NCBI GenBank assembly: GCA_903903975.1
Contig: CAIVAS010000089.1
Location: forward strand, 1-38,201
DNA: 38,201 nucleotides
From: an uncultured Burkholderiales bacterium
GTDB taxonomy: Bacteria > Pseudomonadota > Gammaproteobacteria > Burkholderiales > Burkholderiaceae_E
Direction of reading: 5' to 3'
A model generated the notes under the pieces. The model saw only the letters and a program-made list of their open reading frames with translations, made no database searches and was not told the DNA's origin. Each line of letters opens with the position of its first letter. Position 1 is the stretch's first letter. Positions 1 through 38,201 of this stretch are shown in pieces. The position numbers were made by a program, and so were the translations under genes.

Positions 1-643
1 CGAATCGGCCGGCCTGGGCGAGAGTGGCCGGCATGATGCGCAGGATCTCGGCGCCCCAGCGCATGGTGGTGCGGTCGCTCACCAGCGGATCGGCAAGATA
101 GGCGGCCACCTCTTCAGGCTGGCTGGAGATGCCCGCCGGATCGAGGCCCAGCCCCGTGCCGGCACGCGGCACGAGACCAGACAGCAGGCGGGCGGCAAGC
201 TCGAGCACCGGTTTTCGCACGCCACCCGGAATCAGGGCCGGCGCGCTGGCCACGACGCCTGCCAGACCCTCGGGATGCTGCAGGGCATAGTCGAGGACGA
301 TCAGCCCGCCCATGCTGTGACCGAAGAGGAACACCGGCTGGCCGGGGGCGAGCAAGGCCGCCTGCGCCACGATGGCCGCGGCGTCGCGGCGATAGTCGTC
401 CCAGCACTCGATATGGCCGCGCGGGCCGGGCGAGTGCCCGAATCCGCGCAGGTCGGCCGCGGCCACCGCGAAGCCGGCAGCATTCAAGGCCCGATGCAGC
501 GGCTGGTAGCGACCGGCATGCTCACCGAAACCGTGGATCATGGCGATGGCACCGATCGGCTCGCCCGGGGGCAGGCAGCGCAACCCCGCCAGGTCGACGC
601 CGTCGTCGGTGCGAAACAGAACCGGATTCGCGGAATTCGACAT
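1..643 (-). CDS. alpha/beta hydrolase, monoacylglycerol lipase / lysophospholipase-like (3' end outside window)
   Basis: A minus-strand reading frame starts at ATG 643 and runs off the left edge after 214 codons, so the C-terminus is missing. The visible part has the oxyanion-hole motif HGFGEH at residues 37-42 and the nucleophile elbow GHSMGG, with Ser at residue 110. Both are typical of the serine aminopeptidase S33 / monoacylglycerol lipase branch of the alpha/beta hydrolase fold, which cleaves acyl esters of glycerol or lysophospholipids. The catalytic Asp and His would lie partly or wholly outside the window. No signal peptide is visible, so a cytoplasmic or membrane-associated enzyme is likely. 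It is divergent from the lipoprotein gene at 762. The fold is certain, the substrate is inferred. Confidence 0.85.
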   Translation of the reverse strand, partial: MSNSANPVLFRTDDGVDLAGLRCLPPGEPIGAIAMIHGFGEHAGRYQPLHRALNAAGFAVAAADLRGFGHSPGPRGHIECWDDYRRDAAAIVAQAALLAPGQPVFLFGHSMGGLIVLDYALQHPEGLAGVVASAPALIPGGVRKPVLELAARLLSGLVPRAGTGLGLDPAGISSQPEEVAAYLADPLVSDRTTMRWGAEILRIMPATLAQAGRF

Positions 644-761
644 CGAAAAAACCCTTCTCTGGGCGAACATGGCGGGGCATCGACTTTACCGTGCCGGTGC
701 GCGTCGCGCATGACACTCGCCACACGATCGCCCCACACGCCCCACTCTGCGGACCCAAGCC

Positions 762-1607
762 ATGCGATATGCCTTTCCTCTGATCCTGACCGCGCTGGTC
801 ATCGGCCTTGCGGGCTGTGCCGGCACAACACCCTCGGCGCCATCGACTGCTGCAGCACCGGCGACGGTGCCCCTGACCCGCGCGGGCACCGCGAATCCGC
901 CGAAATCGATCATGTATGTCGGCAACAGTTTCATGTACTACAACAACAGCCTGCACAACCATGTCGGACAGCTGGCACGCGGTGTCGCACCGGCCGAGCG
1001 TCAGCGGGTTGCCCATCGCGCCACCTCGGTCACGATCAGCGGCTCGGGCCTCGACTGGCATGACCTCAACGCCTACCTGCGCCCCGACATGATCGGTCGC
1101 TACAGTTTTGTCGGCGACAACGAGGTGCGCTTCAATCCGCCGGGTCGCCAGTTCGATGCGGTCATGCTGATGGACTGCAGCCAGTGCCCGGTGAATCCGA
1201 CCCTGCGGCCGATCTTCTTCGACTATGCCGCCCGGCACAGCGCCACCGCGCGTGCCAAAGGGCTCGAGCCGATGTTCCTGATGACCTGGGCCTATGCCGA
1301 CAAGCCCGAGATGACCCAGGGACTGGCCGATGCCTACACCGAGGCCGGCCGGCTCAACGATGCGCATGTGATTCCGGCAGGGCTGGCCTTCGCCCGGTCG
1401 GTCGCGCGGCGCCCGGACATCAACCTCTATGTGGCCGACAAGCGTCACCCCACCCAGGCCGGCACCTACCTCGCGGCCTGCACGATCATCGCGTCGATCT
1501 ACGGCGTGTCGCCGGTCGGCAATACCTATCTCGGTGAACTCGATCCGGCGGTCGCCCGCCATCTGCAGGAAGTTGCCTGGGAGACGGTTCAGAGCTATCG
1601 CCGCTGA
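762..1607 (+). CDS. SGNH/GDSL-like hydrolase lipoprotein
   Basis: The 281-residue product begins with a lipoprotein signal: a hydrophobic segment and the lipobox LAGC with the lipidated Cys at residue 19. A low-complexity Ala/Thr/Pro linker follows. The mature domain opens with MYVGNSF (residues 51-57), where Ser56 fits the GDS/GNS nucleophile block of SGNH hydrolases. Near the end DKRH (226-229), followed by PTQAGTYLA, fits the C-terminal Asp-x-x-His block. The protein is therefore probably a membrane-anchored esterase facing the periplasm, with unknown substrate. DUF4886-type proteins have a similar N-terminal block, and it could belong there. It lies 53 bases before pcaB in the same direction, but nothing ties it to protocatechuate breakdown. 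Start ATG 762 gives the complete signal peptide. Confidence 0.75.
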   Translation: MRYAFPLILTALVIGLAGCAGTTPSAPSTAAAPATVPLTRAGTANPPKSIMYVGNSFMYYNNSLHNHVGQLARGVAPAERQRVAHRATSVTISGSGLDWHDLNAYLRPDMIGRYSFVGDNEVRFNPPGRQFDAVMLMDCSQCPVNPTLRPIFFDYAARHSATARAKGLEPMFLMTWAYADKPEMTQGLADAYTEAGRLNDAHVIPAGLAFARSVARRPDINLYVADKRHPTQAGTYLAACTIIASIYGVSPVGNTYLGELDPAVARHLQEVAWETVQSYRR

Positions 1608-1630
1608 AAACCGGTATCGAACGTCGATCG

Positions 1631-1655
1631 CCACGCCACGCCACGCCACGCCACG
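1631..1655 (+). repeat. five tandem copies of CCACG just before pcaB
   Basis: Five perfect CCACG units fill 1631-1655, and the pcaB start codon follows at 1661. The array sits where a Shine-Dalgarno sequence would be expected, and no purine-rich site is visible there. A change in copy number would alter the leader by five bases. Confidence 0.9.
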
Positions 1656-1660
1656 CCATC

Positions 1661-3097
1661 ATGAGTGACACCCTGCGCAGCCAGTTTTCATGTGAGACCG
1701 TGTCGCAGCATTTCAGCGATGACGCGCTGCTGGCGGCGATGGCGCGCTTCGAGGCGGCGCTGTCGCAGGCGCAGGCCGATGTCGGGCTGATACCGCCGGG
1801 CTGCGCCGACAGCATCGCGCGGGTCTGTGCCCACATATGCGCCCGCATCGGTGAGCACTCAGGGGGCAACTCAGGCAAGCAAACAGGCAAGCCCATCGGA
1901 GAAGCCAGCGCCGAGATCGAGGGCCTGGATGCCGGCGCGCTGGCCGACGCGGCGCGACGCGCCGGCACGCTGGCCATTCCCTTCGTCAAGGCGCTCACGC
2001 AGGCGGTGGCCCGCGACGATGCCGCGGCAGCCCGATGGGTGCACTGGGGCGCCACCAGCCAGGACGTCCTCGATACCGCACTGACCCTGCAGATCGCTGC
2101 GGCCGGTACCGCGCTGCAGGCGCAGCTCGCGCAGGCAGGCGATCGGCTGGCCGCGCTCGCCGATGCGCATCGTCTGACGATGATGACCGGCCGCACCCTG
2201 CTGCAGGCGGCCACCCCCGTCTCTTTCGGCTGGAAGGCTGCCTGCTGGCTGTCGCCGCTGCCTCGTCTGCGACGCTCGCTCGCACAGGCATTGCGTGACG
2301 CAGCCGTGCTGCAACTCGGCGGCGCCGCCGGCACCCGGGCAGCACTCGACGGGCGAGGCGATGCGGTGGCGGCCGCCACGGCAACCCGACTCGCGCTCGA
2401 TGATCCCGGCATCAGCTGGCATGGCAGCCGTGATCGCATCGCTCGCCTGGGCAGCGAGCTGGCGCTGGTCGCCGGCGGCATGGCCCGGATCGGACGCGAT
2501 CTGTCACTGCTGATGCAAAGCGAGGTCGGCGAAGTCTTTGAGCCCGATGGCGATGGGCGCGGCGGCTCGTCGGCCATGCCGCACAAGCGCAATCCGGTTG
2601 CCGCGATGCTGGCGCTGCAGGCTGGGCTGCGGGCGCCCGGCCTGGCCTCGACCCTGCTGGGTCAGCAGGCCGGCGAACACGAGCGGGGCCTGGGCACCTG
2701 GCAGGGCGACTGGTGGACGATTGCGGCGCTCTTCGAGTGCGCCGGCAGCGCGGTGCAGGCAATCGGCGAGGCCCTTGACGGGCTGCGCGTGGCGCCGGGG
2801 GCGATGCTCGCCAACCTCGAGCGCACACGCGGATTCGTCTATGCCGAGGGCGTGACCCTGGCGCTTGCGGCAACGCTTGGCAAACCGGCGGCGCAGGCGC
2901 TGATGGAAACCCTCTGCCGCGACGCAATCGATCGCGGCCTCACCCTTGACCAGGCGCTGGCGCAGGCCCGGGCAAGCGATGCCGCGCTCGCCGCAGCCCT
3001 GCCCGCGCAGCAGCTCGCCAGCCTCTTCGATCCACAGCACTCCATCGGCGATGCCCAGGCGATGATCGATCGAACCATCGCCGACTGGCGCGCCTGA
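1661..3097 (+). CDS. pcaB: 3-carboxy-cis,cis-muconate cycloisomerase
   Basis: This is a 478-residue member of the fumarase/aspartase superfamily. The signature loop GGSSAMPHKRNP is at 301-312, and WGATSQDVLDT at 129-139 is the second conserved region. Together they fit PcaB, which converts 3-carboxy-cis,cis-muconate to 4-carboxymuconolactone in the protocatechuate branch of the beta-ketoadipate pathway. The next gene encodes the following two steps, which supports the call. The protein is somewhat longer than usual (about 450): residues 62-87 form a Gly/Ser/Lys-rich insertion not expected in the family, coded by a stretch with a repeated CAGGCAAGC. No Shine-Dalgarno is seen; the leader is a CCACG repeat. 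Genes for protocatechuate dioxygenase (pcaGH) and for the later thiolase steps are not in the window. Confidence 0.93.
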   Translation: MSDTLRSQFSCETVSQHFSDDALLAAMARFEAALSQAQADVGLIPPGCADSIARVCAHICARIGEHSGGNSGKQTGKPIGEASAEIEGLDAGALADAARRAGTLAIPFVKALTQAVARDDAAAARWVHWGATSQDVLDTALTLQIAAAGTALQAQLAQAGDRLAALADAHRLTMMTGRTLLQAATPVSFGWKAACWLSPLPRLRRSLAQALRDAAVLQLGGAAGTRAALDGRGDAVAAATATRLALDDPGISWHGSRDRIARLGSELALVAGGMARIGRDLSLLMQSEVGEVFEPDGDGRGGSSAMPHKRNPVAAMLALQAGLRAPGLASTLLGQQAGEHERGLGTWQGDWWTIAALFECAGSAVQAIGEALDGLRVAPGAMLANLERTRGFVYAEGVTLALAATLGKPAAQALMETLCRDAIDRGLTLDQALAQARASDAALAAALPAQQLASLFDPQHSIGDAQAMIDRTIADWRA

Positions 3098-3151
3098 GAT
3101 AATCCGGCGGCTCGGCCAGATCCCCGCCTCAATTCCGCACCCGGAGACACC

Positions 3152-4414
3152 ATGCCCTTCGTCACTCATGCCGGCGCCCGCCTCTTCTGGCGTGCCGACG
3201 GCGACCCCGCCCTGCCGCCCCTGATGCTGGTGAATTCGCTTGGCACCGACCATGCCCTGTGGGATCCGGTCATGCCGCGGCTGGCCGACTTCTTTCGCGT
3301 CATCCGGATGGACACCCGCGGCCATGGCGCCTCGGATGCGCCGGCCGGCGAGTACAGCGTCGAGCTGCTCGCCCGCGACGTGCTCGCAGTGGCCGATGCC
3401 GCCGGGCTTGAGCGCTTCGATTACTGCGGGATTTCGCTGGGCGGCATGATCGGCCAGTGGCTCGGCATCCACGCCGGCCATCGGCTGCGCCACCTGCTCC
3501 TGTGCAACACCACCGGGCGCGTCGAGGCGGCCGGTCAGGTCGAGCGGATCGCGAAGGTCAAGGCCGGCGGCATGGCGGCGGTCGCCGAGATGGGGCTGTC
3601 GCGCTTTTTCACGCCGCGCTTCATTGCACGCGGCAATGCGCACTTTCACTCCGTTCGCCAGACCCTGCTCGCGCTCGATCCGGTGGGTTATGCCGGCTGC
3701 TGCGCCGCGGTGCGCGACCACGATCTGCAGGACCAGCTGCATCGCATCACGACGCCGACCACGGTGCTGGTTGGCAGCTTTGATGTGGCCACGCCGCCGG
3801 CGATGGGCCGGGCGATTGCGGCCGCGATCCCGGGTGCGCGGCTGGCGAGCCTGGACACCGCGCATCTGCCGCACTCCGAAGACGCGCCCGGCTTCGTGGC
3901 GATGCTGATGGCCGCACTTGCGCCGCAGCGCGGCCAGGACGCGCCGAAAACCGGCGCGCACCGCGGCAGCGGCGCGCTTCCGCAGGGCGGCTCGCCGGTC
4001 AGCGGTCTGCCGATGAGCGCAAGCCTCGATGCGCAGTACGCGCGCGGCATCGCCCGGCGCAAACAGGCCCTGGGTGAGGACTATGTGAATGCCCGGCTGG
4101 TGGCGCCCGAGGCCTTCAATGCCGAGTTCCAGGACATGATCACCCGCTGGGCCTGGCATGACGTCTGGACCCGGCCGGTCTTCGATGACCGCATGCGCCG
4201 GCTGATCGTGCTGGCGATCACCAGCGCACTCGGTCGCTGGGAAGAGTTCAGGTTGCATGCCCGTGCGGGTCTTGCGGTCGAGCTGTCGCCGACCGACGTG
4301 AAAGAGCTGCTGCAGCAGGCGGCCATCTACGCCGGCGTGCCGGCGGCCAACACCGGTTTCCAGATTGCCGGCGAGCTGCTCACCGAGCGCGACGCCGAGC
4401 GCCTGAAAGGCTGA
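3152..4414 (+). CDS. pcaL: fused 3-oxoadipate enol-lactonase / 4-carboxymuconolactone decarboxylase
   Basis: One 420-residue protein carries two enzymes. Residues 1 to about 255 are an alpha/beta hydrolase of the PcaD type, with DTRGHGASD near residue 54 and the elbow GISLGG, nucleophile Ser95. After a linker of about 30 residues, residues 288-420 form a carboxymuconolactone decarboxylase domain of the PcaC type, with ARGIARRKQALG and a conserved TSALGRWEEFRLHA stretch. The fusion would carry out decarboxylation and lactone hydrolysis in sequence, giving 3-oxoadipate. Fused PcaD-PcaC proteins are called PcaL, best known from actinobacteria; here the order is PcaD first. A GGAGA ribosome site lies at 3143-3147, five bases before ATG 3152. 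It follows pcaB by 54 bases and probably shares its transcript. Confidence 0.93.
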   Translation: MPFVTHAGARLFWRADGDPALPPLMLVNSLGTDHALWDPVMPRLADFFRVIRMDTRGHGASDAPAGEYSVELLARDVLAVADAAGLERFDYCGISLGGMIGQWLGIHAGHRLRHLLLCNTTGRVEAAGQVERIAKVKAGGMAAVAEMGLSRFFTPRFIARGNAHFHSVRQTLLALDPVGYAGCCAAVRDHDLQDQLHRITTPTTVLVGSFDVATPPAMGRAIAAAIPGARLASLDTAHLPHSEDAPGFVAMLMAALAPQRGQDAPKTGAHRGSGALPQGGSPVSGLPMSASLDAQYARGIARRKQALGEDYVNARLVAPEAFNAEFQDMITRWAWHDVWTRPVFDDRMRRLIVLAITSALGRWEEFRLHARAGLAVELSPTDVKELLQQAAIYAGVPAANTGFQIAGELLTERDAERLKG

Positions 4415-4426
4415 TCGGATCAGACC

Positions 4427-5836
4427 ATGACACAGCAAGATCAGCGCGGCCCGCAGGCGGCCACCACAGCCGGGTCGGTCGCATCGGTCGCATCGGCTGA
4501 ATCAATCGCCTCGGCTGAGTCAATCGCGTCGACCGATGCGGCCGTACCGGTCTCGGCCGCGCTCGACATCGCCATCATCGGCGGCGGCATCGGCGGGCTG
4601 GTCACTGCGCTCGCCCTGCATGCCGCCGGCATCGGCTGCACGGTCTTTGAGTCGGTGCCCGCCCTGCGACCGCTGGGCGTGGGCATCAACCTGCTGCCGC
4701 ACTCGGTGCGGGTGCTGGCCGCGCTCGGGCTGCAGCCGCAGCTCGCGGCCACCGCCATCGAGACCGCCGCGCTCTCCTTTTATAACCGCCATGGCCAGCT
4801 GATCTGGTCGGAGCCGCGCGGTATCGCAGCGGGTTATGCCTATCCGCAGTTCTCGATCCACCGCGGCGAGCTGCAGATGCTGCTGCTGGCCGCGGTGCGC
4901 GAGCGGCTGGGCGAGGCGGCAGTGCGCACCGGCCATGCGCTCGAGCGCTTTGTCGATGAGGGCGATGCGGTCACGCTTCACTTCGTCGATCCGCAGGGCA
5001 CGCCTCGCGAGGCGGTCCGGGCGCGAGCGGTGATTGCCGCCGACGGCATCCATTCGGTCGTGCGCCGCCACTTTCATCCCGATGAAGGCCCGCCGCGCTT
5101 TTCCGGCCGGCTGCTGTGGCGCGGCACCTGCGAGGGGGCGCCCTTCCTGGACGGACGCACCATGATCCAGGCTGGTCATGCCAATCAGAAATTCGTCTGC
5201 TATCCGATCTCTCGCCAACTCGCCGATGCCGGTCGCTCGCGCATCAACTGGATCGCCGAACTCTCGGTGGCGCATGACACGCCGCCACGCCAGGACTGGA
5301 GCCGGCGGGTGGACGCCTCGGTCTTTCGGGAGCCCTTCGCCGGCTGGCGCTTCGACTGGCTCGATGTGCCGGCGCTGATCGATGGCACTGATGCCATCTA
5401 CGAATATCCGATGGCCGATCGCGACCCGCTCGGGCGCTGGACGCAAGGGCGCATCACGCTGCTGGGCGATTCGGCCCATCCGATGTATCCGATCGGCAGC
5501 AACGGTGCATCGCAGGCGATCCTGGATGCCGAAGCGATGGTTGCCGCCCTGCTCGAGGCGGGCTTTGCGACCGGTCTTGCAAGCGGCGATCGCCATCCGG
5601 CCGAGGTCTTTACCCGCTATGAAGCGATGCGGCGAGAGGCCACCGGGCAGATCGTGCTGGGCAATCGGGCGGGCGGGCCGGATCAGGTGATGCAGATCGC
5701 CGAGGAGCGTGCCCCCGGCGGGTTCGCCCATATCCACGAGGTGATTCCGCTGGCCGAACTCGAGGCAATCTCGGCCCGCTACAAGCAGCTCGCCGGATTC
5801 AGCCGCGAGCAGGTCAACCGGCCGGCGACACCCTAG
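4427..5836 (+). CDS. FAD-dependent aromatic monooxygenase, PhzS-like
   Basis: The 469-residue protein is a class A flavoprotein monooxygenase. It has the dinucleotide-binding GGGIGG (52-57), the DG motif AADGIHS (204-210) and the GD motif GDSAHPMYPIGSNG (347-360). The MYPIGSNGASQAI variant is characteristic of the PhzS-like branch rather than PobA or salicylate hydroxylase. It should use NAD(P)H and oxygen to hydroxylate an aromatic ring; the substrate is not known. Its place 12 bases after pcaL suggests that it feeds a compound into the protocatechuate route. The first 45 residues precede the FAD fold and are mostly Ala/Ser/Ile, coded by short tandem repeats (4475-4528). No good ribosome site precedes ATG 4427, so the true start might lie later. 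Confidence 0.85.
   Translation: MTQQDQRGPQAATTAGSVASVASAESIASAESIASTDAAVPVSAALDIAIIGGGIGGLVTALALHAAGIGCTVFESVPALRPLGVGINLLPHSVRVLAALGLQPQLAATAIETAALSFYNRHGQLIWSEPRGIAAGYAYPQFSIHRGELQMLLLAAVRERLGEAAVRTGHALERFVDEGDAVTLHFVDPQGTPREAVRARAVIAADGIHSVVRRHFHPDEGPPRFSGRLLWRGTCEGAPFLDGRTMIQAGHANQKFVCYPISRQLADAGRSRINWIAELSVAHDTPPRQDWSRRVDASVFREPFAGWRFDWLDVPALIDGTDAIYEYPMADRDPLGRWTQGRITLLGDSAHPMYPIGSNGASQAILDAEAMVAALLEAGFATGLASGDRHPAEVFTRYEAMRREATGQIVLGNRAGGPDQVMQIAEERAPGGFAHIHEVIPLAELEAISARYKQLAGFSREQVNRPATP
4475..4528 (+). repeat. in-frame 9-base and 18-base tandem repeats in the monooxygenase N-terminus
   Basis: Two copies of TCGGTCGCA (4475-4492) are followed by two near-identical 18-base units (4493-4510, 4511-4528, two differences). 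Both periods are multiples of three and encode the Ser-Val-Ala and Ser-Ala-Glu-Ser-Ile-Ala peptides ahead of the FAD fold. Confidence 0.9.
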
Positions 5837-5922
5837 GAGGCTTGGCGCGCGGGCCCGGTCAGCTCACCGGATCGCGAGATGTAGACGACTGCGCTGGCCG
5901 CGTCTGCCATCGACAGCCACAC

Positions 5923-6006
5923 GTCACCCGTCACCCGTCACCCGTCACCCTTCACCAGTCGCCCGTCTCCTGTCTCCCGTCGCGTGCCACCGGTCACCTG
6001 TCACCC
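5923..6006. repeat. 7-base tandem array, 12 units, between convergent genes and over the phnX stop
   Basis: Four perfect GTCACCC units (5923-5950) are followed by eight diverged units, all exactly 7 bases long: TTCACCA, GTCGCCC, GTCTCCT, GTCTCCC, GTCGCGT, GCCACCG, GTCACCT, GTCACCC. The array lies between the convergent monooxygenase and phnX genes. The phnX stop codon (5994-5996, minus strand) is inside unit 11, so the last phnX codons are repeat-derived. Confidence 0.93.
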
Positions 6007-6812
6007 GCTGCCACCGGCCGCTCGCCTGCGGCCAGTCGACGCTCGATGTCATCAATGACCGCTGGCAGATCCGCCACGGTGTCAATCAGATAGTGAGCGC
6101 CCGCTCTCGTCAAAACCTTTCCAGCTCGATCCACCGCAGCCGCCTTGGCCTCGTCGCTCAGCGCCAGCCACTCCGGATGCGACAAGCCCACTTCGTTGCC
6201 CGAGGCGGTCACACCCACCGTCCAGGTGCCGGCGGCAATGCCCTCGGCGATCCCCGGCCAGGTGTCGTCGACCTTGACCACCGCGCTTGGCGGATGCACG
6301 CCCAGATCGGCAAAAGTGCGATACATCATCAGCGGCCCGGGGCGTCCCTCGGCCAGATCGCCGGCGCACACCAGGTTGTCGGGCGAGTAGCCGGCCGCCG
6401 CCGCAAGCGGCAGAACGCGGGCCATGATCTCGCGGGTATAGCCGGTGGTCGAGCCGATCCGCAGACCCCGCTCACGCAGCATCGCCACCACCTCGGCGGC
6501 ACCCGGCACCAGGTCGGCATGATCGGTCACCGCCGCCACATTCATCGGCACGAAGACCTCATAAACCCGATCGATGTCGGCCTCGCCGGGCGCCTGGCCA
6601 TGACGCTGCGTCCAGGCAGCGGCCACCTCGGGCAGCACCATCAGGGCCGCGATATGGTCGCGCTTGGGCAGGCCCATCGGGCCACGCGCCTGCGCAATCG
6701 TGAGCGGAATCTCGAACTGCTCGAAGGCGCGCACGAAGGCGCCCATCGGCGCGAGCGACCCGAAATCGATCATCGTGCCGGCCCAGTCAAATACCGCCGC
6801 CTTGAGTGTCAT
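5994..6812 (-). CDS. phnX: phosphonoacetaldehyde hydrolase (phosphonatase)
   Basis: The 272-residue protein is a HAD-superfamily phosphonatase, which cleaves the C-P bond of phosphonoacetaldehyde to acetaldehyde and phosphate. It opens with the HAD motif AVFDWAGT, nucleophile Asp9, and PMGLPKRDHI carries Lys50, the family's Schiff-base lysine. The GSTTGYT motif and a late VKVDDTWPG block complete the HAD signature. ATG 6812 is chosen: it matches the usual length (about 270) and has GGTGAG upstream. A TTG at 6839 would add nine residues with no homology. It lies 44 bases behind the FAD oxidoreductase and the two probably form an operon. The C-terminal codons and the TGA stop fall in a 7-base repeat array. 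The transaminase phnW is absent nearby. Confidence 0.93.
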   Translation of the reverse strand: MTLKAAVFDWAGTMIDFGSLAPMGAFVRAFEQFEIPLTIAQARGPMGLPKRDHIAALMVLPEVAAAWTQRHGQAPGEADIDRVYEVFVPMNVAAVTDHADLVPGAAEVVAMLRERGLRIGSTTGYTREIMARVLPLAAAAGYSPDNLVCAGDLAEGRPGPLMMYRTFADLGVHPPSAVVKVDDTWPGIAEGIAAGTWTVGVTASGNEVGLSHPEWLALSDEAKAAAVDRAGKVLTRAGAHYLIDTVADLPAVIDDIERRLAAGERPVAAGDR

Positions 6813-6856
6813 GTCTGCGCTCACCGAGTCAGAAGTCAAAAATCAATCAGAAAAAA

Positions 6857-7978
6857 TCACAAGAGTTCGTCGATCACTTCTTCGGCAATGCCGAAGGCGG
6901 TCGACGCGCCGGTGCCGCTGGTCACGATCACCAGCCGCACCTGCTCGGCAGGCCGATCCACCAGCATCAGGCGATCGGGCGCCGAGGCATAGACCCCCAT
7001 CCAGCGCTCGCTCACCGTGCGGCCCGGCAGATCGGCCACCGCGTCGAGTTCGCGCAGGATCAGGTCGTCGACCGCCTGAAGCCCGAACGGGCCGGGGGTG
7101 GACGCATAGACATGGCTGTCGCCGACCACCAGCGAGCCGTCGCCCGACTGCACCGCGATCAGGTGGATGCCGTGCTCGAGCAGCTCGGGCGTCTCACGCT
7201 CGAGTCGGGCGCGCAGGGCCTGCGATTCGGGCAATTCCGACCAGCCGAGATAGCGCACCAGGCTCGGATCGGACATCAGCGCCGCACCCATCTTTACCGG
7301 GCTCGCCGGGCGCACGCGCAGCATCTGCAGCGCGCAGCGGGTCAGGCCATAGGCGGCGATCCGCTCGGGATAGAGTGACAGATAGTCGTCGCCGGGGCAG
7401 ACCACGGCGGCCTGCGCCTGCAGCGTCCCGGCGGTGGTCTCGATGCTCGGCAGGCTGATGCCGGTAACCAGCGTGCGGCGCATGAAACGCACGCCATGGG
7501 CCTTTTCGAGCCAGGCGGCCAGGCGGGGAATCGCGTCGCGCGACTCGACCCGCAACTCGTGCGGACTGTAGAGCACCGCCTGCAGCGCATCGCTTCGCAG
7601 TGCCGGCATCCGGCGGTGGGCTTGCGCAGGCGTGAGCAACTCGCACTGCTCACCCATCGCGGTGCGCCGAAAGGCTTCCAGCACCGCGACCGATTCGGGT
7701 CGGGTCACCGCCACGCCAAGACCCTGGTGAATCACCTCGATGCCCGCTTCGGGGGCGATCTGCGCCCAGACATCGCGGCTGCGCATCGCGCGACGCCAGC
7801 AGTCGCCGGCCTGCTGGCCGGTCACGGTAATGAAGCCGAAGTTGCGCACCGAGGCACCGTTGGCCTGGGCGTCGCGATCGATCACCACAACTTTCAGCCC
7901 GCGTCGGGCGGCGGTCAGCGCATGCGCAAGGCCAACAATGCCTGCGCCAATGACGGCAAGATCAAAACCGGTCTTCAT
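6857..7978 (-). CDS. FAD-dependent oxidoreductase linked to phosphonatase (TIGR03364-like)
   Basis: The 373-residue protein has an N-terminal Rossmann FAD site, GAGIVG at 11-16, and the overall plan of DadA/glycine-oxidase-type amine oxidoreductases. A closing GTGASTAFGIAEE block also fits FAD binding. The next gene is phnX. A clade of such oxidoreductases (TIGR03364) is known to sit beside phosphonatase and is proposed to oxidise 2-aminoethylphosphonate or an N-substituted form to phosphonoacetaldehyde, in place of the PhnW transaminase. That role is inferred from the neighbour. Start ATG 7978 is preferred to an in-frame TTG at 7993, because it places the FAD motif directly after the N-terminus. 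Its upstream gap holds a large nested palindrome (7989-8039) that could be an operator or a terminator. Confidence 0.85.
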   Translation of the reverse strand: MKTGFDLAVIGAGIVGLAHALTAARRGLKVVVIDRDAQANGASVRNFGFITVTGQQAGDCWRRAMRSRDVWAQIAPEAGIEVIHQGLGVAVTRPESVAVLEAFRRTAMGEQCELLTPAQAHRRMPALRSDALQAVLYSPHELRVESRDAIPRLAAWLEKAHGVRFMRRTLVTGISLPSIETTAGTLQAQAAVVCPGDDYLSLYPERIAAYGLTRCALQMLRVRPASPVKMGAALMSDPSLVRYLGWSELPESQALRARLERETPELLEHGIHLIAVQSGDGSLVVGDSHVYASTPGPFGLQAVDDLILRELDAVADLPGRTVSERWMGVYASAPDRLMLVDRPAEQVRLVIVTSGTGASTAFGIAEEVIDELL

Positions 7979-7988
7979 CTGAAGGTCA

Positions 7989-8039
7989 CACAAAGCAAAT
8001 CAGCCAGCATTAGAAGCGCTGGCTGATGTGCCCTTTGTG
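7989..8039. promoter_or_regulatory. nested palindrome upstream of the phosphonate operon
   Basis: An inner perfect 9-base inverted repeat, TCAGCCAGC (8000-8008) and GCTGGCTGA (8018-8026), is enclosed by an outer 7-base one, CACAAAG (7989-7995) and CTTTGTG (8033-8039). It lies 11 bases before the oxidoreductase start and 35 bases after the end of the DUF3567 gene. It could be a terminator of that gene (only a weak T-rich tail on the minus strand) or an operator for the phosphonate pair. Confidence 0.6.
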
Positions 8040-8073
8040 ACAAATCGACATATTTCAGTCGGCGATACCCGGC

Positions 8074-8325
8074 TCAGTGCAGGACCAGCGGCTGGAGCAT
8101 CAGTCCCTCGAAACCGCTCAGAAAGTCGTCGACCTCTTCGACCGAGGGCTCGGTGGCAATCAGCTGGCTGACATCGAAGCGGAACTTGTCGGCGAGCATG
8201 CCACCCAGAAAGATCTCGCGCTTGCCGGTCTTGTCCATGATCTCGTAACCGCCGGCAAACGGTTCTCCCTCGGCCGATTTGAATTCGACGACACAGTAGT
8301 TCGGGCTGTTGTAGATCATGTTCAT
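8074..8325 (-). CDS. DUF3567 family small protein
   Basis: The 83-residue product, with an N-terminal MNMIYNSPNYCVVEF and the KREIFLGG stretch around residues 35-42, fits the DUF3567 family, a short cytoplasmic protein widespread in Burkholderiales with no assigned role. No membrane segment or signal peptide is present; the C-terminal half is acidic (SVEEVDDFLSGFEG). ATG 8325 is chosen because GAGGA lies seven bases upstream and the family begins here. The open frame extends upstream to 8658, but that extension is coded by repeated GGACC/GATC sequence and reads as low-complexity peptide. It lies in the same direction as the phosphonate genes but is separated from them by the palindrome at 7989-8039. 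Confidence 0.88.
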   Translation of the reverse strand: MNMIYNSPNYCVVEFKSAEGEPFAGGYEIMDKTGKREIFLGGMLADKFRFDVSQLIATEPSVEEVDDFLSGFEGLMLQPLVLH

Positions 8326-8715
8326 CACGAATCCTCGCTGAGCTTCAGGGCAAGGTTGGCGCCCGCACCCGGGCCGGGACAACGCCCGCCGATGACCGTG
8401 CAGCCGCGACCGACAGGCGTCGCCAGGCATCACGAAGCGTCGGAATCGCGCCACTGCCGTGGCCCGGACGACCGCAACTTGCGCAGGACGCGCATCGCGG
8501 TACGGATCATCTTGGGGCCAAAACCTGCCAGGACAAGCGCCGCCGGGCGGGCCTGATCGGCCAGGACCAGATCGGACCGGATCGGACTGACCCTGCGTGG
8601 CGGGGATCGGACCAGATCGGACCGACCCGGCGTGGCGCGGATCCGACCGGCACGGCACAGCCCGGCATCAGTGCCGACCGAGCCTGCGCCCCCCTGCACA
8701 TTCCCTGCACGCCGC
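8326..8715. other. 390-base gene-free gap with repeats
   Basis: The gap between the CobW-like gene and DUF3567 (both minus strand) holds no convincing gene. Frames crossing it have no recognisable domain and read as repeated Arg/Ser/Gly/Pro peptides. The half nearer CobW contains the GGACC/GATC repeat (8564-8643). The half nearer DUF3567 must hold that gene's promoter, but no clear -35/-10 pair is seen. Confidence 0.7.
8564..8643. repeat. imperfect GGACC-N-GATC direct repeat
   Basis: A 10-base unit GGACC(A/G)GATC occurs at 8564-8573, 8574-8583 and 8609-8618. A longer diverged unit of 25 bases follows at 8584-8608 and again at 8619-8643, each containing TGGCG and ending GGATC. The whole is a duplicated block of 45 and 35 bases. 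Confidence 0.85.
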
Positions 8716-9375
8716 TCAAAGACTGTCCAGCGCCCCCAGCGCCGCCAGGGTGTCAGCCAGCGTCACCGCGCCGTGGCGGCTCGACAGCACCACCGGCGAT
8801 CGGCCGGACAGGCTGGTCAGCCGCTCGCACAGCGCGCGTTCGGCCTCGAGCGTCACCGCGTCGGCCCGATTGATGACCAGCAGCCCCGCCGAGCCGAGCT
8901 GGTCGAGGGCGAGCTGGTGAGCGGGATGGTGCTCATCGAAAAACGGGTCGGGGCGAGTCGCGTCGATCACCATGACCGTCGGCCGAATCGACAGGAGCTG
9001 GGCGAGTTCGGGGATTCGCAGTCGGTCGACCAAACGCCCGGGATGGCCGATGCCGCTGACCTCGATGATCAGCCGCTGAAAAGGCCCGCCCCGCAGCAGC
9101 CGGGTGAGGGTCACGCCGAACACCACCTGCCCCGAGCAGCAGGCGCAACCACCGGCAAGCATCGCCACCGTGACGCCCGGATCACGATCGGCATCTGACA
9201 GCCCGGCGATGCCGTTGACCATCAGCGCCCAGCGTTCGGTGCCGGGCCGTTCGGCCAGCCAGCCTTTGAGCAGCGTCGATTTGCCGGCCCCCGGCAGGCC
9301 GCAGATCAGCAGCACCTCGGTGGTGAGGGTGGGGTCGATGGCCGGGCGGCCATCAGGCGCAGGGTGATCGGCCAA
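8716..9375 (-). CDS. short CobW/COG0523-type GTPase, possible metal chaperone
   Basis: The 219-residue protein has the P-loop GLPGAGKST at 26-34, the metal-binding GGCACC at 75-80 (the family's Cys-x-Cys-Cys), a switch region EVSGIGHP near 105-112 and the guanine-specificity motif as NRAD (169-172) instead of NKxD. COG0523 proteins use GTP hydrolysis to deliver zinc, cobalt or other metals to client enzymes. This one stops after the GTPase domain and lacks the usual C-terminal CobW_C domain. The start is a TTG at 9375: an in-frame stop lies just upstream and the next candidate would cut into the P-loop. It follows trkH by 21 bases on the same strand, so co-transcription is likely. No client gene is evident. 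Confidence 0.8.
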   Translation of the reverse strand: MADHPAPDGRPAIDPTLTTEVLLICGLPGAGKSTLLKGWLAERPGTERWALMVNGIAGLSDADRDPGVTVAMLAGGCACCSGQVVFGVTLTRLLRGGPFQRLIIEVSGIGHPGRLVDRLRIPELAQLLSIRPTVMVIDATRPDPFFDEHHPAHQLALDQLGSAGLLVINRADAVTLEAERALCERLTSLSGRSPVVLSSRHGAVTLADTLAALGALDSL

Positions 9376-9396
9376 AACGCTGGCGGTTCGGCGACG

Positions 9397-10854
9397 TCAG
9401 CGACGCCAGAACGCCGGCGTGAACAGGACGAAGACGATCACCATCTCGAGTCGCCCGGCGAGCATCGCGAAGGCAAAGACCCAGGTCTGGAAGTCGTTGA
9501 GCGCCAGGTAACTCAGCGACAGGCCCATGCCGCCGGGCCCCGGGGCGGTGTTGTTCAGGCAGGCCACGACGCCGCTGAAAGCCGAGGTGAAATCGACCCC
9601 GGTGGCGACCATCAGCAGCGTCAAGCCGACCAGGGTGACGCCGTAGAGCAGCATGAAACCAAGCACCGCCAGCACCAGCGGCTGCGCGACCACCTGCCCG
9701 CCGAGCACCAGCGGTCGCACCGCCCGCGGATGACTCAAGCGCAGCAGTTCGCGCAGGGCCTGCTTGCACAGCACCAGCGAGCGGATCATCTTGATGCCGC
9801 CGCCGATCGAGCCCGACGAGGACGCGATCGAGCACAGCAGCAGCAGCAGCAGCCCGGCGAACATCGGCCACTGAGACGTGCCCACACTCGAAAAGCCGGT
9901 GGTCGTACCCATCGAGACGGTATTGAAAACCGCATGCCGGATCGACTGCGGCCAGTGTTCGAAGACGCCGGTCAGGTGCAGAAAAGCCGTCAGCAGCACC
10001 GCCACCGCCAGGATCGAGACAATGACCCAGCGGGCCTCGGGGTCGCGGCGGTAAGGCGCGAACGAGCGATGCCGCAGCGCAAGGAAATGGGTGGTGAAAT
10101 TGAGGCAGGCGATCAGCATGAAGACAATCAGCACCCCCTCGATGGCCGGCGAATCGAAGGCCGCGATATTGGCATCATGGGTCGAGAAGCCGCCCAGCGA
10201 CATGGTCGAAAAGCCATGGCAGATCGCCTCGTACCAGTTCATGCCGGCGATGCGCAGACACACGATGCACAGCGCGGTGGCGCCGGCATAGACCAGCCAG
10301 AGATAGCTGGCGGTCTGGGTGATGCGTGGGGTGAGCTTGGTCTCTTTCATCGGACCGGGCGTCTCGGCGCGAAACAGCTGCATGCCGCCCACACCGAACA
10401 GCGGCAGGATGGCGACCGCCATCACGATGATTCCCATGCCGCCGATCCATTGCAGCAGATGGCGCCAGACATTGATCGACTGCGGCAGGGCGTCGAGCCC
10501 GACCAGCAGGGTGGCGCCGGTGGTGGTCAGTGCCGAGATGGTCTCGAAAAAGGCATCGGTGAACGATAGACCGGGGATTTCGAGCCGCAGCGGTACGGTG
10601 GCGGCCGCCGCCAGGGTGATCCAGGTGATGACCACCAGCAGACTGCCGTCGCGGGCCTGCAGTTCGCGTTTGCCGCGCAGCGTCGGCGCCCACAACAGCA
10701 GCCCGGCGACGAAGCTGCCTGCAGCGGCGATCAGGAAGCTTTCGAGCGTGCCGTCATGCGAGACGGCTGACCAGCCGATGGGCAGAAGATAGGTCGCACC
10801 CAGCAGCATCAGCATGGCGCCGAGAATATGGGCAATCGATAGAAGCCGCCGCAA
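9397..10854 (-). CDS. trkH: Trk-type potassium transporter membrane subunit
   Basis: The 485-residue protein is an inner-membrane potassium channel-like transporter. All four pore loops are visible: LTTTGATLL (109-117), STMSLGGFSTHD (216-227), SMGTTTGFSSVG (314-325) and LNNTAPGPGG (433-442). They alternate with hydrophobic helices. The conserved SIGGGIKMIRS lies at 349-359. TrkH takes up K+ under control of the cytoplasmic TrkA ring. Its trkA partner lies 6.5 kb away at 17384-18775, separated by a TRAP operon and a LysR gene, although the two are usually adjacent. The start is TTG 10854, with GGAGA about ten bases upstream; an internal ATG at residue 14 would cut the first helix. Confidence 0.95.
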   Translation of the reverse strand: MRRLLSIAHILGAMLMLLGATYLLPIGWSAVSHDGTLESFLIAAAGSFVAGLLLWAPTLRGKRELQARDGSLLVVITWITLAAAATVPLRLEIPGLSFTDAFFETISALTTTGATLLVGLDALPQSINVWRHLLQWIGGMGIIVMAVAILPLFGVGGMQLFRAETPGPMKETKLTPRITQTASYLWLVYAGATALCIVCLRIAGMNWYEAICHGFSTMSLGGFSTHDANIAAFDSPAIEGVLIVFMLIACLNFTTHFLALRHRSFAPYRRDPEARWVIVSILAVAVLLTAFLHLTGVFEHWPQSIRHAVFNTVSMGTTTGFSSVGTSQWPMFAGLLLLLLCSIASSSGSIGGGIKMIRSLVLCKQALRELLRLSHPRAVRPLVLGGQVVAQPLVLAVLGFMLLYGVTLVGLTLLMVATGVDFTSAFSGVVACLNNTAPGPGGMGLSLSYLALNDFQTWVFAFAMLAGRLEMVIVFVLFTPAFWRR

Positions 10855-10896
10855 TCGGGTTGATCTCCGCGCAAATTCTGGATTCTACCGGTCCGG

Positions 10897-11913
10897 CTAC
10901 GTACCGGATGCGCTCAGAGGCTGAGCAAACGCAGCATGAGCCGCTTCAACGATCATGCTGCGCAGCCAGACATGCGCTGCACGCGTGGTGTGGCGGTGGT
11001 GCCAGAGCAGCTCGACATGGACGATCGGCAGATCGAGCGGCAGCGCACGCACCGCCAGCTGCGAGAGGATCCCGGTTGAGGCGACGAAATGCCGCGGCAC
11101 GACGGTGAGCAGGTCGGTTTGCGAGACCACCTGACCGGCGGTGAAGAACTGATTGAGCGTGAGTACCACCCGCCGGCTGCGTCCGAGTGCCGCCAGCGAC
11201 TCGTCGACGAAACCGAAGGGGCGACCGGAAAAACTCACCAGCAGATGCCGTGCCGCGCAAAAAGCATCCAGATCGAGGGGGGCTGACGCGAGCGGATGAC
11301 CGGCGCGCATCACGCAGACATACTCACCGTCGTAGAGCCTGCGATTGGCGATCGGGTCGACCGAGCCTTCCTGCATCCGCGCCGCGCCGATCGCGGCAAG
11401 GGCCGCCGGAAAATAGCCGATCACCGCGTCGAGCTCTGCGCCGGCCAGCAGATTGCGCGGGTCACGCGTCAGCAGTGGACGCACCCGCAGCGACACGCCC
11501 GGCGCCTGCGCCTCGAGCTCGCGCACCAGCGGCGGGATCAGCAGCGCCGCAGTGGCATCGGCCATCGCCAGCACGAAGGTATCGCGCGAGGCGCCCGGGT
11601 CGAACTCGGCGCCCGACTGCACCGCCGCGCGCAGGCTCTCGAGCGCGGCTCGCACCGCCGGCCACAGCTCGAGCGCCCGCGGTGTCGGCTGCACGCCATA
11701 ACCCGAACGCACCAGCAGCTCGTCCTGAAGCGAGTCGCGCAGTCGGCGCAGCGCATTGCTGACCGCCGGCTGGGTCATCGCAAGATTGGCGGCCGCACGG
11801 GTCAGGTTGCGCTCGGCCATCACCTGATCGAAGACCCGCAACAGGTTCAGATCGAGGGTACGGAAATTGGCAGGCGCGAACGGCAGCCTTTCGGGGACGA
11901 ATGGTACTTCCAT
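10897..11913 (-). CDS. LysR-type transcriptional regulator
   Basis: The 338-residue protein has an N-terminal winged helix-turn-helix (about residues 20-80) with RNLTRAAANLAMTQPAVSNA and RRLRDSLQDELLVR, followed by a periplasmic-binding-like effector domain. It belongs to the NodD/NahR-like branch of LysR regulators, which respond to small aromatic or organic acids. The ligand is unknown. Two starts are possible: ATG 11913, used here, and ATG 11952. The first is preferred because the intervening DNA is AT-rich and carries paired ATTC/GAAT motifs (11919-11954) that look like a binding site. Nearby targets are the divergent small gene and the TRAP-cyclase operon; control of the latter is inferred from proximity only. 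trkH starts 42 bases downstream. Confidence 0.88.
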   Translation of the reverse strand: MEVPFVPERLPFAPANFRTLDLNLLRVFDQVMAERNLTRAAANLAMTQPAVSNALRRLRDSLQDELLVRSGYGVQPTPRALELWPAVRAALESLRAAVQSGAEFDPGASRDTFVLAMADATAALLIPPLVRELEAQAPGVSLRVRPLLTRDPRNLLAGAELDAVIGYFPAALAAIGAARMQEGSVDPIANRRLYDGEYVCVMRAGHPLASAPLDLDAFCAARHLLVSFSGRPFGFVDESLAALGRSRRVVLTLNQFFTAGQVVSQTDLLTVVPRHFVASTGILSQLAVRALPLDLPIVHVELLWHHRHTTRAAHVWLRSMIVEAAHAAFAQPLSASGT

Positions 11914-11918
11914 ACAAT

Positions 11919-11954
11919 TATTCGATTCGTGAATACATTGAATTATGAACATTC
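11919..11954. promoter_or_regulatory. probable LysR operator, two ATTC/GAAT half-site pairs
   Basis: A 17-base interrupted palindrome with arms TATTC and GAATA (11919-11935) contains ATTC-N7-GAAT. A second pair in the opposite sense, GAAT-N7-ATTC, lies at 11940-11954. The two start 20 bases apart, about two helical turns, and fit the T-N11-A type of LysR site. The region is AT-rich and lies between the divergent LysR and small genes. Confidence 0.5.
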
Positions 11955-12033
11955 ATTGGAAATTGATGTTGCATCGCCGCATCATCAGGTCATCGCCGCT
12001 GTTTCTGCGGCCGATCATTGAAGGATACAGATC

Positions 12034-12327
12034 ATGACTAGCATTCGACTTGCACCTGGCGCAAACGTTCTGACCGGCAGCCATCATGGCGGAGCCGACC
12101 GCATCTCGGAGGGCGTGAGCCTGCTGGCAACGATGCTCAAGACGGCGGTCAAAGCGCTCGACACCTGGCATGAGGATCGTATTGCAGCGCACAATGACGC
12201 GGTCACCGCCCAACTGGCCGCCAGTGACCATCGTGTACTGGCAGAACTGCGGGCAGCCTATTGTCACAACGATCGGCTCAAGGACTCAGCCTCAGCGAAG
12301 GGTTCAGTGAAGGGCTCCGTGAAGTAA
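12034..12327 (+). CDS. small hypothetical protein, 97 residues
   Basis: ATG 12034 is preceded by AAGGA at 12021-12025, a good ribosome site with eight bases of spacing, and the gene lies divergently from the LysR regulator. The product has a helical middle, KTAVKALDTWHEDR at about 37-50, followed by LAASDHRVLAELRAAY. The Trp-x-x-Arg spacing and the D-x-RVLAEL pattern faintly recall DUF1127 proteins, but this is too weak for assignment. The C-terminus ends in a repeated Lys-Gly-Ser-Val. No signal peptide or membrane helix is present. Being divergent, it may be a LysR target. Real gene likely, function unknown. Confidence 0.6.
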   Translation: MTSIRLAPGANVLTGSHHGGADRISEGVSLLATMLKTAVKALDTWHEDRIAAHNDAVTAQLAASDHRVLAELRAAYCHNDRLKDSASAKGSVKGSVK

Positions 12328-12337
12328 AGCGAGCCAT

Positions 12338-12370
12338 GCCGGGCGCACGCCTCACAGGCCGACGCCCGGC
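12338..12370. terminator. hairpin between convergent small gene and cyclase
   Basis: An 8-base perfect stem, GCCGGGCG (12338-12345) and CGCCCGGC (12363-12370), encloses a 17-base loop that can form a smaller GCCT/AGGC stem. It lies 10 bases after the plus-strand stop and 4 bases after the minus-strand stop. No T-tract follows on either strand, so termination is likely but unproven. Confidence 0.5.
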
Positions 12371-12374
12371 CCGG

Positions 12375-13421
12375 TTACACCGTGGCCACCGGCGTTGACG
12401 GTGAGCCGACCGCACCGGGCAGACGCAGCGGCGGCGCGGTCAGCAGGAAGCGGTTGCGGCCATTGGCCCGCAGCCAGGCCGCCAGTTCGGCCAGATACCA
12501 GAGCTCGCCCAGGTGAACCCCCAGCTTGAACAGGCAGTGGTGATGCAGCGGCAGAGCCGGATAATTGCCATCGCCTGCCGGCGGCACGGCGGGCGTCTGC
12601 TCGACAGCGTAGTTGTCGGAAATCAGGGCGACCATGCCTGAATCGGTGACCCACTGCTGGATGCGCTCGTCATGGCCATCAAGCGTGGCACAGCTGCCGT
12701 GCAGGGATTCGGCGGTCGGCTTGCCCTTTTGCTCCAGGATGACCTGGTCAAAGCCGGTCCACAGGCAGACCATGTCGCCCGGCTCGACCACCACGTTCTG
12801 GCTGTCCATGGCGGCTTTGAGATCGTCCCATCCGATGACCTTGCGGGCCCGTCCGGCGACCGCATGCAGGTCGATCAGCACGCCGCGCCCCTGGACGCAG
12901 GCGACAGCCATGGTCTCGATGCCCATCTTGCGGGCCTGAACGCCCTCGTTGCAGCACCAGTCGACCGGACCGCTGCGGTAGGCCGGCGTGACCACGTCTT
13001 CACCGGCGCGAAAGCCGTTGTAGTAGACCGGCTCGGGCACGCCATCGCCGTCGGCATCGAAGAGCGCACCGACATGGGCGAAGCTGTCCCACTGGGTTGA
13101 ATACTGAAGGGCCATCAGGACGGCGTCGTCGCTGATCATGTCGATCTGGCGCGGGTCGAGCAGGCGCAGCAGGAAATTGAAGTTCGCCTGACCGTTGCCA
13201 CGCGCGGTGGCGAAGGTGCGCGGCGGATGACGCCGCGGGTTCAGGGCATTGCCGCCCGGCAGGTCGAGGGGCAGCGACAGGCAGAACACCTTGCCGGCCT
13301 GAACTTCTCGCACCGCCGCCACCACGCGTTCGGGCGTCAGCAGATTGATCCGACCGAGTTCGTCGTCATCGCCGAAGTCACCCCAATTGGAGCCCGGCGG
13401 GCGATGGGTCCAGCGTTTCAT
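12375..13421 (-). CDS. cyclase-family metal-dependent hydrolase (kynurenine formamidase-like fold)
   Basis: The 348-residue protein fits the PF04199 cyclase family, which includes kynurenine formamidase and isatin hydrolase, enzymes that open amide or lactam bonds. The family's metal motif HxGTHxDxPxH is replaced here by QYSTQWDSFAH at residues 106-116, so both leading His are Gln while Asp112 and His116 remain. Other family features are present: DGVPEPVYYNG after the motif, VLIDL near the middle and PLHHHCL late. ATG 13421 overlaps the dctM stop by four bases (ATGA), so the enzyme is translationally coupled to a TRAP transporter and probably acts on its imported substrate. That substrate is not known. 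Whether the Gln variant binds the usual metal cannot be said from sequence. Confidence 0.85.
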   Translation of the reverse strand: MKRWTHRPPGSNWGDFGDDDELGRINLLTPERVVAAVREVQAGKVFCLSLPLDLPGGNALNPRRHPPRTFATARGNGQANFNFLLRLLDPRQIDMISDDAVLMALQYSTQWDSFAHVGALFDADGDGVPEPVYYNGFRAGEDVVTPAYRSGPVDWCCNEGVQARKMGIETMAVACVQGRGVLIDLHAVAGRARKVIGWDDLKAAMDSQNVVVEPGDMVCLWTGFDQVILEQKGKPTAESLHGSCATLDGHDERIQQWVTDSGMVALISDNYAVEQTPAVPPAGDGNYPALPLHHHCLFKLGVHLGELWYLAELAAWLRANGRNRFLLTAPPLRLPGAVGSPSTPVATV

Positions 13422-15439
13422 GGTGATTTCCCGTAGAGGAATTCAGGCAGCCAGAGCGTCATGCCCGGGAAGATGTACATCAGCACCATGCACAGGATGA
13501 CGATCAGCATGTAGGGCATCATCCCGGCAAAGATCTGGTTCAGCGTCACATGCGGCGGCGAGACGCCCTTCAGATAGAAGGCCGACATCGCGACCGGCGG
13601 CGACAGGAAGGCGGCCTGCAGATTGACCGCCACCAGCGTGCCGAAGAACACCGGATCGATCTGGAAGTGCGCCAGCAAAGGCAAAAAGATCGGCACGAAG
13701 ATCACGATGATCTCGGTCCACTCGAGCGGCCAGCCGAGCACGAAGATCAGCGCCTGGGTGAGCATCAGGAACTGCAGCGGCGTCAGGTTCATGCTCATCA
13801 GCCATCGCTCGATCAGTTCCTGGCCGCCGTGCAGCGCGAAGACCGCTGAAAAGAGGCCCGATCCGACGAACAGCCAGCAGACCATCGCGGTGGTCTTGGC
13901 GGTCAGATAGATTGATTCCTTGAGCTTGTCGAAGGTGAAGTTGCCGGAATGCCAGGCCAGCAAAAAGGCGCCTGCCGCACCCACCCCGGCCGACTCGGTG
14001 GCGGTGGTGATGCCGAACAGGATCACCACCAGCACCAGTCCGGTGAGCAGCGCCAGCGGCATCACCGAGGAATAGAGCAGGCGCTGGACCTCGAGGTTCT
14101 CGGCGGTAAAGCTGCGGTAAAACACCGCAAGCCCGAGCAGGGTGGCGGCGGCAAGTCCCCAGAACCAGTTGTAAAAGCCGTCGGGCACCGCCTCGCGTGC
14201 GGCCTGCTCCTCGACCGCAGGCGGCGCCGACAGGCCCTGCTCGACCGGCGCAGCCGAGTTGGCCGGCGCAGCAGCACCCTCGCTCGGTGGCTCCTGAAGG
14301 GAGGCTGATGCGCCAGATCCGGTCGCCGAAGGCGGTTCCTGCACACCGCTTGCGGCAGGGGGCTCCTGCAGACCGGCGGATGGGGCGGCTCCAGTGGCGG
14401 CCGGTGGTTCCTGGACACCGCTTGCCGGCGGGGGTTCCGGCGCGCCACCGCTTGCCGGCGGTGCCTGCAAGCCGGCATTCGACGACGTCGGCTCCGACAA
14501 TCCCTGCGAGGCCGAGACGGCTTCGACCTGGACCGGCTCGGGTGCGTTGTGGATCACCACATACCACCATGCCCCACCGAACACCGCCGCCGAGATCACC
14601 ACCGGCCCGAGTGCCACGCCCAGACTGCCCAGCAGTCGGCCGATACCGGGTGCCTCACCCTGCGGATAGGCTGCCCGCAATCGTTGGGGCGAGAACAGGC
14701 CACGGACCACCGCGCCGAGCGCATTGCCGCCGAAGGTGGCGGTCAGACGCTCCAGCCAGTCGGGCACCTCCATGCGCTGCTCGTTTTCGGGCAGCTTGGG
14801 CGCCACTTTGGGATCGATGATCGCCCAACCCACCACATAGACGAAATAAAGAAAGGCGAGGAAAAAGCCCGGCACCATGGCTGCGGCATACAGCTTGACC
14901 ACCGACTGCCCGGCCACCGCCGCATAGACGATGATCATCACCGAGGGCGGGATCAGGATGCCGAGCGTGCCGCCGGCGGTGATCACACCGGCCGCCAGCC
15001 GCGTGTCGTAGCCGGCCTTGAGCATCGGTCGCATCGCGATCACGCCCATCAGCACCACCACCGCACCGACGATGCCGCTGGCAATGCCCCAGAAGGTGCA
15101 CACCAGCAGCGTGGCCACCGCCAGCGACGCCGGCAGGCGCCGGAAGGACAGCTGCACCGCGCGGAACATCTTGTCGACCAGCGCCGCGCGCTCGATGACA
15201 TAGCCCATCAGCACGAAGAGCGGAATCGACAGCAGGGTGTCGTTGGTCATGCCGCCATAAGTACGCTGGACCATGAGATCGAAGATCCGGTTGGCCACCA
15301 TGCTCTGCGTCGGATCGAAATAGGCGACGTAGCCGAACAGCATGCCCAGACCCATCAGCGTGAAGGCCGTGGGAAAGCCCATCATGATCGCGACCACGAT
15401 CAGGCCGAGCATCGTCAGACCGAGATAGCCGCTGGTCAT
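13418..15439 (-). CDS. dctM: TRAP transporter large permease, DctM-like, with Pro-rich insertion
   Basis: At 673 residues it is much longer than typical DctM (about 430). The N-terminal half has the usual helices, SIPLFVLMGYVIE at 71-83 and GTLGILIPPSVMIIVY at 158-173. The C-terminal half ends with helices containing LGWPLEWTEIIVIFVPIFLP and NLQAAFLSPPVAMSAF. Between them lie a membrane segment near 275-297 and a Pro/Ala/Gly-rich stretch of about 120 residues (300-420) with repeated QEPP motifs, unlike the family core. DctM drives sodium-coupled import of substrate delivered by DctP. GGAGGT lies six bases before ATG 15439. Both ends overlap neighbours by four bases, dctQ upstream and the cyclase downstream. 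Confidence 0.92.
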   Translation of the reverse strand: MTSGYLGLTMLGLIVVAIMMGFPTAFTLMGLGMLFGYVAYFDPTQSMVANRIFDLMVQRTYGGMTNDTLLSIPLFVLMGYVIERAALVDKMFRAVQLSFRRLPASLAVATLLVCTFWGIASGIVGAVVVLMGVIAMRPMLKAGYDTRLAAGVITAGGTLGILIPPSVMIIVYAAVAGQSVVKLYAAAMVPGFFLAFLYFVYVVGWAIIDPKVAPKLPENEQRMEVPDWLERLTATFGGNALGAVVRGLFSPQRLRAAYPQGEAPGIGRLLGSLGVALGPVVISAAVFGGAWWYVVIHNAPEPVQVEAVSASQGLSEPTSSNAGLQAPPASGGAPEPPPASGVQEPPAATGAAPSAGLQEPPAASGVQEPPSATGSGASASLQEPPSEGAAAPANSAAPVEQGLSAPPAVEEQAAREAVPDGFYNWFWGLAAATLLGLAVFYRSFTAENLEVQRLLYSSVMPLALLTGLVLVVILFGITTATESAGVGAAGAFLLAWHSGNFTFDKLKESIYLTAKTTAMVCWLFVGSGLFSAVFALHGGQELIERWLMSMNLTPLQFLMLTQALIFVLGWPLEWTEIIVIFVPIFLPLLAHFQIDPVFFGTLVAVNLQAAFLSPPVAMSAFYLKGVSPPHVTLNQIFAGMMPYMLIVILCMVLMYIFPGMTLWLPEFLYGKSP
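14180..14542 (-). repeat. in-frame repeat-rich insertion in dctM
   Basis: This segment encodes residues 300-420 of DctM. Short motifs GLQEPPAASG, GVQEPPSATG and GVQEPPAATG recur, pointing to amplification of a unit of about 30 bases with later divergence. It lies between two membrane-spanning regions, so it would form a loop. Confidence 0.8.
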
Positions 15440-16122
15440 TTCGCACCTCCACCCGACTGGTTGGCGGCGGCGCCGCCAAGACGGCCGTGTGCCGCCTCTT
15501 CGATGTCGGAGACACTCTCGATGGCGGCACGCCGGGCATCGTCATCGACATAAGTCGATTGTTCGAGCTGATCCTTGACCACATCGATTTCCTCGACGTC
15601 GTTCAGGCGCTCAGGCCACTTGCCGGTCTTCAGACACACCACGCAACGCACGACTTCGGCCACGCCCTGCAGCAGCACCAGCGCGCCGGCCAGCGGAATG
15701 ACCGACTTGAACCAGTAGAGCGGCGGGCCATCGGCGGTGATGCTCGAGTGCTCGCGGATCGCCCAGCTCGAGCCGGCGTAATCCCAGCCGGCATAGAGCA
15801 GCGCGATGATCCCGGGAAAGAAGAACAGGAAATACAGCGCCAGATCGAAGCCGGCCTGACGGCGCGGCGGCATCGAGCCGTAGAGAAAGTCGCCGCGCAC
15901 ATGGCCGTCCTGGGCCAGGGTATAGGCGCCGGTCAGCATGAAGAGCGAGCCGTACATCATCACGCTGAGCTCAAACCCCCATTGGCTCGGGCTGTTGAGT
16001 GCATAGCGACGAAACACCTCGATGCACACCAGTGCGGTGAGCGCGATCAGCAACCAGGCCGCGGCCTTGCCGACAGTCGTGCTGATCCGGTCGATCGCAA
16101 AAAGGAAGGATTGGATGGTCAT
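15436..16122 (-). CDS. dctQ: TRAP transporter small permease, DctQ-like
   Basis: The 228-residue protein has the four membrane helices of DctQ, including AAWLLIALTALVCIEVF near residue 19 and a conserved PSQWGFELSVMMYG block (about 40-53). The C-terminal 60 residues are soluble and acidic (VEEIDVVKDQLEQ), longer than in the shortest DctQ proteins. It partners DctM in the inner membrane. Start ATG 16122 has no strong ribosome site, but the gene is separated from dctP only by a 99-base gap with a hairpin. Its stop overlaps the dctM start as ATGA. Confidence 0.9.
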   Translation of the reverse strand: MTIQSFLFAIDRISTTVGKAAAWLLIALTALVCIEVFRRYALNSPSQWGFELSVMMYGSLFMLTGAYTLAQDGHVRGDFLYGSMPPRRQAGFDLALYFLFFFPGIIALLYAGWDYAGSSWAIREHSSITADGPPLYWFKSVIPLAGALVLLQGVAEVVRCVVCLKTGKWPERLNDVEEIDVVKDQLEQSTYVDDDARRAAIESVSDIEEAAHGRLGGAAANQSGGGAK

Positions 16123-16169
16123 CGAAAAATCCAGGCGGTGCGCCGCAGTGCGCCTGCCGCGTCAGATGA

Positions 16170-16196
16170 AACGGCCGGGCGCAGTGCCCGGCCGTT
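16170..16196 (-). terminator. intra-operon hairpin between dctP and dctQ
   Basis: A perfect 11-base stem, AACGGCCGGGC (16170-16180) and GCCCGGCCGTT (16186-16196), closes a 5-base loop in the gap after dctP. A short TTTCAT follows on the minus strand. It probably acts as a partial terminator or an mRNA 3' stabiliser, raising binding-protein output over permeases, a common arrangement in transporter operons. Confidence 0.7.
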
Positions 16197-16221
16197 GTGC
16201 CTCAAAAACAGCTGCTGCCGA

Positions 16222-17334
16222 TCAGCCTTTCTTGCCGAAATAGTGGTTGAAGGCCATGCGACGGTTGACGTTGGTGTCCATGTCCCAGCGCACGGTGCGC
16301 TCGGCAAACGAGCGCTGCGACGCGATGATCTGCTTGAAGAGCACGTTGTCCTCGGCCTTCTTGGTGACCACTTCGTCGTAGATCGACAGCTGCTTCTGCA
16401 GGATCGCGTCGGGCGTCTTGTAGAACTTCACACCCAGCTTCGACTGCATCTCGGAGTAGTCCTTCGAGTAGCGGTCGACCGCCTTCCAGGACATATCGGC
16501 CGAGGCCGCTTCAACCGCGTTGTCGATGATCGCCTTCATCTTGGGCGGCAGCGCATCGAGCTTGGTCTTGTTGAAGAGGATCTCGAACTGCTCGGCGTTC
16601 TGGTGGAAGCTTTGCAGCATGCAGACCTTCGAGACATCCGGAAAGCCCAGGATGCGATCGGAGGTGGCGTTGTTGAACTCGGCCGCATCGAGCAGACCCC
16701 GATCCATCGCCGGGATGATCTCGCCACCGGGCAGCGCATTGACCGCTGCGCCCAGTGCGGTGAACACATCGATCGAGATACCGACGGTGCGGTACTTCAG
16801 GCCCTTGATGTCCTCGGCCTTGGCGATCGGCTTCTTGAACCAGCCCAGCGGCTGCGTGGGCATCGGGCCATAGAGGTAGGAATAGACGTTGGCACCGACC
16901 GCCTCATAGGCCTTGGCCAGCAGTTCCTTGCCGCCGCCGTATTTGTGCCACGACAGCAGCATGTTCGCGTCCATGCCGAAGGCCGGGCCCGACCCCCACA
17001 GCGCCAGCGCATTGTTCTTGCCGTAGTGGTAGACCAGCACGCCATGGCCACCGTCGAGCGTGCCCTTGGAGACCGCATCGAGCAGGCCGAAGGCAGGCAC
17101 CACCGAACCGGCGGGCAGCACTTCGATCTTGAGTTCGCCGCCGGTCATGTCGTTGACCTTTCTGGCAAAGTCGTTGGCGTACTCGTGGAAGATGTCCTTG
17201 GCCGGCCAGGTACTCTGGAAACGCAGCGAGGTGGTCTGGGCCCTGACGATGGCGGGGAATCCCAGCGCGCCGGTGGCGGCAGTGGCCGAGGCGGTCGCGA
17301 TGAATTTTCGGCGGTTGCCGACGGTCGAACTCAT
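16222..17334 (-). CDS. dctP: TRAP transporter substrate-binding protein, DctP/TakP-like
   Basis: The 370-residue protein begins with a twin-arginine signal (NRRKFIATAS, Arg8-Arg9) and a hydrophobic stretch ending near RAQ at 31-33, so export to the periplasm is by Tat. The mature part shows DctP family features: LRFQSTWPAKDIFHEY, VLPAGSVVPAFGLLDAVSKGTLDGGHG and GPAFGMDAN. They most resemble, from memory, 2-oxoacid-binding TakP proteins, but the ligand cannot be set from this. AGGAGA lies seven bases before ATG 17334. An upstream in-frame extension to 17421 has no ribosome site and overlaps trkA. The gene is the first of the dctP-dctQ-dctM-cyclase operon and begins 49 bases after trkA ends. 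Confidence 0.92.
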   Translation of the reverse strand: MSSTVGNRRKFIATASATAATGALGFPAIVRAQTTSLRFQSTWPAKDIFHEYANDFARKVNDMTGGELKIEVLPAGSVVPAFGLLDAVSKGTLDGGHGVLVYHYGKNNALALWGSGPAFGMDANMLLSWHKYGGGKELLAKAYEAVGANVYSYLYGPMPTQPLGWFKKPIAKAEDIKGLKYRTVGISIDVFTALGAAVNALPGGEIIPAMDRGLLDAAEFNNATSDRILGFPDVSKVCMLQSFHQNAEQFEILFNKTKLDALPPKMKAIIDNAVEAASADMSWKAVDRYSKDYSEMQSKLGVKFYKTPDAILQKQLSIYDEVVTKKAEDNVLFKQIIASQRSFAERTVRWDMDTNVNRRMAFNHYFGKKG

Positions 17335-17383
17335 GGGGTGTCTCCTGACTGGTAATTGATTTTTTTGTAAAACGCTGCCCAGT

Positions 17384-18775
17384 CTAGAAGAAACCGACCG
17401 CAACCTGAAACAGTTTTTCAACCTTGGGGATCATTCGCTTGTTCGCCACAAACACAATCACATGGTCCTCGGATTCGATCACGGTGTCGTGATGAGCCAT
17501 CAGCACCTCTGATTTGCCGCCAGTGCGTGTCCGAACGATGGCACCGATGATGGTGCCCGGCGGCAGATCGAGCTGTTCGATGCGCCGACCGACGACCTTG
17601 CTCGATTTGCTGTCGCCATGCGCGATCGCCTCGAGCGCCTCGGCCGCACCCCGGCGCAGCGAATGCACCGCCGCGACGTCGCCGCGGCGAACATGGGTAA
17701 GCAGCTCGCCGATCGTGGCCTGCGCCGGCACGATCGCGATATCGATGCGCCCGCCTTCGACGACATCGGCATAGGCGCGCCGATTGACCAGCGCCAGAAC
17801 GCGCCTGGCGCCCATCTTCTTGGCCAGCAGCGAGGCCATGATGTTGTCCTCGTCGGAAGACGTGAGGGCGCAAAAAAGATCCATTTCGCCGACGCTCTCT
17901 TCTTCGAGCAGGTCCTCGTCGGTGGCATCGCCATGGAGCACCAGCGTGCCGCTGGGCAACTGGGAGGCGAGCAGCTCGCAGCGTTTGAGGTCGGGCTCGA
18001 TGATGCGCACATCGAGCCGCCCGGACAGCCGCTTGGCCAGGCGCAGGCCGATGCGCCCGCCGCCGGCCAGCATGACCCGGCGAACTGGCTTGTCCATCTT
18101 GCGCAGCTCGGTCATGACGGTGCGGATGTGCTCGCTCGCGGCCACGATGAAGACCTCGTCGCCCGGCTCGATCATGGTGTCGCCATCGGGATAGATCGTG
18201 CTCTCGCCGCGAAAGATCGCGACGATGCGCGAATCGACATTGGGGATGTGGGCCCGGATCTCGCGAATCGGGCGCTGCACGAGCAGCCCGCCGGCATAGG
18301 CCCGCATCGCGATCAGACAGACCCGCCCGCCGGCGAATTCGAGCACCTGCAGGGCCTCGGGAAACTCCACCAGCTTGACGATCGATTCGGTGACGGTGTG
18401 TTCGGGAACGATCAGGTGATCGACCGAAAAGGCGCCCTCCCCGACCAGCTCGGGATGATCCTGAAAATCGGGCGAGCGCACGCGGGCGATGCGGGTGGGC
18501 ACATTGAAGACCTGCGCAGCCAGATGGCAGGCCACCAGATTGGTTTCGTCGCTCGGCGTGGTCGCGATCACCATGTCGGCATCTTCGGTGCCGGCCTCGC
18601 GCAGCACCGAAGGCTGTGCGCCATTGCCGACCACGGTGCGCAGATCGAGTCGATCCTGGAGTTCGGCGAGCCGCGCCGCATCGGTATCGACAACCGTGAT
18701 GTCGTTCTGCTCGGACACCAGACTTTCGGCCACCGACGCGCCGACGCGACCCGCGCCGAGGATGACGATTCTCAA
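17384..18775 (-). CDS. trkA: Trk potassium uptake regulatory subunit
   Basis: The 463-residue protein is the cytoplasmic gating partner of TrkH. It has two RCK units, each with a nucleotide-binding Rossmann fold: GAGRVG at 7-12 and GGGRIG at 238-243. TrkA_C domains follow each, for instance around residues 150-210. Binding of NAD(H) or nucleotides to the ring controls K+ uptake. The start is TTG 18775, which gives the family-typical beginning with RIVILGAG; the open frame runs upstream into ntrX without homology. It lies 22 bases after ntrX. The trkH partner is 6.5 kb downstream, beyond the TRAP operon, which looks like an insertion into an older trkA-trkH pair. Confidence 0.95.
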   Translation of the reverse strand: MRIVILGAGRVGASVAESLVSEQNDITVVDTDAARLAELQDRLDLRTVVGNGAQPSVLREAGTEDADMVIATTPSDETNLVACHLAAQVFNVPTRIARVRSPDFQDHPELVGEGAFSVDHLIVPEHTVTESIVKLVEFPEALQVLEFAGGRVCLIAMRAYAGGLLVQRPIREIRAHIPNVDSRIVAIFRGESTIYPDGDTMIEPGDEVFIVAASEHIRTVMTELRKMDKPVRRVMLAGGGRIGLRLAKRLSGRLDVRIIEPDLKRCELLASQLPSGTLVLHGDATDEDLLEEESVGEMDLFCALTSSDEDNIMASLLAKKMGARRVLALVNRRAYADVVEGGRIDIAIVPAQATIGELLTHVRRGDVAAVHSLRRGAAEALEAIAHGDSKSSKVVGRRIEQLDLPPGTIIGAIVRTRTGGKSEVLMAHHDTVIESEDHVIVFVANKRMIPKVEKLFQVAVGFF

Positions 18776-18797
18776 GGTCGCAACAACTGAGAGCCAA

Positions 18798-19562
18798 TCA
18801 TTGAGACACCACGCTGCCCTTGCGGTAGGCACCCTTGGACAGGTCGATGCCGAGTTGCTTGAGCTTTCGGTAGAGGTGGGTGCGCTCGAGGCCGGTCTTT
18901 TCGGCGACCCGGGTCATGGAGCCATGCTCACGCGCCAGGTGATGTTCGAAGTAGGCGCGCTCGAAGGCATCGCGGGCTTCGCGCAGCGGCAGATCGAGCG
19001 CCAGCGAACGGCTTGCTGCCGACACCACGCCTGCCGAGGCCAGCGGCACATTCACGAACTGCGCAGGCTGCTGGGCCTGTTGGGCTGCCGACAGGCCGTT
19101 GCTGACCGGCAGCATCACGATGGCCGGCGAGGCGCCGATACCGGAAGACATCGGCGCAAAGATCGGCGAGGCTGGCTTGGGCAGCGGTGCCGGCGGTCGG
19201 CTTTTGGCCAGGCCCTGCTCGACCGCCTTGAGCAGCTTTTGCAGCGCGATCGGCTTTTCGAGGAAGTCGAGTGCGCCGATCCGGGTGGCCTCGACCGCGG
19301 TATCGATGGTGGCGTGACCGGACATCATGATGACCGGCATGGTCAGCTTGCCGCCGCTGGCCCACTCCTTGAGCAGCGTGACGCCATCGGTATCGGGCAT
19401 CCAGATGTCGAGCAGCACCAGATCGACCGGATTTCGCTCCCGGACGTCTCGCGCCTGCTGGGCGCTGTCGGCCAGCAGAACCGAATGCCCTTCATCCCCG
19501 AGAATCTCGGACAGCAACTCACGAATGCCGATTTCGTCATCGACGACGAGTATCTCTGCCAT
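18798..19562 (-). CDS. ntrX: NtrX-like response regulator without AAA+ domain
   Basis: The 254-residue protein has an N-terminal receiver domain (1-118) with the acidic pair DD at 8-9, phosphoacceptor Asp52 and Lys103. A Pro/Ala/Gln-rich linker of about 75 residues follows. A Fis-type helix-turn-helix (about 195-240) ends with MTRVAEKTGLERTHLYRKLKQLG. Full NtrX has a central sigma-54-activating AAA+ ATPase between these parts; here it is absent, so sigma-54 activation in the standard way is not expected. As I recall, Burkholderiales relatives such as PlrR of Bordetella are similar short forms in the same gene setting. AGGA lies four bases before ATG 19562, next to the ntrY stop. Signal input is probably from NtrY. 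Confidence 0.9.
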   Translation of the reverse strand: MAEILVVDDEIGIRELLSEILGDEGHSVLLADSAQQARDVRERNPVDLVLLDIWMPDTDGVTLLKEWASGGKLTMPVIMMSGHATIDTAVEATRIGALDFLEKPIALQKLLKAVEQGLAKSRPPAPLPKPASPIFAPMSSGIGASPAIVMLPVSNGLSAAQQAQQPAQFVNVPLASAGVVSAASRSLALDLPLREARDAFERAYFEHHLAREHGSMTRVAEKTGLERTHLYRKLKQLGIDLSKGAYRKGSVVSQ

Positions 19563-19568
19563 GGCGTC

Positions 19569-21893
19569 CTAGGTGTCAGTCGGTCGGTCCAGCGCGATGA
19601 CTGGCGACCCGGCTTCATCAAGTGTTGTGTGCACACCGCAATTGTCGTCGTTTTTTACCAACTTAGTAAATAGAAGACTCACGCTGGCCCCGAGCGTCCT
19701 GCCTTGCTCGTCGCTCAGGTTGGCCGCTTCGATGCGAGCGCCGTGCTCTTCGACAATCTTGCGCACGATTGCCAGACCGAGTCCGGTGCCCTTGGGCTTG
19801 GTGGTGACATAGGGCTCGAAGGCGCGCGACATCGTCCCCGACGGAAAACCCGGACCGTTGTCGCGCACGATCAGGCGCACGCCGGGCGCCGACCCGCCGG
19901 GTCGTACCGCCTCGGTGATCACGTCGACCCGACGCTCGGCAATGCGCTCGGTGGCCTCCAGGGCGTTCTTGATCAGATTGAGGATCAGGCGGCGCAGCTG
20001 CGACGCGTCGCCCATGATCAGCGACACATTGCTGTCGAGGTCGGCGCGCAACGGGCCGTTGGCATCTGGCGGGGCGTAGAGGGCCAGCACGTCCTGCACC
20101 AGCGCGTTGAGATCGAGCGGCGCCAGCTTTGCCGCCGGCAGCCGCGCGTAATCGCTGAATTCGTCGACCATCATGCTCAGCACGCCGACCTGATCGACGA
20201 TGGTCTTGGAGCTGCGGGTCAGCATCTCGGCATCGGCCGGCGGCAGCTTGCCGACCAGCTTGAACTGCAGGCGCTCGGCGGCAAGCCGGATCGGGGTCAG
20301 CGGATTCTTGATCTCGTGGGCCAGACGGCGCGCCACCTCGCTCCAGGCGACCGCCCGCTGCGCCGACACCACCTCGCTGACATCGTCGAAGACCATCAGC
20401 CAGCCGCGTTGCGGGCCGGGCAGCGGTGCGCCACGCACCAGCAGGGTCAGCGCCGGCGCGGCATCGGCGCCTTCGCGGACATCGCGGCGGATCACGAGCT
20501 GGCGCTGCCAGGCGCGCTGCGGGCCGGTATCGAGCTCGGCAAAAGCCTCGGTGATCGAGACGCCGGCATCGCCCAGCCGCGGCAGCTCGGTGATCGGCAG
20601 TCCGATCATGGCGGCGGCGTCTGACTCGAGGATGCGCTCGGCGCCGATGTTGGCGAGCGTGACATGCAGCCGGTCGTCGAGCACGATCACGCCGGCCGTC
20701 AGGTTGCCGAGCACGCTGGCAAGCTGGGAGTTGGCGCGCTCGAGTTCCTGCTGGTTGCGCTCGACCAGTGCGCGCGCCTCCTCGAGCTGGCGGGTCATGA
20801 GGTTGAAGGACTGGGTCAGCATGCCCAGCTCGTCGCGGCCGCTGTAGTCCTTGACCGGCCGGAAGTCGCCCTCGGCGACCGCCCGCGTGCCGGCCGCCAG
20901 CATTGCCAGCGGGCCGGTCATCCAGCCGGCCAGCAAGAACGACGCGGCAATCGCCGAAAAACCGGTCAGCATCAGGGTGACCGCCATGGTGATTCGAAAG
21001 ATCCGCTTCAGGCCGGTTCGCGCCAGCGACAGTTCCTGATAGTCGCGCCAGCCCTGCTGCACCGCTTCGGCATTGCCGGCGAGCGTGGGCGGCACCGCCT
21101 GCAGCAGCTGCAGCAGGCGCGGCTCGCCACCGAACTGACCGGCGACGGTAATCGACTCGATCACCCGCAGCTTCAGACCACGCGACTCGCTGCTGGCGTC
21201 GGTGGGCTCGACCGCGGCATAACTGCGCGAGGCGCGCGCCTGGCGCAGCGAGGCGGATGTCGGCAGATCGGGCACCAGTTGCGCAAAACCGCCGCCGCTG
21301 GCCAGCACGATGCGCCCGTTGCCGGCAACGATCAGGGCTTCCTGCGCGCCGGCCCGTTCACGCAGTCGATCGAGCATGGATGGCCATTGACCCGGTGGCT
21401 GCTCGGCGAGCTCAAGCGCCATCGAACGGGCCTTTGACTGCAGATCGGCCAGCAGCGCATCGAGCGAGGCGCGCCCGAGGGTCAGGCCCGATTCGAGCGC
21501 ACGCTCCATCGGCACGTCGTACCAGGACTCGACCGAGCGGCCCAGAAACTGCACCGCCACCACGAAGATCAGCAGCGACGGCAGCAGCGTCATGAGCGTG
21601 AAGGCCAGCGCCAGTCGGGCCATCAGCCGGGTGCCGAACACCCCCGCTCGCCAGCGCTGCCACAGGCGTCGCGCGAGCTCGGCCGACAGCACGAACAGCG
21701 CGACGCCGATCGCGACGTTGAGACCGAGAAGCAAACCGTAATGACGCTCGAGCAGGCGGTCGTTGCCGCTGGCCACCGCCAGCAACGCCAGCAGGACGGC
21801 TGCCAGCACCAGCGACACCAGCAGCGACAGCCGCAAGGTGCGGGTTACGGAGCGCTCTTCGGGGGCTCCTGCTTGATATTGAACCGCTTCCAT
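19569..21893 (-). CDS. ntrY: NtrY-like sensor histidine kinase
   Basis: The 774-residue protein has N-terminal membrane helices (about residues 20-120) and a further one near 300-325. The loop between them (about 120-300) is probably periplasmic. A HAMP region (325-380), a PAS-like domain (390-500), a HisKA domain with ARRLAHEIKNPL and phospho-acceptor His526, and an HATPase domain with N-box NLIKNALEA (639-647), DNGPGFP and GTGLGLAIVRK follow. This is the plan of NtrY, which senses nitrogen or redox state and phosphorylates NtrX. Start ATG 21893 overlaps the DUF4390 gene by 49 bases; a TTG about 20 codons later is an alternative. The stop lies six bases before ntrX. Confidence 0.93.
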   Translation of the reverse strand: MEAVQYQAGAPEERSVTRTLRLSLLVSLVLAAVLLALLAVASGNDRLLERHYGLLLGLNVAIGVALFVLSAELARRLWQRWRAGVFGTRLMARLALAFTLMTLLPSLLIFVVAVQFLGRSVESWYDVPMERALESGLTLGRASLDALLADLQSKARSMALELAEQPPGQWPSMLDRLRERAGAQEALIVAGNGRIVLASGGGFAQLVPDLPTSASLRQARASRSYAAVEPTDASSESRGLKLRVIESITVAGQFGGEPRLLQLLQAVPPTLAGNAEAVQQGWRDYQELSLARTGLKRIFRITMAVTLMLTGFSAIAASFLLAGWMTGPLAMLAAGTRAVAEGDFRPVKDYSGRDELGMLTQSFNLMTRQLEEARALVERNQQELERANSQLASVLGNLTAGVIVLDDRLHVTLANIGAERILESDAAAMIGLPITELPRLGDAGVSITEAFAELDTGPQRAWQRQLVIRRDVREGADAAPALTLLVRGAPLPGPQRGWLMVFDDVSEVVSAQRAVAWSEVARRLAHEIKNPLTPIRLAAERLQFKLVGKLPPADAEMLTRSSKTIVDQVGVLSMMVDEFSDYARLPAAKLAPLDLNALVQDVLALYAPPDANGPLRADLDSNVSLIMGDASQLRRLILNLIKNALEATERIAERRVDVITEAVRPGGSAPGVRLIVRDNGPGFPSGTMSRAFEPYVTTKPKGTGLGLAIVRKIVEEHGARIEAANLSDEQGRTLGASVSLLFTKLVKNDDNCGVHTTLDEAGSPVIALDRPTDT

Positions 21894-22429
21894 TCGGATT
21901 GAGGGTTCCAGTCCCGGCTGGTGATGGCGGTGATCTGAAAGGGTTTGGGCAGCTGATCGGTATCGAGCCTCAGCCTCAGCCAGCCTTCGTAGCTGACGCC
22001 CGGACGAACGCGCTCGCGCGGCATGACCCGCCAGCCCCGCAGATGCGACATCGCGTCAAGGGCCTCTGACAGGGTCGAAAAACTGCCCGACACGCCATTG
22101 AGCAGAACCCGATATTGCCGCGTGAGGGCGAAGTAGGAGAGCCGGTGCGTCTGGGTCGCGACTGCCGCCCGATCATCCCACCAATACCAGCGCGGCCGGC
22201 GCAATTCGAACTCGACCAGGAAATAGAGCGGCACGCCCCGGTTGACCGCATCTTCGAGCGCCGGACTGAGGGTGAGCGAAAAGTCGGAAGACAACAGCCA
22301 CGCCTCACCATCGGCAGAGGGCTCGAAGGCGACCTGCTCGACATCGATGGCGTCGGCGCTGTGAGCGGCAGGCAGAAAGGCCATCAGCGCCACATTCAAC
22401 AGCGCCCTGATGGCAGTGCGTCGCTTCAA
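21845..22429 (-). CDS. DUF4390 family exported protein
   Basis: The 194-residue product has an N-terminal signal peptide (KRRTAIRALLNVALMAFLPAAHSA) and fits DUF4390, a family usually found between rsmB and ntrY in Burkholderiales. The RPRWYWWDDR and LSYFALTRQYRVLLNG stretches are typical; no enzyme motif is seen. Its constant position suggests a periplasmic role connected with NtrY, but that is inference. The start is a TTG overlapping the rsmB stop as TTGA, so translation is likely coupled. The end overlaps ntrY by 49 bases. Confidence 0.85.
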   Translation of the reverse strand: MKRRTAIRALLNVALMAFLPAAHSADAIDVEQVAFEPSADGEAWLLSSDFSLTLSPALEDAVNRGVPLYFLVEFELRRPRWYWWDDRAAVATQTHRLSYFALTRQYRVLLNGVSGSFSTLSEALDAMSHLRGWRVMPRERVRPGVSYEGWLRLRLDTDQLPKPFQITAITSRDWNPQSEWKRFNIKQEPPKSAP

Positions 22430-23724
22430 GGGCGCTTTGTCAGAAGGGCAAAAAAGTAAGCGTCATGCTCGCGCATGGGATCCGAGCGGGGTAGGAGCTG
22501 TCCGATCGGTTCGGTATGTCCATCGGGCCAGGTCCAGTCAAGTGGCAGATGCGAGGCATCCGGCTGCGACTCGAGAAAGCGTTCGATGATCACCGCACCC
22601 TCATCAAGAAATACCGAGCAGGTGACATAGAGCAATTTACCACCTGGCCTGAGCAAGGGCCAAAGCGCCTGCAGCATCCTCCGCTGCCCGGCAGCCAGTG
22701 TGGCGATATCACCACGGCGACGCAGCCAGCGGACATCCGGATGTCGCCTGACAATGCCCGAGGCGCTGCAGGGTGCATCGAGCAGGATGCGATCGAAGGG
22801 GCGGCCATTCCACCAGGTGTCGGGGCGCAGCGCATCGGCTGCGCGCACCTCGACGGTTGCCGGACCGACCGGCTGGCCGGCGCGGGCGAGATTGCCTTCG
22901 ATGCGCCGGCAGCGGTTCGCATCGACATCGATCGCCAGCAGATCGACCCGCGCCAGTTCGAGGATGTGGCAGGACTTGCCGCCGGGCGCGGCGCAGGCAT
23001 CGAGCACCCGCTGGCCATCGGCCAGATCGAGCAGCCGCGCCGCCATCTGCGCACCAGCGTCCTGCACCGACACCTCGCCCTGCGCAAAACCGGGGATGGC
23101 CTCGACCGGCACCGCACGCTCGAGCGCCAGCGCCTGCGGCCCGACCACGCGGGTGGCGATGCCGGCTTGCGCGAGCCTGGCTGCACAGGCGGCGAGCTCA
23201 ATGCGCTGCAGATTGACCCGCAGCACCAGCGGCGCGTGTCGATTGCCGGCCTGCGCAATCGCCTGCCAGTCGTCGGGATAGTCCTGCGCGAGCCGATCGA
23301 GCCACCACTCGGGATGCTCGTAGCGCACGACCCGGTCATCGGCAATCTCGGCCAGCAGCGCGTCGCGCTCGCGCCCGAAGCGGCGCAGGGTGGCATTCAG
23401 AAAGCTCGCCGCACCCGCCGGCGAGCGCGACAGGGTGCGGGCGGCCGAGACCGCCTGGTCGACGATGACCGCAGCCGGACGGATCGGATCGAGCAGCTGG
23501 GCCAGCGCCACCCATTGCAGGGCAGCGATCGACGGCAACGGGTCACGGCCGTTCAAGCGGGAAGTGAGCGCACGCAAACGGCCGAGTGCGCGGACTGTCT
23601 GATAGGCCATGTCGCGCGCCGGCGCACGCGAGGCCGCTGGCAGCGACGCGGTGCGGGCATCGAGCGCGTCGGGCAGGCGATGGCCGGTCAGCAGATCGGC
23701 GACCGCCTGGGCCGCCGACAGCAT
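22426..23724 (-). CDS. rsmB: 16S rRNA (cytosine-967 C5)-methyltransferase
   Basis: The 432-residue protein joins an N-terminal NusB-like RNA-binding domain (about 1-140) with a C-terminal Rossmann methyltransferase. SAM-binding VLDACAAPGGKS lies near residue 240. Two Cys motifs are present: LLDAPCSASGIVRRHPD and LLYVTCSVF, the catalytic and product-release cysteines of the m5C methyltransferases. It methylates C967 of 16S rRNA. The start ATG 23724 lies 41 bases after htpX; no strong ribosome site is visible. Its stop overlaps the next gene as TTGA. Confidence 0.95.
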   Translation of the reverse strand: MLSAAQAVADLLTGHRLPDALDARTASLPAASRAPARDMAYQTVRALGRLRALTSRLNGRDPLPSIAALQWVALAQLLDPIRPAAVIVDQAVSAARTLSRSPAGAASFLNATLRRFGRERDALLAEIADDRVVRYEHPEWWLDRLAQDYPDDWQAIAQAGNRHAPLVLRVNLQRIELAACAARLAQAGIATRVVGPQALALERAVPVEAIPGFAQGEVSVQDAGAQMAARLLDLADGQRVLDACAAPGGKSCHILELARVDLLAIDVDANRCRRIEGNLARAGQPVGPATVEVRAADALRPDTWWNGRPFDRILLDAPCSASGIVRRHPDVRWLRRRGDIATLAAGQRRMLQALWPLLRPGGKLLYVTCSVFLDEGAVIIERFLESQPDASHLPLDWTWPDGHTEPIGQLLPRSDPMREHDAYFFALLTKRP

Positions 23725-23765
23725 CTCGCCCGACAGCGGCGCACGATCGGCGGCAGGGTTCGAGG

Positions 23766-24629
23766 TCAGCGGCGCGTTCCCGGCCGGGCAGCGGCCATCT
23801 GCATCAGCCGGTCGACACGCTCTTCGGTCGCCGGATGGGTCGAGAACAGGCCGCGCAGCCCGCCGCCCGACAGCGGATTCATGATCATCATCTGGGCGGT
23901 CTCGGGATGCCGTTCGGCGGCGGCGATCGGCATGCCCTGTGCGAAACGATGGATCTTGTCGAGCGCCGACGCAAGCGCCGCCGGGTCATCGGCGATCTCG
24001 GCGCCCAGGCGATCGGCTTCGAACTCGCGCGACCGCGAAATCGCCATCTGGATCAGCATCGCGGCGAAGGGCGCCAGGATCGCCACCGCGATGCCGGCGA
24101 TCGGATTGCCCGGACGCCCCTCGGCATCGCGCCCGCCAAAGAACATCGCAAAATTGGCGAGCGCCGAGATCGCACCGGCCATGGTCGCCGACACCGTCGA
24201 GATCAGGATGTCGCGGTGTTTGACGTGGGCGAGCTCATGGGCCATCACCCCGCGCAGCTCGGCTGCGCTGAGGGCCCGCAGGATGCCGGTGGTCGCGGCC
24301 ACCGCGGCGTGCTGCGGATTGCGGCCGGTGGCAAAGGCATTGGGCGCGTCCTCGTCAATCAGATAGACCCGCGGCATCGGCAGCTCGGCGCGCTGAGCAA
24401 GCTCCTGAACCATGCGGTAGAACTGCGGCGCGCTCGCCTCATCCACCTCGCGGGCGTTGTACATCTTCAAGACCATCCGGTCTGAGAACCAGTAGGCGAA
24501 GAAATTCGACAGCAGGGCAAACCCGAGCGCCAGCAGCATGCCCTGCTGCCCGCCAATGGCCGCGCCGACGATGCCGAACAGCGCGGTGATGCCCGCCATC
24601 AGAACGGCGGTCTTGATCCAGTTGAACAT
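23766..24629 (-). CDS. htpX: membrane zinc metalloprotease, heat-shock type
   Basis: The 287-residue protein is an inner-membrane M48 peptidase that degrades damaged membrane proteins. It has two N-terminal helices (about 5-50), the zinc motif HELAH at 131-135 and a later Glu in REFEAD (201-206), with two more hydrophobic segments between. GGAGG lies just before ATG 24629. Longer in-frame extensions to 24731 have no support. The leader has a small hairpin, GTCGGC/GCCGAC (24642-24657), just upstream of the ribosome site. It lies between rsmB and fmt in the same direction. Confidence 0.96.
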
Positions 24630-24761
24630 TGTTTCCTCCAGGTCGGCCGCAGCCGACGATCGACGAACAATCCGTTGAATACCCCGATGAACACCAGTTC
24701 GGCCGGGCAGGATACCCGCGAGGCGAGCCATCCTCCAGATATCCGTGCAATCCGTCAGGAA

Positions 24762-25805
24762 TCAACCGTGCGCAGGGGGCGGCACAGCGGCTGCCGGAGA
24801 TTGCAGCCGGTCACCGGCGCCGATCGGAAAGCCGGCAACGAACTCTGTCGCCGGCAGACGGCGCCCGCCGGCACGCTGCAACGCGAGCAGATCGACCGCG
24901 CCGGCCTGATCGGGGCCGCCACAGGCCACCCTGAGCGCGCCCTCGCGCATCCCGATCACCGTGCCCGGTGCGAAGCCGCCAACCAGCCCATCGTCAGGCG
25001 CCACGATTTGCGGCATGCCCTGCGACATGACTGGCGGCGCCGGCTCGACCACCCGGGCCCGCCAGAGTTTGAGCGCCGTGCCGGGCAGGCGGGCCAGTTC
25101 GGCCACGCAGCCCGGGGCCGGATCGAAGGCTCGCAGCTGATCGACGATCGCCTGCGCCGGTCGCGACCAGTCGATCAGGGCATCGGCTTTGACGATCTTG
25201 GCCGCGTGGGTGACGCCGTCGGCCGGTTGCGGCGACATCGGCAGCCGGCCGGCCTCGAGCAGGCCGATGGCCTCGACGATTGCCTGGGCGCCAAGCGCAG
25301 CCAGCCGATCGTGGACGCTGCCCGAGGTCTCATCGCGACCGATCGGCAGCGGGCAAACCAGCCGGATCGGTCCGGTATCGAGCCCGACATCCATCTGCAT
25401 GATCGTGATGCCGGTCTGCGCGTCGCCCGCCTGCACTGCCCGCTGGATCGGCGCCGCCCCACGCCAGCGCGGCAGCAGCGAGGCATGGATATTCAGGCAG
25501 CCGAGCGGCGGCACCGCCAGGACGTCGGGCGGCAGCAGCAGGCCATAAGCCGCCACCACCATCGCCTGACAGCCGACACTGCGCAGCCGCTGGGTCACCT
25601 CGGGGTCGCGCAGCGTGCGAGGCTGCCAGACCTCGATCCCATGGGTTTGCGCCCATTGCTTGACCGGACTGGCGAGCAGTTTTTGCCCGCGCTGCGCCGG
25701 TTTGTCGGGTCGGGTGAGGACCAGGGCGATCTCATGACCGGCCTCATGCAGGGCCTGCAGGGCGAGCTGCGCAAACACCGGGGTGCCGGCAAAGATGAGT
25801 TTCAT
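24762..25805 (-). CDS. fmt: methionyl-tRNA formyltransferase
   Basis: The 347-residue protein transfers a formyl group from 10-formyl-tetrahydrofolate to initiator Met-tRNA. It opens with MKLIFAGTPVFA, has the catalytic NIHASLLPRWRGAAPIQ stretch (Asn105, His107) and MQMDVGLDTGP, with the C-terminal OB-like domain after about residue 210. It is somewhat longer than usual (about 310-330) because of a Pro/Ala-rich tail. It follows def by 58 bases, the usual pairing, since Def removes the formyl group later. Confidence 0.97.
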   Translation of the reverse strand: MKLIFAGTPVFAQLALQALHEAGHEIALVLTRPDKPAQRGQKLLASPVKQWAQTHGIEVWQPRTLRDPEVTQRLRSVGCQAMVVAAYGLLLPPDVLAVPPLGCLNIHASLLPRWRGAAPIQRAVQAGDAQTGITIMQMDVGLDTGPIRLVCPLPIGRDETSGSVHDRLAALGAQAIVEAIGLLEAGRLPMSPQPADGVTHAAKIVKADALIDWSRPAQAIVDQLRAFDPAPGCVAELARLPGTALKLWRARVVEPAPPVMSQGMPQIVAPDDGLVGGFAPGTVIGMREGALRVACGGPDQAGAVDLLALQRAGGRRLPATEFVAGFPIGAGDRLQSPAAAVPPPAHG

Positions 25806-25863
25806 GAGGGATCCGGTTCGCCCGGCAAGCTGGTGCCTGCGGCCAGGGGTGAGGCCTTCGGCG

Positions 25864-26370
25864 TCAGGCCGTCTGGCGGTCGAGCTTGAGCATCTTGCTG
25901 CGGATACGACTCTGCTTCAGTCGCGAGAGGTATTGCACGAAGACCTTGCCGAGCAGGTGATCCATTTCGTGCTGGATGCAGACCGCGAGCAGCCCGTCCG
26001 CCGTCAGCGTGAACGACTTGCCATGCTCATCCAGCGCCCTGACGGTGACCTGTTCGGGGCGTTCGACCTCGTCGTAGATTCCCGGCACCGACAGGCAACC
26101 CTCTTCATGGACCGATTGCTCATCGCCATACGAAACGATCTCGGGGTTGATAAAGACCTGCAGCCGGTCTTTGGTCTCGGAGACATCAATAACGATGACG
26201 CACTCGTGCACATTGACCTGCGTGGCCGCCAGACCGACGCCGGGCGCGTCGTACATGGTCTGGGCCATGTCACTCACCAGTTTGCGGATGCGATCGTCGA
26301 CATGGTCGACCCGCCTGGCAACGGTATGCAGGCGCTGATCGGGGTAACGAAGGATGTCAAGGACGGCCAT
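25864..26370 (-). CDS. def: peptide deformylase
   Basis: The 168-residue protein has all three family motifs: GVGLAATQ (44-51), EGCLSVP (90-96, metal-binding Cys92) and HEMDH (134-138). It removes the formyl group from nascent proteins, using Fe2+ or another metal. Start ATG 26370 gives [11 protein letters not shown], the usual beginning; a longer frame to 26418 is not supported. It is the first gene of the minus-strand run and diverges from the LysM gene. Confidence 0.97.
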
Positions 26371-26549
26371 CGGATTAAGACGACCGTTCGATGCCGGGAG
26401 GGGCGATCGAGCGGTCAATCAACGTAATATTGAGGTCAGCGATTGAGGTCAGCGGTTGCGGTCTGTCATTGAAGCTGAAGTAAGCGCCGAAGTCCCTGAT
26501 CACAGCAAGTCGGAACCACGAAACTGAACCACATCCAGGCAGCGTCGAA
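26371..26549. promoter_or_regulatory. divergent intergenic region of def and LysM gene
   Basis: This 179-base gap must carry promoters for def (minus) and the LysM gene (plus), but no strong -35/-10 pair stands out. It contains a perfect 13-base tandem duplication, ATTGAGGTCAGCG, at 26429-26441 and 26442-26454. Confidence 0.55.
26429..26454. repeat. 13-base tandem duplication
   Basis: Two perfect adjacent copies of ATTGAGGTCAGCG occur upstream of the LysM gene. They could be a duplicated regulator site or another instance of the short-repeat tendency in this region. Confidence 0.9.
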
Positions 26550-27641
26550 ATGATCAAAAAGTTTAGCATGGGGTTGATCGGATGCGCGGTCTGGCTTGCA
26601 GCCAACCTCGCCCACGGCGCAAGCGGTCCGATCGAGCTTTCGCCAAATGCGCCCGACAAGCATGTCGTCGTCAAGGGTGACACCCTGTGGGATATCTCTT
26701 CCCGGTTTTTGAAGTCGCCCTGGCTGTGGCCCGAAATCTGGCAACTCAATCGCGAGCAGATCAGCAACCCCCATCTGATCTATCCGGGCGACATCATCTA
26801 TCTCGACCGATCGGGCGCGCAGCCCCGGCTCAGGCTGGGCAAGTCCGTTCCGGGGCCCGGCGCCGGCGCCGGCGGCACATCGCGCGGCGGTGAAACCACT
26901 GTCCGGCTCGAGCCGATGGTGCGCTCCACGCCGCTGGGCGCCGATGCCATTCCCATGGTCAATCTCGCCGCCGTCCAGGTCTTCCTCAATCGGCCGCTGA
27001 TCGTCGATGAGCAGGGTCTGCGCAGTCATCCTCGCATCGTCGGCACCCAGGACGGACGGGTGCATCTCGCCGCAGGCGACCTCGCCTATGTGAGGGGCCT
27101 TTCCGACGAGGACATGACATTGAACTCGGAGTGGTACATCTATCGACCGGCCAAACCGCTGCTCGATCCGGTATCCCGCAAGCCGATCGCCTGGGAGACC
27201 ATCTCGGTCGGATCGGCCCAACTGATCCGCAAGGGCGATCCGGCCACCTTCCGCCTTCGCACCGCCAACGAGGAGGTCGGAGAAGGCGACCGCCTGATGC
27301 CCGCGATGCCGGCCTCGGTGCCCTCCTTCGTCCCCCGCGCGCCCGACGATCCGGTCTCGGGTCAGATCGTCTCGGTGTATCGAGGCATCGACCAGGTCGG
27401 CAAACTCAGCGTGGTGGCCCTGTCGATCGGCAAAGACCAGGGCCTTGCGATCGGCAATGTGCTGGCCGTCCTGAGCGCCGACCGGGTGGTGGTCGACAGG
27501 GACACCAAAGAGAAAGTCGTCCTGCCCAACGAAAAGATCGGCGAGCTGGTCATCTTCCGAGTCTTCGATCGCATCGCCTATGCACTGGTGGTCTCGGCAT
27601 CCGAAGCGATCACGGTTGGCGCAACCGTCAAGAATCCCTGA
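26550..27641 (+). CDS. LysM domain exported protein
   Basis: The 363-residue protein has a signal peptide (KKFSMGLIGCAVWLAANLAHG), then a LysM domain (about residues 37-86) with VKGDTLWDISSRFLK and PHLIYPGDIIYL. LysM binds peptidoglycan glycan chains, so it should sit in the periplasm at the cell wall. The rest, rich in beta-strand-like segments, has no recognised catalytic motif. A similar gene lies before dprA in many Burkholderiales. It ends 22 bases before the dprA start and probably shares a transcript. A repeat-containing divergent promoter region lies upstream. Confidence 0.9.
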   Translation: MIKKFSMGLIGCAVWLAANLAHGASGPIELSPNAPDKHVVVKGDTLWDISSRFLKSPWLWPEIWQLNREQISNPHLIYPGDIIYLDRSGAQPRLRLGKSVPGPGAGAGGTSRGGETTVRLEPMVRSTPLGADAIPMVNLAAVQVFLNRPLIVDEQGLRSHPRIVGTQDGRVHLAAGDLAYVRGLSDEDMTLNSEWYIYRPAKPLLDPVSRKPIAWETISVGSAQLIRKGDPATFRLRTANEEVGEGDRLMPAMPASVPSFVPRAPDDPVSGQIVSVYRGIDQVGKLSVVALSIGKDQGLAIGNVLAVLSADRVVVDRDTKEKVVLPNEKIGELVIFRVFDRIAYALVVSASEAITVGATVKNP

Positions 27642-27663
27642 TTACCCTATTCGGCGGCGCGCC

Positions 27664-28836
27664 ATGGCATCAGACCCGCACGCCGCCGACCCCCACCTCT
27701 GGCTTCGGCTGGTTCTGACACCCGGCATTGGCCCGATTCACGCCCGCCGGCTGCTTGAGAGATTCGGCTCGCCCCGGGCGATCTTCGAATCGGACGCCTC
27801 GGTGCTGTCTGCCTTTGCAGGTGAGCGCATGGCACGTCTGCTGCAATCCGACGATGGCGCGCGCCAGCGAAAGGTGGCGCAGACCCTCGAATGGGCCCGC
27901 GCCGAGTGCCATCACCTGATCACCTTCGCCGATGCCGACTATCCCCGGCATCTGCTGCAGATCGACGATGCGCCGCCGCTCCTTCATGCTGTCGGCCGCC
28001 GCGACATTCTGAGTCGCCCGATGCTGGCGATGGTCGGCGCACGCAATGCCACCGCCGCCGGGACGGCCAACGCCCAGGCCTTCGCCCGGGCCTTATCCGG
28101 CGCCGGCTGGACGATCACAAGCGGCCTGGCGCTGGGCATCGATGCTGCCGCCCACGAAGGTGCGCTGCAGGGCGGCGCCGGCACGGTCGCGGTGGTCGGT
28201 ACCGGCGCCGACATCGTCTATCCGGCACGGCATCGTGCGCTGGCCGACCGAATCGCTGCCGATGGACTCATCATCTCCGAGCTGCCGCTCGGCACGCCGC
28301 CATCGGCCGGGCTCTTCCCGCGTCGCAATCGACTGATCGCAGGCATGTCGCATGGCGTGGTGGTCGTCGAGGCGGCGCTGCAAAGCGGCTCGCTCATCAC
28401 CGCACGCCTGGCAGGCGAATTCGGCCGCGAGGTCTTCGCCATCCCCGGCTCCATCCACTCGCCGCTGTCACGCGGCTGCCACGCCCTGATCCGGCAAGGC
28501 GCCCTGCTGGTCGAGTCGGCGCGCGAAGTCATCGACGAGTTGCCCGCGTTGACTGCCGCGCCGGTCGTCGACCCCTCCTGTGCACCGCTCGATCATGACG
28601 ACGCCCACCCTGCCAGCGCGGCAGGTCGGTTGCTCGCGCCGGACGTCGATCCTGGCCTCACCCAGGACCCGGTGATGGCCGCGATCGGTCATGACCCGGT
28701 CCAGCCCGATACACTGGCAACCTATGTCGGTCTCGAGGCCGGCGAACTCGGCGCCAGATTGGTCATTCTCGAGCTCAACGGACTCATCCAGCGTCTGTCC
28801 GACGGGCGAGTCCAAAGACCCCCACCGTTCGGCTGA
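27664..28836 (+). CDS. dprA: DNA processing protein DprA (Smf)
   Basis: The 390-residue protein loads RecA onto incoming single-stranded DNA during transformation. It has an N-terminal helix-hairpin-helix-like region (LTPGIGPIHARRLLERFG, about 18-35), a Rossmann-like DprA fold with MVGARNATAAG, SGLALGIDAAAHEGAL and FPRRNRLIAGMSHGVVVVEA, and a C-terminal winged-helix segment (about 330-385). ATG 27664 is chosen over upstream in-frame codons because the family starts here. No strong ribosome site is seen; coupling to the LysM gene is possible. Confidence 0.96.
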   Translation: MASDPHAADPHLWLRLVLTPGIGPIHARRLLERFGSPRAIFESDASVLSAFAGERMARLLQSDDGARQRKVAQTLEWARAECHHLITFADADYPRHLLQIDDAPPLLHAVGRRDILSRPMLAMVGARNATAAGTANAQAFARALSGAGWTITSGLALGIDAAAHEGALQGGAGTVAVVGTGADIVYPARHRALADRIAADGLIISELPLGTPPSAGLFPRRNRLIAGMSHGVVVVEAALQSGSLITARLAGEFGREVFAIPGSIHSPLSRGCHALIRQGALLVESAREVIDELPALTAAPVVDPSCAPLDHDDAHPASAAGRLLAPDVDPGLTQDPVMAAIGHDPVQPDTLATYVGLEAGELGARLVILELNGLIQRLSDGRVQRPPPFG

Positions 28837-28837
28837 C

Positions 28838-28867
28838 TTGCCATTGCGGCGATCCGGCTCTTATGAT
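28838..28867 (+). promoter_or_regulatory. probable sigma-70 promoter for topB
   Basis: TTGCCA (28838-28843) and TATGAT (28862-28867) each match five of six consensus bases and are separated by 18 bases. Transcription would begin near 28874, about 74 bases before the topB ATG. Confidence 0.5.
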
Positions 28868-28947
28868 TGGCGCCCCCAACGAGCCGCCGACCCTGTGTCG
28901 ACGAGCCTCATCCACTCACCCTGCGCACCGACCTGGCCACCAACACA

Positions 28948-31689
28948 ATGGGAAAAGCCCTGATCATTGCCGAGAAGCCTTCGGTCGCAGCGGACATCGC
29001 GCGATCGCTCGGCGGGTTCGCCAAACAAGGCGACTATTTCGAAAGCGATGACTATCTGCTGTCTTCCGCGGTCGGCCATCTGGTCGAGATCGCGGCACCT
29101 GAGCAATTCGACGTCAAGCGAGGCAAATGGTCATTCGCCAATCTGCCGGTCATCCCGCCGCACTTCGATCTCAAGCCGATCGACAAGAGTGCCGAGCGTC
29201 TGAAGCTGCTCACCCGGCTGATCAAGCGCAAGGATGTCGACTCGCTCATCAATGCCTGTGACGCCGGCCGCGAAGGCGAGCTGATCTTTCAGCTGATCGC
29301 CCAGCATGCCAAGGCCAAGCAGCCGGTCAGCCGGCTGTGGCTGCAATCGATGACACCCAACGCGATCCGCGAGGGCTTCGAGCGGCTGCGCGACGAAACC
29401 CAGATGCAGCCGCTCGCCGACGCCGCCCGCTGCCGGTCCGAAGCCGACTGGCTGGTCGGCATCAACGGGACGCGGGCCATGACCGCGTTCAATTCGCGCG
29501 ACGGCGGCTTTTACCTCACCACGGTCGGTCGCGTGCAGACCCCGACCCTGGCGATCGTGGTCGAGCGCGAAGAGCGCATCCGCAAATTCAAACCGCGCGG
29601 CTATTTCGAGGTGAAGGCCACCTTCGACGCCAAGGCCGGGCAGTACGAAGGCCGCTGGTTCGATCCCTCATTCCATCGCGATCCGGCTGATGCCGAGCTC
29701 AAGGCCGAGCGACTGTGGGACCAATCTCGCGCGCAGGCTATCGTCGACGAGTGCCGGGGTAAGCCGGGCACGGTCGAAGAAGAGTCCAAGCCGTCAACCC
29801 AGCAGTCACCGGCGCTTTTCGACCTCACCAGCCTGCAGCGCGAGGCCAATGGCCGATTCGGTTTTTCGGCCAAAACCACGCTGTCGCTCGCCCAGGCGCT
29901 CTACGAAAAGCACAAGGTCCTGACCTACCCGCGAACCGACTCCAAAGCCCTGCCCGAGGATTACGTCGACACGGTCAAACAGACCCTCGACATGCTCGAG
30001 TCGGTGCCGCCCTACGGCCAGTTCTCGGTCCAGATCCTGAACAACGACTGGGTCCGACCGAACAACAAGCGAATCTTCGACAACACCAAGGTGTCGGATC
30101 ACTTCGCCATCATCCCGACGCTGCAGGCCCCAAAGGCCCTGTCGGAAGCCGAGCAGAAGATCTATGACCTGGTAGTCAAGCGCTTCCTTGCGGTCTTCTT
30201 CCCGGCGGCCGAATTCCGCGTGACCACCCGCATCACCAAGGTCGAAAGCCACGCCTTCAAGACCGAGGGTCGGGTGCTGGTCAGCGCCGGCTGGCTGGCC
30301 ATCTATGGTCGCGAGACCGCCGAATCGAAGGCCGCGCAAGGCAAGGACGCCGACGACGCACCGTCCAGCGGCACGCTGGTGGCGGTCGAGCCGAACGAAA
30401 AAGTCGCCACTCATTCGATCGACGCGATCTCGCTGGCCACCCGGCCGCCCGCGCGCTTTAACGAAGCCACGCTGCTGTCGGCCATGGAAGGTGCGGGCAA
30501 GCTGGTCGACGATGAAGATCTGCGCGAGGCCATGGGCACCAAGGGGCTGGGCACACCGGCCACGCGGGCGCAGGTCATCGAGGGTCTGATCAACGAGAAC
30601 TACCTGATTCGCGAAGGCCGCGACCTCATCCCCACCGCCAAGGCCTTCCAGCTGCTCACGCTGCTGCGGGGTCTCGGTGTGGCCGAGCTCACGATGCCCG
30701 AGCTCACCGGCGAGTGGGAGTTCAAGCTCGCGCAGATGGAGCGCGGCAAGCTCGATCGCGATGCCTTCATGAACGAGATTGCCGAGATGACCCGGCATAT
30801 CGTCGAGCGCGCCAAGGGCTACGGCACCAGCGACGTACCGGGCGACTATGCCACCCTCGATCAGCCCTGCCCGCGCTGCGGCGCGGTGGTGCGTGAAAAC
30901 TACCGTCGCTTTGCCTGCAGCGGCTGCGACTGGTCGATCACCAAGTCGCCATCATCGCGTCTGCTCGAGCCGACCGAGGCCCAGGAGCTGATGCGAGACA
31001 AGACCATCGGTCCGCTGCATGGCTTTCGCAGCAAGATGGGTCGTCCGTTTTCGGCCATCCTCAAGCTGGTCGAACCCGACTGGAAAATGGAGTTCGATTT
31101 CGGCCAGTCGGATGCCGGCGGCGACAGCGATGAGGTCATCGACTTCTCGGCTGCCGAGCCGGTTGGAGCCTGTCCGCGATGCCAGTCTCGCGTCTATGAG
31201 CACGGCATGAGCTACGTCTGCGAGAAGTCGGTCGGCGCAGCTCGCACCTGCGACTTCCGCTCGGGCAAGGTGATCCTGCAGCAGCCGATCGAACGTGCGC
31301 AGATGGTCAAGCTGCTGTCGGAGGGTCGAACCGATCTGCTCGACGCCTTCGTGTCGTCGCGCACCCGCAGGCGTTTCAAGGCCTTCCTGGTGCGCCAGCC
31401 CGATGGCAAAGTCGGCTTCGAATTCCAGGCAGCCGCACCGAAGTCGCCGGCGGCAGCCGCCGCAGCTGCGGAGAAGGCTAAGGCCAGGGCAGCAATCGCT
31501 GCCGCGGCCGGATCTTCTGATGGCGAGTCCGACGACTCAGCGCCAGCCTCGGTCCCCAAAAAGACAGCGGCGGCTTCAAAGTCCGCGCCGAAGTCCGCGC
31601 CGAAAACCGCTGCGAAAGCAGCCACGAAAGCAGCCACTAAGCCCGCCGCCAAAAAAGCGGCCGCCCCGCGGACTCGCAAGGCAACTTAG
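28948..31689 (+). CDS. topB: type IA DNA topoisomerase (topoisomerase III type)
   Basis: The 913-residue protein relaxes or decatenates DNA by single-strand passage. It has a Toprim domain with AEKPS (8-12) and DAGREGELIF (105-114), and the active-site Tyr327 in LTYPRTDS. The C-terminus has two zinc-ribbon-like blocks (CPRCGAVV with CSGC, then CPRCQSRV) and a final tail of about 90 residues rich in Lys and Ala that should bind DNA. The YPRTDS variant and length fit the topoisomerase III type found beside dprA in Betaproteobacteria. ATG 28948 is preferred; an in-frame extension to 28867 lies over the promoter. The gene smg (DUF494), often between dprA and topB, is not present here. Confidence 0.94.
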   Translation: MGKALIIAEKPSVAADIARSLGGFAKQGDYFESDDYLLSSAVGHLVEIAAPEQFDVKRGKWSFANLPVIPPHFDLKPIDKSAERLKLLTRLIKRKDVDSLINACDAGREGELIFQLIAQHAKAKQPVSRLWLQSMTPNAIREGFERLRDETQMQPLADAARCRSEADWLVGINGTRAMTAFNSRDGGFYLTTVGRVQTPTLAIVVEREERIRKFKPRGYFEVKATFDAKAGQYEGRWFDPSFHRDPADAELKAERLWDQSRAQAIVDECRGKPGTVEEESKPSTQQSPALFDLTSLQREANGRFGFSAKTTLSLAQALYEKHKVLTYPRTDSKALPEDYVDTVKQTLDMLESVPPYGQFSVQILNNDWVRPNNKRIFDNTKVSDHFAIIPTLQAPKALSEAEQKIYDLVVKRFLAVFFPAAEFRVTTRITKVESHAFKTEGRVLVSAGWLAIYGRETAESKAAQGKDADDAPSSGTLVAVEPNEKVATHSIDAISLATRPPARFNEATLLSAMEGAGKLVDDEDLREAMGTKGLGTPATRAQVIEGLINENYLIREGRDLIPTAKAFQLLTLLRGLGVAELTMPELTGEWEFKLAQMERGKLDRDAFMNEIAEMTRHIVERAKGYGTSDVPGDYATLDQPCPRCGAVVRENYRRFACSGCDWSITKSPSSRLLEPTEAQELMRDKTIGPLHGFRSKMGRPFSAILKLVEPDWKMEFDFGQSDAGGDSDEVIDFSAAEPVGACPRCQSRVYEHGMSYVCEKSVGAARTCDFRSGKVILQQPIERAQMVKLLSEGRTDLLDAFVSSRTRRRFKAFLVRQPDGKVGFEFQAAAPKSPAAAAAAAEKAKARAAIAAAAGSSDGESDDSAPASVPKKTAAASKSAPKSAPKTAAKAATKAATKPAAKKAAAPRTRKAT

Positions 31690-31704
31690 CATCATGCTGC
31701 ATGG

Positions 31705-31733
31705 GTCGGTCGGCGCCACGCGCTCCGACCGAC
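31705..31733 (+). terminator. terminator of topB
   Basis: A perfect 9-base stem, GTCGGTCGG (31705-31713) and CCGACCGAC (31725-31733), with an 11-base loop, begins 16 bases after the topB stop and is followed by TTTCC. The short T-run makes it a moderate intrinsic terminator. Confidence 0.65.
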
Positions 31734-31744
31734 TTTCCGGCCTG

Positions 31745-31768
31745 GCTGACTCGCTGACTCGCTGACTC
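31745..31768. repeat. 8-base tandem array between convergent genes
   Basis: Three perfect GCTGACTC units, followed by a degraded GCTAGCTG, lie between the 3' ends of topB (plus) and DUF3717 (minus), just after the topB terminator. Confidence 0.9.
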
Positions 31769-31796
31769 GCTAGCTGGTCAGCAGTCGACCGCAGGC

Positions 31797-32027
31797 TCAG
31801 CCCGGCGAGCGCCCCGCCGGCAGCCAGAGATCCAGGGCGACTCGCTGCGCATCGCTCAGGGTCGTCGCGTCAATCCCCTCGGCATGCTCCCAGATCAGCC
31901 GTCCATACAGACCGCCCAAGGTGGCGACCTCACGCGTCAGCGAGCCTTCTGCCCCGCTCGCCGGTTGGGCGGCGCGCGCCCGGTTGATGGCGGATTCGAG
32001 ATCTCCGATGCTGATCCAGCTGCTCAT
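31797..32027 (-). CDS. DUF3717 family small protein
   Basis: The 76-residue product has the DUF3717 pattern: ISIGDLESAINRARAAQPASG (about residues 5-25) then VATLGGLYGRLIWEHAEGID. The family is short, helical and of unknown function, found mainly in Burkholderiales. ATG 32027 is used; a TTG at 32054 would add nine residues. No ribosome site is evident. It converges with topB. Confidence 0.8.
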   Translation of the reverse strand: MSSWISIGDLESAINRARAAQPASGAEGSLTREVATLGGLYGRLIWEHAEGIDATTLSDAQRVALDLWLPAGRSPG

Positions 32028-32153
32028 GGCGAGTCGACGGCTAAGCCAAATCAAAAAGGGGACTGAACGCTAGCACACCGGCGGGTGGCAATTTGACGAC
32101 GCTCACCCCCTCAGGTATTCCTTTCGCGATTTGCGACCGTTAATCTGACTGTC

Positions 32154-32786
32154 ATGATGACGTTTGATAGCCCCTCCGTGAATCAGCTGGCCAGTGAAAC
32201 GCCCGCCGAGCCGTTTTCACCGGTCGCCGAACTGGTGGAAGCCGACTGGGTGTTCGGTTACGGCTCGCTGATCTGGAATCCCGGTTTCGACTTCTCGGAG
32301 GCCCGGCTCGGTCGGGTTCACGGCTATCACCGCGCCTTCTGCATCCGCTCGACCAGCTACCGCGGCACGCCCGAGCAGCCCGGTGTCGTGCTCGGACTCG
32401 ACCGCGGCGGCTCTTGCATCGGCATGGCTTTCAGGCTCAAGCCCGAGTCGCGCCGGCGGGCGATTGAAGCGCTCTACGAACGCGAGATGACCGGCGGCGT
32501 CTATGTCCCCCGCGTACTGAGCGTCTCGGTCAGAGGCTCTCAGCAGGTGCGGGCGCTCACATTCACAGCCAATCAGCGCAGCCCGTCATATGAGCAGCTG
32601 ACCGAGAGCGAGATCGTGCGGCGCCTGTCGTCCTGCTGCGGCCAGCGCGGCCTGAACCGCGACTACGCGCTACTCACCTGGCGCAGCCTTGCCGAGCACG
32701 GCGTCCAGTGCTCGCACCTCGGTCGCCTGAGCGTCGAGCTCGAAGCGGCTCCTTGCAGCAGCGCCTCCGAGGCCAAGCCGCTCTGA
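32154..32786 (+). CDS. ChaC-like gamma-glutamylcyclotransferase
   Basis: The 210-residue protein has the family's N-terminal motif VFGYGSLIW (33-41) and an acidic YEREM (108-112) that fits the catalytic Glu region. ChaC enzymes cleave glutathione to 5-oxoproline and Cys-Gly in the cytoplasm. The first 30 residues are an extension without motif. Two adjacent ATG codons (32154 and 32157) could start it; no clear ribosome site is seen. It lies 24 bases before benE on the same strand, so they may be co-transcribed. Confidence 0.9.
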   Translation: MMTFDSPSVNQLASETPAEPFSPVAELVEADWVFGYGSLIWNPGFDFSEARLGRVHGYHRAFCIRSTSYRGTPEQPGVVLGLDRGGSCIGMAFRLKPESRRRAIEALYEREMTGGVYVPRVLSVSVRGSQQVRALTFTANQRSPSYEQLTESEIVRRLSSCCGQRGLNRDYALLTWRSLAEHGVQCSHLGRLSVELEAAPCSSASEAKPL

Positions 32787-32810
32787 CGGGTCGGCTGCCG
32801 GCCCGTCGTC

Positions 32811-34064
32811 ATGCCTGAATCGACCGCGCCGGTCCTTGAGCGGCCCGCCGGCCCGAGCCCTTCCCTGGCAAAGGTGCTCGCCGACATCGGCCCGGGCTAT
32901 GCGGTCAACGGGCTGGTCGGTTTCATCTTTGCGGCGACCGGTCCGGTGGCGATCGTGCTGGCCTCCGGCTCGCAGGGCGGACTGGGCCAGGCCGAGCTGG
33001 CTTCCTGGCTGTTCGGCGCCTTCTTTCTCAACGGTCTGGTCACGATTGCGCTGAGCTGGCGCTTTCGCACGCCGCTGGTGATCTTCTGGACCATTCCCGG
33101 CACTGTCCTGGTTGGCCAGGCGCTGCTGCATACCCCCCATGCCGAGGTCATCGGCGCCTTTGTCGCCACGGGCCTCTTCGTGACGGCGCTCGGGCTGTCG
33201 GGATGGATGCGCCGCGCCCAGGCATTGCTGCCGATGCCGATCGTGATGGCGATGGTGGCCGGCGTCTTTCTGCGTTTCGGTCTCGATCTGGTCCGCGCCG
33301 TTCACCATGACCCGGCAGTCGCCGGGCCGATGGTGCTGGCCTTCGTGTTGCTGAGTGCCCTGCCGCGGCTGGCCCGCTGGTTGCCGCCGATCATCGGGGC
33401 ACTGCTGATCGGCGCAGTCGCCGTCGCAGTGACCCATCCGATCGACTGGTCTGCGGCATCGAGCCTGTCGATCGTGGCGCCGCGGATCACCCTGCCGGTC
33501 TTTTCCTGGCGGGCCTGCCTCGAACTGGTGGTGCCGCTGGCGGTCACCGTCCTGGTCGTGCAGAACGCTCAAGGCTATGCCGTGCTCAAAACGACCGGCC
33601 ACAACCCACCGGTGAACTGGGTGACGCTCGCCTGCGGCCTCACCTCGATCGTGAGCGCCTTTGTCGGCACGGTCTCGAGCTGCCTGACCGGGCCGACCAA
33701 TGCGCTCGTCTCGTCCTCGGGCACGCCGGGGCGCCATTACACCGGCGCGATCGTGGTCGGCATCCTGGCGCTCGTCTTCGGGCTTTTCGCGGGTACGGCG
33801 ACCAGCCTGATGCTGGCCGCGCCCAAGGCCTATATCGGCGCACTCGCCGGGCTGGCGATGCTCAAAGTCCTGCAGTCGGCCTTTGCCAGCGCTTTTCGCG
33901 ACCGCTTTGCGCTGGGCGCGCTGGTGACCTTTCTGGTCACGGTGGCCGACCTGCCGATCCTGAACATCGGCGCGCCGTTCTGGGGGCTGATGCTTGGCCT
34001 GACGGTTGCCTGGCTGCTCGAGCGGCCCGACTTCCGCATCGGGCGAGGTCCGGACGCGAATTGA
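32811..34064 (+). CDS. benE: BenE family benzoate transporter
   Basis: The 417-residue protein is almost entirely membrane helices, about twelve, and fits the BenE benzoate/H+ symporter family. Conserved stretches include GFIFAATGPVAIVLA near residue 37, VIFWTIPGTVLVGQALL near 88 and a late VVQNAQGYAVLKTTGHNPP (about 245-263), then SSCLTGPTNALVSS. It probably imports an aromatic acid, which would suit the protocatechuate genes at 1.6-5.8 kb, but the clusters are far apart and no ben genes are adjacent, so this link is inference. Confidence 0.92.
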   Translation: MPESTAPVLERPAGPSPSLAKVLADIGPGYAVNGLVGFIFAATGPVAIVLASGSQGGLGQAELASWLFGAFFLNGLVTIALSWRFRTPLVIFWTIPGTVLVGQALLHTPHAEVIGAFVATGLFVTALGLSGWMRRAQALLPMPIVMAMVAGVFLRFGLDLVRAVHHDPAVAGPMVLAFVLLSALPRLARWLPPIIGALLIGAVAVAVTHPIDWSAASSLSIVAPRITLPVFSWRACLELVVPLAVTVLVVQNAQGYAVLKTTGHNPPVNWVTLACGLTSIVSAFVGTVSSCLTGPTNALVSSSGTPGRHYTGAIVVGILALVFGLFAGTATSLMLAAPKAYIGALAGLAMLKVLQSAFASAFRDRFALGALVTFLVTVADLPILNIGAPFWGLMLGLTVAWLLERPDFRIGRGPDAN

Positions 34065-34136
34065 CCCGCTTGAGCAGGGCTCGCAGGCTTGTACGGTAGA
34101 GTGGCGGCGCCGCGCAAGCACACCAGAGCCACCGCC

Positions 34137-35273
34137 ATGTCGGATCAGCCTTCCCAATCGGTCCAGCACGACCCGACCGCCGCCGTCACGCCCGGCAAAG
34201 CCGCATCGCTTCGCCAGGACTTCGACCTGACGCGATCGGTGCTGGCGATCGTCGCGCTGACTGCACTGATCGGCGGCAGCCTCTGGGTCCTGAGCCCCTT
34301 CATCCCGGCGCTGATCTGGGCGGTCACGATCGTGGTGACCACCTGGCCGCTGATGACACGGGTCGAAGCGATGCTGTGGGGCCGCCGCGGCCTGGCGGTC
34401 ACCGTCATGACGCTCGCCCTGCTGCTGCTGTTTTTCGTGCCGCTCACCCTGGCGATCATGACCGTGCTCGACAACGTCGACACCATCAGCGGCTGGATCA
34501 AGCTCGCCTCCAATCTCAAGGGCACCGAGCCGCCGTCCTGGCTGGTGTCATTGCCGGTGGTCGGCCCTCGGGCCGCCAGTTTCTGGGCCGACCTGGTCGA
34601 GCATGGCGCAGAACCTCTGCTGGGCAAGTTCATGCCCTATGTCGGGACCTTTGCCGGACGCGTCCTCAAGGAAGCCGGTCTGATCGGTTCGATCGGCGTG
34701 CAGTTTCTGCTGAGCGTGCTGCTGTGCGCGGTGCTTTACGCCTATGGCGAGGACGGCGCGCGCGCCGTGCTGCGCTTTGCCCGTCGGCTTGCCGGCGACC
34801 AGGGCGTACGCATGACCCGGCTTGCGGCGGCCTCGGTGCGCGGCGTCGCGCTCGGCGTGGTGGTGACCGCAGTCGTCCAATCGGTGCTGGCCGGGCTCGG
34901 TCTGGCACTGGTCGGTGTGCCGGCGGTGGCGCTGCTCACAGCGCTGATGTTCCTGCTGGCGCTCGCGCAGATCGGCGTGATACCGGTGCTGCTGCCGGCC
35001 GTCATCTGGCTCTACTGGAGCGGCCAGATTGGCTGGGCCATCGGGCTGCTGATCTGGACGGTGGTGGTCTCGACCTTGGACAACTTCATGCGCCCCTGGC
35101 TGATCAAGAAAGGAGCCGATCTGCCCTTCCTGCTGATCTTCGTCGGAGTGGTCGGCGGGCTGATCGCGTTCGGGCTGATCGGCATCTTCGTCGGGCCGGT
35201 GGTGCTCGCGGTCACTTACACCCTCTTCGATGCCTGGACCGCAGATCACCCTGCGCCGCCGCTCGAGCACTGA
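34137..35273 (+). CDS. AI-2E family permease (YdiK-like)
   Basis: The 378-residue protein has the two-part plan of this family: N-terminal helices (LSPFIPALIWAVTIVVTTWP near 55-75), a central hydrophilic part (about 115-185) and C-terminal helices with VVQSVLAGLGLALVGVPAVA and LDNFMRPWLIKKGADLP. The family was named for autoinducer-2 export but many members transport other things or have unknown cargo. ATG 34137 is used; a TTG at 34089 is weaker. The stop codon at 35271-35273 falls inside a long 7-base repeat array. Confidence 0.9.
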   Translation: MSDQPSQSVQHDPTAAVTPGKAASLRQDFDLTRSVLAIVALTALIGGSLWVLSPFIPALIWAVTIVVTTWPLMTRVEAMLWGRRGLAVTVMTLALLLLFFVPLTLAIMTVLDNVDTISGWIKLASNLKGTEPPSWLVSLPVVGPRAASFWADLVEHGAEPLLGKFMPYVGTFAGRVLKEAGLIGSIGVQFLLSVLLCAVLYAYGEDGARAVLRFARRLAGDQGVRMTRLAAASVRGVALGVVVTAVVQSVLAGLGLALVGVPAVALLTALMFLLALAQIGVIPVLLPAVIWLYWSGQIGWAIGLLIWTVVVSTLDNFMRPWLIKKGADLPFLLIFVGVVGGLIAFGLIGIFVGPVVLAVTYTLFDAWTADHPAPPLEH

Positions 35274-35397
35274 GCACTGAGCACTAAGCGCTAAGCGCTA
35301 TTCGCTATTCGCTGTTCGCTGTTCGCTGTTCGCTGTTCGCTGTTCGCTGTTCGCTGGACGCTGTGCGCTGGACGCTGTGCGCTGGACGCAAAGCACT
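35265..35397. repeat. 7-base tandem array, 19 units, over the permease stop codon
   Basis: Nineteen consecutive 7-base units fill 133 bases with no slip: 3x GAGCACT, 2x AAGCGCT, 2x ATTCGCT, 6x GTTCGCT, then GGACGCT and GTGCGCT alternating twice, GGACGCA and AAGCACT. Position 4 (C) is invariant and the unit end is nearly always CT, while bases 1-3 change in blocks. The array starts within the last codons of the permease, includes its TGA, and ends 77 bases before the stop of the convergent helicase gene. Confidence 0.95.
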
Positions 35398-35474
35398 GAC
35401 GGCCGGGTGCCGGGTACCGACGGTTGATGGCTGACCGGTGAACGCCAGGAGTCGAGCCCGACAAGCCGCAGTCG

Positions 35475-37274
35475 CTAAGCCTCCGAGACGCTCGCGAGTG
35501 CCGCCCGAATCGCCTGCGCCGCGCGCGTCGAGGCCACGATCGACAGTTTCATCGTCGCCCTGGTGGCGCCCACGAAGAGTTTTCTGACACTTCGCTCGTC
35601 CATCGATTCGAAGTCGACTTCGCTGAACACCACCGCCGGGGCAGCCTGCCCCTTGAAGCGATAGACCGACTCGACCAGCAGTTCGCCGCCGGTATAGACC
35701 GGCTGCGCCAGCAGATCGTAGCGGCCGGTGAAGCGACGCACCGGATGCGGCCCGATGGCATCGAGCGACAGCAGCGCTGACTGCTCGCGGCCGCGAAAGC
35801 TCACCACCGCGATGTCGTGACGCCGAAAGCCCATGCCCAGGCAACTGCGAATCGCCTCCTTGGTCGCCGCCAGCATCTGCGCGGTGTCGGCATAGTCGAA
35901 GATCTCGAGTTCGGCGCCGGCCAGCGGCCCAGCTGCCTCGATGCGCACGTCAGTCGGCAGGATTGCCCGCAGAAAACGCACCACCTCGCGCGGGCTGCGA
36001 TAGTTGGCGCGGGCGTACAGGGTGACCCATCCCGGCAGTCGGCTTCGCTCGCGGGCGTAAAGCGACTGCATCGGGTCCTCGAGCCAGATCAGTCGCGCGT
36101 CGTCGCTGGCATGGCGCAGCACCTGATCGCGCCACGCCGGCGAAAAATCCTGACCTTCATCGACCACCACGGTATCGAAGCGCCAGCGATCGTCGATCGG
36201 CACGCCAGCCGCTGCCTTCTCGAGCCGCTCGAACCCGTCGGGAGCAGCAATGTCGACCGTCTTCCCGGCATCGCGAACCAGTCGCTGACACAGCGTGTGG
36301 AAGGTGCACACCTCGCCGCCTGCTGGCGCCACCTCGGCGAAATGATCGGCCAGTGGCCGGTTGTAGCAGACATAGAGCGGGCGCAGACCCCGATCGATTG
36401 CGGCGCGAAACTCGGCCAGCGCCAGCTGCGTCTTGCCGGAGCCCGCCGTGCCTTCGACATGCAGCCGGTAGGGCGAGAAGTCGAGCTGACGGGCCCAGTG
36501 CGCCAGCCCGCCCGAGACCCGCGTGACCATAGCCTGCGCGCGGCCGACCAGCGCACTGACGTCGGATTCGAGTTCGATCACGTCCCGAAAGAAGCGGTCG
36601 ACCTGCTGCCAGGCAGAGGCGGGCCGCAACGCGCCGCCTAATCCGCCCGTTGTGCCCGTTGTGCCCGATGAGCCCGTTACACCCGATGTGCCCGGCACAG
36701 CGCCGCCCGACCCGGCGCCCGCCGCTCGGCCGCCGTCGACCTCAACCGACAGAATCTCGCGAATCACCGCCAGCAGCTTGTCGCGCCGGCTTGCATCGAC
36801 GATGCGCTCAGCCGCGACCCCTGCGGTCTCGAGACGCCTGACGCTGAAATCGGGGCAATAGAGCAAGGCATCGACCTTCACCGCCTCGCAACCCGGTCGC
36901 CGCGCGAGCTTGCCACGCAGCCCGGCCGCGGTTCGTGCCATCTGGACCGACACATTGCGCAGTCGACCGCGTTCGCGCCGCATCAGTCCGTCGCCCGACT
37001 CCTCCAGAAATCCGGTCTTCTGCTCAATCAGGAGCAGGTCACCCATCCGGTTGACCACGACGAAGTCGATGTCGTCGATCACCGCGAATCCGCGTTCGAT
37101 CGTCGTCCAGTGCACCGCGTGATAGACCGTGAAGTCGTCGGAAAGACCCGCCGCCATCAGGGCGAGCGTCTCGTGGTGGCGCTGCGCGCTGGGCGGCAGC
37201 GCTCCGCCGGCGGCTCCCGGAGAGGCATCACTGTTGGCTAATTCGCGCCAGCCGTCTGGAATGATCCGGGCCAT
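35475..37274 (-). CDS. NERD nuclease-related domain / SF1 helicase fusion
   Basis: The 599-residue protein starts with a NERD-like domain (about 33-180): DDIDFVVVN (67-75) and IEQK with Glu84/Lys86 fit the D-ExK nuclease core. A Gly/Thr/Ser-rich linker (185-215) is coded by a 9-base repeat. A UvrD-type SF1 helicase follows: Walker A EGTAGSGKT (274-282), Walker B VVDEGQDF, the NYRSP motif and a late VGATRA. NERD-helicases are found in many bacteria, with roles suggested in DNA repair or defence; none is proven here. No partner gene is adjacent. Start ATG 37274. It converges with the permease at the 7-base array. Confidence 0.88.
   Translation of the reverse strand: MARIIPDGWRELANSDASPGAAGGALPPSAQRHHETLALMAAGLSDDFTVYHAVHWTTIERGFAVIDDIDFVVVNRMGDLLLIEQKTGFLEESGDGLMRRERGRLRNVSVQMARTAAGLRGKLARRPGCEAVKVDALLYCPDFSVRRLETAGVAAERIVDASRRDKLLAVIREILSVEVDGGRAAGAGSGGAVPGTSGVTGSSGTTGTTGGLGGALRPASAWQQVDRFFRDVIELESDVSALVGRAQAMVTRVSGGLAHWARQLDFSPYRLHVEGTAGSGKTQLALAEFRAAIDRGLRPLYVCYNRPLADHFAEVAPAGGEVCTFHTLCQRLVRDAGKTVDIAAPDGFERLEKAAAGVPIDDRWRFDTVVVDEGQDFSPAWRDQVLRHASDDARLIWLEDPMQSLYARERSRLPGWVTLYARANYRSPREVVRFLRAILPTDVRIEAAGPLAGAELEIFDYADTAQMLAATKEAIRSCLGMGFRRHDIAVVSFRGREQSALLSLDAIGPHPVRRFTGRYDLLAQPVYTGGELLVESVYRFKGQAAPAVVFSEVDFESMDERSVRKLFVGATRATMKLSIVASTRAAQAIRAALASVSEA
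36646..36699 (-). repeat. in-frame 9-base repeat in the helicase linker
   Basis: Six consecutive 9-base units begin with CCCG (CCCGTTGTG twice, then CCCGATGAG, CCCGTTACA, CCCGATGTG, CCCGGCACA). Read on the minus strand they encode Gly-Thr/Ser/Val triplets between the NERD and helicase domains. Confidence 0.92.
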
Positions 37275-37326
37275 CCCGCGATTCTAACGGGCGCAATCCC
37301 GACGAACGGCAATCTTCGCGCGACCG

Positions 37327-37557
37327 ATGTCACACCGTGCACGGCGAGGCTGGGCGACCATGGGGTTCAGATTTGATTGGCTGACGCGGACCGCTTCCTT
37401 GCGAACCGCAGATGGCCATGACCGGACCGCAATGACGCCCGAAGCGTTCGACAACGTGACCAGATTTCCAGACTCCCCATCGGGCCGGACGCGCGCCCGT
37501 GGCGCCTGCCTCGCCATCGTGCCCGGCCGTGACGGCGCACCGGAGTCGCAGCGGTGA
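37327..37557 (+). CDS. possible small gene overlapping the HD-GYP start
   Basis: A 76-codon frame from ATG 37327 ends in a TGA that overlaps the GTG start of the HD-GYP gene as GTGA, an arrangement used for coupled translation. An internal ATG at 37361 would give a shorter form. The product has no known domain, no signal peptide, and third-position GC seems lower than in neighbours. It may be a leader, a small gene or chance. Confidence 0.25.
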   Translation: MSHRARRGWATMGFRFDWLTRTASLRTADGHDRTAMTPEAFDNVTRFPDSPSGRTRARGACLAIVPGRDGAPESQR

Positions 37558-38201
37558 GTCAGGTCGTCGAAAACCCTCAGCTGATCAAACTGCCGACCTC
37601 GCAGTTGTGCGTCGGCATGTATGTCAACAGCTTCTGCGGGTCCTGGCTGCAACACGATTTTTTCCGGACCTCGTTTCTGATCGATTCGCCCAAAATCGTT
37701 GAGCGCCTGCAGGCCAGCGGCCTGGAAGCGGTCATGATCGATCCGTCGCGCGGGCTGACGCCAGCCGCCAGGCCCGCTGTCACCGCTGCGGCCGAAGCAG
37801 TTGCCGGAACGCCGGCCGAGCCGGTCGTTGAGGCCATCGCCCCAGCCCCGAAAGAAGCGAAATCGAAACCGCTTGCGTCGCTCTCAGAAGAGATGGACAA
37901 GGCACGCGATGTCACGCGAATGGTGCGCAACACCGTCGAATCGCTGTTTCGGGATGCCCAGCTCGGCCGCAATCTGGATGCCCAGCGCATCGATACCGCC
38001 GTGCGGTCGGTCCATGAGAGCCTCGATCGCAACCCGGGCGCACTTCTGAGCCTGGTGCGCATCAAGCGCGCCGACGAATACACCTACATGCACTCGGTGG
38101 CAGTCAGCGCACTCATGGCACAGCTTGCCAAGACACTCGGCATGGACGACGCGGCCCAGCATCAGGCCGCCACGGCCGGATTGCTGCACGACATCGGCAA
38201 G
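37554..38201 (+). CDS. DUF3391 / HD-GYP phosphodiesterase (3' end outside window)
   Basis: The frame starts at GTG 37554, with GGAG eight bases upstream, and is open to the right edge (216 codons). Residues 8-110 fit the DUF3391 domain, with KLPTSQLCVGMYVNS. An HD-GYP domain follows, with YMHSVAVSALM (178-188) and HDIGK at 212-216, where the window ends. HD-GYP proteins hydrolyse cyclic di-GMP. The GYP motif and most metal ligands lie outside. Confidence 0.9.
   Translation, partial: MSQVVENPQLIKLPTSQLCVGMYVNSFCGSWLQHDFFRTSFLIDSPKIVERLQASGLEAVMIDPSRGLTPAARPAVTAAAEAVAGTPAEPVVEAIAPAPKEAKSKPLASLSEEMDKARDVTRMVRNTVESLFRDAQLGRNLDAQRIDTAVRSVHESLDRNPGALLSLVRIKRADEYTYMHSVAVSALMAQLAKTLGMDDAAQHQAATAGLLHDIGK

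Follow-up and report, generated by a model that had tools for sequence, protein, structure and literature searches.

What is a tandem array of 7-base units, a period that is not a multiple of three, doing across the stop codon of a permease gene, and how did it come to occupy the DNA beyond that gene? The array lies in contig C89, which is 38,201 bases long and as a whole is called the window; it belongs to G000, a draft genome of 3.95 Mb and 270 contigs. We analyzed the array itself, the same gap in related genomes, the other arrays in the window, the genome and the class, and the readings under which the array would have a function.

Structure of the array

The features at the locus are as follows.

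34089-35273, + strand: AI-2E-family transporter (permease) gene (Pfam PF01594, E 2.3e-35; open reading frame); its last two codons, GAG CAC, and its stop, TGA, span unit 1 of the array plus two bases of unit 2
35265-35397, + strand: fresh portion of the array, made of 19 heptamers with 0 indels (sequence, TRF and shuffles)
35296-35384, + strand: core expanded in the window lineage among the five compared, made of the ATTCGCT/GTTCGCT block and the GGACGCT/GTGCGCT 14-base repeat (TRF score 122; G001, G003 and G005 have a single NTTCGC[TG] unit apiece)
35398-35460, + strand: decayed heptads that keep the register and end in AGGAGTC GAGCCCG (boundary placed by eye, common to G003 and, in changed form, to G005 and G001)
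35475-37274, - strand: convergent UvrD-like helicase gene (Pfam PF13538 and PF13245), with the stop codon TAG at 35475-35477

The original prediction described an exact 7-base period over 133 bases in which the C at position 4 is fixed, a second-level repeat of 14 bases, and a start within the last codons of the permease that takes in its TGA. All of this was confirmed when the sequence was recounted. Positions 35265-35397 consist of 19 contiguous heptads (133 bases) without indels. The order of the units is GAGCACT (three copies), AAGCGCT (two), ATTCGCT (two) and GTTCGCT (six), followed by GGACGCT, GTGCGCT, GGACGCT, GTGCGCT, GGACGCA and AAGCACT. C is found at position 4 in 19/19 units and at position 6 likewise in 19/19, while position 5 is G in 15 units and A in four, and position 7 is T in 18 and A in one. 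The 14-base repeat is GGACGCT-GTGCGCT, and GAG CAC TGA occupies 35265-35273.

As a description of the whole tract, the predicted interval of 35265-35397 was too short. The 19 units are there, and decayed heptads in an unchanged register extend the array to about 35460. This gives 28 units, 26 of which precede AGGAGTC GAGCCCG. The 7-base periodicity of 35265-35397, and also that of 35265-35460, was matched by 0/2000 first-order Markov shuffles. Taken alone, 35398-35460 showed a modest periodicity, since its lag 7 was equalled by 9/2000 shuffles and any period of 4-16 by 111/2000. This right part is convincing as a heptad tract because the orthologs show the same register. In the lag scores of the gap in the window, lag 14 (0.67) was slightly higher than lag 7 (0.64).

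Since the helicase gene is oriented opposite to the permease gene, the array sits between two stop codons. Heptads occupy most of the gap (35274-35474), and only the first nine bases of the array are outside it; its position is thus non-coding. Within the helicase gene, a 9-base array at 36644-36694 encodes an in-frame linker rich in Gly, Ser and Thr. This linker varies in length and sequence in four relatives, and is a frame-keeping counterpart of the 7-base array.

The same gap in related genomes

The permease was searched for in 61 genomes, and 36 of them had a match. The gap between the permease and helicase genes is retained in four close genomes (G003, G001, G005 and G002), and the best lag in the gap was 7 in all four. 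The G003 permease shows 94% nucleotide identity to that of the window, and the trees of the permease and helicase genes each place G003 beside the window with support 1.0. The record of G001, a MAG from the genus of the window, is titled Bordetella parapertussis. Its permease is 91% identical to that of the window, and the title seems to be a mislabelling. The more distant G007 (L015) has an unrelated unit in its permease-helicase gap, where the best period is 13. By eye, G009 has a short gap with no evident array, and in G006, G011, G010, G004 and G008 a different gene directly follows the permease.

The number of heptads before the right-hand boundary is 26 in the window, 14 in G005, 11 in G003 and 9 in G001, so that the length differences are whole heptads; the block limits and this boundary were picked by eye after the sequences had been viewed. 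In G002, the gap holds only about three heptads, and the boundary is lost. Thus, the comparison of copy number that had been proposed with the original prediction found it not fixed among related species. The boundary has the form AGGxGTC GAGCCCG, and in G001 it reads GGGCGTC GCGCCCA. From the boundary to the helicase anchor, there are 33 bases in G000, 33 in G003, 29 in G001 and 32 in G005. Because these lengths differ by 1 and 4 bases, the whole-heptad spacing stops at the boundary.

The order of the units was also compared. G005 reads GAGCACT AAGCACT ATTCGCT GCTCGCG GGTCGCA, with one copy of each, and in the window related units form blocks that follow this order. G003 reads GATCACT GAGCACT GTTCGCT, with one NTTCGCT unit, and later GATTGCC in three copies. 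In addition, G005 carries GATGGCT in four copies. Corresponding units thus follow one another in the orthologs as they do in the window, but in fewer copies, which supports stepwise duplication of successive variants. Repeated local duplication from successive variants had been suggested in the original prediction, and the unit order of the orthologs, together with the strong differences in copy number between species, bears it out. Across these genomes, the period remains 7 although the units differ in sequence. The sequences thus show an inherited heptad seed, of which each lineage amplified a different part (the blocks in the window, GATTGCC in G003 and GATGGCT in G005).

These comparisons suggest that the tract is very probably a heptanucleotide simple-sequence repeat, neutral or nearly so, which fills the space separating the stop codons of the convergent genes. 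Four other explanations were weighed against this one.

Tests for a function of the gap

No promoter- or terminator-like match was detected in 35150-35650, although this test is weak (shuffle means 0.0 and 0.3). No unusual RNA fold was observed at the array: on either strand, shuffled sequences fold more strongly on average (z +1.48 and +0.91). No Rfam match was found anywhere in the window.

A functional 3′-end element, in which stop-bearing heptads would buffer convergent transcription or, since 7 = 1 mod 3, give stops in all three frames directly after the gene, is very unlikely. All three frames are stopped at most 17 bases from the permease stop in the window and G002 (2/5 genomes), whereas only frame-0 stops are present in the first 30 bases in G001, G003 and G005 (3/5). 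In the genus, (TGANNNN)x5 occurs at eight places in 4/12 genomes against 0/12 for the backwards control, and three of the eight places (L213, L215 and L217) cover the stop of a called gene. However, the TGA in the search pattern itself favours stops, and two of the eight places (L216 and L219) cover a called start codon instead. Furthermore, across the class, (TGANNNN)x5 was found in 34/185 genomes, frequently many times per genome, against 32/185 for a control that was counted by hand and consists partly of the same arrays (units such as TGACTTC or TGAGTAA hold AGT on one strand); this is no clear excess. The lack of a terminator match, in a search that is weak, and of an unusual fold also argues against such an element. 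Stop-codon heptads were thus rejected as a system, because the excess over the control in the genus is not accompanied by a clear excess across the class.

The tracts at L216 and L219 are in G002 and G000, ahead of genes that are 92% identical over 550 bases. They enter the called start codon, with ATGA inside the unit, and therefore lie at the opposite end of the gene from the permease array.

In raw counts, 35/117 noncoding arrays lie over stop codons (28.6 expected by random placement) and 9/117 over start codons (14.7 expected). Gene calls for these overlaps, for the noncoding arrays and for the gap types below were made with a home-made hexamer caller.

Arrays in convergent gaps

Convergent gaps might also be active hot spots, where colliding transcription would drive tandem duplication of any short unit. 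We regard this as just as improbable as a 3′-end element. In the pooled stretches of G000, G002 and G005, arrays were detected in 28/141 convergent gaps and 76/871 other gaps (length-matched odds ratio 3.0, z 4.5), and the values without the window were 25/137 and 73/847 (odds ratio 2.7). Moreover, 3/3 convergent gaps called in the window contain an array, although one of the genes concerned is a weak call. However, the pool contains the sample that prompted the idea. In a fresh sample set beforehand, arrays were found in 10/84 convergent gaps and 50/561 others (odds ratio 1.49, z 1.09), which did not confirm it. The convergent-gap excess, strong in the first sample, thus failed to replicate in fresh stretches, and an excess in this direction would also be expected if constraint between two stops were relaxed. 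These counts exclude two gaps that contain N, as well as all gaps shorter than 10 bases.

Another heptamer array occupies a convergent gap of the window.

5918-6007, - strand: a further array of 7-base units, reading GACGGGT on the - strand and covering the TGA of the - strand gene at 5994-5996 (TRF score 89; 0/2000 shuffles)

This array covers the stop of a gene for a HAD-like hydrolase. In G003, the orthologous gap was not periodic. The gene preceding the array has a match in 12/12 genus genomes, and by eye another gene lies beyond it in G001, G002, G005 and G009. The unit GACGGGT is also present in contig 304 of G007. A perfect 8-base array, GCTGACTC x3.4, lies at 31745-31771 in yet another convergent gap, where the - strand gene is a weak call.

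Heptad arrays in the genome and the class

The absence of other 7-base arrays from the genome would have weakened the original prediction. Further ones were found in the G000 genome, namely that at 5918-6007 and those in C23 and C163. As for the units of the permease array, NNNCGCT x4 had 11 matches in the G000 genome, all within that array. Since 11/11 matches are inside one array, this is not a dispersed element, and an origin from such an element was rejected.

Periods were scanned in 603,769, 500,000 and 488,689 bases from G000, G002 and G005, respectively, a sample to which C23 and C163 do not belong. With a 77-base scan window, period 7 was detected at three loci in these 1.59 Mb, and two of them are orthologs of the permease gap. 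In G000, 274 period-4 clusters were set aside, since the G000 stretches hold 34,867 N and runs of N match themselves. Stretches of 100 kb from G006 and from G018 had no period-7 cluster, and the gaps of the fresh sample had no period-7 array. TRF reported 117 noncoding arrays, of which 77 have periods of 10-15; period 7 is given in four rows, which count as three arrays because the permease array was split in two. Clear period-7 tracts are uncommon in the sample, a point against the simple-repeat explanation, and the locus is thus not accounted for by a strong general tendency towards 7-base units. A genus-wide habit is unsupported by the sample, yet more heptad arrays are present in G000, G001, G002 and G007.

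In the class, TTCGCTN-type arrays of four units were found in 4/369 genomes (G000 included), against 2/369 for a backwards control counted by hand. Together with the counts for (TGANNNN)x5, this indicates that a heptamer array is an ordinary sight in this class. An RCYG-type pattern, GCTGNNN x4, was matched in four of 12 genomes, and its backwards control was matched in five, as counted by eye.

Assembly

Still less probable is an assembly artefact, that is, false expansion or collapse of the array. The genome is indeed a draft in many contigs. However, 133 bases of mixed units would correspond to about one ordinary short read, the window has no N, and the relatives carry related units in the same order.

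The C-terminus of the permease

According to the original prediction, unit slippage could change the C-terminus of the permease. Duplications and deletions of whole units were simulated with the window's own consecutive units. The C-terminus was unchanged in 190/190 duplications and in 160/190 deletions. The remaining 30 deletions all lose at least three units and start in unit 1 or 2; none of them is of one or two units. In 4/4 close orthologs, the permease ends in PPLEH or PPLDH despite very different unit numbers. C-terminal switching by slippage was thus rejected on the basis of the simulation and the orthologs, and this part of the prediction was not supported. A phase-variable (contingency) locus, in which slippage would switch the C-terminus, is accordingly the least probable explanation of all: the stop codon does lie in the array and those 30 deletions do alter the C-terminus, but no duplication and no loss of one or two units does so, the LEH or LDH end is kept, and a change of frame or promoter with unit number was not found, the promoter part being a weak test.

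History and mechanism

As a nearly neutral simple-sequence repeat, the tract may have grown by whole-unit slippage or unequal exchange in replication. Length differences of whole heptads between the genomes are what slippage by entire units would leave in a gap under little constraint. A slip of seven bases would pair best with the adjacent unit, because bases 1, 5, 6 and 7 (roughly G...RCY) are mostly common to the units: among 54 distinct units, G1 is found in 46, R5 in 48, C6 in 45 and Y7 in 44. Since neighbouring units mostly share these bases, the register would perpetuate itself. Arrays that shift the frame would be purged by selection, and the tract would therefore halt at the stop codon of the gene. 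The stop codon may be tolerated inside the start of the array: unit 1 can hold it because a duplication of this unit recreates identical last codons and the stop.

It is possible, though we consider it rather doubtful, that the period outlives the sequence. Different species would then inherit one register while its units are replaced, each slip copying the register of its neighbours, possibly with the help of convergent transcription. In that case, the age of the period would be separable from the age of the sequence and could be traced in sister species. The locus could also be used for typing. The array is probably immaterial to the permease.

Comparison with known systems

Cyanobacterial heptamer repeats are named STRR. 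They share tandem units of 7 bases with the window array, which differs in not being a dispersed family. The same difference separates it from the TAACTGA and GGGAATC repeats described below, as every NNNCGCT x4 match lies in one array.

In the direct repeats of Beggiatoaceae, as portrayed in the relevant passages of PMC4679880, the unit TAACTGA is fixed and its 169 sets are mostly upstream of start codons. In contrast, the unit of the window array varies, and the array lies between stops. The heptamers GGGAATC (Xanthomonas) and GGGGA(T/C)T (Nostoc) described in PMC4692102 likewise lie, in some cases, between convergent genes, and they vary in length and sequence at the same gene pairs among related organisms. 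Unlike these, the 19 units of the window hold no run of three G or C; neither GGG nor CCC, and thus no quadruplex-capable G-run of the GGGAATC type, was found in 35265-35397.

The setting of the array was unfamiliar to the original prediction, but it is already in print: sections of PMC4679880 describe sets of heptamers that overlap stop codons, and sections of PMC4692102 describe heptamers between convergent genes whose length and sequence vary between related organisms. The latter source also mentions three heptanucleotides of Calothrix. Most arrays in B. pseudomallei are intergenic, with unit lengths of 6-9 bases (PMC1853098). A literature search joining tandem repeats, stop codon, convergent genes and slippage in bacterial genomes found no paper.

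Heptamers are the commonest class of 5-11 nt repeats in most prokaryote genomes, and four Burkholderia species are among the ten genomes richest in such repeats (Mrazek 2007, as cited in passages of PMC4679880). Polymerase slippage has been proposed as their cause (Mrazek 2007, in the same passages); to judge from these, why many bacterial repeats have a 7-base unit seems unsettled.

The closest counterpart is the heptanucleotide class of long simple sequence repeats (LSSR, 5-11 nt; Mrazek 2007, as outlined in PMC4679880), which is alike in its tandem 7-base units and, as far as that outline goes, shows no essential difference. The array agrees with this class in its beyond-chance tandem units, its non-coding position and its varying copy number among relatives. 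It is thus an ordinary simple-sequence repeat of a known kind, and its sole distinguishing feature is a register-keeping history across species, which at this one locus can be read in five genomes.
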